Positions 1-64,000 of a stretch of 64,000 nucleotides of DNA are shown here, piece by piece. Where the stretch lies: positions 1-64,000 of the IMG/VR virus record IMGVR_UViG_3300043397_000067; one strand, given 5' to 3'. Position numbers and translations under genes: made by a program. Positions within the stretch are counted from its first letter, which is position 1, and each line of letters begins with the position of its first letter. Under the pieces are notes generated by a model that searched no databases, was not told where the DNA came from, and worked only from the letters and a program-made list of their open reading frames with translations. Origin of the DNA: a virus.

Positions 1-1230
1 GGCTACAGCCTTGGGGACTGGCAGGGTATTGAATTGAAAGCCATCCCAGTCGGCAGTGACTACCTTATGTCCTACCTTGACGGCAGGAACGCAGCAGGAA
101 ACAGGGATAACGCAAGTGTTGCCCTGCTCGATGGCAAGTTGGTCGTCCTTACAAAGGAACAGGTAGATGCATACTACACAAGGTTTCGCAACCACCCCAC
201 CACGGGGATTACTACGGCGGGTAAAGTCAAGCCGTCGGTGGTCAACTCAAGCGACTTTATCGTCACCGACGGCCTTACAGGCCAGACGTACAATCTGTTG
301 ACGGAGACAGTACAGTTTAGGAACTACACTGTAGTTCGTAATGACACGGTAGAGCGTATCAGCACTGCGTCAGACATGACTATTTACCCACTATGCATGG
401 CTTACGGAAGTACGGTCTACTGCATGGACGGTAATGAACTTGTGGACTATGCAGGAAACAAGTACTACAACACGGAGAAAAACCTTGTACAGTACAGCTT
501 GGTACGTCTCGATGCAGAGTTGTACCCCAACGAGCAGGAGTTTATCAGCTTGTATAACGTGCTTATAACAGCAAGCGGCAAGCGTGTAAAGAAAACAGAT
601 ACGTACATTTTGTTGAAGGAAGACGGTAGCAGGGCCAGCATCCATACGTCCGAGCTTACCAAGCAGCACGTTAAGCTGTTTGCATTCAAGGGTAAGCAGG
701 TGTTTGCAGAGCCTAATGCAAAGTTCTACCTGACACCTACAAAGAAGAAGGTACACCCTGTCATCCATGACGTACAAATTACGTGGGATGGCAAGTGCTG
801 CTTTGAGCGCAACATTGACAGCGCCTACATGTTTGACGAGCTTTACTACTTTGATAAGGGCGGTAAGGCTGGGCTACACAAGTTCCTCAAGCAGAAATTC
901 TACAAGGAAGTGGAGACTGGTGACACGATTGCTGATATCAAGGCGTACCTCAGGTACTACCGAGGCGCGGTCTACAACGCACCAGTCCGTTATATCGACA
1001 GCGCATCATTGGCCACACTGAGTCTGCAAGACTGCTACACTGTAGCAGACCGGGCGCTGTACAACGTCAGGTTTAATGATACCAATTTCCGTACCCACTC
1101 GGCACTCACCAGAGCCAAGCAGTTATGTGAGTACCTTGCTGCTGACGCCAAGGCCGTAGAAGCACCACACTACCTTGCACCACAACCTGTAGTGGCAATT
1201 TTGCCAGAACCTGTTATCGAAACTGTTTAA
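1..1230 (+). CDS. Unknown protein, 5' end outside the window
   Basis: The frame is open from base 1 with no stop upstream of the first possible start (TTG at 34), so this is the C-terminal part of a longer gene; about 409 residues are visible. I do not recognise a family. The visible part is soluble, mixed alpha/beta and rich in Tyr and Thr, with no signal peptide or membrane helix. Its last 25 residues are Ala/Pro/Val-rich, like a flexible tail. It is 13 bases upstream of the exopeptidase-like gene and probably shares its transcript. Expression and strand are secure; function is not. Confidence 0.75.
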   Translation, partial: GYSLGDWQGIELKAIPVGSDYLMSYLDGRNAAGNRDNASVALLDGKLVVLTKEQVDAYYTRFRNHPTTGITTAGKVKPSVVNSSDFIVTDGLTGQTYNLLTETVQFRNYTVVRNDTVERISTASDMTIYPLCMAYGSTVYCMDGNELVDYAGNKYYNTEKNLVQYSLVRLDAELYPNEQEFISLYNVLITASGKRVKKTDTYILLKEDGSRASIHTSELTKQHVKLFAFKGKQVFAEPNAKFYLTPTKKKVHPVIHDVQITWDGKCCFERNIDSAYMFDELYYFDKGGKAGLHKFLKQKFYKEVETGDTIADIKAYLRYYRGAVYNAPVRYIDSASLATLSLQDCYTVADRALYNVRFNDTNFRTHSALTRAKQLCEYLAADAKAVEAPHYLAPQPVVAILPEPVIETV

Positions 1231-1243
1231 CCAAGGAAACATC

Positions 1244-2518
1244 ATGTCTGAACTCGCAACAACCCCCGAATCCGAAGCAAAAGCCGCAGTTGAGGCTGCT
1301 GCAGCCACCGCGCCCACAAAACCCGGCAAACAGGGCAAGCTGACCCTTGCCAAAGGCGTCGTCATGCCGGAGCTGCTGTCAAAGCCACCAACAGACCCCA
1401 ACACCCTTCTCGTATCCATTCTCCGCACTCGCCGCGCTGATGGCAGCGAAGGTGAAAAGCAGTTTCGTATCTGGCTGTTCCAGCACCTCAAGCAGATGAC
1501 GGGCAAGGAACCTACAGCACTTGCACTGGGTTGCCTCTATGTCCAAATTGGTAAGGGCAAGACACTGTTCTCATGCCACGTTGATACCGTGCATGGTGTG
1601 CAAGAATCCAATGCACCGGGCGCTCAAGAGCTAAGCTACGACTCTGTGAAGGGGCATATCTTCCTCTCTAACCTGAAATCTTCGGGCTGTCTTGGTGCCG
1701 ATAATGGTGCTGGCATCTATATGCTTCTCAACCTGATCGAAGCCAAGGTGCCCGGTGGCTACATCTTCCACACTGGCGAAGAACGCGGCGGCAAGGGTAG
1801 CCGCGCCGTCCGCAAGGACCACCAAGCCATGCTCGACGGCTACGACCGCGCCGTAGCCTTTGACCGCCGTGGTGGGGCCGAGGTCATTCACACTCAGGGC
1901 GGCATGCGCTGCGCTTCTGATGTGGCAAGTATGTGGCTGTGCAGCAAGCTCAATGACGCAGGACTTGCATACAAGCCTTCTGACAGGGGCAGCTTTACAG
2001 ACACCAAAATCTACGCTGACACCATTCCTGAGTGCTTCAACGTAGCGGTGGGCTATGACTTTGAGCATGGGCCGCAAGAAATTCTGGACGTTACCCATCT
2101 TGAGAACCTTGTATCAGTATGCAAGACTGTTCCTTGGGATGACATGCCTACTGTCCGTAAGCCAGAAGCTCTGTACACGAAGCCAAAGACTACGAAGTAC
2201 AAGACACCAAGCTACGAAAGCTACGGCTTCCCCGGCTTCGGTGGCCTTGGCTCCAACGACTTCGAGGACTACGAGCCACCACGCTCCCCATTCAAGACAC
2301 CACAGCAGGCCGCAAAGCCGATCAAGGTGTCTCTGCCTTCCTTTTGCGACTCGATGCCAAAGTATGTTGGTGAGTTGTTTGACGGTAATCAAGAGGATGT
2401 GCAGAATTTCGTAGACGCTGAGCCTGTCATGGCAGCGGCTGCACTCACGGTACTCATGGGACGAGTTGCCGCGCTTGAGGCAGAAAAGCAAGTGTACTTG
2501 CGCCTGCTAGGGACGTAA
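1244..2518 (+). CDS. M20/M28-like zinc exopeptidase
   Basis: Residues about 100-290 carry the pattern of co-catalytic di-zinc exopeptidases in order: SCHVDT (His and Asp), GADNGAG (bridging Asp), TGEERGG (general base Glu plus ligand Glu), AFDRRGG (Asp) and a late DFEHG (His). The M20, M28 and M42 clans share this layout, and I cannot choose between them by eye. The family removes N-terminal residues or cleaves small peptides in the cytosol. The first 45 residues are Ala/Pro/Lys-rich and look disordered. After about residue 290 comes a Pro/Gly/Tyr-rich linker and a C-terminal alpha-helical tail of about 80 residues absent from ordinary peptidases. The start is ATG 1244 with AAGGAAAC upstream. 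It lies among early genes, so a role in host takeover or amino-acid recycling is possible but inferred. Confidence 0.75.
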   Translation: MSELATTPESEAKAAVEAAAATAPTKPGKQGKLTLAKGVVMPELLSKPPTDPNTLLVSILRTRRADGSEGEKQFRIWLFQHLKQMTGKEPTALALGCLYVQIGKGKTLFSCHVDTVHGVQESNAPGAQELSYDSVKGHIFLSNLKSSGCLGADNGAGIYMLLNLIEAKVPGGYIFHTGEERGGKGSRAVRKDHQAMLDGYDRAVAFDRRGGAEVIHTQGGMRCASDVASMWLCSKLNDAGLAYKPSDRGSFTDTKIYADTIPECFNVAVGYDFEHGPQEILDVTHLENLVSVCKTVPWDDMPTVRKPEALYTKPKTTKYKTPSYESYGFPGFGGLGSNDFEDYEPPRSPFKTPQQAAKPIKVSLPSFCDSMPKYVGELFDGNQEDVQNFVDAEPVMAAAALTVLMGRVAALEAEKQVYLRLLGT

Positions 2519-2521
2519 ATC

Positions 2522-2962
2522 ATGGCAGTCATCGTCAATACCGATAAGAATACCCTTGAAATAGAGGATATAGGCGTGACTCTAAGGACCTTGCTTGCAT
2601 GCGGCGCTAAAGGGTACGCCACATCAGGTCGTAGGAAGTGGTCTGTGTACTATCACGGTGCAAAGATCGCAGAGATTCAAATCAAAGATACCCACTTGAA
2701 AGGAAAGAGAAATGAACACAGCAGTAGCACAAGCCCTGATAGCAGCCGGAATCAAGCCAAAGCCGTTGAAGGAGCGGGTGTGGTTGTGGTTGAAGGACCA
2801 CCCGGACCACACTGGAACGTCAGTATCGAAAGCACTGCAGGAGTCGGAGCAGTCAGTAGCATCGGCACTGGCGGACATGACTATGCGGGGGATGCTAGCA
2901 AGGGAGCAGACAAGAAGCATGCGTCGGAACATCAAGGTGTGGATTTACAAGGCAGTAGGTGA
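2522..2962 (+). CDS. Hypothetical protein, 3' half overlaps the next gene
   Basis: ATG 2522 follows the previous stop by 3 bases. The first 60 or so residues look like a real small beta-rich domain (a GRRKWSVYYHGAKIAEI stretch). From about 2712 on, the frame runs through the winged-helix gene in another frame, and the last 80 residues are Gly/Ser/His-rich, as expected for an out-of-frame reading. Either the gene has lost its original stop and gained a meaningless tail, or the two genes truly overlap by 251 bases. I trust the N-terminal part only. Confidence 0.5.
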   Translation: MAVIVNTDKNTLEIEDIGVTLRTLLACGAKGYATSGRRKWSVYYHGAKIAEIQIKDTHLKGKRNEHSSSTSPDSSRNQAKAVEGAGVVVVEGPPGPHWNVSIESTAGVGAVSSIGTGGHDYAGDASKGADKKHASEHQGVDLQGSR

Positions 2963-3215
2963 TACCTATACGGTATTGCCACGGGTCAAGGATGCTACAC
3001 CAAGGAAGTGGCGTCCAACAATGTCTTCTTCAAAGACCCCGCCTATCGGGCAAGCACCAGCCATTGTAGCTATTGCGGAGCTACCGCATTCACCGGTAGG
3101 GCCTAACCCTGATACCTGCACACGGAAAATTTCTGTACAGGAAATTGTAGACGGTATGACCGTCTCAGAAGCGCGTGAAATGCACACGTATCTCAACTCA
3201 CTTTTCGGAAAGTAA
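2712..3215 (+). CDS. Winged-helix DNA-binding protein
   Basis: The 167-residue product has a compact winged helix-turn-helix at about residues 20-80: helix 1 over KERVWLWLKDHP, helices 2 and 3 over SVSKALQESEQSVASALADM, then a basic wing with REQTRSMRRN and the strand VWIYKAVG. The C-terminal half is Pro-rich and ends in a short helical motif (EIVDGMTVSEAREMHTYL). The start is set by AAAGGAAAGAGAA before ATG 2712. A small phage transcription regulator, perhaps of early genes, is the simplest reading. The target is unknown. It sits inside the 3' half of the previous frame. Confidence 0.7.
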   Translation: MNTAVAQALIAAGIKPKPLKERVWLWLKDHPDHTGTSVSKALQESEQSVASALADMTMRGMLAREQTRSMRRNIKVWIYKAVGDTYTVLPRVKDATPRKWRPTMSSSKTPPIGQAPAIVAIAELPHSPVGPNPDTCTRKISVQEIVDGMTVSEAREMHTYLNSLFGK

Positions 3216-3218
3216 ACC

Positions 3219-3407
3219 ATGTTCGCATCTTTCACCCAAGACCCGCTCAAACTGGCCAAGCACGAGCTTGAAGCCGCTAAGCGGGAACTCCTTACAAGTC
3301 AGTCCACACTTGAGATGGCACAAGCGTCAGTGCAGTACAACGAAGCACGTATTGCCCGACTTGGTGATACCATCCTCAAGTGGGAGTCTGACAAACTGAA
3401 CAGTTGA
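3219..3407 (+). CDS. Small coiled-coil protein
   Basis: The product has 62 residues and is almost entirely one amphipathic helix with heptad-like spacing of Leu, Ala and Ile (residues 8-58). ATG 3219 comes 3 bases after the winged-helix stop, so the two are probably co-translated. No family recognised. A dimerising partner of the upstream regulator would fit but is only a guess. Confidence 0.6.
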   Translation: MFASFTQDPLKLAKHELEAAKRELLTSQSTLEMAQASVQYNEARIARLGDTILKWESDKLNS

Positions 3408-3427
3408 GTGTTGTGTAGATACAACAC
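3408..3427 (+). other. Hairpin after gene 3219-3407
   Basis: A 7-bp stem, GTGTTGT with ACAACAC, closes the loop GTAGAT right after the stop codon. No U-tract follows, so it is not a classical terminator; it may protect the 3' end or slow RNA polymerase. Downstream, AGGAGAG precedes a two-codon frame (ATG AAA TAA at 3440) and then an 11-codon frame (from 3449, ending TAA); both could be leader peptides but nothing proves translation. Confidence 0.4.
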
Positions 3428-3466
3428 AGGAGAGACGTTATGAAATAAATGAAAATTTTTTCAAAG

Positions 3467-3499
3467 GTGACACACACAGCCTAAAAATGTGTGTAGAAT
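3467..3499 (+). promoter_or_regulatory. Candidate promoter for gene 3554-3838
   Basis: A -10-like TAGAAT lies at 3494-3499, preceded by TGTGTG. The best -35-like hexamer, GTGACA (3467-3472), is 21 bases away, too far for a good sigma-70 spacer. The same core, GTGTAGAATT followed by CAAT, recurs at 3892 after the tandem terminators, which makes a phage promoter motif more likely than chance. The start point is unproven. Confidence 0.45.
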
Positions 3500-3508
3500 T
3501 CAATCCCA

Positions 3509-3523
3509 GCAGCACAGTGCTGC
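3509..3523 (+). other. 5'-terminal mRNA hairpin
   Basis: GCAGCA and TGCTGC form a 6-bp stem with loop CAG. If transcription starts 6-8 bases after the TAGAAT at 3494, this hairpin is at the very 5' end of the message, a common way for phage mRNAs to resist RppH/RNase E decay. It is followed by an A-rich leader and the SD AAGGAA. Confidence 0.4.
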
Positions 3524-3553
3524 AAAACAAAACCCAACCAAGGAACCATTATC

Positions 3554-3838
3554 ATGGCTGCAATTCAAACCTCTATCGCAATCCCCGCTTTGAAGCGTTT
3601 CGCTTCCAAAGGCTCGTCCTATGACTTCGCTGGCCTGCGCGCTGGCACCGAAGACTGCATCGCAGAAATGGGTGTCGTCAACGCTGGCAAGGCCCATGCA
3701 CGGCTGTCGAGCGCCGTTGTGGCCTACCGCAAGCGTAGCGGTAGTAAGGACAAGTTCACGGTGCGTACCTTCAAGAACGCAGAAGGTCAGGACTGTGTGG
3801 GTGTGTGGAAGCTGGCAACGCCGGAAGCCGCTGCCTAA
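3554..3838 (+). CDS. Small basic protein in its own transcription unit
   Basis: The 94-residue product is basic and Ala-rich with the regular look of a compact folded domain (GTEDCIAEMGVVNAGKAHARL, then RKRSGSKDKFTVRTF). I do not recognise the family. ATG 3554 has SD AAGGAA at an optimal distance. The gene is framed by a candidate promoter with a stabilising 5' hairpin and by two terminators in a row, and its codons are GC-richer than the neighbours. This is the set-up of an abundantly made early protein. Nucleic-acid binding is plausible from the charge but not shown. Confidence 0.75.
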   Translation: MAAIQTSIAIPALKRFASKGSSYDFAGLRAGTEDCIAEMGVVNAGKAHARLSSAVVAYRKRSGSKDKFTVRTFKNAEGQDCVGVWKLATPEAAA

Positions 3839-3856
3839 ACCCTGCTAAGGGTTTTT
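3837..3856 (+). terminator. Terminator 1 of a tandem pair
   Basis: AAACCCT and AGGGTTT form a 7-bp stem with loop GCTA, followed by TT. The 5' arm overlaps the stop codon of the gene just before it. Confidence 0.65.
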
Positions 3857-3862
3857 CCTAAG

Positions 3863-3889
3863 AAAACGGGGGCTTCGGTCCCCGTTTTT
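3863..3889 (+). terminator. Terminator 2 of a tandem pair
   Basis: AAAACGGGG and CCCCGTTTT pair over a loop containing CTTCGG, followed by a T-run. This is a textbook Rho-independent terminator and isolates the upstream gene from the RNA region that follows. Confidence 0.85.
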
Positions 3890-3891
3890 GC

Positions 3892-3900
3892 GTGTAGAAT
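3892..3900 (+). promoter_or_regulatory. Candidate promoter of the ncRNA/tRNA unit
   Basis: GTGTAGAAT with TTCAATTC after it repeats the core of the candidate promoter at 3494. It sits just after two terminators and before the structured RNA, exactly where a promoter is needed for the RNA and tRNA to be made. The upstream region is the terminator T-run and no consensus -35 is visible. Confidence 0.4.
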
Positions 3901-3957
3901 TTCAATTCCTGTCATATTTTCAGTGGTATGTGTACACGTTAGGTCTATTAGCTTAGG

Positions 3958-4173
3958 CTGCAAACTGGGTAACCGGGAGATATACAGCCACTATCAGAAC
4001 GGCGCTGTGGAAAGACACAGTAAATGCGGACCAATTAGGCTGTAGCACGGGGAAGCTCTGTCATGTAGCACGAGGCGTATGCCGGTAGACTCATGCAGAA
4101 TGTCGGGAACAGCCAAGCTAGTATGAAAACACTAGCCCGTTCTGATAGTGGTAAAGAAAATAGCGGTTTGCGG
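3958..4173 (+). ncRNA. Candidate structured non-coding RNA
   Basis: No protein frame of quality is present here, but the RNA can fold deeply. CTGCAAAC (3958-3965) pairs with GTTTGCGG (4166-4173) as an outer stem with one G-U. Inside it, 3988-4002 and 4137-4151 form a perfect 15-bp helix, CCACTATCAGAACGG with its complement. That helix closes a multi-branch loop with three arms: CTGTG/CACAG (4005-4020), GGCTGT/ACAGCC (4038-4114, holding a further hairpin ACGGGG-AAG-CTCTGT) and GCTAGT/ACTAGC (4117-4136). An 8-base segment of the 3' strand (4146-4153) can instead pair with 4209-4216, right beside the tRNA, so the RNA may switch. It matches no RNA class I know. Confidence 0.6.
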
Positions 4174-4217
4174 GTCAAGTAGAGGGTCACCCCGCAGTGA
4201 GCAAGTAATACCACTAC

Positions 4218-4293
4218 GTATCGGTAGCTCAACTGGCAGAGCAGTGGCCTCCAAAGCCGAAGGTTGAGGGTTCGACTCCTTCCCGGTACGCCA
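4218..4293 (+). tRNA. tRNA-Trp (CCA anticodon)
   Basis: The 76-base cloverleaf has acceptor stem GTATCGG/CCGGTAC (one G-U), D-stem GCTC/GAGC, anticodon loop CTCCAAA giving CCA, T-stem GAGGG/CCTTC with loop TTCGACT, discriminator G and an encoded CCA end. The anticodon stem is weak: its outer pair is G-A and the next is U-G. It lies between the structured RNA and long hairpins and 0.76 kb upstream of rtcB. Confidence 0.92.
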
Positions 4294-4444
4294 GCTATAT
4301 CGTAGGCGCGTTAGGCGAAAGTAGGTTGAGTAGCTTAGCGTGCCTACGAGATAGCTAGCAACAGCGGTCGCATACACTTGGCACTTACTGGGTGCGTTTC
4401 CTCTAGTGTATGCGTTTCCTGTACTTGCAGGTGCGCTAGCTATC
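4294..4444 (+). other. Structured spacer/leader after tRNA-Trp
   Basis: Hairpin A pairs 4294-4307 with 4342-4355 (14 positions, one mismatch, plus three more inner pairs). Hairpin B is a perfect 10-bp stem, CGCATACACT (4369-4378) with its complement at 4405-4414. An alternative 10-bp helix joins GATAGCTAGC (4350-4359) with GCTAGCTATC (4435-4444); it uses the 3' arm of hairpin A, so the two folds exclude each other. TGCGTTTCCT occurs twice (4393 and 4411). Possible roles are tRNA 3' processing signals or control of gene 4467. Confidence 0.5.
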
Positions 4445-4466
4445 TACCACCACTTTAAGGAGAGAT

Positions 4467-4913
4467 ATGAAAAGGATACTCACACCGGGCTCCCCACAAC
4501 TACTTGAGCTGCTATCGGCGCTAAACCTAGGGCAAAGACCTGTAAAAAACCTTGAGTTCTCCATAGACGTTGAGAGCATAGGTTATATCACAGTCACTAC
4601 AGTAGCGTCAGAGTACGACTGCGCTGCCATCACCAAGTTCCTACAGCACCCACTTGAAGCTAAAGCAAGGGCACTTGCTAAGGCTTTGAGAGAGACAAAC
4701 TTTGAATCAAGTGCGTCTATATGCGCCCTTGACGACCAATTAAACGCCCTTGAGGAAGAACTCAATGTCCTACCAAGCCGTATTTCCGAAAATAGCCGGA
4801 ACGTACCTCCCGGAGAAGCCAAGAGAACGGAAGTCCCTAACAGGTACTCGATCAGGGTACAAGATGGACTACAAGCACCAGACGCAGAAGTACCCACACA
4901 AGGAGATAATTGA
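4467..4913 (+). CDS. Hypothetical protein with helical C-terminal half
   Basis: The product has 148 residues. SD AAGGAGAG is 7 bases before ATG 4467. Residues 1-50 look alpha/beta; residues about 60-105 are a long charged helix with coiled-coil-like spacing, and the tail is Pro/Arg-rich and probably disordered. No family recognised. It is the first coding gene after the RNA region, and its last 149 bases are overlapped by the next gene in another frame. Confidence 0.6.
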   Translation: MKRILTPGSPQLLELLSALNLGQRPVKNLEFSIDVESIGYITVTTVASEYDCAAITKFLQHPLEAKARALAKALRETNFESSASICALDDQLNALEEELNVLPSRISENSRNVPPGEAKRTEVPNRYSIRVQDGLQAPDAEVPTQGDN

Positions 4914-5052
4914 TAAGGTACTTGCGGGAGCTACTTGGGAACAATGTGCAGCTGAATATAACTGCACATTAGGCGCTATGTATCTACGTAAGCTAGTTAT
5001 CGTAGGTGCAGCCGCACGAAACCTTAAACCAGAGCAGGCACGTAAATTATGA
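4765..5052 (+). CDS. Small helix-turn-helix protein
   Basis: The C-terminal half holds a homeodomain-like helix-turn-helix: KEIIDKVLAGATWEQCAAEY, then NCTLGAMYLRKLVI. The start is uncertain. ATG 4765 has a strong SD (GAGGAAG) and gives 95 residues but overlaps the previous gene by 149 bases; ATG 4864 gives 62 residues that are all domain but has no good SD. The stop overlaps the rtcB start as TTATGA. A DNA-binding or terminase-small-like fold is possible; the role is unknown. Confidence 0.6.
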   Translation: MSYQAVFPKIAGTYLPEKPRERKSLTGTRSGYKMDYKHQTQKYPHKEIIDKVLAGATWEQCAAEYNCTLGAMYLRKLVIVGAAARNLKPEQARKL

Positions 5053-6278
5053 TAGTCATTCAAGAGCAAGGTAGCAGGCCAATTAAAGCATGGGTTGGAG
5101 AAAAACCCATGCCCGGAGCATCCTACGAAGATGTAGTGCTTAACGGGGCTACGGTGCCCGACATTGAAGATACTGCACTGCAGCAAGCCAAGAACCTTGC
5201 GCGGCTCCCCTTTATTGCAAAGAACGGTGTGGCTCTTATGCCAGACGTTCATGCAGGCGTAGGGTCTACCATCGGCAGCGTTATCGCTACACACAAAGCG
5301 ATTATCCCGGCAGCAGTAGGTGTTGACATTGGCTGCGGCATGTGCGCCGTCAAGACCAATCTCAAGGCCAGCCAACTGCCCGACTCCATGAAGGGTATCT
5401 TCGATGCTATTTCTAAGGCAGTACCAGTGGGCTTTAACCAGCACCAAGAGAACTCGAAGCAGTTTGCGGTGAACTCGTGGGACATGACAAACCTGCCAGC
5501 AGAAGTACGCACAGACAAGCTTCACACTAAAGCTGTAGCCCAGCTTGGTACTCTAGGTGGCGGCAACCACTTCATCGAGATATGCTTGGACGAGAACCAA
5601 GATGTGTGGGTTATGTTGCACAGCGGCTCTCGCGGCGTTGGCAATGTTATTGGAACTACGTTTATTGATAAAGCCAAGGAGCATATGGCCCGTAACTTTA
5701 TCGAACTACCAGACCCCAACCTTGCTTTTCTGCCAGAAGGCGACAAGCTATTTCAAGACTACATCAGCTGTATGTTATGGGCACAGCACTACGCTAAGAA
5801 CAACCGCAAGGTAATGCTTGAGAATGTGCTTAAGGTTTTGGCAGAACAAATCACGGACCTCAAGGTTACAGAGGAAGCTATTAACGTACACCACAACTAC
5901 GCCCAAAGGGAGAACCACTTTGGGCAGAACCTGTGGATTACGCGAAAAGGCGCTACTCGTGCAGGCAAGGGTGAGCTTGGCATCATCCCCGGCAGTATGG
6001 GCCAGAAGTCCTACATCGTTTGCGGCAAGGGTCACGTAGAGAGCTACTGTTCTTGCAGTCACGGCGCAGGCCGCTCGATGAGCCGCACAGAGGCTAAAAA
6101 GCGGTTCAGCTTGACTGACCTTGTTTCGCAGACGCAAGGCGTGGAGTGCCGCAAAGACGAAGGCGTACTGGACGAGATTCCGGGTGCCTACAAGGACATA
6201 GATGTGGTGATGGAAAACCAGAAAGACTTGGTTGAAGTGGTACACACCCTCAAGCAAGTCATGTGCATTAAGGGGTAG
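5049..6278 (+). CDS. rtcB: RNA-splicing ligase RtcB
   Basis: RtcB joins RNA 2',3'-cyclic phosphate or 3'-phosphate ends to 5'-OH ends using GTP and Mn2+. The 409 residues match the family length, and all five active-site residues are in place: Cys96 in DIGCGM, His174 in GGGNHF, His191 in LHSGSRG, His281/282 in VHHNYAQREN, and the guanylylated His338 in SHGAGRSMSR. It overlaps the HTH gene by 4 bases. Known phage RNA-repair enzymes undo tRNA cleavage by host anticodon nucleases; here the ligase lies close to a phage tRNA and a structured RNA, which suggests RNA repair or maturation of those RNAs, an inference. The archease partner (Archease/MTH1598 fold) is not visible in the window. Confidence 0.95.
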   Translation: MIVIQEQGSRPIKAWVGEKPMPGASYEDVVLNGATVPDIEDTALQQAKNLARLPFIAKNGVALMPDVHAGVGSTIGSVIATHKAIIPAAVGVDIGCGMCAVKTNLKASQLPDSMKGIFDAISKAVPVGFNQHQENSKQFAVNSWDMTNLPAEVRTDKLHTKAVAQLGTLGGGNHFIEICLDENQDVWVMLHSGSRGVGNVIGTTFIDKAKEHMARNFIELPDPNLAFLPEGDKLFQDYISCMLWAQHYAKNNRKVMLENVLKVLAEQITDLKVTEEAINVHHNYAQRENHFGQNLWITRKGATRAGKGELGIIPGSMGQKSYIVCGKGHVESYCSCSHGAGRSMSRTEAKKRFSLTDLVSQTQGVECRKDEGVLDEIPGAYKDIDVVMENQKDLVEVVHTLKQVMCIKG

Positions 6279-6281
6279 GTC

Positions 6282-6332
6282 ATGGACACTATTCCAATAG
6301 TAAAGATTGAGCCAGATACCAAGGAGCAGTAA
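6282..6332 (+). CDS. Possible 16-residue peptide
   Basis: ATG 6282, three bases after the rtcB stop, opens a 16-codon frame whose TAA (6330-6332) overlaps the next ATG (TAATG). The SD of the next gene lies inside it. It may be only a translational-coupling spacer. Confidence 0.3.
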   Translation: MDTIPIVKIEPDTKEQ

Positions 6333-6565
6333 TGTTTCGCCTTATCAGATTTGTAGCCCACCTAATTGGGCCTATGTGGAACTTAATGCGTGGCAGATGG
6401 TACGTATTAAGAGACGTACCGGATTGGGTTCTTGCGGATATAAACGAGATGTTCAGACGCCGAGGTGAAGAAATACGTCGAGACGACTTTATGGTAAGTC
6501 TGTTTGAGGAAGCTAGGCAAGAAACTATGCGCCGCTACAGGCAGGAAGGCATTAAATGCGAGTGA
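6332..6565 (+). CDS. Small basic amphipathic protein
   Basis: The 77-residue product begins with a hydrophobic, Arg-spaced helix (FRLIRFVAHLIGPMWNLM) that could lie on or in the membrane, followed by a highly charged helical half. SD AAGGAG fixes ATG 6332. No family recognised. It is the first gene of the compact array of small genes. Confidence 0.6.
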   Translation: MFRLIRFVAHLIGPMWNLMRGRWYVLRDVPDWVLADINEMFRRRGEEIRRDDFMVSLFEEARQETMRRYRQEGIKCE

Positions 6566-6768
6566 AAATCTGCGTAGACGGCGAAAAGCCTATTTACCTG
6601 CCGCTGGTAGGATACCAGAAGGTGTCTGTGGAGTTTGATCTCGAAGACCGTACCCCATACGATATGCTTAACTACACTGTAGGTATAACAGGCCAATACA
6701 ACGAGAAGTCTGAGTTTATTAAAAGCATACTAGTGCTTGAAGTGGCTGCAGAGCCTATAAAGGCATAA
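6556..6768 (+). CDS. Hypothetical small beta-rich protein
   Basis: The 70-residue product overlaps the previous gene by 10 bases. Alternating hydrophobic strands (KICVDG, YQKVSVEFDL, SILVLEVAAE) suggest a small beta domain. I do not recognise it. Confidence 0.55.
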   Translation: MRVKICVDGEKPIYLPLVGYQKVSVEFDLEDRTPYDMLNYTVGITGQYNEKSEFIKSILVLEVAAEPIKA

Positions 6769-6769
6769 C

Positions 6770-7207
6770 GTGGAAACATCTAATAGGCCTATGGTTGTAG
6801 GCGGCTTTTACAACTGGAAGAACCAGCCAGAAAGGCTTGTATATCTTGGCCGCAAGCAGCGTGGTTGGCAGTTCTTGCACCAGTTTGCTCTTGTGGATAG
6901 TCCACAGGAAGTACGGTACGAAGTTACTTCCGGCTACCTCTCTTACATAGAAGAGACAGGCAGACCAGAACAAGACCTAGTAGAGGTTAACGAGATTCTT
7001 GAGGAGCGAATGGCGATTGCAGGCATTAACCCGTTGAAGATGGGCAGAACTCTACGCTTTGCGGAGTTGTACGGTAGCGACTTACGCACAGTAGGTGTTG
7101 TTACTTACAAGCCAACGAACCCCGATATAGCAGCCCACAATGCCGCTATAGATAAGCGGCGCAAAGAAAAGTTACAAGCTCGTAGAGAGCGAAGGAGCTA
7201 TAGATGA
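6770..7207 (+). CDS. Hypothetical protein, basic tail
   Basis: The 145-residue product starts at GTG 6770, one base after the previous stop. The first 70 residues have an SH3-like look (GGFYNWKNQPERLVYLG, then WQFLHQFAL); the last 20 are almost all Arg and Lys and would bind nucleic acid. Function unknown. Confidence 0.6.
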   Translation: METSNRPMVVGGFYNWKNQPERLVYLGRKQRGWQFLHQFALVDSPQEVRYEVTSGYLSYIEETGRPEQDLVEVNEILEERMAIAGINPLKMGRTLRFAELYGSDLRTVGVVTYKPTNPDIAAHNAAIDKRRKEKLQARRERRSYR

Positions 7208-7653
7208 AAACCAACATTGAACTGGCGCGGGAAGCTGGAGAGCAGTTGACTATTTTTGCAGCAAAGTTTCCTGAAATGTTTGACCGCTACACCGCCGCAG
7301 TAGAAGCCCGCATGATGGCGAAGCTGCTGGAAGGTGCGGGGGAGCCGGTGGCGTGGCTTTATACATTGCGATACGGTCAAGAAATTGTCAATACAAGGGT
7401 GTCTGACTATCAACTTAACTATCCTTTTGGTGTTTGTGGTGCGGATTACCTACCAAAGAATCATGAGGGTGTTTCGTATGTAAAGCAGACACCACTTCAC
7501 ACCCCAGACAAGATAGCAGCAGCTGTGCTGCACAGGGAACAGGAAAACCTGAAAAGCTATCTCAAGCTGGCAGAAGTGAACAAGCAGCAAGCCGCAATCA
7601 TCAGAGACTTGCGCGAGGAAATAACTGCATGGCGTAACAGAGGAACGAAATGA
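7204..7653 (+). CDS. Phage protein of the EPVAW...PLHT type
   Basis: The 149-residue protein has the pattern common in accessory regions of proteobacterial phages: an N-terminal helix, then EPVAWLY, a Tyr/Gly-rich middle and TPLHTP, and a C-terminal coiled coil (EVNKQQAAIIRDLREEI). This family has no firm function as far as I know. ATGA overlap with the preceding stop. Confidence 0.65.
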   Translation: MKTNIELAREAGEQLTIFAAKFPEMFDRYTAAVEARMMAKLLEGAGEPVAWLYTLRYGQEIVNTRVSDYQLNYPFGVCGADYLPKNHEGVSYVKQTPLHTPDKIAAAVLHREQENLKSYLKLAEVNKQQAAIIRDLREEITAWRNRGTK

Positions 7654-7817
7654 AACGATTGGCTATTTTTGCACTTGTCTTATGTGTCTGTGCTGCTTTG
7701 GCGTGGATTGGTGGATTTAACTTTGACCAAAGAGGGAAAGATTCTTTTTTATGGAGCTTTTGCTCACTGATTGCTGCTGCATTGATAGCGACTTTCCCCG
7801 GACTTGACAAGGATTGA
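7650..7817 (+). CDS. Small membrane protein
   Basis: A 55-residue frame from ATG 7650 overlapping the previous stop (ATGA). It starts with MKR and a hydrophobic segment (LAIFALVLCVCAALAWIGG), then a second hydrophobic stretch (FCSLIAAALIATF). Either a two-helix inner-membrane protein or a secreted precursor. Function unknown. Confidence 0.6.
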   Translation: MKRLAIFALVLCVCAALAWIGGFNFDQRGKDSFLWSFCSLIAAALIATFPGLDKD

Positions 7818-7818
7818 C

Positions 7819-8229
7819 ATGACCAGAGCACTACTACAGCAGGCGCTGATGGCATTGGAAATTGGAGATAGCTTTAATCCGGGTGAAGCCCGGAGCATCT
7901 TGAGAAAGGTACTTGCGAAGCCTGAGCAGGAGCCAAAGCCGCTACCCGGCGCAGACTGGACTATTGACATACGCCGAAGGATGAATGGCGGCTGCTCAAA
8001 ACGTAAATGCGTATGCAAGGCGGAAGATGCACCAAACTGCATCTGGTGGGACGAGCCGGGTGATATACCACAGTCAGTACAACCAGCGCAGGAGCCGCTG
8101 ACCCTCGAAGAAATACGTGGACTGCTTACATCGGCGGGCTATGACAAATCTCCAGCACAGGCGCACGTTGATTTTGTTAACGGCCTTCGTCGTGGCGAGG
8201 AAGCTCATGGCATCGGGGGCAAAGCATGA
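7819..8229 (+). CDS. Hypothetical protein, Cys-rich middle
   Basis: I place the start at ATG 7819, one base after the previous stop, rather than the TTG at 7804 inside the upstream gene. The 136 residues have a helical N-terminus, a basic Cys cluster (GGCSKRKCVCKAEDAPNC) that may bind a metal, and a C-terminal PLTLEEIRGLL helix module. Typical accessory phage protein; role unknown. Confidence 0.6.
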   Translation: MTRALLQQALMALEIGDSFNPGEARSILRKVLAKPEQEPKPLPGADWTIDIRRRMNGGCSKRKCVCKAEDAPNCIWWDEPGDIPQSVQPAQEPLTLEEIRGLLTSAGYDKSPAQAHVDFVNGLRRGEEAHGIGGKA

Positions 8230-8372
8230 AAGTACCACCGAGTCATCCCGAATACAGCATGAGGTATGTTGAGTGCTCAAGATGCGGGTGTAGGTCTTTG
8301 GGTGATGTTGTTATTTTTCACTTAATCAACTGCCCTACAACAGCAGGAGGCAAAGCCTGTAAACATGAGTAG
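8226..8372 (+). CDS. Zinc-ribbon-like mini-protein
   Basis: A 48-residue frame linked to its neighbours at both ends (ATGA start; its stop is inside the start of the next gene). Five Cys and several His residues in the order CSRCGC, NC, ACKH suggest one zinc knuckle. No further match. Confidence 0.55.
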   Translation: MKVPPSHPEYSMRYVECSRCGCRSLGDVVIFHLINCPTTAGGKACKHE

Positions 8373-8655
8373 CATACCAGATGCAATTAAGACTCTATCT
8401 GCTGCGGTAGAGAAAGAGCATAAAAAGAAGCTGTCGAAGCTTCAATCTAAGCTCAACGCTGCAAATGTACGTGCAGATCAGTGGAGAGAAACTGCCCGTA
8501 AGTATCAAAAGCAGCTACTTGATCGTAGCAAGCTGCCGGATGAAGCGGTACAAACGATCAAGGACCTTCAAGTCGAACTTGATCGACTAGATCATCACGC
8601 AGGCAGTAAAGCCTACTCAAATGCAACAGACTTTTTAAGGAGAGCTAGGAAATGA
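8365..8655 (+). CDS. Coiled-coil protein
   Basis: The 96-residue product is almost fully helical, with heptads from Val14 to about Asp72 and many Lys/Glu. SD AGCAGGAGG lies upstream. Function unknown. Confidence 0.6.
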   Translation: MSSIPDAIKTLSAAVEKEHKKKLSKLQSKLNAANVRADQWRETARKYQKQLLDRSKLPDEAVQTIKDLQVELDRLDHHAGSKAYSNATDFLRRARK

Positions 8656-8957
8656 TTACAGTAGAAATTACGTTGTTTACCATCAGGCTTGAAGGTAAGC
8701 TACTATATGCAGTACCCATCAGAGATGAGGAAGAGGAGGTGATGTACTCATACCCAAAGGTGCATATGCCAAATATAGCTGAGTTTGTCGGAGAGGTAAG
8801 TAGGGTGTACGCTAGATACCCGGAAGCAATAGGTGGTGCAGTTATCGCCTATACGGGTGATAGTACAGATGTGCGTATTAGTACATACGCAGGAATGATG
8901 CCCTCAATTGGTAAGCTTGTAGCTGCAGTCGAGACAAAGACAGTAACCGTAGTATAG
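8652..8957 (+). CDS. Hypothetical alpha/beta protein
   Basis: The 101-residue product has ATGA overlap with the coiled-coil gene. Four hydrophobic strands and one helix, an acidic loop (RDEEEEV). Not recognised. Confidence 0.55.
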   Translation: MITVEITLFTIRLEGKLLYAVPIRDEEEEVMYSYPKVHMPNIAEFVGEVSRVYARYPEAIGGAVIAYTGDSTDVRISTYAGMMPSIGKLVAAVETKTVTVV

Positions 8958-8996
8958 GGTTAGCCCTAATTGGCAACAAAACTTGAAAGGAACAAA

Positions 8997-9293
8997 ATGG
9001 GATTTCCAGTACATAACCCGTTTGTTGCAAAAGCGCAACAAGCCAAACGCAAGAAAGCAGTTGGGTGGCTTGCAGTAGGCGGCATCATGGCCGTTACATT
9101 TTTATCCGGTGCAGCCACAATGCTGCCCGTTAGCGACAAGTTGGTGGCAGATGCCTACAGCAAAGGCTATAAAGACGCAGTGGAGAACACAGAGTGGTCG
9201 GAAGTAATACTGAGCAATCAGAAGCAAGTGTCAGCAACGTGCAACCAGTGGTGGTTCGGAATGAACGCCTCGCAGCGTGTGATAAGGAGATAG
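8997..9293 (+). CDS. Single-pass membrane protein
   Basis: SD GAAAGGAA points to ATG 8997, giving 98 residues, rather than the TTG at 8970. A basic N-terminus (QQAKRKKA) precedes one membrane helix (VGWLAVGGIMAVTFLSGAA); the C-terminal 50 residues would face the periplasm by the positive-inside rule. Role unknown. Confidence 0.6.
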   Translation: MGFPVHNPFVAKAQQAKRKKAVGWLAVGGIMAVTFLSGAATMLPVSDKLVADAYSKGYKDAVENTEWSEVILSNQKQVSATCNQWWFGMNASQRVIRR

Positions 9294-9297
9294 AGAA

Positions 9298-9591
9298 ATG
9301 CAGAAAGCAAGGGCTATGGCCGTTTCCCTCGGCCTTGATGCACCAGAAGACACCTTCAAGTTCGATACCTCAGTTGCCGCTGCCTTTAGTGACGCTTATA
9401 TCCGGGAGCGGTGCAAGTACCTAGGAATGAACAGCATCTTTAACCCAAAGATACTTGAAGTAGAGGCCCAGTGGCGCATAGTATATAGAAAAGAGGGTGC
9501 AGTCAATTCAATAGTAATTGCTGGCAACTCCAAGTCTATATCGGAAGGCTCCACTGGTTTAGAGATTTTGAACATGGAGAGAATTAAATGA
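9298..9591 (+). CDS. Hypothetical protein
   Basis: The 97-residue product has SD AAGGAG before ATG 9298. Mixed helix and strand; no motif that I know. Confidence 0.55.
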   Translation: MQKARAMAVSLGLDAPEDTFKFDTSVAAAFSDAYIRERCKYLGMNSIFNPKILEVEAQWRIVYRKEGAVNSIVIAGNSKSISEGSTGLEILNMERIK

Positions 9592-9836
9592 GATTTGAAA
9601 ACATTTGGGATGCGGTGAAACGCGTAGAAGAGCTTGAGGAGCAGGTATCTTTACTAACTAAGTCTTACGTAGACTTGAGCAAGGAGTACAACGGCCTTGC
9701 TTCTTTATCAGAGCAGCAGGAACAGGGACTCAAGATGTATGAGTCGCACATCACTACTGCTCAAGGCGTGTTTGAGCGACTTGGTGTGGCAAAGGAAGTG
9801 CCACTGTTTATGGCACTCATGAGGGACCCAGTATGA
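9588..9836 (+). CDS. Small coiled-coil protein
   Basis: The 82-residue product overlaps neighbours by 4 bases on each side. Residues 8-65 are an unbroken charged helix (VKRVEELEEQVSLLTKSYVDL). Function unknown. Confidence 0.55.
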   Translation: MRFENIWDAVKRVEELEEQVSLLTKSYVDLSKEYNGLASLSEQQEQGLKMYESHITTAQGVFERLGVAKEVPLFMALMRDPV

Positions 9837-10015
9837 GCGACTACATGAGAAGTGTGCTAATGCTTGTAGTTAGCATAGTGTCACTGCTAACCCTGCTAGT
9901 TGCTGCCGTCAAGTTTCCAGTGTCAGATGGTTACGTCCTTTCTGGCTTATTCTTGTCAGCATTTATCAACACGTTTGCAATCGTAGTAAACGCAATCCGG
10001 GTATTTAAAACATGA
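9833..10015 (+). CDS. Two-helix membrane protein
   Basis: The 60-residue product has two hydrophobic helices (VLMLVVSIVSLLTLLVAA and YVLSGLFLSAFINTFAIVV) joined by a short loop with Lys and Pro. ATGA overlap. It could be an accessory holin-like or superinfection-exclusion protein, but nothing decides this. Confidence 0.55.
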   Translation: MSDYMRSVLMLVVSIVSLLTLLVAAVKFPVSDGYVLSGLFLSAFINTFAIVVNAIRVFKT

Positions 10016-10263
10016 ACATTAATGTACTATACGCCCAACAGGTAGAGATTCATATCCTGCGACGAGAGGGCGCTATCGTGGATGTTTACACAGACCCTGA
10101 ACAGTGTAAGCGAGACATGAAAACCTTGCGTAAGAACTCTGAGTACTGGCGCATTGAGACGCGTCAAACCGCACCGCACGGGCTTACCAGCCTTCCAGCC
10201 CCGGAACTTCACACAAAGAAGGTACGTAGAGTGCCAGCAGGGACTATCAGTGGTGCATTTTAG
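10012..10263 (+). CDS. Hypothetical protein
   Basis: The 83-residue product overlaps the previous gene by ATGA. Strand-rich N-terminus, then Pro/Thr-rich tail. Not recognised. Confidence 0.5.
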   Translation: MNINVLYAQQVEIHILRREGAIVDVYTDPEQCKRDMKTLRKNSEYWRIETRQTAPHGLTSLPAPELHTKKVRRVPAGTISGAF

Positions 10264-10441
10264 TACAGAACGGATACTGCACTGGCTAATATTACTGGTG
10301 CTAGCAGCACTAGGTTACTGCGTAGGGGTTGGTATTCTAGCTTATAGAGAGTCGGAAAGAGCTAGAATATGTAAGTACGAACATGGTGGAGTCTACATCA
10401 AGGAGCAGAACCTGTGCAAAGTAAAAAGAGAGGCAGCTTAA
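10253..10441 (+). CDS. Small membrane protein
   Basis: The frame is open further upstream inside the previous gene, but the likely start is GTG 10253 (or 10250), overlapping that gene's end. This gives 62 residues with one membrane helix (ILHWLILLVLAALGYCVGVG) and a soluble tail with two Cys. Confidence 0.5.
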   Translation: MHFSTERILHWLILLVLAALGYCVGVGILAYRESERARICKYEHGGVYIKEQNLCKVKREAA

Positions 10442-10611
10442 GCTCTATAGCAGATATTATAGCTGCGATAGAGCGGGATAAGGTGAAGTCCCGCTTAAAA
10501 GCTGCATTTGGTTCTGCTAAACCAGCAAGGGTAAAATCTATGGAAGACCCACTTGATACAACTGCAGGCATTCGTGCTGCAGATAAATTAAGGAAAAGCA
10601 AGGATGCCTAG
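10414..10611 (+). CDS. Small basic helical protein
   Basis: The 65-residue product has GTG start with SD AAGGAG 9 bases before, and overlaps the membrane gene by 28 bases. Lys-rich amphipathic helix (IIAAIERDKVKSRLKAAFG). Unknown. Confidence 0.5.
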   Translation: MQSKKRGSLSSIADIIAAIERDKVKSRLKAAFGSAKPARVKSMEDPLDTTAGIRAADKLRKSKDA

Positions 10612-10963
10612 TGACCTTTACGATAGACCAGTAGGTCTGCTAGACCTTAAACAAGGGTCAATTATTTCCAACGCTACTGCGGGACCTTGGTATCACTGCC
10701 AACCATATATGGCGCTACCGTCGCGCATGACTATTCACGGTAAGGTCCCCGGTACAAGGGTGGACTTTGTTTCAACAAAGAAAGCGCCAATACATAGCAA
10801 AATAATCTCCCCCGCTCAGGGTAGAGATGCCTGTATGTCTTCTGATGACATGGCGTTCATAGCTGAGTTCAACCCTGTTAAAGTTAAAGCACTACTTGAC
10901 TATATCGAGTACTTAGAAAGGAAATTAGATGGACTTGAACCTTGCCTGTTCACAAGCACTTGA
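10604..10963 (+). CDS. Ead/Ea22-like protein
   Basis: The 119-residue product has the layout of Ead/Ea22-type accessory proteins of lambdoid and related phages: SNATAGPWYHCQPY near residues 23-36, a beta-rich middle, then ACMSSDDMAFIAEFNP followed by KVKALLDYIEYLERK. The role of this family in lambda is not settled. The assignment rests on pattern only. Confidence 0.5.
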   Translation: MPSDLYDRPVGLLDLKQGSIISNATAGPWYHCQPYMALPSRMTIHGKVPGTRVDFVSTKKAPIHSKIISPAQGRDACMSSDDMAFIAEFNPVKVKALLDYIEYLERKLDGLEPCLFTST

Positions 10964-11387
10964 TAGAATTAAGGACTCAATAGACATGTCAGTAGCCAGT
11001 CACAAGCTACTGATGACACTCTCATGGATTCGCCATGAGAGAAACTACCCAGAGTTGTACGACGAGTTTCCGGGCATGCTTCTGGACTTGATGGATAAGA
11101 AAGAATACGCGGCGTACCAGTATGCAGAGGCTGGGTTTATCCACGCCTTTAAGAGCCTACTTGGCGGGGAGACCGACAGAAGTGGAGTCTCCCAAAAGGA
11201 CTGGCAGCAGATAAAAGAGAGTGTTTGGAAGTTGCAAGATCAAGCAGCTTTGGCGGGGATTGCATCAACCCTTGCGAGAGAACTTGAGATTCAGTTGCTA
11301 ACTAACCACGACTATAAGTACTACGAGTCTGGGATGGAAGCGCTTAGTAGCTATAACTCAGCTTTAGTAAGGAGTAGGTATGTCTGA
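10929..11387 (+). CDS. Hypothetical all-alpha protein
   Basis: The 152-residue product starts at ATG 10929 with SD AAAGGAAA and overlaps the Ead-like gene by 35 bases. Nearly all helical, with many Tyr and Leu. No family recognised. Confidence 0.6.
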   Translation: MDLNLACSQALDRIKDSIDMSVASHKLLMTLSWIRHERNYPELYDEFPGMLLDLMDKKEYAAYQYAEAGFIHAFKSLLGGETDRSGVSQKDWQQIKESVWKLQDQAALAGIASTLARELEIQLLTNHDYKYYESGMEALSSYNSALVRSRYV

Positions 11388-11703
11388 CATTAACATGATG
11401 ATTGCAGAGACTGCTTTGGATAATATGTTCAAGCGGGGCTTCCTTGACATTACTTCTGTAAGAACGGTAGCAGAGTTGCTAGGAAAAGCACAGCAGGGTT
11501 CTGCATGGTTGAAGCTTAGTGCTCTACACTGCGTACACTTCGATAAGATGCCACAGGAACTTAGGATTATGGTCCCGGACCTTATCCGGGAAGCTCTTGA
11601 TATGCCAGAGTTCCAGTTCTCTTTGAAGCCAAAGGTAGTTACTCTTTCTATGGTGGAAGAGGTGCCAAAGGCAAGACCACGTTGGAAACTTTTAGGAGGT
11701 TAG
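11380..11703 (+). CDS. Hypothetical protein
   Basis: The 107-residue product has SD AAGGAG 6 bases before ATG 11380, overlapping the previous stop. Helical; not recognised. Confidence 0.55.
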   Translation: MSDINMMIAETALDNMFKRGFLDITSVRTVAELLGKAQQGSAWLKLSALHCVHFDKMPQELRIMVPDLIREALDMPEFQFSLKPKVVTLSMVEEVPKARPRWKLLGG

Positions 11704-11704
11704 T

Positions 11705-12172
11705 ATGGAAGAAGGTACAGTAGTAGTAACCAAGAACAGGCAAGGACAGATTCTTGCAGTTACTCGTCAGGACGAAGACGGTAAGATTTTGAAGATTATC
11801 TCAAAGTCTGAACCGCTGGGTGGATACAGGATAAACACTGACTCTAAGGTAGCAGTAGCTACCGACTATTTCTGGCAAGAAATGAAGTCATGCCCGAAAG
11901 AAGTTACAGTGCAACTACTTAACGAGGGCGGCACAGCTACCTACGGAATTTGGGACGGCAAAGACCCACAGTGGCAGGGGTGGGCTCCTGCACCTAGACG
12001 AAGACTTACTCATGGCATGAAGGGCACTGTACTCAAGCCCTGCCCTGATCGTGATACCTGCAAGTGTGTAATTGATGAATGTACGAAAGAGGGATACTAT
12101 GACGCAAGCCTTGACGCAGTACGAGCAAGACGTAAGGACGAGCTTAGAGCAGGTTTTGATTCAGGCGGATAA
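11705..12172 (+). CDS. Hypothetical protein with WQEM...CPK module
   Basis: The 155-residue product follows a perfect SD (AGGAGG). It contains a module seen in many phage accessory proteins (YFWQEMKSCPKEVTVQLL, then a Gly/Trp-rich strand pair), followed by a Cys cluster (CPDRDTCKC, DEC) and an Arg-rich tail. Function unknown. The last 74 bases overlap the next gene. Confidence 0.6.
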   Translation: MEEGTVVVTKNRQGQILAVTRQDEDGKILKIISKSEPLGGYRINTDSKVAVATDYFWQEMKSCPKEVTVQLLNEGGTATYGIWDGKDPQWQGWAPAPRRRLTHGMKGTVLKPCPDRDTCKCVIDECTKEGYYDASLDAVRARRKDELRAGFDSGG

Positions 12173-12452
12173 AGAAGAACATTGGAACGGCCTACCACGG
12201 GACCTTATCATGTGGATGGATATGTATGAGGGTAATAAGAAAACCCCACGCAACCTGTTCTACCACCTGAGAATGATTGGTACACCAGTACCTAGCTGGC
12301 TTGAGAGTGAAGCAGAGATGAAGAACCTTGATAGCGTACCCAGCAAGGGTACAAGGGTAATGATTATTTTCAGGGCTGTGCTGGAAAACGCTATTGCTGC
12401 CGAGGTAAAATCTCGGGCTAAAGAGGTACAAAATGCTCAGAGTCCAGTCTAA
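12099..12452 (+). CDS. Hypothetical protein
   Basis: I choose ATG 12099 (SD AAAGAGGGA just upstream) over earlier in-frame starts, giving 117 residues, mostly helical with one Trp/Met-rich helix (LIMWMDMY). Not recognised. Confidence 0.55.
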   Translation: MTQALTQYEQDVRTSLEQVLIQADKEEHWNGLPRDLIMWMDMYEGNKKTPRNLFYHLRMIGTPVPSWLESEAEMKNLDSVPSKGTRVMIIFRAVLENAIAAEVKSRAKEVQNAQSPV

Positions 12453-12780
12453 ACGTGATGGCTTTTACGTGCAGGAGAAGTACTTGTACTTCTTTTGGAA
12501 AGACAAGCTAGGCCCGGTATCTTTCCACGAAGCTGCGCTTTACTTCTACTCCTCAACGGGCAAGCACCGGCTGCTTGCCATGGATAAAGGCAACAAGTCA
12601 GACCTGTATATGCGCCTTGGTTCCTCACATTTCCCGCCTATCAACTCTGTTATCTTCTTTGAAGCCTGCCGGGCCTTCAAGCCTTTCGATATCGGAGAGC
12701 AGCGCAGGCTGTACCAAGCCTTGCAGAGGTTTGAACAGTCCTGCATTGACAAGGGCACCCACATGAGGACTGGGAAATGA
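12433..12780 (+). CDS. Hypothetical protein, aromatic-rich
   Basis: The 115-residue product has SD GAGGT before ATG 12433 and overlaps its neighbours on both sides. Many Phe and Tyr (YLYFFWKDKLG). No known fold. Confidence 0.55.
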   Translation: MLRVQSKRDGFYVQEKYLYFFWKDKLGPVSFHEAALYFYSSTGKHRLLAMDKGNKSDLYMRLGSSHFPPINSVIFFEACRAFKPFDIGEQRRLYQALQRFEQSCIDKGTHMRTGK

Positions 12781-13106
12781 ACTCAGCCGCTGCCGAGAAA
12801 ATAACAGACATTCTCACAAATACAGCTACTGTTAAGGGTGCGGAGTCCGCAAAGAGAATATCTATCCTTGTAAATGTACTCACATACTTCAACTCCCACG
12901 CAGGACTTGTAGTAGAGTGGTCACAGCTTACGGGTACAGATGCAAAAGAAGCTACAAGTCGGGGTGCCTCAGTTATAGCCGCAGGGCTAGAGCTTGTAAG
13001 GGATATACTGGAGCATCAAGTACAAGCTGGCTACATTAGCATTGAGGACGCTCAAGAGGAAGCTAATACGATCATCAACTTATCAAATGTAGTAGTAAAG
13101 GGATGA
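12777..13106 (+). CDS. Hypothetical all-alpha protein
   Basis: The 109-residue product is joined to both neighbours by ATGA overlaps. Helical throughout; no cysteines. Not recognised. Confidence 0.55.
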   Translation: MNSAAAEKITDILTNTATVKGAESAKRISILVNVLTYFNSHAGLVVEWSQLTGTDAKEATSRGASVIAAGLELVRDILEHQVQAGYISIEDAQEEANTIINLSNVVVKG

Positions 13107-13552
13107 AGAAGAGCTACGCGCAGAGAACGGAAGAAAGCAGATTTTATAAAGCTCTACTGGACGAGAAAACCAGAAAAGAGATGATGCTACACGCAGAGAG
13201 TGCGTTAGACCTTATCTTAACTGGCGTTGGTACTCAGCATGCATGGATGCTAGTATGTACGCTAATAAATATGTCGTACATATGTGATAAAATGTATTTT
13301 GCAAGTTGTGGGCCTGAAATTAAGGCTGCAATGAGAGCACATAAAAACTGCGGAGCAAGGTTTATTTCTCATAGCAGGTACGGATACTCAGGGTTAGAGC
13401 TTGAAGACATAAGGAGTGTATTTGCAATATACGAGCAGCAGCTATCTTTACTAACCCGCGGTGAGTACAACAACATGGTAGGTGTCTTTAACAAGGCACT
13501 TACAGACTTTAACAACAACCCTCAACTATTAAGAGTCACAGATGCAGATTGA
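13103..13552 (+). CDS. Hypothetical protein
   Basis: The 149-residue product is helical with a short Cys-containing segment (CDKMYFASCGPE) and an AT-richer coding sequence than its neighbours. Not recognised. Confidence 0.55.
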   Translation: MKKSYAQRTEESRFYKALLDEKTRKEMMLHAESALDLILTGVGTQHAWMLVCTLINMSYICDKMYFASCGPEIKAAMRAHKNCGARFISHSRYGYSGLELEDIRSVFAIYEQQLSLLTRGEYNNMVGVFNKALTDFNNNPQLLRVTDAD

Positions 13553-13931
13553 AGTAAACAGCCCGAAACACAAAGCCTTACATGTTCTATCTGTAAACGG
13601 TATCGCTACCTTACACCAGTTAATGGTGCAGTGCCGCGTAAACCATGTGCGGGTAGATGTATTTGAGGAAGACGAAATGAAGCCGCTAACCCGTGCTGGG
13701 CTTGTCACCCGGAACGGCCACCACTTTGCGCCCACGTTCGAGGGCCGCAAACGGGCGATGGAGCTTCGCCAGCAGCAGGGCCAGCCCCAAGTGCCAATGA
13801 CGCCCGGAACGCTCGTGCCGCGCTTTACCAAGACTTTCTATGACGGCAAGGAACTTGGAAGGACTAGCAACCGAGAGGGTGCTTACGACTACAAAGATAA
13901 ACCATCAATCTTTAACGGAAGGCCAGTATGA
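13542..13931 (+). CDS. Possible winged-helix protein
   Basis: The 129-residue product overlaps its neighbours by 11 and 4 bases. Residues 1-70 read like a winged helix (HKALHVLSVNGIATLHQLMV, then GLVTRNGHHFAPTFEGRKRAM). The C-terminal part is Pro/Gly-rich. It lies just before the ligase gene. Confidence 0.5.
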   Translation: MQIEVNSPKHKALHVLSVNGIATLHQLMVQCRVNHVRVDVFEEDEMKPLTRAGLVTRNGHHFAPTFEGRKRAMELRQQQGQPQVPMTPGTLVPRFTKTFYDGKELGRTSNREGAYDYKDKPSIFNGRPV

Positions 13932-14887
13932 GTACTAAAAAATGTATGCGGTCAGTAGCCCCTGACTACGAGAAATATCCACTTAGGTTCCCATTCTACG
14001 CCAGCCCCAAGCTGGACGGCATCCGTGGGTATATGGATAATGGCTCCAAAACAAAGTCTGGTAAGACTATACCAAATAACCACATCAGAAACTGGCTAGA
14101 CGAATACATGCCAAACGGTATGGACTTTGAGATTATCTCAGGTGCGCCAAACCTGACCAAGGAAACCTACGCAAAGACATTCAGTGCGGCAATGACCATC
14201 GAAGGTGTGCCTGACTTTGACCTGTATGTGTTCGATGTGTTCAATATGGACGAGTTAACGAAGACCGAACGACTCAGCTACATGAGCAAGGTGCTTGGAG
14301 AGTCTGGCCTTAACGTGCTAGCGCTTGATACCGCCTTCTCAAGACCTTATGTGCATGTACCGGGTACGCAGCGTGTAGTGCTTGTGCTGCCTGTGCGAAT
14401 TGAGAATCAAGAGAAGCTTGACGCCTACTACGACTTGTGCCTTGAGAACGGCTATGAAGGCGTTATAATTGCAAGGCCTGATGGCCTATATAAGCACGGC
14501 AAGTGTACGGAAAAAGAGCAGATTCAAATGAAGCTCAAACCGGAAGACACCAGAGATGCCTTAATCTTGTCTATGTACGAAGCCATGCACAACGGCAACG
14601 AGGCTTTCACAAACGAGATTGGAGAAACCAAGCGCACCAGCCACCAAGAAAACAAGGTTGGTATGGGTACGCTTGGAGGCTTCAATGTTCGTGACCTTAT
14701 ATCGGGACTTGAGTTCAAGGTTGGTCCGGGCAAGCTCTCCCACAAAGAGCGTAAAGAAGCTTGGGATAACCAAGCAAACTATACACACATCAAGTACACG
14801 TCCATGACATACGGTGTTAAGGATGCACCAAGACACCCAAGGTTTGACTCTTGGTTACACGCGGCTGATATTTTCCCAAAGGAGTAA
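13928..14887 (+). CDS. ATP-dependent DNA ligase
   Basis: The enzyme seals nicks with ATP through an enzyme-AMP intermediate. At 319 residues it has the size of minimal phage ligases. Motif I is SPKLDGIRGY with the adenylated Lys near residue 29; motif III is MDFEIISG, motif IV YEGVIIARP and motif V QMKLKP. An OB-fold region follows. ATG 13928 has SD GGAAGG and ATGA overlap with the previous gene. It opens the DNA metabolism block and probably joins Okazaki fragments made by the primase and polymerase downstream. Confidence 0.92.
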   Translation: MSTKKCMRSVAPDYEKYPLRFPFYASPKLDGIRGYMDNGSKTKSGKTIPNNHIRNWLDEYMPNGMDFEIISGAPNLTKETYAKTFSAAMTIEGVPDFDLYVFDVFNMDELTKTERLSYMSKVLGESGLNVLALDTAFSRPYVHVPGTQRVVLVLPVRIENQEKLDAYYDLCLENGYEGVIIARPDGLYKHGKCTEKEQIQMKLKPEDTRDALILSMYEAMHNGNEAFTNEIGETKRTSHQENKVGMGTLGGFNVRDLISGLEFKVGPGKLSHKERKEAWDNQANYTHIKYTSMTYGVKDAPRHPRFDSWLHAADIFPKE

Positions 14888-14888
14888 T

Positions 14889-15275
14889 ATGGATAGTAAG
14901 CAGTTTATAGAGAGTATCAGTAAGTTCTACTGGTCGCCGCACCCACCAGAAACCTATACGTTTGTCCATAACGGAAAGGTTTCTGGTATCGGCAAGATAG
15001 CTCACAACAACTACGCTGCTTTTAACATAGCATGGGCGCTTACTAACCCAAGCAAAAACCCAGCTACACACGTAGAGGCCATTAAGGTATTCTCTTACGT
15101 AGGTAGTAGGATGGCTATGGAAGTAGAAGGTGCGCCATTGAGCGACTGGGCAACTCTGCTAACGCATAACAAGTTCATTCAACTATACATCAGGAACAGA
15201 AATAAATTTCTTGGCCAAGAAATAGATATCACCCTGAACAAGCTAGTATTTGCAAGTGTCGCTTACAAACTTTGA
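14889..15275 (+). CDS. Hypothetical protein
   Basis: ATG 14889, with SD AAGGAG, gives 128 residues; upstream in-frame starts lie inside the ligase. Mixed alpha/beta with an N-terminal Trp/Pro segment. Its end overlaps the helicase start by 20 bases. No family recognised. Confidence 0.6.
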   Translation: MDSKQFIESISKFYWSPHPPETYTFVHNGKVSGIGKIAHNNYAAFNIAWALTNPSKNPATHVEAIKVFSYVGSRMAMEVEGAPLSDWATLLTHNKFIQLYIRNRNKFLGQEIDITLNKLVFASVAYKL

Positions 15276-16662
15276 ACAACTGAAAAAGTTAGTAGACTTT
15301 GAGGGCATGGCAGGCTTTAAGCTAAAGCCGTTGCAAGAGAAGTCTATTGATGAATTAGCCCCCCACCGGAGAACAGCAAACTTCTCCGAGGTGGGGGCTG
15401 GTAAAACTGTGGTCGCTACCGCACTAGCGGCTATGTCTATGGCTGGGCTTACGGTCATTATATGCCCGCCGATTCTTATCGTGCCTTGGGTCAAGTGGCT
15501 CAAGCGGTTCACTAACAAGGTAGTAGACTACCGTGGCAGGTACCGAAAGCTGCTAGATATATTTAGCTACGATGCAGTAGTAATGTCCCACGCTGTCTTT
15601 AGAAAGGACAACAAGAACATACAGACATGGAATGCAAGGAATATCTTCTTGGCCGTAGATGAAGCCCAGTGGCTAAAAAATAGCAACTCCGTGCTTTTCC
15701 GTATGGTATGCACACTTGCCAACGCGCATGAAGATAACTACTTGCACTTGATGACTGGTACGCCAACTAGCAAGCCAAATGATGCGTTTTCGTATATCTT
15801 TTTGAAGACACCCAAGGCTTATAGGTCGTTGACTCACTTCGAGAATCTTCATGTAGCTGATAGAGACTTCATGTATAAACAGCCATCCGAGTGGCGGGGA
15901 CTTGAGATAATCAACGAACATCTGTACAAGCAATCAGTTAAGTACACAAAGGAAGAGGTGCACGGCTATACAACAAAGCCTTTGTTTCCGGATTCTGAAT
16001 ATGAGCTTGACAAGAAGCACCAAGCGCTATACGAGAAAATGGTGGACGAGCAGTTACTGCTGCTACCAGATGGCACCAAGATTGACCTGACTGTAAGTTC
16101 AAGGTTAAGACACGCTCTGCAGCAAGTCGTAGTTAATTACGATTATTACTCTGGGGACCCTACGGTAAGGGCAGCTATATTTGATATAGTTGATCAAACT
16201 ATAGAAGAAGCCGGTATAGAAAAGCCCGGTAACTCCAAATTGATTATTTGGACATACTACAAGCGCACATCAGCAAAAATGTTGGAGTACTTGAAGTCAA
16301 TAGGCATATATGCTGTAGGTGCGTACTCAGAAGTAGACTCTAACAAGTCTTTTCAAATCTTTGATAGTGACGAGAAGTGCCGGATACTTGTGGCCCAGCC
16401 GTCAAGTGCTGGTGCCGGGCTTAATCCACAAGCTTATTGCTGGGAAGCGCTATTTGCGGAGATGTTTACAACACCTATGCTTATGACACAATCTGTAGGT
16501 CGCCTAGACCGAGTTGGGCAGCTACACGTACCACGTATGCGGCTTGCCGTAGCACGGAATACTGTGCAAGTACGGTTGCACCAGATGCTGCTAACTAACG
16601 ACGATACAGTATCCAAGGTGGAAAATAAAAAGGCGTTGCGGGAGTACCTGATGGGGCGCTAA
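15256..16662 (+). CDS. SNF2-like SF2 helicase/translocase
   Basis: About 468 residues from GTG 15256 (TTG 15250 is an alternative). Superfamily 2 motifs in order: Q-like LKPLQEKSIDELAPHR; Walker A EVGAGKTVVATA; motif II VDEAQW (DEAQ instead of DEAH); motif III MTGTP; motif IV IIWTYYKR; motif V QPSSAGAGLNPQ; motif VI QSVGRLDRVGQ. The last two are typical of SNF2-type DNA translocases. Likely roles are fork remodelling or removal of bound proteins, as for phage UvsW/SNF2 proteins; direct evidence is absent. Confidence 0.88.
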   Translation: MSLTNFEQLKKLVDFEGMAGFKLKPLQEKSIDELAPHRRTANFSEVGAGKTVVATALAAMSMAGLTVIICPPILIVPWVKWLKRFTNKVVDYRGRYRKLLDIFSYDAVVMSHAVFRKDNKNIQTWNARNIFLAVDEAQWLKNSNSVLFRMVCTLANAHEDNYLHLMTGTPTSKPNDAFSYIFLKTPKAYRSLTHFENLHVADRDFMYKQPSEWRGLEIINEHLYKQSVKYTKEEVHGYTTKPLFPDSEYELDKKHQALYEKMVDEQLLLLPDGTKIDLTVSSRLRHALQQVVVNYDYYSGDPTVRAAIFDIVDQTIEEAGIEKPGNSKLIIWTYYKRTSAKMLEYLKSIGIYAVGAYSEVDSNKSFQIFDSDEKCRILVAQPSSAGAGLNPQAYCWEALFAEMFTTPMLMTQSVGRLDRVGQLHVPRMRLAVARNTVQVRLHQMLLTNDDTVSKVENKKALREYLMGR

Positions 16663-16677
16663 ATCCCAAATCTGAGC

Positions 16678-16683
16678 TAGAAT
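16678..16683 (+). promoter_or_regulatory. Weak promoter-like TAGAAT
   Basis: TAGAAT lies in the 44-base gap between the helicase and gene 16707. It matches the -10 of the candidate promoters at 3494 and 3895, but the flanks differ and no -35 is visible. Confidence 0.25.
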
Positions 16684-16706
16684 CCGCCCCTTCATTCGAG
16701 GTTTTA

Positions 16707-17195
16707 ATGCAGAAATTTAACGGCCCACCTCCCCTAGTCCTTGAGTATTCGTTCGCAAACGAAAATGCCAAGCGACTAAACCACCCTTCTTACCTACGCT
16801 GGAAAGACTGCAAATCCAGCCATCGGTTCATGGTATGGGCCAACAAGCAGTTGGTCCACTACACCGTAAAGAATGGAGTACCAGTAGACATTACCAAGTT
16901 CAAGGTTGTAAGCTTCTCAGCGGACAACGAGCAAGGTATGAGGACTAACTGGCTGTCTAGTAACGGGGACAAGTTCACAACTACTACTATGCCACTTGAG
17001 GTCATAGAAGGGTGCTTCCTTTACTCACCAAAGGTAAATGAAGTACGATACGTAGAAGTGGACGGCATCGACGTTCAAGACATACAGTGGTCTATGTGCT
17101 ACAAAGTACCACATAACCCTAAGCTTAAAGTAGAAGGTGGCACCACCCTCTGCGAAGAAGCCCAATTCAAATTTATGTTTGGAGAACATGTGTGA
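16707..17195 (+). CDS. Hypothetical protein before the primase
   Basis: The 162-residue product starts at ATG 16707 with SD GAGGT. Beta-rich and aromatic, with a region (VNEVRYVEVDGIDVQDIQWS) like a small beta-sandwich. Its stop overlaps the GTG of the primase gene, so the two are translationally coupled. No family recognised. Confidence 0.6.
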   Translation: MQKFNGPPPLVLEYSFANENAKRLNHPSYLRWKDCKSSHRFMVWANKQLVHYTVKNGVPVDITKFKVVSFSADNEQGMRTNWLSSNGDKFTTTTMPLEVIEGCFLYSPKVNEVRYVEVDGIDVQDIQWSMCYKVPHNPKLKVEGGTTLCEEAQFKFMFGEHV

Positions 17196-20059
17196 CTCAG
17201 ATGTACCGCTACTTTCAGCGTACAGGTGGGGAAGAAGCGTGGGAGCCAATACAGGCAAACCAGCCACTTGACCACATAAAGCCAACATTCATCACAGTTT
17301 TAACACTGGATACACTCTTAGAGAAAGACGCAAAATCAGAAGTTACTGAGCTGGTAAAGTATCAAGGTCCACTATACTTCGACCTTGATAGCGACGATGT
17401 TACATATTCCATAGCAGGCGCTATTGAGCTACTTGAGAAGCTTAAAGAGCACGGCATAGAAGAAACAGACGTTGAGGTTTACCTGTCAGGCAAGAAAGGC
17501 TTGCACATTCTTGTACCGCAAGAGTGCTTCATGGACAAGGTTATTCCGCTTGTCAAACTGCCTGCAGTGTACAAGGAAATAGCGTTTAAGATGGCTGTGG
17601 ATACGATGGACTTTGCGGTATATACCGCAAAGAAAGGTCGTATGCTGCGTACCTGCTTTAACATTCGTGAGAATGGTAACTACCGGGTTCCTGTAACAGC
17701 GGCAGAGCTTCTGTCTCTTACACCAGAGACATACACAGAGTTCTGTAAAGAACAGCGGTACGTCACTCCACGTACCCCCCAGTACAGGCCGAGGTTTGCA
17801 CTTGTATTTGATGCTGCCAAGCAGAAGATTGCACAGACAAAGAAGAAAAAGAGTAAGCCTGTAGACGCTGCCACCCTGAAACAGCACGAGCCAACGGTAA
17901 AGCGACTGATGGACGGCGAGACAAACGGCGAGGTAAGCTTCAATAAGGCAGCTATCCAGCTTGCCTTATACGCCAGAGAAGCCCACCTCAATGAAGATCA
18001 GCTTGTCGCCGCCTGCCAAGGCCTGATTAACACCCACCAGTCTGACGGTACACGCTACAATACGCCAAATAAGCGGGAGCGTGAGCTTCGGCGTATGGTG
18101 GCCTACGTAGAAGATAATGGCGGCTATGACTACAGCATCGGACCCATCAGGTCTATGTTAGCCAAAGAAGCCGTTCCTGAGGGTTTCACAGAGTCTGATG
18201 AAGGAGCATTCTCCTCTACCGGTGTAGCTATCGAAGGAGGAAGATACCTAGTCCTAGGCGGAGATTCTGGAGATAAGCGTATCCTTGACGCTACGTTCCA
18301 AGATATTGAAGTGCTTAGGTCAGTCTCTGACGAGAGTATTCTGTGCCTAACTGCAAGGCTCGTAAGAGCCGGAGCAGACACCGGGAACAGAGTTTCTATG
18401 GAGAGAGCAGACTTTACAAGCAGTGCCAGCCTGCACAGACTTGTATCAGGGCAGGGTTTATCTTTTACAGGCTCGGACATTCATGCCAGAGGGATTTATG
18501 AAATTATGCTCAGATACATAAGCAAGAAGTCTTACGCAGTAGAGAGCGAAGGCGTAAACATTATCAAGGTGCGAAATGCAGAAGAGGAAGAACTCCGCGA
18601 AGGCGTAGTAGCTTGGGTAGATTCTTCCGGTGTACGGATGCCAGATCATGTAAAGGATTATGGTTATAACTTTACATTTCAAGGCTACCCCTCACCGGAG
18701 GGCGTACTTAAGACTGACCTCTCTTATGCACCAAACCTTGTAACGTACCTTAAAGAACCTGAGAACTACGAGGCTTTCAAGACAATGATTGTCAGCCTTA
18801 TACATTCTCAATCTCCTAGTGCAGTAGCCAAGCTACTTGGCTGGTGCATTGCTTGCTTTTGGCGTCCTATGTTCCACGAGGTACATGGCAAGTTTCCGTT
18901 GCTGCACATCAACGGAAGCGCGGGAGCAGGTAAGACTGAGTTTACGTCTGCTATGGCAAGGCTCTTCTATCACAAAAATGCACCATTCGTTACATCACCA
19001 TCCAGTACCACCTTCAGTACGCTATGCGCTATCGCAGGAAGCTCTTCGATACCAGTTATCATTGACGAGTACAAGCCTACCGAAATGGGGTCCCAGAAGC
19101 ACGGAATCTATAAGGGTATGTTCCGTGACGCCTACAACATGCGTGACACAGCACGGGGCGGCGGCAACCGTACCAAGGACGCATTCAACGCCCTTAACGT
19201 ATGTACTATGTCGGCCCCAATTATCTTCCTTGCGGAAGCAATGGAGACAGAAACAGCGTTACTTGAACGGGTAGTACTGTTGACTTTGACAAGGCCAAGT
19301 TCTCTTACGTCATACAAGACATACGGGTCCTTTGCCAAGTTCAAGGAGTCCGGTGAACCACTATCCGCACTAGGCTTGTACTTTGCAAACATTGTATCGC
19401 GTAGGTACAATAAGGAGCAGTTCCGCGCAGAGTTCAATGAGATATACAACCAGAACAGGGAACGTCACCTGATTATTCCGGGCTTGGATATGGATGCTAT
19501 GTCGGAGGATGACTTCAAGGTCAGGGCCTCTAACCGTGAGCGTAGCGTCTATAACTACTCTGTAGCCTTGTTCGGTATCAGGAAACTTGAGCAAGTCCTT
19601 CGGAACGTATTCAAGGACGAGTTTGACGCTGTTTGTGGAAAGTGGTTCGCCATTAGCACTGACGCTGTATTTGCGCGTATGGGTGACATTAACGCTACTA
19701 CAGTACCTGAGTACATCAAGGTTCTGCAGATAATGTCTGATATAACCCGTATCGTACTAGACGGTCCTGCTCACATGCGAGACGGCTTTGAGTACGCCTT
19801 GTATGACACTGGCGGATTCAAGACTATACACCTCGCTGTACGCCCTATATACTCAAAGTATAGGTCCTATTGTAGGACAGTAGGGGTCAATCCTCTGTTC
19901 TATGATGACGGCGCTTTTGCACATGCGTTAAGGGATTCGCCTTACTTTATACGCAGGGATATACGGACAAGAGCCTTGCAGACGGATACCGTGGTCCTTG
20001 ACTATGAATCACTTTTACGGGCCGGGGTGGAAACTTTCCAAGGAAGATTCTACACTTAG
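17192..20059 (+). CDS. AEP primase (PrimPol) fused to P-loop helicase
   Basis: The 955-residue protein likely primes and unwinds DNA at the fork. The N-terminal archaeo-eukaryotic primase shows YFDLDSDD (catalytic Asp64 and Asp66), LSGKKGLHI (Ser99, His105) and DTMDFAVYT (third acidic motif) with NGNYRVPV after it. A helical linker resembling a primase C-terminal domain spans about 230-310. The helicase part has Walker A NGSAGAGKTE near residue 575 and Walker B PVIIDEYKP near 626, as in D5/SF3-type phage helicases. GTG 17192 has SD GGAG at 7 bases. No DnaB- or DnaG-like gene is present in the window, so this one protein probably serves both roles. Confidence 0.87.
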   Translation: MTQMYRYFQRTGGEEAWEPIQANQPLDHIKPTFITVLTLDTLLEKDAKSEVTELVKYQGPLYFDLDSDDVTYSIAGAIELLEKLKEHGIEETDVEVYLSGKKGLHILVPQECFMDKVIPLVKLPAVYKEIAFKMAVDTMDFAVYTAKKGRMLRTCFNIRENGNYRVPVTAAELLSLTPETYTEFCKEQRYVTPRTPQYRPRFALVFDAAKQKIAQTKKKKSKPVDAATLKQHEPTVKRLMDGETNGEVSFNKAAIQLALYAREAHLNEDQLVAACQGLINTHQSDGTRYNTPNKRERELRRMVAYVEDNGGYDYSIGPIRSMLAKEAVPEGFTESDEGAFSSTGVAIEGGRYLVLGGDSGDKRILDATFQDIEVLRSVSDESILCLTARLVRAGADTGNRVSMERADFTSSASLHRLVSGQGLSFTGSDIHARGIYEIMLRYISKKSYAVESEGVNIIKVRNAEEEELREGVVAWVDSSGVRMPDHVKDYGYNFTFQGYPSPEGVLKTDLSYAPNLVTYLKEPENYEAFKTMIVSLIHSQSPSAVAKLLGWCIACFWRPMFHEVHGKFPLLHINGSAGAGKTEFTSAMARLFYHKNAPFVTSPSSTTFSTLCAIAGSSSIPVIIDEYKPTEMGSQKHGIYKGMFRDAYNMRDTARGGGNRTKDAFNALNVCTMSAPIIFLAEAMETETALLERVVLLTLTRPSSLTSYKTYGSFAKFKESGEPLSALGLYFANIVSRRYNKEQFRAEFNEIYNQNRERHLIIPGLDMDAMSEDDFKVRASNRERSVYNYSVALFGIRKLEQVLRNVFKDEFDAVCGKWFAISTDAVFARMGDINATTVPEYIKVLQIMSDITRIVLDGPAHMRDGFEYALYDTGGFKTIHLAVRPIYSKYRSYCRTVGVNPLFYDDGAFAHALRDSPYFIRRDIRTRALQTDTVVLDYESLLRAGVETFQGRFYT

Positions 20060-20070
20060 TCACCCAATTT

Positions 20071-20096
20071 TGGAAATGTGTAATATAATTTCCAAC
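20071..20096 (+). promoter_or_regulatory. Promoter with embedded inverted repeat
   Basis: TTGGAAAT and ATTTCCAA form an 8-bp inverted repeat around GTGTAATATA, and a perfect -10 TATAAT (20085-20090) overlaps its right half. No good -35 is visible. A dimeric regulator could bind here and cover the -10; alternatively the repeat forms a weak hairpin. It lies 55 bases before gene 20152. Confidence 0.45.
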
Positions 20097-20151
20097 ATGA
20101 CAGCACGGAATAGACGGCACAAACTTCAACTACACTGAAAGCGATAGCAAA

Positions 20152-20889
20152 ATGGGTCTTCTTAACCAAACTCCCGCCTTTGAGGCAGAAAATGATGGCA
20201 GCACCAGCACCAGCCCCGATACCAGCGCAGCACCCGCTGCCGCCACTGACACGAAAAAAGAAGCCGCAGCCAGCGCCCCCGCTGCTACACCTCCAGCCGT
20301 AAGGCCGTCAGGCGCTCTCTCCACCGCAGGCGCTAAGGGCAACATGAACGCCCTCGTGGAGATGAAAGACGCTCTCAAGGTGGACTACAACACACTTGCA
20401 CAGGTAACCACTACTAACGGCAACTTTGTGGAACGCGAAGGCAAGATCGTTATGGGTGACACCGTGGTGTTTGAACTGCTGTCCTTCCAAGATAGCTTCG
20501 TGGTATCACCGGAAGATGACAAGGCACCGAAAGAACTCGTCAAGTACTCCGACGACGGCATCACTACCAAAGACGGAATCCCCGTCCAAGAAGCCCTTGA
20601 CGAGTTGTTCAAGACTGGCTGGGTCAAAGCCCGGCTGCGTCGCCGCACAGTGCTTGTCGGTGCCATTGAGTCTGCTGCAAAGACTGACAAGTTCAATAAC
20701 GAACTGATGCAGTTCGACTTGTCTCCCGCTTCCCGTACACAGTGGGAGCGCTACATGGCCAATGCAGCGTACCAGCTCAAGGTTGGCCGCTTGACGGAAG
20801 ACCGCGCTAAGCGGGTGAAAGCTACGGCTGAACTCGCACAGAACGGCAGCAACACCTACACGCTGGCCAAGTTTGTGGCTGCTGCCTAA
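20152..20889 (+). CDS. Possible ssDNA-binding or replication accessory protein
   Basis: The 245-residue protein starts with a 65-residue Ala/Pro/Thr/Ser-rich disordered segment, followed by a folded domain of about 180 residues with a strand-rich core (KIVMGDTVVFELLSFQDSFVV) and a basic LRRRTVLVG segment. I do not recognise the family. It has its own promoter-like element, GC-rich codons typical of strong expression, and lies between the primase-helicase and the exonuclease/polymerase genes, where phages often encode their ssDNA-binding protein. That is a positional inference only. Confidence 0.55.
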   Translation: MGLLNQTPAFEAENDGSTSTSPDTSAAPAAATDTKKEAAASAPAATPPAVRPSGALSTAGAKGNMNALVEMKDALKVDYNTLAQVTTTNGNFVEREGKIVMGDTVVFELLSFQDSFVVSPEDDKAPKELVKYSDDGITTKDGIPVQEALDELFKTGWVKARLRRRTVLVGAIESAAKTDKFNNELMQFDLSPASRTQWERYMANAAYQLKVGRLTEDRAKRVKATAELAQNGSNTYTLAKFVAAA

Positions 20890-20898
20890 AGGCTACGT

Positions 20899-20974
20899 GG
20901 GACGGTAGCATAACGGTTAGTGCCGTGACCTCATAAGTCATAAGGTGTAGGTTCAACTCCTATCCGTCCCACCA
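20899..20974 (+). tRNA. tRNA with CAT anticodon (Met or Ile2)
   Basis: Cloverleaf of 76 bases: acceptor GGGACGG/CCGTCCC, D-stem GCAT/GTGC, anticodon arm GTGAC-CTCATAA-GTCAT, T-arm GTAGG-TTCAACT-CCTAT, discriminator A and encoded CCA. CAT with C34 can be elongator Met or, if modified to lysidine by host TilS, Ile for ATA codons. ATA codons are frequent in several phage genes. The next gene begins 6 bases after CCA. Confidence 0.92.
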
Positions 20975-20980
20975 ACTAAC

Positions 20981-21634
20981 ATGCAAGAGTATTACATTCT
21001 TGATACGGAAACTGCAGGCCTTAAAGGGCCTGTAGTTGAGTTGGCGTTTCTGGTTGTAGATAAAGACCTGAACGTAAAGCGTGAGTTCTGTGAGCGCTTT
21101 AACCCCGGAGTGCCCATTGAGCCGGGAGCATCTGCAATACATGGCATCTACGATGCGGACGTTGCAGACTGCAGGAGCATTCAAGACGCTATTGCAGAGA
21201 TGGAGTTAGAGCCTATATCGGTAGTATGTCATAATGCCCCATTTGATGTACGGATGATACAGGATGACCTGCCTGTAGTGCGTAGCTTGTGTACACTGGC
21301 ACTGTCAAGGCAGTATGTTAAAGGTACGACTAACCACAAGCTTGAGACTCTAAAGAAAGAGCTTAGCTTCTCAGAGCAGACCTCGCACTCTGCACTTGGT
21401 GACGTTTACACCGTGCTGGACCTTCTCAAGTACATCTTGCCTATGACAAGTTTGGACCTTGAGACGCTGTTTGAGCGTGGTAGCAAACCCCGTATGCTCT
21501 CTCATATGTACTTTGGGGAGCATAAGGGTAAGCCGATGCTCAAAGTACCAAAGCAGTATAGAGATTGGCTGCTTAGCCGTGCAGAGCTTGATAAGGACCT
21601 TCGTTACACACTTGAAAGACTGAAAGACCTATGA
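20981..21634 (+). CDS. DnaQ-like 3'-5' exonuclease
   Basis: DEDDh exonuclease fold in 217 residues: motif I ILDTETAG (Asp and Glu), motif II HNAPFDVRM, motif III SHSALGDVYTVLDLL with the catalytic His. The last 65 residues carry a short basic extension typical of phage DnaQ proteins that act on tRNA/DNA ends. Candidate roles are extra proofreading or DNA recycling. There is no SD: ATG 20981 sits 7 bases after the tRNA, so tRNA processing would leave an almost leaderless message. It overlaps the MazG-like gene by 4 bases. Confidence 0.88.
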   Translation: MQEYYILDTETAGLKGPVVELAFLVVDKDLNVKREFCERFNPGVPIEPGASAIHGIYDADVADCRSIQDAIAEMELEPISVVCHNAPFDVRMIQDDLPVVRSLCTLALSRQYVKGTTNHKLETLKKELSFSEQTSHSALGDVYTVLDLLKYILPMTSLDLETLFERGSKPRMLSHMYFGEHKGKPMLKVPKQYRDWLLSRAELDKDLRYTLERLKDL

Positions 21635-22074
21635 GCTTTTCTGAACAAATCCAGCAGTTCAATACCATGTATCGACTGCCGTGCCCTAGCAAGCCTACGC
21701 TAGAAGCTGTGGGCAACCCGATTGACCGGCTTATCAAGTTCCGCAAGACCCTGCAAGACGAGCTTGACGAGAACCTTGAGATTATCGGCCTGATTCAGGA
21801 GTACCAGAAGAACCCTACCGGCGAGAACTACCTTGCTGCACTGGTAGCAGTAGCTGACTGGCTCGGGGACATTCAGGTGTATGCAGCGAGTGAGATGGCT
21901 AAGTTTGGCCTGCCAAACGATCAAGTGCTTAACCTGATTATGAAAAGCAACTTCTCCAAGCAAAACCCCGATGGTAGTACAACGTATGACGAATATGGCA
22001 AGGTCCAGAAAGGCCCGGCGTACTGGAAGCCAGAACCTTCTATTGCGGAAGAACTACGCAGCCGCATGGTCTGA
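21631..22074 (+). CDS. MazG-like NTP pyrophosphohydrolase
   Basis: All-alpha NTP-PPase of 147 residues, hydrolysing (d)NTP to (d)NMP and PPi. The Mg-binding pattern is DELDENLE in helix 1 region and ADWLGDIQVY in the second; the C-terminus has the SNFSK...EYGKVQKGPAYWKP signature of the phage HAM1/MazG-like family. It probably tunes the dNTP pool or removes modified nucleotides. The terminator at 22093 follows directly. Confidence 0.82.
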   Translation: MSFSEQIQQFNTMYRLPCPSKPTLEAVGNPIDRLIKFRKTLQDELDENLEIIGLIQEYQKNPTGENYLAALVAVADWLGDIQVYAASEMAKFGLPNDQVLNLIMKSNFSKQNPDGSTTYDEYGKVQKGPAYWKPEPSIAEELRSRMV

Positions 22075-22092
22075 GTAGTAGTAACTAAACAT

Positions 22093-22114
22093 AAGCCCTC
22101 TACGGAGGGCTTTT
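22093..22114 (+). terminator. Terminator after the MazG-like gene
   Basis: AAGCCCTC and GAGGGCTT form an 8-bp stem with loop TACG, followed by TTTTC. It separates the tRNA/exonuclease/MazG unit from the polymerase unit. Confidence 0.8.
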
Positions 22115-22130
22115 CTCGTGGAGATTTAAG

Positions 22131-22607
22131 ATGGCAGAAAAAGACCCAAGCGGATTAGATGCACATGCACCCGGCGCTAAACTCGACGCTGGAAAGACAA
22201 GACCTTGGCTAATGGAGTCCGGCTTCGCAAGGGCACTTGAGGAAGTTGCCAAGGTAACTACAGTGGGCGCTATCAAGTACACACCGAACGGTTGGGCGCA
22301 GGTAGAAGACGGTCCATCCCGGTACATGGAAGCCTTTGGCCGTCACAAAACCGCACTTGGCAAGGGTGAAATACTGGATGACGGACCTAGCGGTACAGGC
22401 TGCTACCATAAGGCTCAAATGATCTGGAACCTGCTTGCAAGCTTCGAGCTTGAGCTACGGGCGCGGGATGCGGTTAAGACGCAGCTAACTACCCCTGGCG
22501 GTGCCGGTGGCATAACCATGATACCAAACCCACCGGGTCTAACTATTCAAGAGCAGCATAAGCGTTTATGTGCTGGGGACTTCTCCCTCGGCTATCCAAA
22601 GGATTAA
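22131..22607 (+). CDS. dATP/dGTP diphosphohydrolase-like protein (DUF5664/MazZ-type)
   Basis: The 158-residue protein has the signature of the dATP/dGTP diphosphohydrolase N-terminal family: GAKLDAGKTRPWLM, VTTVGAIKYTPNGW, SRYMEAFGRHK, then a His-containing helix (TGCYHKAQMIWNLLASFE). Members cleave dGTP or dATP to the monophosphate. In phages with 2-aminoadenine DNA the MazZ member supplies dGMP for PurZ. ATG 22131 has SD GGAG right after the terminator. It is adjacent to PolA and one gene from another NTP-PPase. No PurZ is in the window, so a simple dNTP-pool role is equally likely. Confidence 0.75.
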   Translation: MAEKDPSGLDAHAPGAKLDAGKTRPWLMESGFARALEEVAKVTTVGAIKYTPNGWAQVEDGPSRYMEAFGRHKTALGKGEILDDGPSGTGCYHKAQMIWNLLASFELELRARDAVKTQLTTPGGAGGITMIPNPPGLTIQEQHKRLCAGDFSLGYPKD

Positions 22608-22608
22608 T

Positions 22609-25600
22609 ATGAAAATAGCAGTAGACCTTTCCTCAGTCATCTGGAACTGCATGAATGCAGGTACAGACCCACAGCAATACAAGGTAGAGTACGAAGGCAA
22701 GAGCTTCACTGTACGCACTGCTGCACACGGTTACGAGTATGCCGTGAACTCTATCAAGTCTGTGCTAGACAAATACAACGCCTCTCCCCGTGACCTTATC
22801 ATCGTGATCGAGGGTGCCAACAGCAAGGCTCCACGCTTGATGATCGACAAGGATTACAAGTCCCAGCGCGGCAAGCGGTGCCCAGAGCAGTATCAAGAGT
22901 TTGGCCTGCTGCGTGACCGACTCGTGACCTTGTTTCGTAACCTTGGAGCCTTGGCCATCCAGCAAGACAACGTAGAAGGTGATGACGTTATTGCATGGCT
23001 AGCCAAAACCTACCCCGGCAAGCTAGTCATTAAGACTACTGATAACGACATGGCTGCGCTTAATAGCGACCGCGTTATCGTAGACATTGCAGGGGATGCT
23101 GCCGTCAATAAGTACGGAGACTTTCCTTTTGAGTACGTCACGCTTTACAAAGCGATGGTGGGGGATTCTAGCGATAACATTAAGGGTATCAAGGGCTTTG
23201 GTCCAGCAGCTTGGATTGACTTTGACCGTCAGTTCGGTGCCGCTGGCATGAAGGAGCTTACCCGACTTGCTGAGAAGGGTTCACTGGAAGAGCTGGCACT
23301 GGAAGCTACTCAAAATGATATGGTAGCGCGTATCTATGAAGGCGCAGAAGACTTTCTGCGTAGCTACCAGTGTGCCAAGATGCACCCGGAGTGGGTCAAT
23401 ACCTTGAGCAACCCCATAACATACCTTCCGGGACTTGTTCAGCCTACCTGTGATGACGAGCGACTGGCTAAGTACAAGGCACAGATGCGTCTTATCACTG
23501 CGGATAACTACGACGCTGCAGTCGCGTTCTTTAAGTCCAAGATTACAGAGACTGCATACTTCCCGATTGACCTTGAAACTTCTACACCGGAAGAAAGTGA
23601 CGACTGGCTTGCAGCCGCTGGCTCAGACAGAGTAGACGTTATCGCATCTAAGATCACTGGAGGCTCTGTTAGCTTTGGAGCCAACGGGCAATACGCTTAC
23701 TATATATCGGTGGACCACAAGGACACAAATAACGTCACCATGAAGCAGTTTGGTGACCTACTACGCTTGATACCTACAGATAAACTGTCAGTAGCGCACA
23801 ACGCTCAAGGCTTTGAGCTGCCAGTGCTGTTCATGGAGTTTGGTCAGGAGTGGGCTGATAATGGCTGGCGTGGGTTCTTTCCTAACCTAGTTGACTCTCG
23901 CATCGCCGCATCACACTGGGACGAGAACCAGTTCAGCTTTGGCTTGAAGACGCTGACCAAGAAGCTGTTTGGCTACGATCAGACTAGCTACGCCGAGGTT
24001 ACTGGTGGCCTCAAGATGAATCAGATACCGGCCACACAGGTACTTGCTTACGGCTGCGATGACGTATATACGTCGGGCGCTTTGTGGGACTTCTTCTCTT
24101 TCATCATGACTATCGAAGGTACACTCGATGCGTTCATAGAGATTGAGCAAAAGCCCATGTACCTGCAGGCGCTGTCTTACTGCCAAGGCATCAAACTTGA
24201 CATGCCGAAGCTGCAACAGCTATCAGCAGCAGACCAAGAGCTTGAGAAAGTGCAGCAAGTCGTTCTTGACAAGAGCCTTATCAAGCTGGGCTGGGAAGGC
24301 ACTGTATGCCCTACTTATGTAGAGCTTACACCTGCAAATGTAAAGGAAGCCGTACAGATCATCTCTGGCATTGAGCTTAAGACTGCAGTACGCACCATCA
24401 GCAAGTTATCTCAAATGGTTCGTGAGACTGGCAACGAGCAGTGTATTCTGCTAGCTAACCTCATTGACAGCAATGACGTTGTTGGCATTAATGCACTGGT
24501 AGCTACGCACTTCTCTGGCCACCCAGAGATGAACGTAGGTAGTCCAAAGCAGCTTAAGGAGTTACTGTACGACAAGCTTGGTATGCCGGTGCGCCTGCGT
24601 AACAAGCCTACGCAGGCTATGCGAGACAAAGGCATTCGAGAAGGTACACCCCGTACCGATGAAGACGCTGTTAAGATGGCCATCAAGATGGGAGATGTTC
24701 CAGAGGAGCATGTAGACGCCTTGAAGGCTCTCATGGAACTCAAGTTCATCAATACGCGCCGCTCGCTGTATTGGGATGCCTACCCTAAGCTGCTGCACTG
24801 GAAGACTGGCAGGCTACACCCAGAGCTGCGCCAAAGTGCTACAAACACACGGCGCTATGCTGGGTCTGCCCCCAACATCCAGCAGCAAGACTCTACTCCG
24901 GGCGGTGTACGCTCTACCTGCATACCACACAAGCGCAACGCTATTGTGGTATCACTAGATGAGTCTGCACAAGAGGTTAGGCAACTTGCTGACTACTGCC
25001 AAGACGCTAACTTGCTTACGTGTTACCTTGGCACCAAGGAGCAGCTACGTGACGTTCACTCTATCGTAGCGTGTAAGATCGCAGGCTGCACATACGAGGA
25101 GTTCCGTGCCCGGCTCAAGTCCGGTGATGAGCTATCTGCCAAACAGCGTCAAGCTGCTAAGATTACCTTGTTCGCTACGATCTACGGCGCTGCTGCACCT
25201 AAGATTGCAGAAGGCTTGGGTATCACGGAAGCAGAGGCTCAGGAGTACATCGACGCCATTTATGCACAGTTCCCTGATGTTAAGGCGTGGAAAGAGGCAT
25301 CGGAAGACCAAGCTCGTAGGCTTGGCTTCGTCGAGATTCACGGCGGCACTATTCGCCACCTTGCTTCGCTTGTCCTGTCAGATGACAAGTACACAGCAGC
25401 CAAGGCTATGCGCCAAGCAGGTAACGCCCGGATTCAAGGCGCTGGCGGCAACCAGATCAAGCGTATCATGTCACGCATCTGGGATAGCCGCTTGATTGAG
25501 GACTACGATTACCGCTGGTACTTCTCAGTACATGACGAGACTGTTCACAGCGTAGCCCGTGAACACGCAGTGCCTGTTATCAAGATACTGCACGGCTTTA

Positions 25601-25737
25601 TGACAGAGCAGTTCTTGAAGACCGTGCCAAGTGCGTCATCCATTGGTGTAGGCCGCAGCTTCGGTGAGCTGAATGAGCTTGGCGAAGTATTTGATGAAGA
25701 AGCTATAGCTAAGGCTGTAGAAGCCATCTTTCAATAA
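22609..25737 (+). CDS. polA: DNA polymerase I with 5' nuclease and proofreading domains
   Basis: From ATG 22609 the enzyme has 1042 residues and three domains. Residues 1-290 form a FEN-like 5' nuclease (Asp6; VEGDDVIA; KTTDNDM; GDSSDNIKGIKGFGP). Residues 315-500 are the DEDDy 3'-5' exonuclease: Asp321/Glu323 in DLET, AHNAQGFE in motif II where the usual Asp is Glu, and Tyr481/Asp485 in motif III. Residues 560-1042 are a family A polymerase: motif A LDESAQEVR (Asp784), motif B RQAAKITLFATIYG (Arg847, Lys851, Phe855, Tyr859), motif C VHDE (975-977). A single protein with all three activities is unusual in a phage. It is the replicative polymerase with the primase-helicase. Confidence 0.95.
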   Translation: MKIAVDLSSVIWNCMNAGTDPQQYKVEYEGKSFTVRTAAHGYEYAVNSIKSVLDKYNASPRDLIIVIEGANSKAPRLMIDKDYKSQRGKRCPEQYQEFGLLRDRLVTLFRNLGALAIQQDNVEGDDVIAWLAKTYPGKLVIKTTDNDMAALNSDRVIVDIAGDAAVNKYGDFPFEYVTLYKAMVGDSSDNIKGIKGFGPAAWIDFDRQFGAAGMKELTRLAEKGSLEELALEATQNDMVARIYEGAEDFLRSYQCAKMHPEWVNTLSNPITYLPGLVQPTCDDERLAKYKAQMRLITADNYDAAVAFFKSKITETAYFPIDLETSTPEESDDWLAAAGSDRVDVIASKITGGSVSFGANGQYAYYISVDHKDTNNVTMKQFGDLLRLIPTDKLSVAHNAQGFELPVLFMEFGQEWADNGWRGFFPNLVDSRIAASHWDENQFSFGLKTLTKKLFGYDQTSYAEVTGGLKMNQIPATQVLAYGCDDVYTSGALWDFFSFIMTIEGTLDAFIEIEQKPMYLQALSYCQGIKLDMPKLQQLSAADQELEKVQQVVLDKSLIKLGWEGTVCPTYVELTPANVKEAVQIISGIELKTAVRTISKLSQMVRETGNEQCILLANLIDSNDVVGINALVATHFSGHPEMNVGSPKQLKELLYDKLGMPVRLRNKPTQAMRDKGIREGTPRTDEDAVKMAIKMGDVPEEHVDALKALMELKFINTRRSLYWDAYPKLLHWKTGRLHPELRQSATNTRRYAGSAPNIQQQDSTPGGVRSTCIPHKRNAIVVSLDESAQEVRQLADYCQDANLLTCYLGTKEQLRDVHSIVACKIAGCTYEEFRARLKSGDELSAKQRQAAKITLFATIYGAAAPKIAEGLGITEAEAQEYIDAIYAQFPDVKAWKEASEDQARRLGFVEIHGGTIRHLASLVLSDDKYTAAKAMRQAGNARIQGAGGNQIKRIMSRIWDSRLIEDYDYRWYFSVHDETVHSVAREHAVPVIKILHGFMTEQFLKTVPSASSIGVGRSFGELNELGEVFDEEAIAKAVEAIFQ

Positions 25738-25745
25738 GGACCATA

Positions 25746-26591
25746 ATGCAAAACTACCACGAACTACTACAGACCGTACTTGATACGGGCGTCACGCAAG
25801 TCAACCGCACTGGCGTATCGGCCCGGTTCATTCCGGGCGCTATGCTGCGCTACGACTTGCAGAAGGGCTTCCCGGCCATAACCACCAAGCGGCTGGCTTT
25901 CGGGGCCGTCAAGGGCGAACTGATTGGCTTCCTGCACGGTTGCCAGTCAGCCGCCGACTTCCGGGCGCTGAACTGCAATATCTGGACGCAGAACGCCAAT
26001 GAGAACCAAGCGTGGCTAAACAACCCTAACCGCAAGGGCACAGACGACTTGGGGCGCATCTATGGGGCTATTTGGAGAGACTTCAACGGCATCGACCAAC
26101 TCAAGGAGGTAGTGAGTAAGATCATCAATACCCCCACAGATCGACGCATCATCATGTCAGCGTGGAAGCCTGACGAGTTTGACAAGATGGCGCTACCACC
26201 TTGCCATGTACTGTATCAGTTCCTTGTTGATACCGTACATAAGAGGCTACACTTATGCATGTATCAGAGGTCATGTGACTTATTCCTAGGCGTTCCCTTT
26301 AATATCGCCAGTTGTGCATTGCTGCTTTCACTCGTTGCAGAAGCAACAGGCTATACGGCGGGCTCCTTTACACATTTTCTCGCAGACGTTCATATTTACG
26401 AGAACCACGTTGAGCAAGTCAAGCTACAACTTTCAAGGCAACACCTTGAGCCACCAAAGCTGCGGCTTGCCATGACTAAAGGTGATGGACTTAAGGGCGC
26501 TATGGACGCTATTCTTGGTATGTCACCAGAGGACATTGTTCTGGTAGACTATAACTCACACGCTGCCATACCGGCACCAATGGCTGTATGA
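25746..26591 (+). CDS. thyA: Thymidylate synthase
   Basis: Converts dUMP to dTMP with methylene-THF. The 281 residues show the ThyA core: TDRRIIMSAW (phosphate-binding Arg), ALPPCHVLYQF with the nucleophile Cys, QRSCDLFLGVPFNIA, and a C-terminal AIPAPMAV end. The Asn of FNIA selects dUMP; dCMP hydroxymethylases have Asp there. A dUMP hydroxymethylase cannot be excluded by eye. SD AAGGA before ATG 25746; 4-base overlap with the nuclease gene. Confidence 0.93.
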   Translation: MQNYHELLQTVLDTGVTQVNRTGVSARFIPGAMLRYDLQKGFPAITTKRLAFGAVKGELIGFLHGCQSAADFRALNCNIWTQNANENQAWLNNPNRKGTDDLGRIYGAIWRDFNGIDQLKEVVSKIINTPTDRRIIMSAWKPDEFDKMALPPCHVLYQFLVDTVHKRLHLCMYQRSCDLFLGVPFNIASCALLLSLVAEATGYTAGSFTHFLADVHIYENHVEQVKLQLSRQHLEPPKLRLAMTKGDGLKGAMDAILGMSPEDIVLVDYNSHAAIPAPMAV

Positions 26592-27052
26592 GCCACGCCA
26601 ATAGAGGTAAAGAAGCGGAAAAACAGTTCCGCCTAGCCTGTGAAACCCTTGCCGTACAGCAGGGGTTTACCTATTGGCGAGTCCCTGATGCAAGGACTGC
26701 TATGGGCAACTCTGGCGGGGAAGGTCCGGGGGACTTTCTCGCTTGGAGCCGTATTACTACTCCAGCAGGCCTAGCAGACAGGTCCTACTCTATTGAAGTT
26801 AAAGAAGTCGAACATGAGTACAGGCTTCCAAAAGCAAATTTTAAGAATGACCAAAGAGCGCGTATGCGTATGCTTGAGCTGGCGGGGGTGGTATGCTACG
26901 TCGCAGTGCTGTTCAAACCGCTTAAGAAGTGGAGAGTAACTAGGCTCTCCTACTTTGACTCTGGTACAACTGGGTCATGGGACATGACAAATCTTGAATT
27001 AGTAGAAATCACAGACTGGATTAAAGTACTACATGCTAACTATTCTAAATGA
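26588..27052 (+). CDS. RecU/VRR-like nuclease (PD-(D/E)XK)
   Basis: The 154 residues read as a small PD-(D/E)XK nuclease: helix 1 with KEAEKQFRLACETLA, then PDAR, GPGDFLAW (active Asp), and SIEVKEVEH (Glu-X-Lys), followed by a Gln-containing helix (FKNDQRARMRMLELAG) as in Holliday-junction resolvases of the RecU type. A recombination or debranching role next to SbcCD fits. The family choice is uncertain. Confidence 0.68.
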   Translation: MSHANRGKEAEKQFRLACETLAVQQGFTYWRVPDARTAMGNSGGEGPGDFLAWSRITTPAGLADRSYSIEVKEVEHEYRLPKANFKNDQRARMRMLELAGVVCYVAVLFKPLKKWRVTRLSYFDSGTTGSWDMTNLELVEITDWIKVLHANYSK

Positions 27053-28055
27053 CGTACATGCTGGCGCTATACGCAGCGCCGGTACTACACCGTTCTCGCA
27101 GTTCGCGCTAAGAACGCACATCCTAAATAAGTTTGAGGAACTACTACCTGAGTCTGGCGACTTAATGATTCTTGGCGACCTATTTGACACCAATAACGTA
27201 CCGCTATGGGACGTTAGCAAGGTGCTGTTTATGTTGTCAAAGTGGGTGACAAATAGGCCCGGTAGCACGCTGTACCTAGTCAGAGGCAATCACGATATCA
27301 GCAAGACTTCAAACGTAATGTCTAGCTTTGACTTTCTAGGCACCATGCTTAAGGTTCACGATAACGTAATGGTTATTACAGAGCCAACAGCTATCAAGTA
27401 CGGCTACGTTATCCCCCACCTGATAAATCAGGACCTATTCGATCAGGCACTTGCCTCAGTGCCCAAGTGCGATAATCTATTCTTGCACTGCAACTACGAT
27501 AACAACTTTGCTGCTCAAAGCGACCAGTCCCTAAACCTTAGCGCGGAGCAAGCCAAAGTCTGCCTAGCAAGCAGAATCGTCATTGCACACGAACACCATG
27601 CAAGGTCACTGGGCAAGGTGGTTATTCCCGGAAACCAGATAGCAAGTTCAGTGTCTGACTGGTTATCTCCGGGTGACAAGCAGTACGCTACTATAAACGC
27701 CAGCAACGAGCTTGCACTTGTCAAGTGTGCGGATAGAAGTACAGAGTATGCTGAACTTGACTATACATCGGACTTTACCTCGTGTGATGCTAAGTTTATT
27801 CGCATAACTGGTACTGTAGCAGCAGATACGGCAAGCAAGCTAATTACTGCAGTATCCAAGTTTAGGCAAAGAAGTAGCGCGCTGGTCATTACATCAGCAG
27901 TAAAGACGTTATCGGAAGATGGCAGCGAAACATTTGAAGCTGCCTTGGAAGAGGCTAAGAACTTCTCTGTCATGGAAGCCCTTAAAGACTTCCTCACTCA
28001 AGACGAATACACAAAACTGGAGAAGCTTCATGCTAAACGAGCTAACACTAACTAA
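27033..28055 (+). CDS. sbcD: SbcD/Mre11-like nuclease (gp47-type)
   Basis: Calcineurin-like phosphoesterase with all metal motifs in 340 residues: LNDVHAG, LGDLFDTNN, VRGNHD, LHCNYD and AHEHHARS. With SbcC it forms a Mn-dependent end-processing complex; in T4 the equivalents gp46/47 drive recombination-dependent replication and host DNA degradation. It overlaps the resolvase-like gene by 20 bases and sbcC by 26 bases. Confidence 0.92.
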   Translation: MLTILNDVHAGAIRSAGTTPFSQFALRTHILNKFEELLPESGDLMILGDLFDTNNVPLWDVSKVLFMLSKWVTNRPGSTLYLVRGNHDISKTSNVMSSFDFLGTMLKVHDNVMVITEPTAIKYGYVIPHLINQDLFDQALASVPKCDNLFLHCNYDNNFAAQSDQSLNLSAEQAKVCLASRIVIAHEHHARSLGKVVIPGNQIASSVSDWLSPGDKQYATINASNELALVKCADRSTEYAELDYTSDFTSCDAKFIRITGTVAADTASKLITAVSKFRQRSSALVITSAVKTLSEDGSETFEAALEEAKNFSVMEALKDFLTQDEYTKLEKLHAKRANTN

Positions 28056-30081
28056 ATTTAGGCAGCATGAGTCTAAGGTAGTAAACTTTACATCGGGCCT
28101 TAACGTCATCCGTGGCGCTAACGAAGCAGGCAAGAGTACTATCTTTGAGGCTATCATGTACGCCTTCTACGGGGCACGGGGTCTGCGTGAGTCGTTGGAT
28201 GATGCCGTGACATGGGGTAACCCGGCGTCGCAACTCAGGGTTAAGTTAGTGTTCACTCACTTAGGCGTCAAGTTCACCATCACCCGGTCAAAGTCGGGCG
28301 CAGAGCTTGTCGGACCCGGAGTGACGGCCTCGGGCCAGTCTGAGGTCACCAACTTCGTCACGGCCTTGTTTGGTGCCCCGCTTGACGTTGCCAAGGCCAT
28401 CCTCATGGCGAAACAAGGCGGCTTGCAGGAATCCCTCGACGGCTCTAGTGTACGGATGATTGAGCAACTTGCTAATGTCCAACTGATAGACAAGCTCATT
28501 GAGTGGGTGCAGCTTGACTTGTCTACTGGAAACACTAGCTCGCTGGTCAAGCAACTACAAGACTACCGCGATATGGTAGCCCCAGTGTTAGATACCGCAG
28601 AAGCTGACGCTAAAGTATCTACACTAACTTCCCGAGTTGAGGCAGTTAAAGCAAACCTTGAGTTGGTAGAAGCTAAAATCGCTAACCTGCAGTGGGCACC
28701 ACCTGTGATAGCAGCTAGGGCGGACTATAACGCTAAGCGGGAAGCTTTGGATAGTACGCTTACGCGCCTGCAAACTACACTGCCGTCAGTACCAGAGCCG
28801 GTAGAAGATAACTCCAAGGAGTTAGAAGCAGCGGCTGCTGAACAGACTCGCAACAAGGAGCTTCAAGGCAACTACATGAAGTATGCAGCTTTCGTACAGC
28901 CTAAAGTCGATAGTAAATACACATCAAGAAGTGAGGCAGACGCTCACCGTGAGAAACTTCAAGAAGAAATTCGCGCTATTACGAAAGGGTTATCAGATAC
29001 TAGCACTAAGATAGCGGTAGAACTATCAAAGAAAATTACAGAAACAGCCTGCGGACTATGCGGTAAAGACTTATCACAGGTGCCAGAAGTTGTAGAGAAG
29101 AATAAGGTAATAGATAGCACCATCGCGGCCCTTAAGGTTAGTAAAGCTAGCTTAGAGGCAAATCTTAGCGCCTATAACCTGCAACTGAGCGGTTTGATAG
29201 AGTTGCTTAAAGCAGACTCTGCTGCTAGAAATACAGCAGCAGGTATCCCCCACCTTGAGGAATATCCCACCTTTCCTGCCACCTACGGATGGGCTGGCGG
29301 TATTCCAGTAGTAACTTACGTTGACTATGCAAAACAGTTAAAGGAGCTTACTACAAAGCTTGCACAAAGAGAAGCTGCTTTGCATCAGTATAACAAGGTT
29401 CAGACGGCTATAGAGGTTACTAGGGTCAACATATCAAGGTTGTACAACCCTGTGCAATCAGAAGTTGACATGGCTAATGAAGCATTTGCTGAGTTGACGT
29501 TAGCAGCTACACGTAAGAATGAATCTATTGACGAGCGTAGGCGGCTGGAATCTCAGCTTTCTGAGGCTAGGCACACCCTAGCGATTTTGGAGACGCGCCA
29601 TACGGAGCAGATGAAGGCTTTTACACAGGCTCAATCTCAGGCCTCGGTAGTAGAGTCTAGTATCAGGGAGATGACAGATAACAATCTCTTGATTAAGAAG
29701 CTGAGGGAAGCAAGGCCGTCAGTAACTAACCGCTTATGGAATACTGTACTTGGTACAGTAACCAGTTACTTCTCACAACTTCGTGGTGTTCATACAGTAG
29801 TAGGGCGTAAAGATGACTGCTTCACGCTTGACGGCAAGAAGCATACATCCTATAGTGGTTCTACCCAAGACTGCCTTGGCCTTGCCATTCGTGCTACCCT
29901 GCAAAAGACCTTCATGGCCGGCTGTGACTTCACCACGTATGACGAGCCTGCAAGTGGGTGTGACTTAGCGCGGGAAAGCGATATGCTAGCGATGCTATCG
30001 ACTTGTGGGTTTGAGCAGGTACTGCTCGTCACCCACAGCGACTTAGCAGACGCTTACGCTACTAACTTCATCCAGATATAG
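28030..30081 (+). CDS. sbcC: SbcC/Rad50-like ATPase (gp46-type)
   Basis: From ATG 28030 the product has 683 residues (the frame is open further up inside sbcD). Walker A GANEAGKST near the start, Q-loop MAKQGG, two long coiled-coil arms, the zinc-hook CGLC at about residue 340, signature SYSGSTQDCLGLA, Walker B TTYDEPASGCD and H-loop LLVTHSD. Shorter than E. coli SbcC, similar to T4 gp46. The stop lies in the arm of the 30080 terminator. Confidence 0.93.
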   Translation: MLNELTLTKFRQHESKVVNFTSGLNVIRGANEAGKSTIFEAIMYAFYGARGLRESLDDAVTWGNPASQLRVKLVFTHLGVKFTITRSKSGAELVGPGVTASGQSEVTNFVTALFGAPLDVAKAILMAKQGGLQESLDGSSVRMIEQLANVQLIDKLIEWVQLDLSTGNTSSLVKQLQDYRDMVAPVLDTAEADAKVSTLTSRVEAVKANLELVEAKIANLQWAPPVIAARADYNAKREALDSTLTRLQTTLPSVPEPVEDNSKELEAAAAEQTRNKELQGNYMKYAAFVQPKVDSKYTSRSEADAHREKLQEEIRAITKGLSDTSTKIAVELSKKITETACGLCGKDLSQVPEVVEKNKVIDSTIAALKVSKASLEANLSAYNLQLSGLIELLKADSAARNTAAGIPHLEEYPTFPATYGWAGGIPVVTYVDYAKQLKELTTKLAQREAALHQYNKVQTAIEVTRVNISRLYNPVQSEVDMANEAFAELTLAATRKNESIDERRRLESQLSEARHTLAILETRHTEQMKAFTQAQSQASVVESSIREMTDNNLLIKKLREARPSVTNRLWNTVLGTVTSYFSQLRGVHTVVGRKDDCFTLDGKKHTSYSGSTQDCLGLAIRATLQKTFMAGCDFTTYDEPASGCDLARESDMLAMLSTCGFEQVLLVTHSDLADAYATNFIQI

Positions 30082-30107
30082 TAAAGGGAGCCTAGGCTCC
30101 CTTTACT
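30080..30107. terminator. Bidirectional terminator at arm convergence
   Basis: A perfect 28-base palindrome (AGTAAAGGGAGCC with its complement, centre TA). Its left arm starts within the sbcC stop and its right arm reaches the holin stop. Short T-runs occur on both strands, so it can stop early rightward and late leftward transcripts. Confidence 0.75.
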
Positions 30108-30696
30108 ACTTAGGTTCAGCGGACTTTGGAGGTCGGGTCCCGAACCAGAAAAGGGATACTGTAGTCCAAACATATAAAATAGTAGAGACTATTTGTACAA
30201 CAATACCGGTTATCTGTTCAGGTGTAAATGAAATACCATGAACGTCCATCAGATTACGTGCCCACACAAACATGTAGGTCACAAGTACGCAAAGATACGC
30301 TGTCATCCCGGGGCGGATAAAGCCGCGCAGGAAGTCAACGAAACCCATCATCAAGGTCACAGCGCCACCCACAAAGCCGGGGCGGCTCTGGGCACCTTTA
30401 TCAAGGTAGGTAGCCTTGTCATTCTCAAGTGCAGCAATCAAGGACTTGGAGGCGGCTTCATCGCCTCGCGCCTCTGCATCAACCTCTGCCATACTGACTT
30501 CGGCAGCGTTACGAGAATCCGCTCTAGCAGACTCAAGCTTTGACAGCTCAAGCGTGTTCTGGTGGTTCAGCTTGATGATTTCAATATCTTGCTTCTTATG
30601 CTGCAAGTCAAAGTAGCGTTGCAGCAATACTCCGATAAGGCCAGTAGCCCCGCCAGAAAGAACACTTGTAAACAGTCCACCAATAATTTCTAGCAT
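30106..30696 (-). CDS. Holin-like membrane protein with cytosolic helix
   Basis: The 196 residues hold an N-terminal hydrophobic segment (IIGGLFTSVLSGGATGLIGVLL), a long charged helix (30-90) and two or three membrane helices (GGAVTLMMGFVDFLRGF, MTAYLCVLVTYMFVWARNL, ITGIVVQIVSTILYVWTTVSLFW). This layout occurs in phage 3-TM holins found beside endolysins. It is the last gene of the late arm, overlapping the endolysin gene by 7 bases. Confidence 0.7.
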   Translation of the reverse strand: MLEIIGGLFTSVLSGGATGLIGVLLQRYFDLQHKKQDIEIIKLNHQNTLELSKLESARADSRNAAEVSMAEVDAEARGDEAASKSLIAALENDKATYLDKGAQSRPGFVGGAVTLMMGFVDFLRGFIRPGMTAYLCVLVTYMFVWARNLMDVHGISFTPEQITGIVVQIVSTILYVWTTVSLFWFGTRPPKSAEPK

Positions 30697-31247
30697 AGTA
30701 TTAACGCCTTTGTGTATAGAGCTTGCCTATGTGCAATGCCGTTTGTGCCGCCGTTTATACGTTTAGTCAGTGTAACAAAATCTCCACTATCTGCAAACGT
30801 ATTGAGTTTCTTTAAGTTCCAAAATATAGCTGCCGATAATGCTGCATACTGCACAAGCGCTAGCTTCTCTGGTTCTGCGTGAAAGTCTGGGCAGTCTGGT
30901 ACTAACTTTCTCATTTCCCTTGTGGTAATGATATAGTTAGATTCTCCCGTAGTTTGTATCCAGCCACGGCCCATATATCTTTTACCTGAGCCGGGTGCTA
31001 TATTGCCAAGCTGCTTAGCAAGCTTACTTGGTGGCTCATACTTTAGCTGCTGCTGCGTAGGACCCCAAATCTCCTTAGTATATACTAGCATCCCGCTCTC
31101 ATGCCCCACCTGTGCAAGAAAGCAGGCTTTACGCTGTTGCGTAGTACACTTCGCAAGTAGCAAAGCCGCCTCCATAAATGGGGCGGCTTCCTTAGCTTTA
31201 GATAACCTCAGGTTATATAGCTGGACCAGGGTTTGTGTGAGGTTCAT
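30690..31247 (-). CDS. GH19 endolysin
   Basis: The 185-residue enzyme cleaves cell-wall glycan. GH19 signatures: AQVGHESGMLVYTKE with the catalytic Glu, YMGRGWIQTTGESNY, and KRINGGTNGI near the C-terminus. No signal peptide, so it needs a holin. It overlaps the coiled-coil membrane gene upstream by 35 bases. Confidence 0.88.
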   Translation of the reverse strand: MNLTQTLVQLYNLRLSKAKEAAPFMEAALLLAKCTTQQRKACFLAQVGHESGMLVYTKEIWGPTQQQLKYEPPSKLAKQLGNIAPGSGKRYMGRGWIQTTGESNYIITTREMRKLVPDCPDFHAEPEKLALVQYAALSAAIFWNLKKLNTFADSGDFVTLTKRINGGTNGIAHRQALYTKALILC

Positions 31248-31551
31248 TGGCTTGGTAGTCTTTTAACATAGTCTCAAGCTCATCTATCTTCTTGTTTGCC
31301 TTACGCAACTCACCCATAAGACCTACGTTCTGTTCGTGGAGTTCAGCTACCTGCTTTGACAAGCTCTGAACAAGCTCAGACTGGGCCTTGAGCTGTGCTG
31401 ATAAAGTAGCGCCAATAGAGGTTACGTCGGCTATGTCTACCTTACGTGAGTGGAGGTAGAGCGCAAATACTGCAAATACGAACCCAACGGTAAGGGTGAA
31501 CGCTGCGGGTTGACCCTTTAGGGCCTGAATCAGTAGCGTTATAGCTTCCAT
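31213..31551 (-). CDS. Inner-membrane coiled-coil protein (spanin or holin candidate)
   Basis: The 112 residues have one membrane helix (FTLTVGFVFAVFALYLH, about 18-35) and a long coiled coil (ATLSAQLKAQSELVQSLSKQ onwards to residue 100), the layout of an i-spanin. No o-spanin lipoprotein frame was found inside it. SD GAGGT before ATG 31551. Confidence 0.6.
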   Translation of the reverse strand: MEAITLLIQALKGQPAAFTLTVGFVFAVFALYLHSRKVDIADVTSIGATLSAQLKAQSELVQSLSKQVAELHEQNVGLMGELRKANKKIDELETMLKDYQANEPHTNPGPAI

Positions 31552-31913
31552 GTAAACCTCAACATGCTTACGTTTACGACAAAGGCGTACAAGTTAGTAA
31601 GCCCTAGAGTTAGTAAACCTATAGCTACATGGTCCGTAGAGAGACTACTAATGCCGACCCACACCCAAAAGCTACCGTTTACCCAGCACATTATAGTGCG
31701 AAGTAGCTCTTGTTTCGGGTACGCCAGTAGGCCAATTAACTGCAAAATCAGCAGAGAGGTAATGGCCCACTCCCAATATACGCAGGGTTTAGATGACTCC
31801 ATCAGAATAGGGGAACCAGACACCAATATAGTAATCAAAAGTAAGGCTAGAGCCATACAACTTGCAAGCTCTGCTACTCTGGTATCTTGTGGAAATAGGT
31901 TAAAAGATTTCAC
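31539..31913 (-). CDS. Four-helix membrane protein
   Basis: GTG 31913 has SD GGAGG. The 124 residues contain four hydrophobic helices (MALALLLITILVSGSPILM, YWEWAITSLLILQLIGLLAY, TIMCWVNGSFWVWVGISSL, VAIGLLTLGLTNLYAFVVNV). It may be the main holin or an antiholin. Overlaps the coiled-coil gene by 13 bases. Confidence 0.6.
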   Translation of the reverse strand: MKSFNLFPQDTRVAELASCMALALLLITILVSGSPILMESSKPCVYWEWAITSLLILQLIGLLAYPKQELLRTIMCWVNGSFWVWVGISSLSTDHVAIGLLTLGLTNLYAFVVNVSMLRFTWKL

Positions 31914-31958
31914 GATGCCTCCAAGCCTTCACTATATATCGCCAACATTAACGCTGAC

Positions 31959-32246
31959 TTAAGTGCCAACTGACTTGTCGCAGTGGTCTTTATCGAATAC
32001 GTCTAGCAGTTTGCATAGCACGCATCCCCACTTTTTATTTTCTCTCTTAGCTCTACCTGCCCTTGAGGATACTGTTTCGTCCTCACTACCGTTGCTAGCT
32101 GCATTAAATAGCTGGTCGAAACTAATTGCTATCTTCCAACTCTTGTCTGGCGCTACCAGTACTGTGTACAGATAGCGAACAAAAGCTATTACTGCTGCAA
32201 GGGCGAGCAGTGGAAGAAAACAAATCAGTATCAACCTAGCTTTCAT
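31959..32246 (-). CDS. Membrane-anchored protein with Cys pair
   Basis: MKAR followed by a hydrophobic helix (LILICFLPLLALAAVIAFVRYLY), then a soluble acidic/basic domain with CVLC. Could be a signal anchor. 95 residues; overlaps the upstream stop (ATGA). Role unknown, but it belongs to the lysis-side gene group. Confidence 0.55.
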   Translation of the reverse strand: MKARLILICFLPLLALAAVIAFVRYLYTVLVAPDKSWKIAISFDQLFNAASNGSEDETVSSRAGRAKRENKKWGCVLCKLLDVFDKDHCDKSVGT

Positions 32247-32551
32247 GCAGCGTCCCTAGCAAGGGCCTCACTTATATACAGGCTGTAGAGTACAGCATAA
32301 ACTTGCTCATGCGTCATAACAGTACCAGTAGGTTCCCCAGTAGTCGGGTCAATCAACTGAAATACGCCATCAGCTCTAAAGCTGGCGTTTATTGCTCCAA
32401 CGGGTCGTGCAATTGAATCTGCTCCAAGCTCAATAAACCGCTCCTCAAGAAAGGCCATTGATGGCACACCACCCTTGGGGTTGTTAATGACTACCTGATT
32501 ACATCTGGTATAAGCTGTACCAGAAATAGAACTTTCATTGTAGTTTGGCAC
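32243..32551 (-). CDS. Hypothetical protein of the fibre cluster
   Basis: The 102 residues start at GTG 32551 with SD AAGGAG. No membrane segment. Small alpha/beta domain (SMAFLEERFIELGADSIARP, then TGEPTGTVMTHEQVYAVLY). Possibly a small tail-associated or chaperone protein. Confidence 0.5.
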   Translation of the reverse strand: MPNYNESSISGTAYTRCNQVVINNPKGGVPSMAFLEERFIELGADSIARPVGAINASFRADGVFQLIDPTTGEPTGTVMTHEQVYAVLYSLYISEALARDAA

Positions 32552-32560
32552 AGTAGCTCC

Positions 32561-32758
32561 TTAAGCGGACTTGAGTGTAGGCGAATAACCCTGAGCAGAG
32601 GCTGACTGCAAGGCTTCCTCAAGGGACTTGACCTGTTGTTGTAGAACAACAATAGTCCCGGCGTCCATGACGTTTTGGGCTTGAGCAATATCGCGCTGTC
32701 GGGTAAGACAGGCGAAACGGGCATTGAGTTCGATTTCAGAAACGATGTTTTCGGGCAT
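32561..32758 (-). CDS. Small coiled-coil protein next to the large fibre
   Basis: 65 residues, helical (LNARFACLTRQRDIAQAQNV, then VVLQQQVKSLEEALQSA). SD AAGGAAA before ATG 32758. It could assist trimerisation or folding of the fibre encoded just upstream; unproven. Confidence 0.55.
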   Translation of the reverse strand: MPENIVSEIELNARFACLTRQRDIAQAQNVMDAGTIVVLQQQVKSLEEALQSASAQGYSPTLKSA

Positions 32759-32767
32759 TTTATTTCC

Positions 32768-35700
32768 TTACCAGTAGGGGATGTATCGGGTGGTTCCCGC
32801 CACGGCAATGGCAAGCCACCCTTGGACTGTGGTGTTAGCGCCAGTCGGGCCAACGCTGCCAAGTGTAGTCGCAACTGCACCATTTGCAACGTTTGAGTTC
32901 ACAAAATTTACGCGACCGTTAGTGGTGCCAGTGCCAGTAGTGAGGTTAATGTCACCACCTACGCCAGAGCTACCATTAGATGCTGTTATAGATACGTTAG
33001 CACCAGCACCAGTAGAGCCTCTAGCCCCGGCTGTTATAGTAACAGCACCTCCTGCCCCGGTGGCCCCACCAGTACCCCCAGCGATATTTACAGCACCACC
33101 AGCAGCAGCAAGCCCACCTGCACCGGCTGTTATGTTTATAGCACCACCGATACCACCAGTAGTCGTAGTAGAACCCTGACCAGCTAGTATGTCTACTTTT
33201 CCGCCCACAATGCCAGTAACTGTGGCACTAGAATTACCAGCAGTAATAACAACATTACCTGCTCTTACATTACTATTGGTTAAGTTACCCGCAGTAATAG
33301 TAACATCACCGCCTTGGTTACCGCCATTACCAGCTGTTACGCTAATAGAGCCTCCGTTAGACCCCGCAGTAGTACCGCCTGTAATAACTACACTACCTCC
33401 ACTACCTAGTGAGTTAGTAACTGCACCACCGGTTATAGCTACATTACCCCCAGTACCAGAGCCAGAAGACGTACCACCATTTATAGTAACAAGGCCCCCA
33501 GGAGATGTATTAGATATACCGTCACCCCCGGATACAGTAGTACTGCCAGATACACCGCCTGAACTACCTCCGGCTTTAATAGATACTGCTCCACCATTCT
33601 GGCCAAGGCCACCAGCTCCAGCAGTTATAGTAACTGCACCGCCAATACCCCCACTGGTAGTTGTAGACCCAGCACCTGCTGTAATTACTACAGGGCCACC
33701 AGCCACAGAGGCAACTGCACCGGCAGCACCTCCGTTAATTACTACTCCACCGGAGTTACCGGACTGTGCAGCACCCGATGTACCGCCCTGCAGAGTAAGT
33801 ATCCCAGCAGTAGATGCAGAACCACTACCTATTGTAATTGTTATATTACCAGATGTATTTGCATTACCTGTAGTAATACTAATTGCACCGCTAGAGGTTG
33901 AGGATGCGGCGGTATTTATTGAACACGCCCCTGAGCTACCGGTAGACGAAGAGCCGCTAGCTATAGTTACATTACCGCCAGTAGCTGCAAGTCCACCAGT
34001 ACCAGCGGTAATAGAAATAGCGCCTCCAATGCCGCCAGTAGTAGTAGTGGAGCCTGCTCCAGCGGTGAGCACTATTGGGCCACCTGCCACAGAAGCTACT
34101 GCACCAGTAGAACCACCGTTAATAACTACTCCACCAGAGTTACCGGATTGCGCTGTATTAGATGTTCCACCTTGCAGGGTTAAAATGCCAGCAAATCCGG
34201 TAGCTCCACCCGTTCCAGAGGATATAGTTATATTACCGCCGGAGTTTGAAAGACCTCCAGTACCACCAGTAATTGTAATAGGCCCACCAAAACCCCCTGT
34301 AGTTGTGGTAGAACCAACACCACCAGTTAACACGACTGGACCACCAGATATACCTATTACTGCACCAGCAGCACCACCAGTTATGACAACACCGCCTGAG
34401 TTGCCAGACTGCGTTGTGTTGGATATACCACCAGTTATATTTAAAATACCCGCTCGCCCTGTAGCACCCCCACTAGCTACAGATAAATTAAGGTTACCGC
34501 TTGCAGCAGCAAGTCCACCAGTACCGGAAGTGATAGTAACTGCACCACCAACGCCACCAGTCGTTGTAGTAGAGCCTGCACCAGCAGTAAGCACAACAGG
34601 GCCACCTGCAATAGAGGCTACAGAGCCAGCGTTGCCTCCCAGCAGAACCACCCCACCGGAGTTACCCGACTGTGCAGACCTTGCTGAACCACCCTGCAAA
34701 GTAAGAATACCGGGGGTGCCTGACGTTGGGTTTCCAACAGAGATAGTTACGTTACCGCTACTACCAGAAGTAGTAGTACCAGAGCTAATGGAGATAGGGC
34801 CGCTAGCACCGCTAGTGCTTCCACCTACTCCGGTAGCTAAAGTAATTGAGCCACTACTACCAGTAGTACTACCGCTACCAGTAGTGAGTTGAAATACTCC
34901 ACCACCGGATGCTGATGGCGTGGTATTAAATACAACATCACCAGTACTAGTAACAAGCAGTATATTAGTAGCCCTTGCATTAACAGACAAGGCGTTTGCA
35001 GTGGAGCCAGCAAGTGTGCTTATGGAGACAAGGTTTTGACTTCCTACGCCGCCAGTAGCTGCGGAAGTTTCACCGATAGCGAATGCCGTCTGAGCGGCTG
35101 TAGTCTGCGACCAGTTCCAAGTCTGTGGATTGTTGCCGTTGGCAAGCGTGTTTGAGCCTGTTGCAGCCGTCAGACCACTCAAGGCCGAGGTCACACTCAA
35201 CTGGCTTGCTGGGACCTTGCCAGTGCCATCCAATGATGCGTAGCCGTTAGCATTACCCTTCTCACTCAAATCCTGCTTGAGATTGAATGCTGTTTGCTGA
35301 GCAGTAGAGACTGGCTTGTTTACGTCAGAAGTGTTATCTACGTTGGATAACCCGATATCGGCTTTAGCAAGTGTTACTACCCCGGCGTATCCATTTACAG
35401 AGTCTACTGCACCACTGGTTATATAAATATAGGCACTACCAGACCACCTATAAGTCTTGTTTGTATCAAGTGCTACATAAATCTTACCGGTTTCACCGGT
35501 TCCTGGAAAGGCTGCAAGATTGGCGTACTCAAGAACATCGTCAACAAAAGATGGCAGTTGACCCGAGGGAACTTTACCACCAGAGTCCAAGGAAGCATAG
35601 CCATTAGCTACGCCTTTTGCAGATACATCCTGCTTTAAGTTCAAAGCAGTTGTAGTAGCTGTAGAGACAGGCTTATTTACGTCAGATGTATTATCGACGT

Positions 35701-35944
35701 TGCTAAGTCCAACATCAGCCTTAGTAGGTGCAGACCACGAAAAGTCATAATCTGTAGTACTATTTTTTCTAAGGTAGAAACCTGTAGCACCTCCTGTAGG
35801 AGTACCTACACCGGAGGGGCCTTGGCCCACTGACAAAGCAAGTGCTATAGTGGGGGGCGCACCAATGGCAAGTTGTATCGGGTCTTGCCCGGCCTCCACT
35901 ACCTCAAGATTTAGAGGGGCAGGTGTATTAACAGTAATACTCAT
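32768..35944 (-). CDS. Giant glycine-rich tail fibre
   Basis: The 1058 residues begin with a virion-attachment-like domain, then two copies of a stalk module (KADVGLSNVDNTSDVNKPVS, then NGYASLD and GKVP motifs) at about 75-130 and 190-245. From about 290 to 1000 the sequence is a run of Gly/Ser/Thr/Ala/Ile repeats such as GGVVITGG and GSTTTTGG, in larger units of about 90 residues. The last 45 residues (GPTGANTTVQGWLAIAV...YIPYW) resemble the common fibre end domain. Such Gly-rich stacks occur in receptor-binding tips of long-tailed phages. It overlaps the Ig-like gene by 4 bases. Confidence 0.85.
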   Translation of the reverse strand: MSITVNTPAPLNLEVVEAGQDPIQLAIGAPPTIALALSVGQGPSGVGTPTGGATGFYLRKNSTTDYDFSWSAPTKADVGLSNVDNTSDVNKPVSTATTTALNLKQDVSAKGVANGYASLDSGGKVPSGQLPSFVDDVLEYANLAAFPGTGETGKIYVALDTNKTYRWSGSAYIYITSGAVDSVNGYAGVVTLAKADIGLSNVDNTSDVNKPVSTAQQTAFNLKQDLSEKGNANGYASLDGTGKVPASQLSVTSALSGLTAATGSNTLANGNNPQTWNWSQTTAAQTAFAIGETSAATGGVGSQNLVSISTLAGSTANALSVNARATNILLVTSTGDVVFNTTPSASGGGVFQLTTGSGSTTGSSGSITLATGVGGSTSGASGPISISSGTTTSGSSGNVTISVGNPTSGTPGILTLQGGSARSAQSGNSGGVVLLGGNAGSVASIAGGPVVLTAGAGSTTTTGGVGGAVTITSGTGGLAAASGNLNLSVASGGATGRAGILNITGGISNTTQSGNSGGVVITGGAAGAVIGISGGPVVLTGGVGSTTTTGGFGGPITITGGTGGLSNSGGNITISSGTGGATGFAGILTLQGGTSNTAQSGNSGGVVINGGSTGAVASVAGGPIVLTAGAGSTTTTGGIGGAISITAGTGGLAATGGNVTIASGSSSTGSSGACSINTAASSTSSGAISITTGNANTSGNITITIGSGSASTAGILTLQGGTSGAAQSGNSGGVVINGGAAGAVASVAGGPVVITAGAGSTTTSGGIGGAVTITAGAGGLGQNGGAVSIKAGGSSGGVSGSTTVSGGDGISNTSPGGLVTINGGTSSGSGTGGNVAITGGAVTNSLGSGGSVVITGGTTAGSNGGSISVTAGNGGNQGGDVTITAGNLTNSNVRAGNVVITAGNSSATVTGIVGGKVDILAGQGSTTTTGGIGGAINITAGAGGLAAAGGAVNIAGGTGGATGAGGAVTITAGARGSTGAGANVSITASNGSSGVGGDINLTTGTGTTNGRVNFVNSNVANGAVATTLGSVGPTGANTTVQGWLAIAVAGTTRYIPYW
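33050..34870 (-). repeat. Tandem degenerate repeats in the fibre gene
   Basis: The DNA repeats units of about 280 bases that encode GNSGGVVI, GGPVVLTAGAGS, TTTTGG and GGAITITAG motifs; at least four long units can be seen, with shorter ones between. The strong third-codon bias also opens a long proline-rich frame on the + strand. Confidence 0.8.
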
Positions 35945-36324
35945 GTCTTGGTAACCTCACGGAATACGGATACAGCACCATACATCAATGGTGTAACAAC
36001 CCCAGCAATTTCCATCTCCATATCCCAGTAGTACTGAGAGTCTGCATCAGTTTCTGTCAATCCCGCAGAAAGTGAGGCAGTGTCAGTAGCAGTTATAGAG
36101 TAAGAAAACTGTCCAGCAGCCGAGTTAGTTATCGTGCATGTAAACGGAGCCGCTACAGTAGCTGAGTTAGGCAACCGTCTTACCTGCCCACGGATTGTAG
36201 CACCGGCAAGGCTTACTGGGGATGTGTCCGGATTAGTCAGTGTGCAGGCCATAGGGCCGAATGTGGCACCCTGACGCACCAGTAGGTTAAGCTCTGCACC
36301 CTTGAAACCAATAGTTACTGCCAT
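35941..36324 (-). CDS. Ig-like tail protein
   Basis: ATG 36324 with SD AAGGAGC gives 127 residues. Beta-sandwich pattern: LNLLVRQGATFGPMACTLTN, then GATIRGQVRRLP, FTCTITNSAAGQFSYSIT, and YYWDMEMEIAGVVTPLMYG. Similar beta-sandwich proteins are common on phage tail tips and fibres. Confidence 0.65.
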   Translation of the reverse strand: MAVTIGFKGAELNLLVRQGATFGPMACTLTNPDTSPVSLAGATIRGQVRRLPNSATVAAPFTCTITNSAAGQFSYSITATDTASLSAGLTETDADSQYYWDMEMEIAGVVTPLMYGAVSVFREVTKT

Positions 36325-36325
36325 T

Positions 36326-38098
36326 TTATTTAGCTCCTTCAAGCGCCTCAAGGCGGGCTGTAAGTTCTTGTATAGCTTTTACAAGTACTGGTATGAGGCT
36401 ACTCTCGTTGTACAAAAGTTTGTCTGGATTTTCATTATCTATAATAACTGCGTCATCCCCCTCAAGTGCAAGTACTTCCTGAGCCTTAAAGCCGTAGCGC
36501 TTGCCGCCTTGTGTATCCGTAGTGTCCCTAGATACTCTAAATCTGTAGCTTACAGGGCTAAGAGCTTTAACAAATTCAAGTCCATGCAGCACGGGTTGAA
36601 AGTCCGTTTTATCCCTTTCATCAGAAACTACGGTCCAAGCTACCTGAATATACGCATTAGTTGCCGCAGTGCTACCAAGCACTATACGGTTAGACTCCGT
36701 AGTTACGTTAAACACCGAGGTGCCCACACCCGAGGAAATCTCAATATTATTAGTACCACTTGTTGCGTTAATGAGGGCTTGGCTACCTATAGCCGTATGA
36801 ATACCAGATACTACGGAGTACAGGGCTTGGTAGCCGACTGCAGTGCAACTATTGGACGAACTAAGGTTTTGACCAGCTTGATAACCTACAGCAGTATTAA
36901 AACTGCTGTTAGTAGCATTAACAAGTGCCCCATAACCTATAGCCGTGTTGCTAGCGCCAACTGTGTTTGTCTGCAGTGCAGAATACCCCAGCGCAGTATT
37001 ACCGGAACCTGTAGTAAGTGCAGCCCCCGCCGATTTACCTACTAAAGTACAGGTACTCCCAGAAGTTAGTGCAAGTCCCGAGTTATGGCCGACAAGTGTG
37101 TTGTCAGAGCCTGTGTTTGTCGCTGAACTACCAGCATACGAACCTATAGCAGTATTTCTGGCGCCTGTGGCGTTATATAGAGAACTTACACCAACTGCTA
37201 CAATGCTACCGTTGCTATTAGCTACATTTAAAGCATTATAGCCTACAGCGACATTGTAGCCGCTAGCTAAAGAACCGCCGCTTTGGTAACCAACAGCGGT
37301 GTTTCCAAGTGCGCCAGACGTAGTGTACAGGCTACGATAACCTATAGCTACGTTAGCCTGACCAGAAGAGTTGCTAGCTAGGGTAGAGTTACCAACTGCT
37401 ACGTTCTCTGTACCAGAAGTGCTAGACTGCATAGCCGAGCTTCCAACTGCTACGTTGTTAGAAGCTGTAGTACTGGCGCTAAGAGCGAAAGAGCCAACAG
37501 ATACATTGTTGCTACCAGTGGTATTGGCAGAGCCGGAGTTACTGCCAGCAAATACGTTACTTCCGCCGGAGCTTATAGAACTACCCGCACTCAGGCCTAT
37601 AGACGTATTATTAGTGTTACTATTGTTACCAGAGCCTACAGTAATAGTACCCTTAACCTTGATATCACTATCACACACCATAGTGATACTAGTCGGAGAG
37701 ATAGTCCAACTATTAAATGTACCTGACCCACCAGTAAATGTTACGTTTACAATAAGTGTAGTAGATGAGTAAGAAGTTACAACACCTTTCATGTAGTTAT
37801 TTGCATCAGCAGCAATAACTACAGCCATACCAACAGCCCACAACTTGCCTGACTGCGTTGTAAAAGTCTTGGAGCCTGTACCGATGGCAGTGCTAGTAGT
37901 GCTGGAGCCGCTGTATCCGGGCAAGGCCAGCGCAGCAGCCGCACTGGCGGCAACGTCTGCATTAGTCTGCATGGCAATGGCAGTAGCATTCACCTCGGTC
38001 GTAAAGGTGCCAAGCGCAGCTACCCAAGCGTTAGCCTGCGTGGCAAAGTTTATTGGGTCGTCCCGTGTAGGTGCGGTTGGGAGTGCTGTAATCGTCAT
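36326..38098 (-). CDS. Tail fibre with S74 self-cleaving chaperone
   Basis: The 590 residues have an N-terminal attachment region (GTFTTEVNATAIAMQTNADVA) and a stalk of YadA/haemagglutinin-like repeats of about 22 residues (such as GNTALGYSALQTNT and NTAVGYQAG). The C-terminal 120 residues form a peptidase S74 intramolecular chaperone: VVSDERDKTDFQPVLHGL holds the cleavage Ser, followed by VSYRF, GFKAQEV and a coiled-coil end (LVKAIQELTARLEAL). It trimerises, folds the fibre and cuts itself off. Likely a side or tip fibre. Confidence 0.88.
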   Translation of the reverse strand: MTITALPTAPTRDDPINFATQANAWVAALGTFTTEVNATAIAMQTNADVAASAAAALALPGYSGSSTTSTAIGTGSKTFTTQSGKLWAVGMAVVIAADANNYMKGVVTSYSSTTLIVNVTFTGGSGTFNSWTISPTSITMVCDSDIKVKGTITVGSGNNSNTNNTSIGLSAGSSISSGGSNVFAGSNSGSANTTGSNNVSVGSFALSASTTASNNVAVGSSAMQSSTSGTENVAVGNSTLASNSSGQANVAIGYRSLYTTSGALGNTAVGYQSGGSLASGYNVAVGYNALNVANSNGSIVAVGVSSLYNATGARNTAIGSYAGSSATNTGSDNTLVGHNSGLALTSGSTCTLVGKSAGAALTTGSGNTALGYSALQTNTVGASNTAIGYGALVNATNSSFNTAVGYQAGQNLSSSNSCTAVGYQALYSVVSGIHTAIGSQALINATSGTNNIEISSGVGTSVFNVTTESNRIVLGSTAATNAYIQVAWTVVSDERDKTDFQPVLHGLEFVKALSPVSYRFRVSRDTTDTQGGKRYGFKAQEVLALEGDDAVIIDNENPDKLLYNESSLIPVLVKAIQELTARLEALEGAK

Positions 38099-38985
38099 GT
38101 CAATCCTTCTATCTCAAGTGTACACATACTAGCAGAGAAATACTGTATGTCCATTGTGAAATCTCTGTAAAATCCAAATACGTTTAGTGACTGGTAGTTA
38201 CTGTCATCAGTACCCACCCACATGCAGGGTGTGGCTCTTAAGTCCGCAAGTACGCCGTAGACTCTATCGAAGTCTGTATTAAGCACCCACAGCTTAGTGT
38301 TTACTCTACTGCTAAAGCTACGCTTTACGAACGTAGTAACCCCGAACTCGTCAGTATTCTTTCTTGAGTAGTCGGTTATGCCAAGCGTTGTGCCATACTG
38401 AGCGCCGCCAATACTGGCTGCATTACCAAAGCTTACATTACCGATGGCCACCACTGCAAGCGGCGCAGCACTTACTTTAATGTCCATACTAGCATTAACA
38501 TACGAAGGCAAACCACCCAGTACAAGTGTATTAACTTGCGTAAAGGGTTCAAAGAAATATAGATACCAGTCTGTAATAACAGCCCGGTCAAGTGTAATGT
38601 CACCACTATCGTAAACAGTAGGTCCAGCTATTCCGTCTTTAATTACTACCCTTGCCTTAGTACCTGTAAGATTAACCAAAGCAAGTGAATCACAGTTTCC
38701 AGTAGCTACCTTAAACTCTATGTCACCCAGGTCTTCAGAAGCAGTGCTGACCTGTGGGTCAAATGCTGCCCACTTGTTAGATGGACCAAATACTGACCAC
38801 TGCGCTGGGCTTATATCGGGCTGATTACCCGTAGTAGATGTTGTAGCAGTATATATGTAGTTACCATACACTACCTTAGTCCCAGTAGTATAGGCAGTCA
38901 CAGCCGAGTATGTAGCGTACAGTTCCGTGGTGGAACTGTACTGAATCATACCTGCAACCATTGTTGTGGGTTTTATGACCTTCAT
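38095..38985 (-). CDS. Tail-tip protein with carbohydrate-binding-like module
   Basis: The 296 residues come right after the tape measure, where distal tail or hub proteins usually are. Residues about 25-65 resemble a type 5/12 carbohydrate-binding module (YTTGTKVVYGNYIYTATT, then NQPDISPAQW). The rest is beta-rich. It seems too short for a complete hub (Tal). Overlaps neighbours by 4 bases. Confidence 0.6.
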   Translation of the reverse strand: MKVIKPTTMVAGMIQYSSTTELYATYSAVTAYTTGTKVVYGNYIYTATTSTTGNQPDISPAQWSVFGPSNKWAAFDPQVSTASEDLGDIEFKVATGNCDSLALVNLTGTKARVVIKDGIAGPTVYDSGDITLDRAVITDWYLYFFEPFTQVNTLVLGGLPSYVNASMDIKVSAAPLAVVAIGNVSFGNAASIGGAQYGTTLGITDYSRKNTDEFGVTTFVKRSFSSRVNTKLWVLNTDFDRVYGVLADLRATPCMWVGTDDSNYQSLNVFGFYRDFTMDIQYFSASMCTLEIEGLT

Positions 38986-41900
38986 ACTGCGTGTGTAGTT
39001 ATGGGTGTATCTGCATCATTACGTATCAGCAGACCGCGACCATCCCAGTCATTTTGGAGCTTCGCCATTTTAGCCGTGTGCGTAGCCGTTGCGCGGGTTT
39101 CATACCGCAGCAAGTCAATTTGGGCTATCAATTCCTTGATAAGTCCTGACACATTGCCGTCATCGGAGCCGCCAAGCATTGACTTGGTTTGCGACGCATT
39201 GTAGTACATTGCTGGCCCGGTAGCCTCAATCTCTGGCCCATCTTCACCAACAAGTCTATAACCACCTCTATGATAGCCCCCAGACGCAAAGGCTGGTATA
39301 GTCAAGGTGGGGTCTACAGCTTTAGCTGCAAACATAGCTTTATTAGCCAGCACGGAAACAGAAGCTAACCACTGTTCACGGGTAGCACTATTTTCTTTCA
39401 GTGCGGTGCTTATATCTGGCAGAGCGTCTGCAAGCTTTGTCAGGTATTCAGCTTGTGTAGTTCCAGACGTAGACAAAGCAAGTGTATAGTTCTTATCGAA
39501 CTGCCCTATTTGCTGCTGCAGCGTCAGCGCTGGAGAAGCGTCCTTCATGACTTTTTCAGCAGCCTGCATCAAGCTATCTGCACTAGATACTGCAGCACTG
39601 GTCATGTCGATGAAAGCAGAGCTAAGCTTGAGCAAACCACCATATACTGCTTGACCACTTTCAGTGGTAAGGTCCTGAGCCTCTACAAGCTGGCGGAATG
39701 CTTGCCGAGTCATTGGAACTGTACTGATACCCAACTTAGACAGCTCGGACGTAAATACGCTAAGCTTAGAGCTAGACTTATCAGTGTTGCTGTAGAATGC
39801 GTCAAAGTAGCCTCGTACTGCAGACTCAAACTCAGATTGAGAGCCTACTGCGTTGATTATGTTTTGAGCATACTGCGCACTCTGCATAGATGCAGAGTAC
39901 GTAGCCTTACCAAGCAGTAGCATAGCTGAGTTAACGCTATTCAGGCCGCCAGACAGCCGCGACAAAGTAGCAGAAGCAGTTTCACCTATCTGTGAGTACT
40001 CAGTAGTCCCAAGTATAAGCTGGGCCATAGCTTCTCCAGCACCCTCAAACGCAGACTTAATCTGAGCGTTTATCTGGTCACCATTAAGGCCGTCTGTTGC
40101 AAAAGCAAAGCTATGTGTGAAATTAACCAAGGCTTCTGCTGATGCACCAAGTGTAGTAGCCTGCAAAGCCGCCTGAGTCTTAACCAGTTGGAACTGGTTA
40201 GACAGCTGCTTTACTATACGTGGGTCAAGAGCGGAAGTGTCTCTCCCGCCTGAGCTAAACCAGCCACCCTCATAGTCTGTATAGCTATAGCCTGAGAAAC
40301 CGTCACCAGCGCCAAAGGTTCCGGCGATACCACTACCGTCGTATTTTTTGCCAAATGCACGGTTAAATAGGCCAGAAGCAATACCACCGATAGGCCCGAA
40401 CCACAGGGATACAGCAGTCCCAATAGCATCAGCAAAGTTACTGACCTTAAAGCCGCCGCTTATTGCATTTTTAAGTGATACACCTGCAGCAGCGCCGCCT
40501 ACAGCACCGAGTACTTGACCAAGCTGGGCACCTACCCCGGTTAGTTGGTAAGCGTTACCATCATAGTAGCTTACTCCAAGCTTTTCGCCCATGGAGTTAC
40601 CGGCAAGCTTAGTGAAACCATTAGCAATACTTGTAGACACGCCACTATTAAGAGCATCAAACACGCTCTTACCTGCGGACAGGGCGCTAAACGCGCTGCC
40701 CTTGCCAGTGCCCGCTCCTTGGGCCGCAGCAGCCGCGCCAGTGGGGTTCAGGGCCGTCGCAATGGTAGCGGCAAGGTCATTGATGATCGGGTCAAGGAAA
40801 AGGCGCAGCGGGGCCATCAGCGCCCGTTGAATCTGGTCACGCAGTTTCTTACCGGACTTGTCTCCTACACCGATGATAGCGTCGAACAGTGAGTCAGCTA
40901 TGTCTTTAGAGGTAGTCTTCCAAGACGTAGCAAGTTTCTGACGCTCAGCCTCAAGCTGGTCAGAGTCAAACTTAGCACCGGCAGTGCTGCCTGCCTTAGA
41001 GATATATGTAGCTTCATCCTTTGATAGCTTAGCAATTTCAGCTCTAAGCCTCTCAATCTCAAGGCCCTTACGTCTGTACATCTCAATGTACTCTGGGTTT
41101 CCACCACTAGAAGTGGCCAACTCATCGTACTTTGCCTGCTCAGCTGTAAGTTCAGTGATCTTAGTAGTAGTAGAAGCAATTCTATCAGAGAAATCCTCTT
41201 GTACTTTCATCTGAGCTTCAACTATAGCTACTGCTCTAGGTCCTTGCTTCTCCGCAGCAGCCCTTGCAGCCTCCACAGCCGAAGCTTTATTGACGCGCTT
41301 ACTGTAACTCTGCATCCACTCCTCATTAGCCTTAACCATACGGTTAATCTCACCAGTGGCTTCGTAGGTTTCATTAGCAAGCCTCTTCGTCTCGTCAGAC
41401 TGACGGGCAATGCTATCATCAATAATCTTACTAGCAGAGCTGTCGTATGCTTCCCCAAGCGCTGTCAAGCGTTCATTTAGATTGCTTTTCTTCTTTGGGT
41501 CTTTCTCTTTATCGTACTGGTCCCCAATAGCTTTATAAACGCTAGTGTACTCCTTATACAACTTATTAAGGCTGTCAGTCTCTATTTTGTCAGCTTCGTC
41601 ATTAAAACGCTTGATAGTAGCCGTTCTCTTAACATAAAACTCAACGTCGCTGAGTTCTTTAGCTTTATGAGCATAGCCGAGCATATCAAGCTCGTCTTGC
41701 ATGAGCTTTCTTTGTAGGCCAAGGTCTCTACTATAGGCAGCGTTTATCTTACCAGAGTTATCATAAATCCGACCCATGTCTTCATCAGTAGAAAGCATAC
41801 CAGTACCAGCTTCACGCTTGTTCCTAGCCTTTCTGGAAGCTTCAGACTGTATTTCATCCAACTTAGAAAGAGACTTTATACGCCCCGCATCGGCCAGCAG

Positions 41901-44900
41901 GGCGTTTACTTGACTCTCAGTTTCAGCCTTATACTTATCCAGTTCGTCCTTAGCCGTCTTAGCTAAACCCTCATTTACTCTATTATAGGCAGGACTTTGA
42001 TTGTTTTTTGCAAGCTTAGCTTTAAACTCTGCGTCTTTCCTAAGCTCATCTTCTACAGGCTGGCGCTTAGAGCGAAGTTCCTCAGCAGCCATGCGAACCT
42101 GTGCATTAGTTGCTTTATCAATCTCGCTAGCATAAAGGCTCCAAGCGTTAGTCTTGGCTTCTAGTCTCTCTATCTCTTTCTTAAAAGACTCGCTGGTATT
42201 CTTAAAGAACTCATCAGAGTTTTCTCTAGCCTTATCTAGTCCACTCTTTGCTTTATCTCCGAATAAAGTATAAGCAGTACCAGCTATTGTGAGTAGTACC
42301 CCAAGTGGGCCAAGTACTCCGAGTACCCGTGACAAAGCCGTCATGCCAAATGTGGCAGTAGCAGCGCTGGCTCCAAGTGTCTTAAGGCCTCCAGACAGGC
42401 CTTCGGCTACTACAGTTGTAGCCGCCATAGTGATACCCTTAGCTTTAATAGCATTAGCAAGCAGTGTAACCTGCGTAACCAAAGCCATTAACCCACCAGT
42501 AGCTACTAGCCCTAGCATCACCATCTTATAAGCAAGATAAGCCTTACCCAAACCTACAATAAGCTCGATATGGTCAGCAAGGACCTGACCAGCTCTGGTA
42601 ACAACGTCTATAAGCTCGGTAACAGCACCCACAAAACGATCAGAAGACAGTATATCTCCAAGGGTACGCATAAGCTTAGTAGCAGCGCCTTCTGATGCAC
42701 TAAAAGCTTTTACCAAGGAACGCTCTATATCCGCAGCCGTATCCTTAAATACGTAACCAAAAGCCTGCCGCTTTCCTATATCAGCAAGTACAGTAAACCC
42801 AGCTGCGTTATTAATTGCATCAGCAATCTTAGCAAACTCAGTTTGTACATCTTTGCCAGCAGCTGCAGCATTTTGAGCAAAAGCTATAAGATCAGCACTC
42901 ATAGACTTAAGGCCACGCTCATTGCCAAGTCGCTGCAGCAACTCAATTTGCTGGTCAAACCTAAGACCAGATAGCTTAGTCGTAAGCTGTCCAAGAATAT
43001 CTGGCAAACCCTTCATCTTATTATTCTGTAGGTCCCATACCTGAATACCAAACTCTTGAAGTGTTTTCTTACCCTTGGCAGTAGCTCCTGTCAATTCGAC
43101 GTACATCTGCCGCACAGCAGTACCGGCAGCACTTCCGGTAATACCAATATTAGCAAGTAGTGCCAGAGATGTAGCAACATCCCTAATATCTACACCGTAG
43201 GTCTGGGCAATTACTGACGAGGCCTTGAATGCCTCCGTCATGTTCTCAATACTAGCCATAGAGCTAGCAGCAGCAGCGCCAATAACGTCGGCTACAACAC
43301 CAAACTCTTTAGCCTTATATCCGAATGCACTACCAATAGCGACTAATGATTCTGCACTCTTTTCTATGTTTACGTTACCAACATTAGAGAATGCACGAAC
43401 TGTACTGAGAGCATCAAGCTGCTCCTTAGCATCCAAGCCTGCCAAAGCAAGTGAGCGCATACCCTTGGCCATCTCAAGTGGTCCAGCGGCACCATTAGCA
43501 GAGTCTACAGCAGCCGCTTTTAGCTTGGTCATGTCCTCCGCAGCAGTCCCTGCTACGTACTGTATGTCAGCGAATACAAGGCTCAGCTCCTTGCCTGCTT
43601 GGTAGGACTTGGCAATGCCGAAAGACAGGGCAGAACCAGCCAGCAGGGGGGCCATCTGACCCCAAGTGAGCCACAGCAAGCCAAAGCCCGACGCAAGGCC
43701 ACGGGCCGCGCTATGGGCTGTATTCATGTCGCCACCGAGTGACTTGAGGGCGTTGCTCAGGCTGAATAGTTTAGGTGTAACATCACCTGTGTTCTTTCCA
43801 AGAGTAGCCATAGCGCCAGCGAGTCGCTCTGTAGCCCCTGACTTAACGGCTTCCACCATGTCAGACCCAAACTTACCTACTGCTGCAGACTCTCCACCAC
43901 GAACTCCAAGCATACCCTGAGCAGATACCATCTTGCTAAGCAAAGCCTTAGCACCAGTAGTTTCGCCAGCTTTGATAGCTTGGTCTACAAGCGCTTGTTG
44001 ATGTCTGTAGTTAGCATTAAGCTCTCCCTGACGGTAAGACTCGTTTGCTGCCTTTTGTGCATTTCTGTACTGAGCTTTAGCTAGGGCTGCTGCATCATCC
44101 AGCCTTTTTTCGTGCTCCAAAATTTCTTTAGCAGCGGAAGCATCTAAAGCAATATTATCTGCCTTAGTTTTATCCCTACGAGCTTTATCCCTAGCGTCTA
44201 GGTCAGCAAGTCCGCTAGACGCCCTTGCTTTTGTAGCTGCCTCTAATCTTGCAAGCTCCTCCATACCAGCAGAACCCGGCTTAGAAACTTTAACGTAGTT
44301 AGAAGCCTGTTGTAGCTCTCTACCGCGAGCTGCTATGTTGTCAGAAATACCAGACGCAAGTGTTTTAGACTCTTGGTTAGCCTCCCTAAGTGCATCTCTA
44401 TATTCTCTGGCAGCTTTTACTGTAGCCTCTGCTATGAGTTTACGATTAACAGTATTCTGGTCCACAGCGTTTACTGAACCAGAGAGTTTTTCTACAGCCC
44501 CAGCTTTAACTGCTTCGACCATATCAGAGCCAAACTTCTTAGCAGCCGTTGACTCCCCTCCAGCTACGCCTAGCATACCCTGAGCGGATACCATTCTACC
44601 AAGCAGCGTTCTAGCGCCCGTGGTCTTACCCGCCTCTATAGCCTGATTTACTAGCGCCTGTTGGTGGGCAAAACTAGCATTAAGTTCCCCTTGGCGGTAT
44701 AGTTCATTAGCTACTTTTTGTGAATTTCTAAACTTAGACTTAGCTATAGCTAATGAGTCATCTAAAGCTCTCTCCTGCCCTTGTATCTGCATAGCAGCAG
44801 AAGCATCTAGTGCTTTACTTACTCTCTTATCTTCCTCCCTGCGAGCCTTTTCTTTATTACTCTGCCACGAGTTGAGGTTGTTAGTAGCATACTTAACACT

Positions 44901-45677
44901 CTCTGCATACTTAGCCTCCTCTGCAGCAGCAGCCGCATAAGTACTAGCTATCTCTGCCCGCTTTTGCTTATTTCTTTGCTTATCAATAAGGTCCCAAGCA
45001 GCCTCACGAGAGGCAGCAGCTTTATTAAGCTCTGCTTGTTCAGCAAGTAGAGCTTTAGAGGCTACTCCAGCCTCTTTCAAAGCGTCTCTGTAATCTCTAG
45101 CAGCCTTCACAGTAGCCTCTGCAATCAGCTTACGATCTACACCAAGCTCAGTACTGGCCCCAGCCACTGTCTCAGAAAGGTTTCCTTTCTTATCTCGTGG
45201 AAAACTTACGCGGCTAAATACGCCACCAGACAGCAGCGACTCGCCGTAGGAAGCAAGTGCTTGTGATCTTATACTTTTGTAAGAAGCTTCTTTTGCTCTG
45301 TCGTACTCATACTGTAGAGTTAGCTTAGCAGTACCCAAAGATTCTCTAAGAGTAGCAGTTATTTTCGCTATAGAGTTAGTAAGAGCGCCATTGGCCGAGC
45401 TACCTACATTCTCAATAAGCTTTGGATAACTACTTAATGCCTTAGCTACCTCCTGCATTGCAGAAGTACTATCCTTAGCTAAGCCCTGCAGCATAGTCTT
45501 AGCATCCCCAGTTCTCTTCTGGGAGGCCTCTATAAAAGCATCTAATTGGGCTTTTGCGGTATTTAGTTTTGCCCTGTTAAGCGCGCCTAAGCTAGCCGTC
45601 AACTCGTCTAAAGCTTTTGTAGCCTTATTCGTCTCGTTGATAGTCTGCGTAAAGCTTAACTGTAGATCGTCGCTCAT
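38982..45677 (-). CDS. Tape measure protein
   Basis: The 2231-residue protein sets tail length. At about 0.15 nm per residue it predicts a tail near 330 nm. The N-terminal 650 residues are helical and contain a tandem duplication. A TP901-type core lies at about 690-960 (VAGTAAEDMTKLKAAAVDSA, GITGSAAGTAVRQMY, LGNERGLKSM). Hydrophobic helices follow at about 1010-1110. More coiled coil follows, and the C-terminus has AFASGGYHRGGYRLVGEDGP, common in tape measures. SD CCGGAG before ATG 45677. Confidence 0.95.
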   Translation of the reverse strand: MSDDLQLSFTQTINETNKATKALDELTASLGALNRAKLNTAKAQLDAFIEASQKRTGDAKTMLQGLAKDSTSAMQEVAKALSSYPKLIENVGSSANGALTNSIAKITATLRESLGTAKLTLQYEYDRAKEASYKSIRSQALASYGESLLSGGVFSRVSFPRDKKGNLSETVAGASTELGVDRKLIAEATVKAARDYRDALKEAGVASKALLAEQAELNKAAASREAAWDLIDKQRNKQKRAEIASTYAAAAAEEAKYAESVKYATNNLNSWQSNKEKARREEDKRVSKALDASAAMQIQGQERALDDSLAIAKSKFRNSQKVANELYRQGELNASFAHQQALVNQAIEAGKTTGARTLLGRMVSAQGMLGVAGGESTAAKKFGSDMVEAVKAGAVEKLSGSVNAVDQNTVNRKLIAEATVKAAREYRDALREANQESKTLASGISDNIAARGRELQQASNYVKVSKPGSAGMEELARLEAATKARASSGLADLDARDKARRDKTKADNIALDASAAKEILEHEKRLDDAAALAKAQYRNAQKAANESYRQGELNANYRHQQALVDQAIKAGETTGAKALLSKMVSAQGMLGVRGGESAAVGKFGSDMVEAVKSGATERLAGAMATLGKNTGDVTPKLFSLSNALKSLGGDMNTAHSAARGLASGFGLLWLTWGQMAPLLAGSALSFGIAKSYQAGKELSLVFADIQYVAGTAAEDMTKLKAAAVDSANGAAGPLEMAKGMRSLALAGLDAKEQLDALSTVRAFSNVGNVNIEKSAESLVAIGSAFGYKAKEFGVVADVIGAAAASSMASIENMTEAFKASSVIAQTYGVDIRDVATSLALLANIGITGSAAGTAVRQMYVELTGATAKGKKTLQEFGIQVWDLQNNKMKGLPDILGQLTTKLSGLRFDQQIELLQRLGNERGLKSMSADLIAFAQNAAAAGKDVQTEFAKIADAINNAAGFTVLADIGKRQAFGYVFKDTAADIERSLVKAFSASEGAATKLMRTLGDILSSDRFVGAVTELIDVVTRAGQVLADHIELIVGLGKAYLAYKMVMLGLVATGGLMALVTQVTLLANAIKAKGITMAATTVVAEGLSGGLKTLGASAATATFGMTALSRVLGVLGPLGVLLTIAGTAYTLFGDKAKSGLDKARENSDEFFKNTSESFKKEIERLEAKTNAWSLYASEIDKATNAQVRMAAEELRSKRQPVEDELRKDAEFKAKLAKNNQSPAYNRVNEGLAKTAKDELDKYKAETESQVNALLADAGRIKSLSKLDEIQSEASRKARNKREAGTGMLSTDEDMGRIYDNSGKINAAYSRDLGLQRKLMQDELDMLGYAHKAKELSDVEFYVKRTATIKRFNDEADKIETDSLNKLYKEYTSVYKAIGDQYDKEKDPKKKSNLNERLTALGEAYDSSASKIIDDSIARQSDETKRLANETYEATGEINRMVKANEEWMQSYSKRVNKASAVEAARAAAEKQGPRAVAIVEAQMKVQEDFSDRIASTTTKITELTAEQAKYDELATSSGGNPEYIEMYRRKGLEIERLRAEIAKLSKDEATYISKAGSTAGAKFDSDQLEAERQKLATSWKTTSKDIADSLFDAIIGVGDKSGKKLRDQIQRALMAPLRLFLDPIINDLAATIATALNPTGAAAAAQGAGTGKGSAFSALSAGKSVFDALNSGVSTSIANGFTKLAGNSMGEKLGVSYYDGNAYQLTGVGAQLGQVLGAVGGAAAGVSLKNAISGGFKVSNFADAIGTAVSLWFGPIGGIASGLFNRAFGKKYDGSGIAGTFGAGDGFSGYSYTDYEGGWFSSGGRDTSALDPRIVKQLSNQFQLVKTQAALQATTLGASAEALVNFTHSFAFATDGLNGDQINAQIKSAFEGAGEAMAQLILGTTEYSQIGETASATLSRLSGGLNSVNSAMLLLGKATYSASMQSAQYAQNIINAVGSQSEFESAVRGYFDAFYSNTDKSSSKLSVFTSELSKLGISTVPMTRQAFRQLVEAQDLTTESGQAVYGGLLKLSSAFIDMTSAAVSSADSLMQAAEKVMKDASPALTLQQQIGQFDKNYTLALSTSGTTQAEYLTKLADALPDISTALKENSATREQWLASVSVLANKAMFAAKAVDPTLTIPAFASGGYHRGGYRLVGEDGPEIEATGPAMYYNASQTKSMLGGSDDGNVSGLIKELIAQIDLLRYETRATATHTAKMAKLQNDWDGRGLLIRNDADTPITTHAV
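43790..45150 (-). repeat. Tandem duplication inside the tape measure gene
   Basis: Two units of about 220-230 codons start with RKLIAEATVKAAR.YRDAL (near 45140 and 44450) and end with KFGSDMVEAVK.GA (near 44500 and 43830). The match is clear at protein level and still visible in DNA, so the duplication is fairly recent. Confidence 0.75.
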
Positions 45678-45684
45678 GGGTACT

Positions 45685-45715
45685 CCGGTAAAATCGCGTA
45701 GCGATTTTATCCCGG
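45685..45715 (-). other. Hairpin just upstream of the tape measure SD
   Basis: TAAAATCGC and GCGATTTTA form a perfect 9-bp stem with a 3-base loop; flanking CCGG copies can extend it. It lies about 8 bases before the start codon region of the tape measure gene and after the chaperone terminator, so it may shield the new 5' end or regulate translation. Confidence 0.45.
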
Positions 45716-45722
45716 CCCATAA

Positions 45723-45751
45723 GAAAAAGACCTCACGCGGAGGTCTTTTTC
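45723..45751 (-). terminator. Terminator after the tail chaperone
   Basis: GAAAAAGACCTC and GAGGTCTTTTTC form a 12-bp stem around a 5-base loop. On the - strand the U-rich arm comes last and runs into TTAT. It overlaps the stop of the chaperone extension, before the tape measure gene. Confidence 0.7.
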
Positions 45752-46493
45752 TTGCTGTCTTCTTGGAGTTTCCTATTCTTGGAGTACTCAGATAGCCATA
45801 TCATGTCTATTCTGTGTAACTCTTCCCATAAGTCTCCAATGTCTTCTTTAGTGAAGCCTTGCGCTATACACCAAAGAAATATCTCACTAAATGGTATCTC
45901 AGCAGGACCACCCATTGTGTAGTTTCTGCTGCCACTAAGCTCCTGCCAGATTTTATGGTAATACCGTAGATACTTTGGTATCTCCGGTATATTCCTTAAG
46001 CCATCTGGCGTATGTCCAAGTTGCTCTTGTATCTCAAGCAGGTCATTAAGTCTTTCTCCATACTTAAATTGCCACTCGAAATACAAACTTAGTTTTTTTC
46101 GTCTTCTTCGTCTTTAACAGCTTTGAAGGTGTTCATGTCATCTGCAACGGATGACACAGCAGCGCGGAACTCCTCGTGAGCAAGTAGTTCCTTAACAAGG
46201 TCCTCGCTGTAGGTGAACTGCTTACCCTTGTAGGTAATCTCGCCTTCAAAGCCCAGCAAAATAGTCTTTGCCATAACATTGATGACAATCTCCTTTGCCT
46301 TGGCGTCCGCAGCATCGCCCTTGCTGTCCAGCACGGCGCGGTTTTGCTTTGCCAGCTTGTTCATCAGCTTAGCGTAGTTCTTGTTGCCTGCACGAGCGAT
46401 CAGCCACTTCGTATCGCCTGCGCCGGGAATCTGCGTCAGCGTACCTTTTTCTTGAGCTTCGGTATCGACTGCAAAAGCGTTAAACAAGTCCAT
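45733..46493 (-). CDS. Tail assembly chaperone, frameshifted long form (gpGT-like)
   Basis: A -1 shift at the slippery heptamer 46098-46092 joins 134 codons of the short chaperone to 119 codons of a downstream frame, giving about 253 residues. The downstream frame (YFEWQFKYGERLNDLLEIQE) has no ATG or SD of its own, which argues it is made only by frameshift. In lambda and many siphophages this long form recruits the tape measure while the short form coats it. Position between tail tube and tape measure matches. Confidence 0.85.
46089..46493 (-). CDS. Tail assembly chaperone, short form (gpG-like)
   Basis: ATG 46493 with SD TAAGGAA gives 134 residues; an in-frame start further upstream lies in the terminator region and is rejected. 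Helical, acidic end (KAVKDEEDEKN). Its stop comes directly after the slippery site. Confidence 0.85.
   Translation of the reverse strand: MDLFNAFAVDTEAQEKGTLTQIPGAGDTKWLIARAGNKNYAKLMNKLAKQNRAVLDSKGDAADAKAKEIVINVMAKTILLGFEGEITYKGKQFTYSEDLVKELLAHEEFRAAVSSVADDMNTFKAVKDEEDEKN
46092..46098 (-). other. Programmed -1 frameshift site A AAA AAC
   Basis: On the - strand the zero frame reads GAA AAA AAC TAA. A AAA AAC is one of the most efficient -1 slippery heptamers, and it sits immediately before the stop; shifting leads into the open downstream frame (CTA AGT TTG). Confidence 0.88.
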
Positions 46494-46538
46494 TTGGTGT
46501 TCCTTAAAGTTGGTTGGTTGGAGGTCGTAATATAAACG

Positions 46539-46568
46539 AAAAAAGCCCGGTGGAGCTAACCACCGGGC
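46539..46568 (-). terminator. Terminator after the tail tube gene
   Basis: GCCCGGTGG and CCACCGGGC form a 9-bp stem; on the - strand it is followed by TTTTTT. It would reduce read-through from the abundant tail tube gene into the chaperones. Confidence 0.85.
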
Positions 46569-46623
46569 AAATTTCACTTTCCCCAACCAACTGGTTGAGT
46601 AGTAGGGCTATACCATACTACTA

Positions 46624-47838
46624 TTAAACAACTGCTACACCGATACGATCAATGAAGATCAGCTTACGGAGAGCTGATACTGCATTGCCGGTATCAGACA
46701 ATGCAGTAATTTCAACATCGACCATCTGGTCTTTATCCTTAGCGTCGCTGTTGGACTTGTACGTAGCAAGGTTTCCAACAGGCACCGTGAAGATGTAGCC
46801 GTTACCAGCAGCATCTGTGGAGCTAAAGATAACGCTGGTGTTGGCGTTAGTGCGGAACTTGGTAAACAAGCTCTTGTCAGCGAAGTACAGGCTCATGTTG
46901 AGCTTGCAGTCGATGGTGCCAGAACCAATACCAACGCTACCCAGAGTACCGATGCCGTCTTGGTTACGAAGACCGTTATCAAAGGACAGGTCCACAGACT
47001 TGACAAACGTGCCGGTCAAAGGAACGCCATCGAGCCAGATAGCATTGGTAGCACCACCGACACCAGAGTGAATGTCATAGGTAGGTGCAGCAATGGGACT
47101 GCCCGGCATCACAGTGGTGTTGGACTCAATACCAGCTTTGCCCATGAAGTCAAAGGTGACTTCCGTGAGAGAGCCGGAAGCAACTTTCAGGCCCATCTTG
47201 CTAGGGGTTTGGCCGGTGTAGGCCACAAACACACCAATGTCTGGGTTCTCACGCTCAATGGTCCAGCTAGTCTGGGTCGTGCCATGCGTCAGTCGTGCAG
47301 TCTGCACCTGAATGGATTCACCAGCCGACACCACAGCAGGAGTATTGGTGTCAAGGGTGATAACCGTAGTCGTAGGAGCCGTGACGGTGCTGACACGCAG
47401 AATCTTGCCGTTGTTAGCGCCAGCACTGGTAATACGGAACCACTGACCTTTTTGCAGGTTAGTGAATATGCTGCTACCAGAAGTGGCAGACGTAGCCGTA
47501 ATAGCAGTAGTAGAGATGCTGGTAGTAGGAGTAGCTACACCAACGCCATCAGTACCAAACTCGGTAAAGGTAGATTGCAGGGTAGACTCCAAGAAAGGCT
47601 CTACACCCGCGTAGTGCATTTCTTGAGTAACGCCACCGTTAGCAGTAGCACCAACAGGTACCTTGCTAGAAATAGTACGGGTGCCGTTAATTTCCTTGGA
47701 TGCTTCCTTGGAGATGGCGTAATCAAGGCTTTCACCCGTGATACGCAGGGCGCTGGAGTTACCTGCTACTGGGGTAACGCCAAACGTGGATTCTTTGATT
47801 GCGCGTACAACGGCAAGGCTGGATGATGCAAAAGGCAT
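46624..47838 (-). CDS. Major tail tube protein
   Basis: 404 residues; the N-terminus (FASSSLAVVRAIKESTFGVT) and beta-rich body fit the phage tail tube family. The C-terminal half may include an extra decoration domain (residues about 290-380). Codons are GC-rich and it has its own terminator, as for abundant structural proteins. SD CCGGAG before ATG 47838. Confidence 0.82.
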   Translation of the reverse strand: MPFASSSLAVVRAIKESTFGVTPVAGNSSALRITGESLDYAISKEASKEINGTRTISSKVPVGATANGGVTQEMHYAGVEPFLESTLQSTFTEFGTDGVGVATPTTSISTTAITATSATSGSSIFTNLQKGQWFRITSAGANNGKILRVSTVTAPTTTVITLDTNTPAVVSAGESIQVQTARLTHGTTQTSWTIERENPDIGVFVAYTGQTPSKMGLKVASGSLTEVTFDFMGKAGIESNTTVMPGSPIAAPTYDIHSGVGGATNAIWLDGVPLTGTFVKSVDLSFDNGLRNQDGIGTLGSVGIGSGTIDCKLNMSLYFADKSLFTKFRTNANTSVIFSSTDAAGNGYIFTVPVGNLATYKSNSDAKDKDQMVDVEITALSDTGNAVSALRKLIFIDRIGVAVV

Positions 47839-47932
47839 AAGTTGCTCCGGTTAGATTGACTTTGCTGGAGTCTATAGGCGTAGGTACCGAATAGACCTTA
47901 CACTACTATTTTCTGGATAACAAACCTTACCA

Positions 47933-48346
47933 TTAGTAGGTCTTGTCGCACCAGAAGGGCACTATCACTTGGTACTCAACCCTATTCTTGTCAGGATGGG
48001 CACCTCCCATCATGGCCATATAGGTTCTAACAGAGCCAAGTGTTTTTCTCTGTAAGCGTTCATAGAAGTGACTCAGTAGGGCATTAGCCTTGGCAGAGCC
48101 CTCTCCCTCTCGGACAGAAGCCCCAAGCAGTATCTGCCCCATAATTCGGTGTACCGGATTATCGGATATATCAGCTTGGTAACCATCAATAAGGTTTACT
48201 TTGACGCATAAGAATGGGTCAGTAAGTTCATACCTAGACTCAAGTACTCGGTTGTCATACTCAATGCTAAGCGCCCAAGCTGTAAAACTTGGGGCAGCAG
48301 CTACTACAGCAGTAGTAATGTCTTGTCTGATTGAATCAAGGCTCAT
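47933..48346 (-). CDS. Tail terminator protein
   Basis: 137 residues, alpha/beta, in the usual place between the gp10-like protein and the tail tube. Pattern SIRQDITTAVVAAAPSFTAW, then FLCVKVNLIDGY and a C-terminal strand (RVEYQVIVPFW). ATGA overlap with the preceding gene. Assigned mainly by position. Confidence 0.65.
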   Translation of the reverse strand: MSLDSIRQDITTAVVAAAPSFTAWALSIEYDNRVLESRYELTDPFLCVKVNLIDGYQADISDNPVHRIMGQILLGASVREGEGSAKANALLSHFYERLQRKTLGSVRTYMAMMGGAHPDKNRVEYQVIVPFWCDKTY

Positions 48347-48846
48347 TTTGCATACCCGAATTTAGTTTTAATAGCAGCCGCTACTGCAGGTATCCCACCA
48401 GCCCTTATATTAGCTTCTCTTATCTTAACAAGGCCAGCTTCCATTGCTTCTGCTATGGGCTTAGTATTAACAAGCAGTACCTTACTGTTCCACTTTATAT
48501 TAGCAATGATTTCTTTATTATAGTCCACCCGCGGCTTAAATATTGGGTCTCCGGCTACTTTAGGTTTAACCTGTTCACCAACGTAACCGTATGAGCCAGT
48601 CTTACCAAAGCTAGCATCATGTCTTGCTCTATCAGGTATCTTAGAGTAAGCTGGATTTTTATACCCAGTTATCTCTACATACCAGTTAGCAGCAAGATCG
48701 CCTGTATACTGAGGAGTAACCCTCCAAGCGTACTCAAGTACTTTAAGCGTATGCATTTGAACATACTTAGTCGCAGACCTCGTTATTTTATTTTTAGCAG
48801 CCTGCGTCTTATCTTTCCACCTGTTTACATTACCAGTTACTATCAT
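48343..48846 (-). CDS. HK97 gp10-like head-tail joining protein
   Basis: 167 residues with the family look: helical N-terminus (AAKNKITRSATKYVQMHTLKV), RVTPQYTGDLAANWYVEI, then a conserved long C-terminal helix (AEAMEAGLVKIREANI). Basic. Overlaps neighbours by 4 bases. Confidence 0.72.
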   Translation of the reverse strand: MIVTGNVNRWKDKTQAAKNKITRSATKYVQMHTLKVLEYAWRVTPQYTGDLAANWYVEITGYKNPAYSKIPDRARHDASFGKTGSYGYVGEQVKPKVAGDPIFKPRVDYNKEIIANIKWNSKVLLVNTKPIAEAMEAGLVKIREANIRAGGIPAVAAAIKTKFGYAK

Positions 48847-49682
48847 AGGCGTGTAAGATTATGTGCCCAAGCATCAAGGTCTTGGTTTACTGAACTCACT
48901 CTATAAATCTTGCCACTAACTGTAATAGTTCTTCCTGTTGGTACTTCCACGGGCAGAATTAGCGTAATATCTGCAGCATTAACTTTTGGTTCAGCTTGGT
49001 TGTTATAGTTATACAACTTGTACGCATCAAGCTTTATACCGTTATAGTTACCTGACGTAGTGGTATAAGTATCTGTTACTGGGTTATAAGTTTTCACAGT
49101 ATCTACTGAAACTGCTACTATGCTCTCATTAGGGCTATCATCAAGTTCATCACAGCCTGCAAGCATCAAGCCTTCAAGTTCCAGGTGTAAGCCTCTTACT
49201 CTAGTCAACTTATTCTCAAAGCTTATGAAGTAGCCCCGACTTACTACTTCGTTACCAGAATAGAAAATATTCCAGAACGGGTCGTACTGTGAGTTAGTGA
49301 TACCATTTACGGTATCCTTAAGGTACTGCTTGTGTGTATGTACTGTAGTGCCAGAGTCCCCATTACATACCTGCAGCGGTGTCCTGAACTGCGCTACATC
49401 AGTTACCTTCTTAATCCAGTAGTTCTTGCGAATAGGCTCACCAAAGATAGAGTCTGTGAGGCCATCGCCTACAAGCCAGTTCTCACCTTCAATCCTAATA
49501 GACCTGCGCGCGGGTATAGAAAAGCTTGGGTCTAGCGACAGAATACGACGCTTAGATGTAGTTCCGTCTGGTGAACCCTCGTCGTAAGTACTATACTGCC
49601 CATTAAACAAAAAGGCGTTAGTGTACCCATTGTATATGGGTACATCATCAAACCACCTTGCTGCTTGAAATAGATCAGCCAT
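48843..49682 (-). CDS. Head-tail junction protein, unknown family
   Basis: ATG 49682 overlaps the previous stop; 279 residues, beta-rich (IRIEGENWLVGDGL, ITLILPVEVPTGRTITVSGK). It lies between the connector and the gp10-like gene. Larger than a usual stopper protein; a structural role at the neck is inferred. Confidence 0.6.
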   Translation of the reverse strand: MADLFQAARWFDDVPIYNGYTNAFLFNGQYSTYDEGSPDGTTSKRRILSLDPSFSIPARRSIRIEGENWLVGDGLTDSIFGEPIRKNYWIKKVTDVAQFRTPLQVCNGDSGTTVHTHKQYLKDTVNGITNSQYDPFWNIFYSGNEVVSRGYFISFENKLTRVRGLHLELEGLMLAGCDELDDSPNESIVAVSVDTVKTYNPVTDTYTTTSGNYNGIKLDAYKLYNYNNQAEPKVNAADITLILPVEVPTGRTITVSGKIYRVSSVNQDLDAWAHNLTRL

Positions 49683-50163
49683 TTGTAACAGGGTCCGTTC
49701 CAAGGGTGGCTGCAAGGGCTGTGACCAGCGTGACGCGGGTTACCCCTGCTGCAGCGGGTTCTGCGCTTGCGTAAGCCGCCAAGAGCCTGTAGCGCAGCGA
49801 CGTAAGAGCAGCATCCACGCCATCCCTTACGTCTGCAAAAATATCCGTTTGTCGCTGAAATTCTGCCCTGCCGTCAGTGATACGCTGTACGGAAAACATG
49901 GGCAAAGAAGTGAGAAGCTCTTTGGCTATTGCATATGCAGCATACAGCTTAGTCACTTTTAAGAACCTAGTTTGCACATCTGTAGGAGACGGCAAAGCAG
50001 TGATCTCAGCGAACTTAGCTGGTATGTTAACGTCTACATCCTCAAGCTTTAGATCAACCAGTATGTCATACATGGGTTGAGTAAGCGCTGCGTCTGAAAG
50101 CTCCTTAGAGGATACCCCAAGTATAGCCCTCAGTTCGTCATGTGTGGTGTAGGTCGTAAGCAT
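49675..50163 (-). CDS. Head completion/adaptor protein
   Basis: 162 residues, mostly helical with the start TTYTTHDELRAILGVSSKEL and a central KVTKLYAAYAIAKELLTSL, as in gp6-like adaptors that bind under the portal. Confidence comes from pattern and position. Confidence 0.65.
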   Translation of the reverse strand: MLTTYTTHDELRAILGVSSKELSDAALTQPMYDILVDLKLEDVDVNIPAKFAEITALPSPTDVQTRFLKVTKLYAAYAIAKELLTSLPMFSVQRITDGRAEFQRQTDIFADVRDGVDAALTSLRYRLLAAYASAEPAAAGVTRVTLVTALAATLGTDPVTNG

Positions 50164-50179
50164 CCAGCGATGATAGACC

Positions 50180-50198
50180 TATCGGGTTTTACCCGATA
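50180..50198 (-). other. Small hairpin upstream of the adaptor gene
   Basis: TATCGGG and CCCGATA form a 7-bp stem with loop TTTTA between the stop of gene 50205 and ATG 50163. On the - strand no U-run follows, so it is not a terminator; possibly a processing or translation element. Confidence 0.35.
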
Positions 50199-50204
50199 TA
50201 GAAC

Positions 50205-50396
50205 TTACTTCTTTTTGGAGTCTTTGGTAGGCTCAGTAGGCGCTTCGGCCTTGATGGTGGGCTGTCCTTCAATCCATGCGTTCGATTTAACCTTCACAGG
50301 CTCTCCCGGATTGAATACGTGACCGCTGATAGGGTCAGCAAACGCAAAGTTGCCGGTATTGGTGTGAACAATGCCGTCTTCATCAATGATTTTCAT
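50205..50396 (-). CDS. Small head protein
   Basis: ATG 50396 with SD GAGGAA gives 63 residues; the upstream in-frame extension overlaps the spacer before the homing endonuclease and is rejected. The C-terminal half is Pro/Lys-rich. Role unknown, but it lies in the head gene order after the capsid protein. Confidence 0.55.
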   Translation of the reverse strand: MKIIDEDGIVHTNTGNFAFADPISGHVFNPGEPVKVKSNAWIEGQPTIKAEAPTEPTKDSKKK

Positions 50397-50501
50397 AGAT
50401 TCCTCAGTTTGTGGAGCCCCGGATTTTACCCAAGGAAGGATGCAATTTTCGTGTACACTATGCGCCAGTTTATAAATTCTTACCAATGAATAGGTGACCT
50501 A

Positions 50502-52145
50502 GTGAACAAGTTTGAGGAATTCGTAGCAAAGGCTGGCCCAGTCCATGAGGGTAAGTACACATACTTATCTATAGGTACTGGAAAACGTAGAAAGATAGTT
50601 TATCAGTGTTCTACTCACGGAGTCAAGGAGCAGGACGCTACAGCACACCTAAGAGGTGCTGGATGTGTGGACTGTTCCTATGAGCTTAGAGCCGCTAATA
50701 AAAAACTAACGCTAGAGCAGGCTATTAAAAGGATAGGGTCAAAACATAATAATAAGTACAGTTACTTAAGAATTGGCACTAACTCAGCCAATAAGTCCAC
50801 TGTAGTGTATGTATGTAATAAACATGGAGAGCAAGAGCAGTCCCTAAATGACCACGCTAACGGACACTCATGCTGTGGCTACGATACTTTAAAAGTAAGT
50901 AACTCTGATAGGTATGAGGACTACTTAGCTAAAGCTATTAAAATCCATGGCAATAAATACACGTATAAACCGTCTGATATAGAAGGTTACTTTTTAATCA
51001 CATGCCCTACACATGGAGAGTTTCATAAGAGATTTACAAGCCATGTACACTCCGAAGAAGGGTGTAAGAATTGTGCTTATGAAGCCTTCGGTAAGTCCAT
51101 AAGGTACGACTTTGAAGACTACTGCAGTAGAGCATCTACAGCTCATAATAATAGATATACATATACTGAACTTATATACGGTAAAGGTCGTACACTTATA
51201 AGAGCTGTATGTAGAGAACACGGAGAATTCATACAGAATGCTAAAGACCACTTATCTAAGCTGACTAACTGCCCTAAGTGCAGTAATAGCGGTGTGTCTG
51301 CACCTTCTATAGAGTTATCTGAATACTTAAGCCAGTTCGGTTTAGTAGAGAGTGAATATAGAGTAGAGGGTTGCAGGTTAAGATGGGATATAAAATATAG
51401 TAATACTTTAATAGAGTACGACGGCCTATACTGGCATTCGTCACAGCATAAGAGTAACGCGTACCATAGCGAAAAAAGACGCTTAGCAGAGTCGTCAGGA
51501 TTTAGTCAAATAAATATATTTAGTGATGAGTGGACTAATAAGAAAGCTTTAGTAAAGCGGCTGTTGCTTAATAGGCTTGGATTATCAACAGAGTCTACAG
51601 TCTATGCTAGAAATACTGTAGTATGTATTGTAGATTCAAAAAAAGCTAGTGAGTTCCTAGACTTATACCATATACAGGGCTATAAAAAATCTAGTCACTA
51701 TGTTGGATTAGTATATAGTGGAGAAGTAATAGCTATAATAGGCTATGAAATGCGTGAGTCTGGCAGAGGTAAAACAACGTCTAGCAGCCACATGGAAATT
51801 ACCCGGTACACAACAAGCTGTTCTGTACCGGGTGGGTTCAGTAAATTACTTAGCTTCCTTATAAAGAATAGCCCCGACTTAGTTGAGGTATATACATTCT
51901 CAGATAAAAGGCTATTTTCTGGTACGTTATACGAACGCTGTGGGTTCAAAAAAGTAGCCACTGTAAGACCTAGCTACTTCTACACTGATGGGGTTAGTAG
52001 GTATGACAAGTCTTCATACCAAAAAAGTAAGTTAGCTACTATGACCAACAAAGTTGGCACTGAGGAAGAAATGGCTGCTTCTCTTGGGCTATACAGGGTT
52101 TATGACTGCGGTAAAGTGAAGTGGTCTAAGCGAATCAGCAAATAA
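50502..52145 (+). CDS. Free-standing homing endonuclease, Vsr/EDxHD type with zinc modules
   Basis: 547 residues, starting at GTG 50502. Residues 1-270 hold four copies of a zinc-binding module with the pattern C..HG, then C..C at its end (DUF723-like), for example IVYQCSTHG and ITCPTHGEF. Residues about 285-350 form a Vsr-like nuclease (LIEYDGLYWHSS, then INIFSDEW). The C-terminal 170 residues match the extra domain of Hef-like phage homing enzymes (SSHMEITRY, VYTFSDKRL, GTLYERCGF). The gene is on the strand opposite to the late operon, and its codons are much AT-richer than the neighbours. Both point to acquisition from elsewhere. Confidence 0.85.
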   Translation: MNKFEEFVAKAGPVHEGKYTYLSIGTGKRRKIVYQCSTHGVKEQDATAHLRGAGCVDCSYELRAANKKLTLEQAIKRIGSKHNNKYSYLRIGTNSANKSTVVYVCNKHGEQEQSLNDHANGHSCCGYDTLKVSNSDRYEDYLAKAIKIHGNKYTYKPSDIEGYFLITCPTHGEFHKRFTSHVHSEEGCKNCAYEAFGKSIRYDFEDYCSRASTAHNNRYTYTELIYGKGRTLIRAVCREHGEFIQNAKDHLSKLTNCPKCSNSGVSAPSIELSEYLSQFGLVESEYRVEGCRLRWDIKYSNTLIEYDGLYWHSSQHKSNAYHSEKRRLAESSGFSQINIFSDEWTNKKALVKRLLLNRLGLSTESTVYARNTVVCIVDSKKASEFLDLYHIQGYKKSSHYVGLVYSGEVIAIIGYEMRESGRGKTTSSSHMEITRYTTSCSVPGGFSKLLSFLIKNSPDLVEVYTFSDKRLFSGTLYERCGFKKVATVRPSYFYTDGVSRYDKSSYQKSKLATMTNKVGTEEEMAASLGLYRVYDCGKVKWSKRISK

Positions 52146-52171
52146 ATAAGGGACCCTAGGGTCCCTTATTT
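52144..52171. terminator. Bidirectional terminator between homing gene and capsid gene
   Basis: A perfect 28-base palindrome, AAATAAGGGACCC and its complement with centre TA. It ends the + strand homing gene and the - strand capsid transcript at one site, which protects each from read-through by the other. Confidence 0.75.
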
Positions 52172-52189
52172 ACTCAATGAACATTATGT

Positions 52190-53407
52190 TCAGGAGATGG
52201 TAAGCGCGTCAAACGGCTTCAAGTCGGTATCGCCCATCGTGCGGTAGACTTCCTCAGACCACTGCATCGTCATAGCTTCGCTGCGACGCAGAACGAAGGC
52301 TTCCGAAGCCGTGTAGTTAGCAGACACGTTCTGCACACGGGTGATAGCGTAACGGCTATCAACAGCGTACACAGTGTTTGCAGGCACTGGACCACCGTCG
52401 GTAGCTGCATCCGTGATGAACCACACCACATCGTTACCAAAGCCGACATTTGCAGCACGGGCTTGTGGGTCAATACGAGCCAAGGTTGGGTCGTAGTTGG
52501 TAGTACCGGGGCGACCGGTACGGCTTTCAACCTTCAGGTACGTGTCAATGTCGCCCATTACGTGAGTAACGGTACGGAACTTGCGGTTACGGGCAAGGAA
52601 CTTGACCCAAGCTTTGTGGGTGAGCACACCGCCAGTAGCAGCAGCATCCAAGCTGGTAGAAGTCACAGCAGACACAGCACCCACGATCAGGTCACTGTTA
52701 CCAGTGAATAGATCAGCAATGTACTGGTACACGCGACCATCTTTTTCCACTTCCAGATAGCGGCCCATCGTCAGGGCAACCATGTCCAGAGTAGAGGCGC
52801 GCAGAGCCTGCTGAGAGAACTCAAGCTGGATACCGTAGGTAGGCAGCTTGCGGATACGGTCGGAGGTGCCGAAGCGCATGATGGTCGGGGCTTCTGCAAA
52901 CTGAGCGATACGCTGAGCGCGGGCTTGCTCAGGACCGTTCAGGGTGCCGTAGCTGATAACGGGCTGCTCGAAGTTTTCGTTAGCAATGGACAGCTCTTGG
53001 CCAACCATGCCGTTGAAAACGTTGCCGTCCGTAGTACGGTCTTTCATCATCTTGTCTTCGACAAGTTGAATCAGAGCAGCAGGGAACAGGGTACGAGAAG
53101 CGCTACCGAAAGGCGTACCGGAATCACGAGCGTTACCGGCAGCTTCAAAGCCGCTAGAACCGTCCAAGATTTCAGCCACCGTCTTGTCACGCAGACCAAA
53201 AGCGTTGTCACCGGCGACCGACAGGCCTTCCGAAGCAAACAACTGCTGCGCGGCAGTACCGAGCTTAGCGTCAAAGTCGCTGAACTCACGGTTGATATAG
53301 GCTGCAACGCTCAGATTGGCGCGTTGAGCGTTCTGGTACATCTCAGCGCCAAGGCGCTCAGGTGCTACGTGCTGGATAACGCCAGCGGTGTCTTGGTAGA
53401 ATGCCAT
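52190..53407 (-). CDS. Major capsid protein (HK97 fold)
   Basis: 405 residues. N-terminal helical region 1-110 (possible delta/scaffold part), then the HK97-like pattern: FEQPVISYGTLN (E-loop), RKLPTYGIQLEFSQQALRAS (spine helix), AWVKFLARNRKFRTVTHVMG and C-terminal VYAVDSRYAITRVQN. SD AAGGAG before ATG 53407. Strong codon bias as expected for the most abundant protein. Confidence 0.87.
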   Translation of the reverse strand: MAFYQDTAGVIQHVAPERLGAEMYQNAQRANLSVAAYINREFSDFDAKLGTAAQQLFASEGLSVAGDNAFGLRDKTVAEILDGSSGFEAAGNARDSGTPFGSASRTLFPAALIQLVEDKMMKDRTTDGNVFNGMVGQELSIANENFEQPVISYGTLNGPEQARAQRIAQFAEAPTIMRFGTSDRIRKLPTYGIQLEFSQQALRASTLDMVALTMGRYLEVEKDGRVYQYIADLFTGNSDLIVGAVSAVTSTSLDAAATGGVLTHKAWVKFLARNRKFRTVTHVMGDIDTYLKVESRTGRPGTTNYDPTLARIDPQARAANVGFGNDVVWFITDAATDGGPVPANTVYAVDSRYAITRVQNVSANYTASEAFVLRRSEAMTMQWSEEVYRTMGDTDLKPFDALTIS

Positions 53408-53437
53408 TTTGTGAACTCCTTATTTGTGTGTAGTGGA

Positions 53438-53911
53438 TTAGCAGACTTCCATGATAACACCGGAAGTACCAACGGCACCAGTACCGGCAGTACCAAGCGA
53501 AACCACGCGCCACTTGTAGACGATGCCCGTAGCTGCAGCCGTAGCTTTGCAAACCTTGGGATACACAGTCATTGCCGTATTACGAGCAACTGGAGTACCA
53601 GTAACCACATAATCACCCACAGCGATGGTGCCAGTGCCGGGCGTAGCTTGCAGACCATCAAAGGTCACATCAAGGATGCCTTCACAGATAACGCCACCGA
53701 TGGAGAAGCCGTTTTGCGTAGCCGGTTCCACGGAAGTGATAACGGCTTCGATTTCATTGCCTACTGCACAGAGGTCATACTGACTCTCAGCGGCCAGCTT
53801 GACAAACTTGCCAGCATCATTTTCGCTGTAGTTGACACCTTGAGCGCCAAGACGAACGGTGATAGCCGTGTCCTGTACACCCTGAGGGCGGATATAGTGT
53901 TGACGTGCCAT
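53438..53911 (-). CDS. Capsid decoration protein
   Basis: 157 residues, beta-rich, Gly/Ala/Thr-rich (GVICEGILDVTFDGLQATPG, AVGDYVVTGTP). It sits between protease/scaffold and capsid gene, the usual place of lambda gpD-like proteins. SD AAGGAG before ATG 53911. Confidence 0.7.
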   Translation of the reverse strand: MARQHYIRPQGVQDTAITVRLGAQGVNYSENDAGKFVKLAAESQYDLCAVGNEIEAVITSVEPATQNGFSIGGVICEGILDVTFDGLQATPGTGTIAVGDYVVTGTPVARNTAMTVYPKVCKATAAATGIVYKWRVVSLGTAGTGAVGTSGVIMEVC

Positions 53912-53937
53912 GTTAGTGACTCCTTAGAAATGGCGGG

Positions 53938-54435
53938 TTATTTAGAGACAAGTGCTGCAAACATGGGACTCACCCGAGCCGTAGGCTTAGGTGCGTCCTC
54001 ACTAGCGGCGGTTGCAGCGACCCCGCCCACTTTCATTTTCTTACGGTACTCAACAGACAGCCGTGCATGCTCTGCAAGCACTTCCGATGCAGACATAGTA
54101 GCCGTGTCAACAGTCTGGTTGAGTGGAACACTCATGTTCTTCACAGACACTCGAACAATATCAAGGGCAGCATTAAGTTGCACCTTGTTAGCGTCCAGCT
54201 CTGCCTTAGCAGCTATGGCTTCTGCAGTAGCAGCGGCAGCAGCCACATTAGCATCCGACACCATCTTCTGCAGAACAGTCAGTGTATCAGCGCCGCTTTC
54301 AGCAGCCGCAGGTACGACAGTAGCAGTAGTTTCGGTAGTACTGGCAGTAGCTTCCGTAGCTTCTTTATCTTCTGCATCAAGGTCAACACCAGCAGCAAGT
54401 GCTTCAAGGTGTTCCTGTGAGAGTGGTTTTGGCAT
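53938..54435 (-). CDS. Nested scaffold protein (Nu3-like)
   Basis: An in-frame ATG at 54435 (codon 317 of the protease gene) is preceded by AAGGAACACCA, an SD at the right distance. It would make 165 residues, starting MPKPLSQEHLEALAAGVD, corresponding exactly to the scaffold part. It matches the known Nu3-in-C arrangement. Confidence 0.65.
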   Translation of the reverse strand: MPKPLSQEHLEALAAGVDLDAEDKEATEATASTTETTATVVPAAAESGADTLTVLQKMVSDANVAAAAATAEAIAAKAELDANKVQLNAALDIVRVSVKNMSVPLNQTVDTATMSASEVLAEHARLSVEYRKKMKVGGVAATAASEDAPKPTARVSPMFAALVSK

Positions 54436-55383
54436 TGGTGTTCCTTGCGAATTGGGCGAATTATCTGCCAAAACATCAGTACCGGGAAGCGTAGATGCTT
54501 GAACTGTGCCACTATTGGAAGATTCAGCTTTGAAATTAGACGCTTGCGCCCTCGCTTTAGCCTTGTCTGCCAAGGAAGCAGCCTTGGCAAAGGCATCTTC
54601 AAAGGTGCCCACCTTGTCCACAAGGCCCACATCTACGGCTTGCTGCCCAATAAACTCCCGGCCTTGACCAAACTTACCATCTGCTACAGACTTAGTAACT
54701 CCACGAGCATCAGCCATATAGCCCAAGAAAATGCTGCTAAGCGTATCGGCTTGAGCCTGCAACTGGTCCTTGGCTTTCTGGCTAAGTGGCTCAACTGCTG
54801 TTGCAAGTGCCTTGCTGTCGCCGGAGCGAATAACTGTAGGCGTAATGCCGTCAGCAGCAAGCTGCTTAGAGCGTTCTACATGAGTAATCATCGTACCAAT
54901 GCTACCAACCAATGAGGTTTCACCGACTACAGAGTAGCGTGCAGATGCACCAATCCACAACGCAGCACTAGCCATGCGCGAACCCGAATAGGTGACAACA
55001 GGCTTTACCTTGTCAACGCGACGAATAAGAGCGGCAGTTTCTGACACACCATCGACTTGGCCACCACCGGACTTTACGTTAAGGAGAATGGAGCCAACTG
55101 AGGGGTCAGTAACGGCCATTGCAAGCGCGTCACGAATGTCACCATACCCAGTAACGCCAAAGTATAGTCCGTAGCCGACATTACCGTCAACTAAAGAGCC
55201 ACTAACCGTGATGATAGCAACCCCATTTTGCTTTTCATACATCATCTTTGCAAGGTCAGGGTTATCTGACAAAGCAGCAACGATCTGGTTTTTCTCCATA
55301 CCAAGGATTTCACCCTTGTTAAGGGCTATAACGGAAGCGTCATAGGAATCCTGAGAACCTAACCAAAGAATTGACTTATACAT
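53938..55383 (-). CDS. S49-family prohead protease with C-terminal scaffold
   Basis: Residues about 50-275 are a ClpP/SppA-like serine protease: ILLNVKSGGGQVDG, RMASAALWIGASARY with the likely nucleophile Ser139, and VGSIGTMI. Residues 280-481 are Ala/Thr/Glu-rich coiled coil, typical of a scaffold. This is the lambda C/Nu3 plan: the protease removes the scaffold in prohead maturation. Confidence 0.87.
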   Translation of the reverse strand: MYKSILWLGSQDSYDASVIALNKGEILGMEKNQIVAALSDNPDLAKMMYEKQNGVAIITVSGSLVDGNVGYGLYFGVTGYGDIRDALAMAVTDPSVGSILLNVKSGGGQVDGVSETAALIRRVDKVKPVVTYSGSRMASAALWIGASARYSVVGETSLVGSIGTMITHVERSKQLAADGITPTVIRSGDSKALATAVEPLSQKAKDQLQAQADTLSSIFLGYMADARGVTKSVADGKFGQGREFIGQQAVDVGLVDKVGTFEDAFAKAASLADKAKARAQASNFKAESSNSGTVQASTLPGTDVLADNSPNSQGTPMPKPLSQEHLEALAAGVDLDAEDKEATEATASTTETTATVVPAAAESGADTLTVLQKMVSDANVAAAAATAEAIAAKAELDANKVQLNAALDIVRVSVKNMSVPLNQTVDTATMSASEVLAEHARLSVEYRKKMKVGGVAATAASEDAPKPTARVSPMFAALVSK

Positions 55384-55793
55384 TACAAAAGCTCCATGAG
55401 TATAATGGCAAGTTCTTCATCGGAGATTCCGACCTTACCCTCTGCCACCATTGTACCAATGCTTGACTTGGAAGATACACGCAAAACAGCCAGTCTAGCG
55501 CCTGATTTAACTGTGACATTTCCGATTTTGGTAGTGGTATCTACCGTTACTAGTTCCAGAGCTACACCAACTTTAGCCTCTAGCTTATTTATAGTAGCTT
55601 GAGTAAGTACACCTTCTAGGCGTACATGCTTGGCTACTCTGTTGTATTTTTTGGCTTGGTATGGATTAGCATAAGCACCACCGAATGTCTGGTTTGGTGC
55701 TTCTGGTAACTCTATAGCTATGTAAGTAAAGCCCTGCAATGCAAGTGCCATTACTCCGTAACCTATGCCTTGCAGTGCTATATTAAGGCTCAT
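55383..55793 (-). CDS. Hypothetical virion protein before the protease
   Basis: 136 residues, beta-rich with a helical start (GYGVMALALQGFTYIAIEL) and end. Overlaps the repetitive protein gene by 4 bases and abuts the protease start. No family recognised. Confidence 0.55.
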   Translation of the reverse strand: MSLNIALQGIGYGVMALALQGFTYIAIELPEAPNQTFGGAYANPYQAKKYNRVAKHVRLEGVLTQATINKLEAKVGVALELVTVDTTTKIGNVTVKSGARLAVLRVSSKSSIGTMVAEGKVGISDEELAIILMELL

Positions 55794-57430
55794 ACTCTGG
55801 TTACCGTAGTTACATTACCAACTGTATTTATAGTCTGTGTAATAGAGCCCGCTGATCTTGTGTTATTGCTTACTGTAAGATCAGCACCTATACCATGCAG
55901 CATAGCAAGTTCGCTGAGCATTACGGATACGTTAGCATCCGTAAAGCTTGGCTCCTCAAGTGTACTTACAGTAACTATATCTGTCCCTGTAACAGCTTGT
56001 ACCAGCGAGCCTGCCTGCCTTCCAGTAGGGCTTACTACTAATGGGTCGCTGCTAAGGCCGTGAAGCTTGTATATCTTAAATAACTTAAGTATATCTTCTG
56101 TACTAATCAAGTACAGTATCGAGCCGCTACCGGCTACTGGCGTTACCGTGATTGGCCGTAGTGAAGACAAAGCGCCTGCGCCAGCACTCGCCAAACCCTG
56201 AGCAGGCGTAAAGCTGACCTGTGGGCAGGTAGCTACTCCAGTAGCATTTACTGTAGCATAACCGTTAGGCGTAGCTATATTTATGCTTGAGCAAGCTGTA
56301 GTAGCAGTAGCGTCTACTCTTGCTATAGCATTTGGTGCAGCAAGCTGCACAGCTTGATTACTAGCGGATACAGTAGCACTTCCGCTAGCACTAGCTGTTG
56401 GTGCTTGTAAATTCACCAGGGCTACTGCACCAGAACCCGTAGCTTCATTAGTAAAGTAACCACTTCCCTGTACTGGGGTTGTAGTTACTACAGGCGTTGA
56501 CCCGCTAGCTACTGCACTACCAGAACTGTTAGCTACTGGAGCGGCTATAACTACTACAGAGTTAGTGGTACTAGCTACTGCACTGCCTGAGCCAGTAACA
56601 GTAGTAGCAACTACAGATACCGATGCTAAGCTTGCGCTAGCTGCTGCGCTACCGTTAGCTGATACTGTTTCTGCCGTAACAGATACTGGGGCTACAGTTA
56701 CAGAACCAAGTCCAGAGCCGTTGGCACTTGCTGTGGGTGCGGCAAGTATTGCCGTTGGCAAAGACGCACTAATAAGTCCCGAGCCGTTTGCGCTAGCTGC
56801 TGGAGCAGTAACAACCGCTGCTGCGGGTGCAGTGCTTGCTGATGCAGTACCGGTAGCTGAACCAGCCACAGGTGTAAGGTTTATTACAGTGCTTGCAGCA
56901 GACGCAGTAACAGATACGTTGCCAGTAGCGGCAGGAGCTACTATAGATACGCTAGCAAGTGCAGCACTCGCTGTATTGGAAACTGTAGCAGCACCGGATA
57001 CCGATGAAATAGATACAGCAGATATGGAACCACTACCAGTAGCGTTAGAATTAGCTACTCCAGTACCATTTGGCGCTACTACTGTTACAACACTATTAGC
57101 AGCAGAACCTACCGCAGAACCACTACCAGTACCGGTAGTAGGGGTAGCCGATAATGGATTAATGGTAGCAGAAGCAACCCCTGAACCATTTGCAGTAGCA
57201 GCAGGAACTACTACAGTCGCAGGTGAAACTACAGAGCTACCAACTGCTGTGCCAGAAGCAGTACCAGCAAGTGCTACAACAGATAAACCGCTGACTACAC
57301 TGCTAGCAGACGCACTGCCACTACCGCTGCCAGTAGCAAATACTAAGCTGATAGCGGAAAGTGAGCCACTACCCGTGGCATCTACTCCACCGCCACCGCC
57401 TACGGCTGTAAGGGCTAGTAGCAGTGACAT
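55790..57430 (-). CDS. Repetitive Ala/Ser/Gly/Thr/Val-rich protein, probable capsid fibre
   Basis: 546 residues. Residues 1-420 are low-complexity repeats of about 20-25 residues with ATGSGSAxAS and VxVVAPxATG patterns. They could form a beta-solenoid or extended rod. Residues about 430-546 are a different, ordered domain (ILKLFKIYKLHGLSSDPLVV). The location between portal and protease suggests a head fibre or neck whisker. Not recognised as a family. Confidence 0.6.
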   Translation of the reverse strand: MSLLLALTAVGGGGGVDATGSGSLSAISLVFATGSGSGSASASSVVSGLSVVALAGTASGTAVGSSVVSPATVVVPAATANGSGVASATINPLSATPTTGTGSGSAVGSAANSVVTVVAPNGTGVANSNATGSGSISAVSISSVSGAATVSNTASAALASVSIVAPAATGNVSVTASAASTVINLTPVAGSATGTASASTAPAAAVVTAPAASANGSGLISASLPTAILAAPTASANGSGLGSVTVAPVSVTAETVSANGSAAASASLASVSVVATTVTGSGSAVASTTNSVVVIAAPVANSSGSAVASGSTPVVTTTPVQGSGYFTNEATGSGAVALVNLQAPTASASGSATVSASNQAVQLAAPNAIARVDATATTACSSINIATPNGYATVNATGVATCPQVSFTPAQGLASAGAGALSSLRPITVTPVAGSGSILYLISTEDILKLFKIYKLHGLSSDPLVVSPTGRQAGSLVQAVTGTDIVTVSTLEEPSFTDANVSVMLSELAMLHGIGADLTVSNNTRSAGSITQTINTVGNVTTVTRV

Positions 57431-57443
57431 TTACTCTCCGTGT

Positions 57444-57725
57444 TTAGCTTACTGTTCCGGGTTCAATTAGGCCATTTTGCACAAGGTAGGCATAAACAGA
57501 GTATGATAAATCATCCCTGCGACTTAACCCATGGATGGGTTGTGAATCCAGTATAGCAGAAACTCCAGCCTCGTCTATCTGGAATGCCTGCTCACTAATA
57601 GCGTTAAATACTTCGTCCTCGCCAACATACCCAAATCTAACAGATACACTAGCCCTTCCATCAGGGTATAGCGTAAGAGGAAGCAGCTTTAACTGCTTTT
57701 TGTACACCCCGTAGGAAACAGGCAT
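57444..57725 (-). CDS. Small protein beside the surface protein genes
   Basis: 93 residues, alpha/beta (KQLKLLPLTLYPDGRASVSV, then DEAGVSAILDSQP). ATG 57725, 3 bases after the previous stop. Function unknown. Confidence 0.55.
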   Translation of the reverse strand: MPVSYGVYKKQLKLLPLTLYPDGRASVSVRFGYVGEDEVFNAISEQAFQIDEAGVSAILDSQPIHGLSRRDDLSYSVYAYLVQNGLIEPGTVS

Positions 57726-57728
57726 AGC

Positions 57729-59213
57729 TTACTCCCATCCGTATATAAACGTAATGTTATGTGCCACAGTACCAGCCGTTGGTGCTGCACCAACCTTCTT
57801 CTTGACGCACTGTACAAACTCACCGGGGTTGACGAACACTGGTGCATCGTCCAGATCAAGCCAGATATCCTGCAGCATTATAAGTGCAGCAGCACCCGAT
57901 GCTACCGACTGCACACCCATAGGGATACGCCTAGGGGCTTTAGTAGCAGTACCCTCGGCAGTAGCAAGTGATACTGCAGTGTGGCCGAAAGCAAGTGACC
58001 ATACAGCGTTATAACCGCCGCCAGTAAGTGCGGTCTGTATGAAGCTTTGAATCTTCACACCGCGTACTACAAGTCTTGCGCCACGGGCGTTAACAGTGGC
58101 AGCTGGCACTTGGAAAGACTGAATGATACCATCAGTAGTTACTGCCAGCGTATCGGTTTCCCAGAACTGACCACCAAGTCCAGAACCTAAGGCTGCAGTC
58201 GTGTTAGTTGGTACTGCTGCAGTCGGGTTAGCACTATTGGCAAAGCTAGCCAAGCTTCCTTGAGTAGCACCATCAAGTGCTTGGTAGCTGCCGTAAATAC
58301 GGTTGCCCATAGTAGACATTACCGTAGCAATGTTACTGCCGCCGAGTCGCACGCTGTAGCCGCTTTCTGACGCTTGCAATGCGCCACCAGAAGCTCCACC
58401 AGTAACCCGGTGTTGGAAGAACTTACGCAAGGACTGCGACATGCACATCCGGCCTTGACCTGCTGGCAGCGGAATGATACCCATCAGCACAGCACCAGTA
58501 CCATCATTCATCCAGAATGCTGCGTACACTCCGCCAATGTAGAGGATATACTGGTATCGCTTATTCAGCGTATACTGCCAAGGAGAAGCATTAGAGGAGG
58601 AAATCGGGAAGATACCAGTAGAGGTTTCCGCTCCGTTGTAGCTGGCAATACCCTGCAAGCCCGAGCTATTAAGCCGGAAAAACACACCATCAGTAGGTGC
58701 TGCCGCTGTAATGGTGGCGGTCTGGCCCCCAAACTCTACAAAGTTGTTCGTAGGGCAGTTAGCAGAAAAAGCTACTTCTTGGTCAAAAGACAGGGTATGC
58801 GTTCCAATAGCAGGAAACGATGCATAGGTCTGAATGCCTGAAAAAGAACCAGCAGCAGAGCCTGATACATTAGCACTATTACTGGTAAAGTTACCAGCAA
58901 CAAAGCCGTTAGCAAATGTGGTAGCAAGTGAGGTATGCTTACCTGTATACTGAGCAGCCGCAGAGTAGGAGTACTCGTCAAGTTGAATATCTTGGCTAAC
59001 CCGGCCACGATAATCAATATCAACTTCCATAGAAGCAAGCCGTGCTACACCTGTAATGACACCTTGGTCATTTTCAGAGAATGTCCTAGTAGCACCAACA
59101 TTAGCAGCATTAGCCCACGCATCCGTTTCGGTAACTACTTCAAGTGACCTGTAGGAGTTAACGTCTGCGCCAGTCCCAGATACTGCACCTACGATTGTGT
59201 TGTCCATTGACAT
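57729..59213 (-). CDS. Large beta-rich virion surface protein
   Basis: 494 residues, Ser/Ala/Thr/Gly-rich beta protein. The middle part (about 150-300) looks like a jelly-roll or lectin-type fold (TLSFDQEVAFSAN, YQYILYIGGVYAAFW). The end resembles a domain common on phage surface proteins (VNPGEFVQCVKKKVG). May be a head decoration or a fibre knob. Confidence 0.6.
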   Translation of the reverse strand: MSMDNTIVGAVSGTGADVNSYRSLEVVTETDAWANAANVGATRTFSENDQGVITGVARLASMEVDIDYRGRVSQDIQLDEYSYSAAAQYTGKHTSLATTFANGFVAGNFTSNSANVSGSAAGSFSGIQTYASFPAIGTHTLSFDQEVAFSANCPTNNFVEFGGQTATITAAAPTDGVFFRLNSSGLQGIASYNGAETSTGIFPISSSNASPWQYTLNKRYQYILYIGGVYAAFWMNDGTGAVLMGIIPLPAGQGRMCMSQSLRKFFQHRVTGGASGGALQASESGYSVRLGGSNIATVMSTMGNRIYGSYQALDGATQGSLASFANSANPTAAVPTNTTAALGSGLGGQFWETDTLAVTTDGIIQSFQVPAATVNARGARLVVRGVKIQSFIQTALTGGGYNAVWSLAFGHTAVSLATAEGTATKAPRRIPMGVQSVASGAAALIMLQDIWLDLDDAPVFVNPGEFVQCVKKKVGAAPTAGTVAHNITFIYGWE

Positions 59214-59225
59214 AGTAGTTCCTTA

Positions 59226-59519
59226 TTAGTCTGCCCAAACCCAGCGCACCTTGTAGGTGCCTTGCAGTTTCTGTTGTGATGTTGCGTATATGGTAAAACC
59301 GGTAGCTGCTGTCGGTGTACCACAAGTCAAGCCGCAGAACACGTCAAAGTACCTGTGGTCCCTTGCAGTATGGTCAGCCGTGCTGTCATCACCCATTACC
59401 CAAGCCTCTGCCTTACTCGTAGCGCTTATAGTGCCCTGACCAGAAACGACGACCGTTGCTTCGTTAGAGCCGGGAAAGGCTCCGAAGTTAATAGTCGCTG
59501 TTCCGGTTCCAGTAGCCAT
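59226..59519 (-). CDS. Small virion surface protein
   Basis: 97 residues, beta-rich (TATINFGAFPGSNEATVVVSG). The same short beta proteins are seen near capsid genes of many phages. Its ATG overlaps the previous stop. Confidence 0.55.
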   Translation of the reverse strand: MATGTGTATINFGAFPGSNEATVVVSGQGTISATSKAEAWVMGDDSTADHTARDHRYFDVFCGLTCGTPTAATGFTIYATSQQKLQGTYKVRWVWAD

Positions 59520-59950
59520 TATGCGTTAATGTAGAGAGGTGTGGTGTACGTGATGCCGTAGTTACCGTTCGTGCTGGTAATGGTGCCGCCAAAGTCGACA
59601 AAGCTAATAAGCTTGTCGGTAGCTGCTGTACCGGTTGAAAGATAAATGATAGCGCCGACTGCCGAAATGCTAGCAGCAGTCCAGCCAGCCACAATATTCG
59701 ATGGGGTCACTGGAACTCTATTATTAGTGGTATCTACTGCACCCACCGTCATCGTCTGTGCAATACCACCAGTAGCGTAACCACCACCAGCGGCAACTTC
59801 GTTCGTCACATCAGAGCGGTTAACCCATGCGTCGATGTTACCAGCGCTTGGAACAGATGTTACGAGTAGTACCTTAAAAGTACCCGAAGCAAAGTTAACT
59901 CCAGCCCTAGCAAGGTGGTCTGCCAAGTTGGTAAAGTTCGATGATGCCAT
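59519..59950 (-). CDS. Probable surface/decoration protein, paralogue A
   Basis: 143 residues. FKVLLVTSVP, then NEVAAGGGYATGGIAQ and a beta-rich end match a domain often seen in phage capsid-associated proteins. The same outline (ALYSDM, EVAAGATTGYATGGKS) occurs in the neighbouring gene at 59963, so the two are paralogues. Confidence 0.6.
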   Translation of the reverse strand: MASSNFTNLADHLARAGVNFASGTFKVLLVTSVPSAGNIDAWVNRSDVTNEVAAGGGYATGGIAQTMTVGAVDTTNNRVPVTPSNIVAGWTAASISAVGAIIYLSTGTAATDKLISFVDFGGTITSTNGNYGITYTTPLYINA

Positions 59951-59962
59951 GCTAAAGCTCCG

Positions 59963-60355
59963 TTATGCTTGTGGGAATTCCCACGTAATGAGTGCGGCAT
60001 TATCGCCTACACCCGCTGAAAACGTATCATTCACGGACTTTACTACTTCTCCAAAATCCTGAACGTACAACACAATGCCTGATTCTACGTGGTAAACAAC
60101 AGCGCTACGCGCCGCTATGTTTGAATTTTTCCACTGCGCGTTAATGTTTCCACCAAGGTCTATAGCGCCCTCTCTTTGCACTACTTCCATAGCGCCTACG
60201 GATTTACCGCCAGTAGCGTAACCAGTTGTAGCACCAGCGGCTACTTCTCCACTGGAGCTATAAACTTCTCCAGTGAACATATCAGAATACAGAGCAATCT
60301 TTAGCTCTGTATTTTGGTAATCTCCACTAATATACCCAGCAAGCAGCTTAATCAT
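59963..60355 (-). CDS. Probable surface/decoration protein, paralogue B
   Basis: 130 residues, related to the protein encoded at 59519-59950 (YATGG and the final strand pattern YVQDFGEVV). Overlaps the portal stop by 4 bases. Confidence 0.6.
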   Translation of the reverse strand: MIKLLAGYISGDYQNTELKIALYSDMFTGEVYSSSGEVAAGATTGYATGGKSVGAMEVVQREGAIDLGGNINAQWKNSNIAARSAVVYHVESGIVLYVQDFGEVVKSVNDTFSAGVGDNAALITWEFPQA

Positions 60356-62094
60356 TGCACAGCCTCTGCCGTAGTGGTTCCATCAGCGTTCTTTGTAAGA
60401 ACCACTTTTCTGTTCACCGGCTGCTTACCCTGCTCAAGCACAAGGTTAAGCTCTATCGGCTGCATATCCACAGTAACTTGTACTGGCTTATTTGCAGAGC
60501 TTTGCATAGCAAAAGCCATATCCTGCACCGCTCTCATAGCACCCTCTGTTGCTTCTACCGCCCTGTCCGCGCTGGCGTGGGCACTGGACAGCATCTGCGC
60601 GGCAAGCTGCACATCGGATTCAGCCTTCACGGGGCCTTTGGGAGCCGCTGGAGCCTTTGGCTTCAGGGTCTGGCCCATTGCACTGGTGTTGGAGTCTGGA
60701 TTGCCTCCAGCCTGCCCAGCCGCGCCTTGACCTCGGAACATGGTGCCCGACTTTGGCGTGTAGCCGTCTGGTGGCAGGTTACCAGTCAGCGCTATACAAG
60801 CTTCTTCATCAGTCAAGAACCCAAGGCTTAGTAGGTCAAGGATGCGTGACTGCTCCATCGACTTATAAGCTTCAAGTTCTCGTGTCGGGCGTAGGTCAAT
60901 CGGCTCATACTCAAATTCTACATACGCATCTTGCCCCATGATGCGTACAGCAATAGTCATTGCACGGGAGTATATCTCATTGAGCTTAACCCGCAGCATA
61001 TTCGCTTGCTTAACATACAGCATAGCTTCCGTAGAGCTAGCGTTCGATGTAGAGGCTTGGCCAAGGATAACCGGCAAGGTCTTTGCACCGCTACTCAGTT
61101 TCCCGTTCAGCACCTTCTGTATGCGCTCAATAATAGCGCTTGGGTCTTGCCCACCGTCGATGTATTTATAGTCTACTTGGTCGTAGCTAACAAACGCATC
61201 TTCTGGTGCAGCACCGTTCACTACTGCTTGCACTTCCTGAATCAGTGCATTCTTGTACGCAGCGTACTTTTCAGGGTCGCCAAGGATATCAGGTGGCGTA
61301 AACTTCTTCACCGCTTCGCTATCAATAATAGCAGTCAAGCGCGGCAGCACAGCACGCTTCAAGGCTCTGCGTGTATCGTTGTTGAAGTCAATGTCTGCAA
61401 GGATAGGCTGTATAGCCGACTCCACGTATGAAGACGGGTACACCTCCGTTTGTAGCTGATCTACCGTAACATAAATAATGGTAGGCAAGTCCAGATCAAT
61501 GTCTTCGCCACCGATGCGCTGCTTAAGCTTGAAGCTGTTATCTTCTTCAAACATCACAAGTGTAGTAACACTGATTGGGTTAAGGCTAGCAGGAATCCTT
61601 GCCTTATCCAGCGCTACTTCCAAACAGCTAGCACCATCAAGAATCAACTCAAGGCCAAGCGCTTCGCTCAAGCTTTGCAAGCCCATCTGTGCGCCAAACG
61701 TACCATCTACGTTTCCAAGGTAGGTCATGCGGCGTAGCAACTCGTGTGCAAGCTTCGTAGCGTCTACGCTAATCTTGCCATCCATATCCCTTGCAGTCAG
61801 CTTAAACTTCTCGGGAATACCGGTACGCATCAAGAATGATACTGCGCTACTAAGGTCTGGGCTACTCTTGCTCAGCTCTCGCAGCACCTTCTGCGTATTA
61901 GACTGTGACCTTGCCGATACCAGTCTATCAGTATTAGCAAGGTTTCTATCAGTCTTTGGTGACGCACTTGTACGTACCGCAGTTTGTGTTCTATAGCCTG
62001 GCAGACCTTGAGGACCCTTAGGAGCCTTAGGTATAGGCATTGGAGGCAGCAATGCCGCCTCAAACTTATTCATCAGGGTGTCTAGGAGTTTCAT
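60352..62094 (-). CDS. Portal protein
   Basis: 580 residues. Helical clip and stem regions are recognisable (LVSARSQSNTQKVLRELSKS, LRRMTYLGNVDGTFG, QASTSNASSTEAMLYVKQAN, SLGFLTDEEACIALTG). The C-terminus is a coiled-coil-like extension with Gln/Ala. Right after terL. Translation may depend on the hairpin at 62098. Confidence 0.85.
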   Translation of the reverse strand: MKLLDTLMNKFEAALLPPMPIPKAPKGPQGLPGYRTQTAVRTSASPKTDRNLANTDRLVSARSQSNTQKVLRELSKSSPDLSSAVSFLMRTGIPEKFKLTARDMDGKISVDATKLAHELLRRMTYLGNVDGTFGAQMGLQSLSEALGLELILDGASCLEVALDKARIPASLNPISVTTLVMFEEDNSFKLKQRIGGEDIDLDLPTIIYVTVDQLQTEVYPSSYVESAIQPILADIDFNNDTRRALKRAVLPRLTAIIDSEAVKKFTPPDILGDPEKYAAYKNALIQEVQAVVNGAAPEDAFVSYDQVDYKYIDGGQDPSAIIERIQKVLNGKLSSGAKTLPVILGQASTSNASSTEAMLYVKQANMLRVKLNEIYSRAMTIAVRIMGQDAYVEFEYEPIDLRPTRELEAYKSMEQSRILDLLSLGFLTDEEACIALTGNLPPDGYTPKSGTMFRGQGAAGQAGGNPDSNTSAMGQTLKPKAPAAPKGPVKAESDVQLAAQMLSSAHASADRAVEATEGAMRAVQDMAFAMQSSANKPVQVTVDMQPIELNLVLEQGKQPVNRKVVLTKNADGTTTAEAVQ

Positions 62095-62097
62095 GTG

Positions 62098-62129
62098 GTT
62101 ATCATCCGGTCGGTTGACCGGATGATAAC
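62098..62129 (-). promoter_or_regulatory. 14-bp hairpin between SD and portal ATG
   Basis: GTTATCATCCGGTC and its complement pair perfectly over a 4-base loop. On the - strand an SD (AAGGAAG) lies at the 5' base of the stem and CCACATG at the 3' base. The linear spacing is far too long; with the stem folded the SD is about 5 bases from ATG. Confidence 0.6.
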
Positions 62130-62133
62130 TTCC

Positions 62134-63807
62134 TTACGAGTATTCCTTGGGCCTAAACGCTACCAAAAGTGGAGTTCTCCCCGGTTCCGTCCACCCACTT
62201 ACAGTGCCTAGCAGGGTAGTAGCAAGGAACATGTACATCAGTGAGAAGAAGTAGTGATCTTGCCCATCAGTCTTCTGCCAACTGAAAACAAGTTCATCAT
62301 TTTGGAATATCTTAGTGCGCTTCAAGCTCAAGTAGTGCTCTTGCAGCACACCATCATCTGCTCCCTTTGAGATAAATATCTTATTTTCCTTGAATATCTC
62401 AAGCAGCTTATCAAATGCAGCAGTACGGTTAATCTTTAGCAAGCGCAAGTTGAGCTTACCCTCTTCTGCATCCTCGTCTTTATCAGCCACAGTGTACATC
62501 TGCGGATTCTTGGATGTTGTAAACACTGCACCATAAGCATTAGTATCTACTTCGCAGACTGACATAATCTCAGAAACATAAGGTTGTACGTCATGAACTG
62601 AGATAACTACCCGGTATTGGCGTATAAGCTCAAGGCGTCTTTCCCTGAACTTTGATAGTGGCACCATCTCTCTATGCACTACAAGCAACAAGCCTTCGTT
62701 AGACAGCCTGCCGATAGTCACAGCGCACAGTAAGCCCATGTCAAAGCCCATGAAATGTATAGCACTGCTAGACAAATCCGCTTGTACAAGTGCCTTGCTT
62801 ATATCCGCTGCCGTCAACTGCTCATTAGTATCTTCGCTTGTCTCACCTAATACCTGATTTTGCCACTCTGCTCTTGTATTGAACTCCGTACTTGTTCGTA
62901 CCAAATACGCTGGCACAAGCAAGCGGCAAGCAGTGACCGGTGTAACGTAGTGCGTATGTGCTTCATAGTTATCATCTGGGTTTTCTACTACCCACTCAAG
63001 TTTTGTAGGGTCAAGTTGTGGGTCGCGCCTGCAAGCAGGGCACATCCAGTGGGCTTTTTGCCACTGATAGTCCTTGATGTTGTATTTCGTTAACCCTTTA
63101 AGGTCATCATAGTAGCCCGGAATCACAATATCTGTATGGTAACTTGGCAACCACTTATGGCCACAGCAGTTGCATATACCCATGTGGCGTATGCGCTTTG
63201 AAGTCTCTGCTTCCTTAGAAATTCCCACACCTTCTTGTGTAGGAGTACTAAACTGCCTGATAATCTGGTGCTTAGAGGCTTGCAAGCGGCTTCTGAACTG
63301 CTTCAAGGTGTCCGGGTCACATCGGTCTATCTCGTCGGCTACAAGGCAGTCTGCGCTGATAGACAAGGCTGCAGTTTCTGATCTAGTTCCGCGAATAAAC
63401 AAGAAATTGCCGTTGATTTCCTTTAACTCTGTAGAGTCTACATTGACGTTTAGCAAGCGCTTAAGGTCAGGACTACCGTAAAGTATGGGATTTACTTTGG
63501 TAATTGTCAGTTTTGTTGCATCATTGGTCGATGGCAAGGCATAAATAACGTTAAACTGTTTTTGTGTAGCAAGGGCAGATAGAAAGTAGCAGATTGTGCT
63601 GACAGTCAAGCCGATTTGTGCTGGTTTGACTGTGTTCGTTACGCGTGAATCGTCATTAAGAATGGCTCGCTGGAACTCATAACCACCCGTAAAAGACAGC
63701 TTTTTGCTCTCTAAAATGATGTGTTTTTCTGCATAACTTGCTAAATTGTGCAGGTGAAATACGTTATTTAGGCCGTCTTCTATGCGTTTATAGTGGTCAT
63801 TTAGCAC
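62134..63807 (-). CDS. terL: Large terminase subunit, GpA-type
   Basis: About 557 residues from GTG 63807 (SD AAAGGG; TTG 63822 is an alternative). ATPase: deviant Walker A VKPAQIGLTVST and Walker B CLVADEIDR. Two CxxC pairs (CNCCGHKW, CPACRR) form a zinc module typical of the GpA family. Nuclease part: FMGFDMGLLCA, then HDVQPYVSEIM. Packages DNA into proheads. Confidence 0.9.
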   Translation of the reverse strand: MLNDHYKRIEDGLNNVFHLHNLASYAEKHIILESKKLSFTGGYEFQRAILNDDSRVTNTVKPAQIGLTVSTICYFLSALATQKQFNVIYALPSTNDATKLTITKVNPILYGSPDLKRLLNVNVDSTELKEINGNFLFIRGTRSETAALSISADCLVADEIDRCDPDTLKQFRSRLQASKHQIIRQFSTPTQEGVGISKEAETSKRIRHMGICNCCGHKWLPSYHTDIVIPGYYDDLKGLTKYNIKDYQWQKAHWMCPACRRDPQLDPTKLEWVVENPDDNYEAHTHYVTPVTACRLLVPAYLVRTSTEFNTRAEWQNQVLGETSEDTNEQLTAADISKALVQADLSSSAIHFMGFDMGLLCAVTIGRLSNEGLLLVVHREMVPLSKFRERRLELIRQYRVVISVHDVQPYVSEIMSVCEVDTNAYGAVFTTSKNPQMYTVADKDEDAEEGKLNLRLLKINRTAAFDKLLEIFKENKIFISKGADDGVLQEHYLSLKRTKIFQNDELVFSWQKTDGQDHYFFSLMYMFLATTLLGTVSGWTEPGRTPLLVAFRPKEYS

Positions 63808-64000
63808 TTCCTGCCCTTTCAAGTGCTGCTTTATATGCTAACAAGAACTCTTCATGTATAGCTGCATGTGGCTTCAAGGTTTCTAGCAGTACATCTTCAA
63901 TGATTCTCAAGCGCCCAGCGTTGTATATATCCGTTTGCTGTTTAGTGATGCTAGCAAGGATAGAAGTAATGGTGTTTAGGGTCTGCGCTTTTTGGTTTAG
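63797..64000 (-). CDS. Small terminase subunit, C-terminal part
   Basis: The frame is open from the window edge for 67 residues and ends at TGA 63797, overlapping terL by 11 bases. Helical, with ITSILASITKQQTDIYNAGR and a C-terminal EFLLAYKAALERA. Position and helical profile fit TerS; the DNA-binding domain is outside the window. Confidence 0.6.
   Translation of the reverse strand, partial: LNQKAQTLNTITSILASITKQQTDIYNAGRLRIIEDVLLETLKPHAAIHEEFLLAYKAALERAGSAK

What the first reader, a model, noticed from the sequence alone, without database searches (positions are those of the whole stretch)
3892..4293. Possible new structured RNA beside a phage tRNA and RtcB
After two terminators and a promoter-like motif, a 15-bp perfect helix encloses three arms, followed within 70 bases by tRNA-Trp and 0.76 kb later by the RNA ligase RtcB. 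A segment at the tRNA boundary (4209-4216) can break the main helix. The neighbourhood looks like a dedicated RNA unit: a decoy for anticodon nucleases, a tRNA processing partner or an RtcB substrate.
Basis: partly seen in the sequence, partly recalled or inferred. Interest (0 to 1): 0.78.

Follow-up and report, generated by a model that had tools for sequence, protein, structure and literature searches.

The report
Divergent member of unlisted phage RNA family
A phage carries, directly in front of a tRNA gene and near an RNA-repair enzyme, a structured RNA that looks like a distant member of a large phage RNA family missing from Rfam 15, whose outer frame is conserved while its middle differs from phage to phage; it may help phages withstand host attack on RNA, but that function is not yet shown.

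Summary
The fold is real. The 15-bp helix (3988-4002/4137-4151) is the only perfect 15-bp inverted repeat with arms at most 250 nt apart in 64 kb, and the core folds far better than shuffles (z -5.4). Nothing in Rfam 15 matches except the tRNA. Frame: clamp helix P2, 5' hairpin (loop GAAAGCAGA), variable interior, 3' hairpin (loop GTAGCG) flush against P2. Helices covary strongly; interiors are mostly unrelated. The window is probably a divergent member: a model built from members with unrelated P2s, without the window, ranks 3994-4145 first in 64 kb (24.7 bits, E 9.5e-4; next 9.3), though only with filters off. One viral contig (L173) repeats the order module - tRNAs - RtcB. Function is inferred: probably a trans-acting RNA, perhaps a tRNA-like bait in an RNA-defence/repair cassette. 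No transcript or binding data were available.

The parts
3863..3888 (+). intrinsic-terminator-like hairpin (AAAACGGGG...CCCCGTTTT) isolating the RNA from the upstream gene; a second one (CCCTGCTAAGGGTTTTT) at 3840-3858
   Evidence: sequence; 9-bp perfect repeat; not in the scan list
3892..3901 (+). weak promoter-like GTGTAGAATT (-10-like TAGAAT); start of transcript unknown
   Evidence: exact copies only at 3491 and 3892; not passed by sigma70 scan
3922..3929 (+). P1 5' strand (AGTGGTAT), pairs with 4208-4215 and closes the whole 5' RNA
   Evidence: I13; pairing probability 0.72-0.98 in 3908-4217 only
3988..4002 (+). P2 5' strand, main helix
4004..4021 (+). 5' hairpin A, GCTGTG-GAAAGA-CACAGT, one nt after P2; family counterpart GGCGTG-GAAAGCAGA-CACGC
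   Evidence: pairs covary
4038..4114 (+). central arm / variable interior (GGCTGT...ACAGCC)
   Evidence: no sequence counterpart seen in other members
4117..4136 (+). 3' hairpin C, GCTAGT...ACTAGC, flush against P2 3' strand
4137..4151 (+). P2 3' strand
4168..4197 (+). extra hairpin between P2 and tRNA (TTGCGGG...CCCGCAG)
4208..4215 (+).
4218..4293 (+). tRNA-Trp (CCA), CCA end encoded
4290..4445 (+). second structured stretch after the tRNA (long hairpin about 4293-4356, hairpin 4369-4414, alternative closing arm 4435-4445)
   Evidence: z -3.8
5049..6278 (+). RtcB RNA ligase, 409 aa
   Evidence: PF01139 E 9.7e-127

Best explanation
Window 3908-4217 is a structured noncoding RNA whose core (3988-4151) is a divergent member of a widespread phage RNA family that Rfam does not hold. 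Frame: clamp helix P2; one unpaired base; hairpin A; an exchangeable interior; hairpin C flush on P2. The topology resembles a tRNA cloverleaf (P2 like the acceptor stem, A like the D arm, C like the T arm). Proposed mechanism, inferred: the RNA is co-transcribed with tRNA-Trp, RNase P cleavage at 4217/4218 frees its 3' end, P1 and P2 protect its ends, and it acts in trans, most likely as a tRNA-like bait or inhibitor for a host RNA-targeting factor. tRNA-Trp replaces and RtcB re-seals damaged RNAs. The exchangeable interior would follow the changing host target. Shown: fold, family, covariation, layout. Inferred: transcription, processing, trans action and target. My confidence is about 0.85 that it is a real structured RNA of this family and about 0.3 for the bait function; the number given here is a compromise for the whole statement.
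For: Fold z -5.4. P2 pattern scan returned 9 viral loci, all sharing the 5' hairpin start. Model R2 built without the window scores it 40.4 bits (partly circular, since P2 was the search key). Model R3, built from members with unrelated P2s, ranks 3994-4145 first in 64 kb, 24.7 bits, E 9.5e-4, next 9.3; in seven other tRNA-bearing loci the top is 16.4 on a tRNA-like RNA. Covariation: 17 of 24 pairs double-changed, 0/500 shuffles; 97.6% of cells paired, covariation 0.42 vs 0.10 shuffled; P2 check without selection on pairing: 55/55 with >=4 of 6 variable pairs vs 25% when strands of different members are matched. 13 unrelated interiors in 19 modules with near-identical frames, and no similarity among 40 other interiors: consistent with exchange under diversifying pressure. 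tRNAs within 500 nt are all same-strand, 19/19, expected number 5.2. L173: module - 3 tRNAs - RtcB. No conserved protein neighbour and mixed strands of neighbouring genes, so probably not a cis leader. Phage tRNAs and ligases are thought to counter tRNA nucleases (PMC10264068).
Against: R3 misses the window with default filters. The window's hairpin C loop lacks the GTAGCG motif, and its 3' flank shows no sequence similarity; the 5' flank does (48 of 20,000 shuffles as good). Interiors are no more stable than shuffles (mean z -0.1), so a defined bait fold there is not shown. RtcB is near very few members. No transcript, protein partner or phenotype is known; no close relative of the window's locus was found in which to test conservation directly.
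Confidence: 0.42

Rival explanations
1. The RNA is a structural, RNA-only or ribosome-binding phage RNA in the manner of GOLLD and ROOL, whose role is scaffolding or packaging rather than baiting a nuclease.
For: GOLLD and ROOL are also phage/prophage RNAs of unknown function beside tRNA islands, GOLLD sometimes with tRNAs in its linker (PMC12286853). Brucella/Ochrobactrum prophages carry arrays of several structured modules with tRNAs.
Against: No Rfam match to either; core is 150-160 nt, well below the >800 nt of many GOLLD RNAs; interiors are not conserved, unlike a cage-forming fold; single modules occur alone (Persinger).
Confidence: 0.17
2. It is a cis-acting element: an RNA antiterminator like HK022 put, or a leader that sets tRNA processing and downstream expression.
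For: Sits just after terminator-like hairpins and before tRNA and genes; in PotUPM1 and Orimi01 modules lie beside the repressor; -10-like boxes 4-6 nt upstream of P2 in some members.
Against: In 33 of 83 loci the next gene is on the other strand; in Persinger and rhizobial arrays a terminator follows closely; a variable interior is not expected for an RNA polymerase ligand.
Confidence: 0.15
3. The window RNA is a real but independent structured RNA; the shared P2 sequence and frame with the prophage family is a coincidence of my search.
For: About two chance hits were expected for the 20-base pattern (own estimate); both flanking hairpins occur by chance in 1.4% of segments; the R3 hit needs filters off.
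Against: R3, independent of P2 sequence, ranks it first at E 9.5e-4 on one strand only; 5' flank similarity 48/20,000; same tRNA-abutting context and, in L173, same RtcB order.
Confidence: 0.13
4. It is an RtcB substrate or a Y-RNA-like partner of RNA repair.
For: RtcB 0.76 kb downstream of the tRNA; Salmonella rsr-yrlBA-rtcBA encodes tRNA-like Y RNAs beside RtcB, and YrlA has been proposed to inhibit the anticodon nuclease (PMC7790460).
Against: No Ro60/TROVE gene found in the phage record; no Y RNA or self-cleaving ribozyme match in Rfam; RtcB rarely accompanies the family.
Confidence: 0.08

Closest known systems
GOLLD and ROOL RNAs (Rfam; PMC12286853)
   Same: Large structured RNAs of unknown function in phages/prophages, often beside tRNAs; GOLLD can hold tRNAs in its linker.
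   Different: No covariance-model match; much smaller; conserved frame with exchangeable interior; also occurs as single modules.
YrlA / bacterial Y RNAs of rsr-yrlBA-rtcBA operons (PMC7790460)
   Same: Noncoding RNA with tRNA-like folding next to RtcB.
   Different: No Ro60 gene found in the record, no Rfam match, tRNA arms only topologically similar.
Phage tRNA plus RNA ligase counter-defence (T4 ligases, PMC10264068)
   Same: tRNA gene and RNA ligase in one phage neighbourhood.
   Different: Adds a separate structured RNA; the ligase is RtcB, not Rnl1/Rnl2; no nuclease target known.
HK022 put RNA (PMC9378689, abstract only)
   Same: Short phage RNA with helices, near transcript start in some members.
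   Different: Gene orientation and adjacent terminators do not fit a cis antiterminator.

Membership tests
new P2-hairpin A-interior-hairpin C family (this work) | clamp helix P2 with complementary strands, usually ending CGG/CCG | tested here: met
   15 bp perfect in the window; R3 aligns it at 3994-4145
new P2-hairpin A-interior-hairpin C family (this work) | hairpin A one nt after P2, loop GAAAG-type | tested here: met
   GCTGTG-GAAAGA-CACAGT at 4004-4021; covarying pairs
new P2-hairpin A-interior-hairpin C family (this work) | hairpin C flush on P2 with loop GTAGCG | tested here: inconclusive
   hairpin present and flush, but the loop motif is missing and the sequence is unlike the family
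new P2-hairpin A-interior-hairpin C family (this work) | significant score against a model built without it | tested here: met
   R3 24.7 bits, E 9.5e-4, top of 64 kb with filters off; missed with default filters; R2 40.4 bits, partly circular
GOLLD (Rfam) | match to the family covariance model | tested here: not met
   cmscan at gathering threshold and at E<=10: only tRNA and noise
ROOL (Rfam) | match to the family covariance model | tested here: not met
Y RNA / YrlA with Ro60 | TROVE (Ro60) protein encoded with it | tested here: not met
   PF05731 not found in the 80-kb record; a control genome rings; the record may be a fragment
tRNA | canonical cloverleaf recognised by ARAGORN/Rfam at 3988-4151 | tested here: not met
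   only 4218-4293 is called in this region
HK022 put antiterminator | cis leader of a same-strand operon lowering termination | tested here: inconclusive
   33 of 83 family loci are followed by an opposite-strand gene; activity not testable
RtcB substrate | 2',3'-cyclic phosphate / 5'-OH ends and ligation | not testable with these tools
   needs biochemistry

The most novel reading that the evidence does not exclude
A phage-wide family of cassette RNAs: a conserved tRNA-like clamp presents an interior that is swapped wholesale between phages, forming an RNA counterpart of variable anti-defence protein genes, sometimes packed with tRNAs and RtcB as one RNA bait-and-repair cassette.
Probability: 0.25. 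Interest if true: 0.92.

Novelty: new variant of a known kind. Interest (0 to 1): 0.74.

Why it matters
A covariation-supported RNA family in about 110 or more viral contigs and several named, culturable phages is absent from Rfam 15. Its constant frame with an exchangeable interior is unusual for a structured RNA and points to an arms race. Because members sit in laboratory-accessible Pseudomonas and Ochrobactrum phages, function can be tested directly. The window adds a link to tRNA and RtcB, which bears on how phages survive host RNA-targeting defences.

Tried and rejected
Homologues by neighbouring proteins (none; RtcB gave relatives, but R1 found no such RNA there). DNA BLAST of the region in phages and plasmids found only tRNA and noise. 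Terminase relatives at 99% exist but as fragments without this locus. Genome contigs pattern scan: two true hits (L129, L130), five false hits in what look like coding regions. Ro60/Y RNA: rejected. Switch at 4209-4216: rejected. Antisense function of the interior within the phage: longest complement 11 nt, shuffles 10-14. Conserved protein partner: none. R2 hit L141 rejected as repetitive coding-like DNA; L143 and L134 weak. First count of structure pairs failed on length. The central 3-bp pairs in R2 and R3 are placeholders to let the model skip the interior, not claimed structure. Lists of members may hold near-duplicates; counts are of loci, not independent events. HK022 put was compared from a paper's abstract only.

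Full report
1. Observation. The 15-bp perfect helix is at 3988-4002/4137-4151; no other perfect 15-bp inverted repeat with a loop up to 250 nt exists in the 64-kb window. The enclosed 164 nt fold at -67 kcal/mol against a shuffled mean of -45 (z -5.4). The whole 3908-4217 stretch has z -3.3; its reverse complement also folds well (z -4.6), as expected for long helices. tRNA-Trp follows at 4218 and RtcB at 5049. Rfam 15 finds only the two tRNAs of the window, and only noise besides the tRNA at E <= 10 in the region.

2. The proposed switch. Segment 4209-4216 can pair with 4146-4153, but forcing this costs about 7 kcal/mol and its ensemble probability is ~0. In the RNA ending at the tRNA's 5' side, 4208-4215 instead pairs with 3922-3929 (P1, probability 0.72-0.98), closing the entire RNA 2 nt before the tRNA. 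When tRNA or downstream sequence is included, predicted P1 falls to ~0.1 or 0, so P1 is plausible mainly after processing. There is no sigma70 promoter match at the supposed site.

3. Finding the family. Protein neighbours gave no syntenic relatives and DNA BLAST found little but tRNA. Scanning IMG/VR for both P2 strands with a 120-150 nt gap returned nine loci that share one frame: ATCAGAACGGC, a hairpin with a GAAAGC loop, a variable centre, and in most a hairpin flush on CCGTTCTGAT. A one-ended pattern gave more, and a genome scan gave two true hits, Brucella haematophila L129 and a Rhizobiales isolate L130.

4. Covariation. In the CM alignment of 21 members, window included, 17 of 24 pairs show changes on both sides and no shuffle of 500 reaches any of the five measures; three of the 24 are placeholder pairs, two of which are among the 17, so 15 of 21 real pairs. 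That alignment is fitted to the model and holds one false member (L141). In 24 members of the 3'-motif set, chosen with at least 7 of 9 P2 pairs, P2 positions 3-6 are always paired, with three or four pair types each; covariation 0.42 against 0.10. To remove that selection I tested all 55 loci with an exact 5' hairpin: every one has at least 4 of the 6 variable P2 pairs, against 25% when strands of different members are matched.

5. Is the window a member? Model R2, from 14 prophage modules without the window, gives 40.4 bits, but P2 was the search key. The 5' flank of the window, not used in the search, resembles L079 better than 99.76% of shuffles; the 3' flank does not resemble the family. 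Hairpins on both sides occur by chance in 1.4% of segments. Model R3, from members with unrelated P2s, misses the window with speed filters but without filters ranks 3994-4145 first in 64 kb at 24.7 bits, E 9.5e-4, next 9.3, on the + strand. A control of 78 kb, mostly tRNA-bearing, peaks at 16.4 bits on a tRNA-like RNA and otherwise 9.9. I conclude probable membership, divergent.

6. Context. Among 136 family loci, 19 tRNAs lie within 500 nt, all on the module's strand, against 5.2 expected. RtcB was found in one, L173: module, tRNA-Pro, tRNA-Gln, tRNA-Arg, RtcB, on one strand, opposite to what look like structural genes, the same order as the window. Ochrobactrum phage POI1126 has tRNA-Met, two other modules, this module, then tRNA-Gln, all unannotated, between capsid and portal genes. 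Pseudomonas phage Persinger has a single module followed by an intrinsic-terminator-like hairpin; PotUPM1 and Orimi01 have one near the repressor. No protein family accompanies the module, and the strands of neighbouring genes are mixed, which favours action in trans.

7. Variable interior. In 19 modules with near-identical frames there are 13 unrelated interiors; 40 members of the wider set share none. The interiors are not more stable than shuffles (mean z -0.1), so they are probably not defined by a strong fold of their own. In the near-identical frames this pattern suggests replacement by recombination rather than drift.

8. Mechanism. The frame has the order of a tRNA cloverleaf, and an RNA in RtcB-bearing contig L039 combines a similar 5' hairpin with a canonical T arm. 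With tRNA and RtcB beside it in the window and L173, a tRNA-like bait in an RNA-defence cassette is the best guess, by analogy with phage tRNAs and ligases that are thought to offset tRNA nucleases (PMC10264068) and the proposal that tRNA-like YrlA inhibits an anticodon nuclease (PMC7790460). This step is inference. GOLLD/ROOL-like scaffolding (PMC12286853) and a cis leader remain possible.

9. Novelty. No Rfam 15 family matches the window or the family loci tested. My ten searches of the open paper library found no description, but broad phage RNA surveys in journals not held could include it; I could not check.

Noticed in passing
L077, L079, L083, L093, L119, L129, L130, L131 (up to about 500 nt upstream of each module): Rhizobial prophages carry arrays of several different structured modules (closing stems such as ATGCGA/TCGCAT); many begin with a GAGGCAACGCCTC hairpin, end in an intrinsic-terminator-like hairpin, and modules are shuffled between phages.
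   Followed up: partly
L129 6975-7056, L130, L077 2662-2754: tRNA-like genes with normal-looking acceptor, D and T arms but a long altered anticodon arm (ARAGORN tRNA-???) inside these arrays.
   Followed up: no
L160 (interior of module), also L153, L180, L112, L082: Module interiors holding T-arm-like GGTTCGATTCC; in L160 a T arm is followed by acceptor- and D-arm-like sequence, as in a permuted tRNA.
   Followed up: no
L039 7954-8080: tRNA-like RNA with a hairpin-A-like arm and a canonical T arm in an RtcB-bearing contig; R3 16.4 bits.
   Followed up: partly
window 4290-4466: Second strong structure directly after tRNA-Trp (z -3.8) with competing copies of a GCTAGCTAT-like arm at 4290, 4351 and 4435, ending near the ribosome site of the next gene.
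   Followed up: partly
window 3491-3500 and 3892-3901: GTGTAGAATT occurs exactly twice in the window, each ahead of a gene or RNA start; possible phage promoter element, weak statistics.
   Followed up: no

Follow-up and report, generated by a model that had tools for sequence, protein, structure and literature searches.

A Free-Standing Vsr-like Endonuclease with a Mom-like Domain behind a Phage Capsid Gene: A Plausible Intronless Homing Endonuclease with Built-In Target Modification

Results and Discussion

The DNA analyzed here, which we call the window, is a 64,000-nucleotide stretch of the virus record IMGVR_UViG_3300043397_000067. Its major capsid gene is separated from the following head gene by a gene on the opposite strand, whose 547-residue product is likely to be a homing endonuclease of the Hef-like/EDxHD kind, free-standing and without an intron. 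The protein combines four zinc modules and a Vsr-like nuclease with a C-terminal domain that is homologous to Mom, the DNA adenine modifier of phage Mu. The joint reading of this protein as an intronless homing endonuclease that would also modify its own target is new, and on the sequence comparisons presented below we consider it plausible. The element is a new and better dissected member of a known family, in whose annotations the Mom-like domain is not mentioned.

The Endonuclease Gene and Its Setting

The gene and its two neighbors are as follows.

50502..52145, + strand: putative homing endonuclease gene, 547 aa; intact ORF, antisense to the late operon; PHROG_559 (E 7e-86) and PHROG_3339 (E 6e-69)
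52190-53407, - strand: major capsid gene (flank); phrog_3922 major head protein (E 8e-24)
50205-50396, - strand: next head gene, small (flank); ATG at 50396; orthologues in L001, L002, L011, L168, and L211

The start codon is GTG, preceded by a possible Shine-Dalgarno sequence (AGGTGA, 50492-50497). According to the ORF list, the reading frame sits in the gap between two intact genes, and since no gene is split, an endonuclease borne by an intein or an intron, including a group I intron, was ruled out. Full-length similarity, the same domain order, and a 52-member alignment place the protein in PHROG_559/3339, annotated as HNH or homing endonuclease. By tblastn, relatives of this family occur in 832 phage records, every one of them below 60% identity. 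Nucleotide-level relatives of the window were not found among annotated phages, and the window's own 80-kb virus record contains no second family copy, no GIY-YIG domain, and no separate Mom gene. A promoter scan gave 5 promoter-like sites where 4.6 were expected, none of them convincing at the 5' end of the endonuclease gene.

A first reading of the window, made from its letters and ORFs (the sequence-only reading), had described the gene as AT-rich. At 39.2% GC it is indeed well below the window (48.3%) and the capsid gene (55.6%), but another late gene, 48343-48846, is nearly as low at 40.7%, so that composition is weak as proof of a foreign origin and is not decisive here. That an assembly artefact or a spurious ORF lies behind the gene is scarcely credible: although the evidence comes from metagenomic contigs only, a diverged phage (L002) has a homologous gene at the identical site, and the 52 family members have conserved motifs. 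We therefore set this explanation aside.

Zinc Modules, Nuclease, and Mom-like Domain

In the AlphaFold2 model, computed from 52 sequences (mean pLDDT 87.8), residues 1-262 form four repeated zinc modules, residues 263-362 a small nuclease, and residues 370-547 a compact C-terminal domain.

50607..51281, + strand: four CxxHG...C..C zinc modules, residues 36-58, 105-125, 168-191, and 237-260; from motif, AF2 model, and DUF723 (E 2.8e-4)
51288..51587, + strand: predicted Vsr/EDxHD nuclease domain, residues 263-362; from profile, fold, and conservation
51609..52142, + strand: Mom-like GNAT-fold domain, residues 370-547; from Foldseek, hhalign, and aligned residues

The sequence-only reading had proposed an opposite-strand, Vsr-like enzyme with four zinc modules in this position. 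All four modules are present, and module 2 is probably degenerate, with its last two cysteines adjacent (CC) where relatives have CxxC. The nuclease assignment holds as well. Searched against the PDB, the family profile matched I-Bth0305I (3r3p) at E 7.4e-6; the nuclease domain, modeled alone, gave the same protein as its best Foldseek match (E 7.6e-4), and in the VIA fold comparison I-Bth0305I (Z 10.1 over 93 residues) was followed by Vsr (1cw0, Z 8.2). The catalytic residues are kept in the nuclease set D296, E305, H312, H322, K325, and D342/E343, in which E305, H312, and K325 are invariant and D296 lines up with the family aspartate once a 2-residue gap is allowed. The modeled fold and the conserved acidic and histidine residues thus point to an EDxHD/Vsr-fold nuclease.

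What the description as a zinc-finger Vsr nuclease missed is a third of the protein, residues 370-547. The top Foldseek match of this C-terminal domain is phage Mu Mom (8bv8, E 4e-6). In the VIA comparison Mom scores Z 13.9 over 151 residues, but generic GNAT enzymes tie with it, reaching up to 14.6, and the fold alone therefore indicates a GNAT rather than Mom specifically. Homology to Mom is instead decided by sequence: an hhalign comparison of 13 family members with 6 Mom proteins gave Prob 97.7 and E 1.8e-12, and the Mom PHROG (PHROG_1384) is matched directly by 8 of these 13 members. The Mom residues H58, E108, R111, S124, D149, and Y159 correspond to H390, E432, R435, S447, D468, and Y477 in the window protein; all but S124 are invariant positions in the Mom set. 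When the window protein is searched by itself against Pfam and NCBIfam, no Mom or GNAT match appears; the homology surfaces only through the family profile and the fold.

Whether this domain is an enzyme bears on its role. It may be a GNAT-fold scaffold without transferase activity that binds DNA or flips an adenine and so aids target recognition, a reading to which we give a substantial, if less than even, chance. GNAT folds get reused, and the position of Mom S124 (PDB entry 8bv8 calls the S124A mutant inactive in its title) is Ser in 28 of the 52 family members (the window included) and mostly Gly or Asp in the others. Against a mere scaffold, the positions invariant in Mom are retained across the same 52 members (H390 in 50, E432 in 44, R435 in 49, D468 in 47, Y477 in 51), and the Mom-like domain is the best conserved part of the protein between the window and L002 (50% identity, compared with 37% for the nuclease and 31% for the zinc part). 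A literature search of sources outside subscription journals found no paper that pairs a homing endonuclease with Mom or a GNAT domain.

A Palindrome between Convergent Genes

52143..52172, both strands: perfect 30-bp palindrome where the endonuclease and capsid genes converge, presumably a terminator for both directions; from folding of both strands

The perfect palindrome reported at the 3' end of the gene is real and, at 30 bp, longer than had been stated. It begins at the endonuclease gene's own TAA and folds strongly on the two strands (z -5.2 and -4.9). It had been taken to let both genes end at one site. The capsid stop codon (52190-52192) lies 17 bp past it, however, so a single site is possible for transcription only. 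Lacking a run of 5 T in 8, the palindrome does not score as a classical terminator.

The window has only one other 30-bp perfect palindrome, TAGTAAAGGGAGCCTAGGCTCCCTTTACTA at 30079-30108, which has a similar core, folds strongly on both strands, and is located at the meeting point of the convergent early (+) and late (-) gene blocks. Its placement at this junction supports the view that this phage routinely uses bidirectional terminators. In L002 and in L197, a phage outside the close clade defined below, the hairpin behind the capsid gene can likewise serve both strands. A gene inserted antisense at such a terminator would leave both neighbors unharmed, which may explain why this spot is invaded repeatedly.

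An Empty Site in a Sister Phage

The sequence-only reading had proposed that relatives lacking the gene be compared to find the insertion point. One such relative is L001 (IMGVR_UViG_3300022744_001001), which is ∼93% identical in DNA to the window on both sides of the insertion.

50440..52189, unstranded: segment without counterpart in L001, where 68 bp (L001 7219-7286) stand instead
52190..52417, unstranded: 3' end of the capsid gene with raised divergence from L001, a candidate co-conversion tract; from nucleotide comparison

The L001 contig is contiguous across the site, the 68-bp spacer carries an intrinsic terminator, and no copy of the endonuclease gene was found anywhere in the 34.6-kb contig. 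The gene is thus a present/absent polymorphism between close relatives at a defined point. Had all relatives carried it with equal composition, the proposal of an invading element would have failed; some relatives are without it, and its composition differs.

The flanks of the insertion are not alike. The capsid genes of the window and L001 differ at 3-4% of positions over nucleotides 1-990, at 12% over 991-1140, and at 29% over 1141-1215. In the last 75 nucleotides, 22 differences are observed where 4.9 are expected from the site rates of relatives, a number reached in none of 20,000 random draws (P < 5e-5). This tract is one-sided, occupies the last 225 bp, is mostly synonymous, and peaks directly at the insert; the head-gene flank is clean, with 2 differences in the first 100 bp and identity restored at once. 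The pattern resembles what co-conversion beside a double-strand break would leave, and it would fit gain of the gene as well as its loss. From the raised divergence at the capsid end, the target likely lies in the spacer or near the capsid stop codon, within the 3' end of that gene. When 12 related capsid genes were used to polarize the change, the window tail agreed with the outgroups slightly more often (14 sites versus 6), but sites in the body of the gene lean the same way (19 versus 11), which leaves no basis for calling a direction. A phage combining a window-type capsid tail with an absent endonuclease gene was not found.

Two further observations came from this comparison. The capsid terminator of the sister phage includes 22 bases (L001 7242-7263) that are identical to window 22093-22114, which is intergenic there. 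The highest local divergence from L001 in the compared stretch, 29 per 100 bp, is at window 45335-45434 within the tape-measure gene; it adjoins a non-aligning region and is another likely recombination edge.

A Post-Capsid Hotspot and the Family at Large

Related phages were gathered by tail-tube and capsid profiles, and the close clade was defined as 13 lineages with a readable post-capsid region, three near-identical contigs being counted once. In 8 of the 13, endonuclease-like genes lie opposite to the late genes in either of the gaps flanking the small head gene. They are of three unrelated kinds.

Window, L002: Vsr-Mom type
L161, L166, L011: GIY-YIG type
L168, L169, L211: short HNH-like proteins (assignment below the Pfam cut-off or by motif only)
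L001, L162-164, L165, L167, L171: empty

The site is therefore also a hotspot for other nuclease families, which goes beyond the sequence-only account. The L002 homologue (39-42% identity) has the identical site and orientation as the window gene; the two proteins are sisters (SH-aLRT 99) and have diverged like the neighboring genes (37-46%). A closer relative of the window endonuclease than that of L002 was not found in IMG/VR.

Outside the close clade, L197 has a Vsr-Mom gene antisense behind the capsid gene, and L172 has one there on the same strand. The post-capsid members do not all go back to one origin; the family tree, a quick one with long branches, puts L197 apart from the window, L002, and L172, which implies at least two arrivals. 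An apparent capsid-endonuclease fusion in L172 was dismissed, as the reading frames show two separate genes. Acinetobacter phage LAPP1, Klebsiella phage KpTRp1, and L071, whose capsid genes are unrelated, also have a family member in the post-capsid position. Among 95 neighbor proteins of ∼80 family members, 21 matched tail tube, up to 7 tail sheath, and at least 6 major capsid proteins.

We also note some particular arrangements. Members recur in either orientation beside a 162-aa tail tube gene (L080, L081, L085, L087, L094, L096, L099, L102, L103, L111, L125, L128, L130, L136, L141, L153, and L159), and L102 has two, one on each side of it. In Pseudomonas phage PA5oct (L076 2297-3979), a member lies between two pieces of a DNA polymerase gene. 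In L170, a 310-aa ORF (3355-4286, + strand), open at the contig end and without a Pfam match, directly follows the capsid gene, in the place that the small head gene or a nuclease takes in relatives. In five related phages, the GIY-YIG or HNH-like hotspot gene is preceded by an ORF of 48-90 aa for a ribbon-helix-helix protein (Pfam RHH or HicB-like, E 2.6e-7 to 0.03), which overlaps it by a few bases or nearly so. The pairs, all on the - strand, are listed here; they look like a small repressor-endonuclease cassette with an interchangeable kind of nuclease.

L161 6249-7213
L166 6264-7392
L011 6556-7541
L168 6480-6946
L211 602-1070

Proposed Mechanism and Its Rivals

Family membership together with the presence/absence polymorphism suggests that the gene would home by double-strand break and repair. 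A long target, most likely at the capsid gene's 3' end or in the terminator spacer, would be bound by the zinc modules and cut by the Vsr-like domain in co-infecting phages without the gene. Repair from the carrier genome would then copy the gene, the shared terminator palindrome, and adjoining capsid DNA into the cut genome, and the antisense position behind a strong terminator would leave the capsid gene and the next gene unbroken. Intronless homing had already been suggested, and that proposal is partly supported by the gene-less sister phage, the capsid tract, and the occurrence of this homing family beside conserved genes, but the account was incomplete. A free-standing gene need not destroy its own target, so the carrier needs another form of immunity. 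The Mom-like domain could provide it by modifying adenines of the carrier genome in or close to the target, adding to the sequence changes of the capsid tract. Such self-marking would fit free-standing endonucleases, which often cut a gene that their genome keeps intact. Taken by itself, the protective role in the carrier is a tentative suggestion; the full picture of a one-protein restriction-modification homing endonuclease, in which the zinc-guided Vsr nuclease would cut the intact capsid target of rivals while the Mom-type domain marks its own copy, is rather unlikely.

The same parts could serve a different purpose. Iyer et al. 2021 (PMC7824862) proposed restriction-modification for the Mom domains fused to nucleases in jumbo phages and counted five momylating enzymes in PA5oct, a phage that also has a member of the Hef-like family. 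Applied here, the Mom-like domain would protect the phage, the nuclease would attack unmodified host or competitor DNA as restriction or superinfection exclusion, and the gene would move passively. The chemistry of this reading is compatible with that of homing and only the purpose differs, yet we judge it improbable: members occur at many spots, with several per genome, and as a rule immediately adjoin conserved genes for structure or replication; the presence of four zinc modules hints at a target both long and specific; and a sister phage without the gene plus a flanking tract is what homing predicts. Somewhat less improbable, though still unlikely, is that the gene was already in the ancestor of the window and L002 and diverged along with its surroundings, that L001 lost it by recombination, and that homing may have ceased. 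The sister relationship of the window and L002 proteins, their neighbor-like divergence, and the capsid tract, which accounts for loss equally well as gain, all agree with this history; it would require repeated gain or many losses in a clade where five other lineages are without the gene and others have unrelated nucleases, and the window gene is intact with its key residues retained. Homing by the free-standing endonuclease is the reading we prefer.

Comparison with Known Systems

The nuclease domain is shared with I-Bth0305I, described as belonging to a group I homing endonuclease family of the EDxHD kind (PMC3943268), but the window gene is without an intron and has the added zinc modules and Mom-like domain. 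Mu Mom shares the fold, the homology, and most invariant residues with the C-terminus; it is a stand-alone, genome-wide modifier without a nuclease, whereas the window domain is fused to a putatively site-specific one. That fusion recalls the Mom-REase proteins of jumbo phages, whose published account has no mention of homing and no insertion-site evidence (PMC7824862); PA5oct carries members of both descriptions. In position, the closest published parallel is T4 segD, which is free-standing and antisense between the capsid and vertex genes, is enclosed by terminators, and is of undetermined activity (PMC2988022). It is a GIY-YIG nuclease, unrelated as a protein. Clustering of homing endonucleases around essential genes, those for capsids among them, has been published (Barth et al. 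2023, PMC10448857). The T5orf172/DUF723 endonucleases and HEG islands of ICP1 share with our case the DUF723-type zinc repeats, this clustering, and multi-class loci, but have a T5orf172/GIY-YIG nuclease and no described Mom-like domain (PMC10448857). The Hef-like homing endonucleases of PA5oct, Salmonella phage SB28, and Aeromonas phage Ah1 have the length and domain order of the window protein; they differ in identity (27-34%), in insertion site, and mostly in phage type, and their annotations are silent on the Mom-like domain.

Significance

The escape of carriers from their own free-standing homing endonuclease is usually ascribed to differences in sequence. If the nuclease indeed brings along a domain that modifies DNA, this would be another answer to the problem of avoiding self-cutting: self-immunity would rest on modified bases rather than on insertion into the target, and would do so throughout a family present in hundreds of phages. 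It would also link homing endonucleases to restriction-modification systems, two classes that have been studied separately. The pair of L001 and the window yields a concrete predicted target of ∼300 bp (L001 6991-7286). With three unrelated kinds of antisense nuclease in one clade and the parallel of T4 segD, the spot behind the capsid gene is a recurrent genomic niche.
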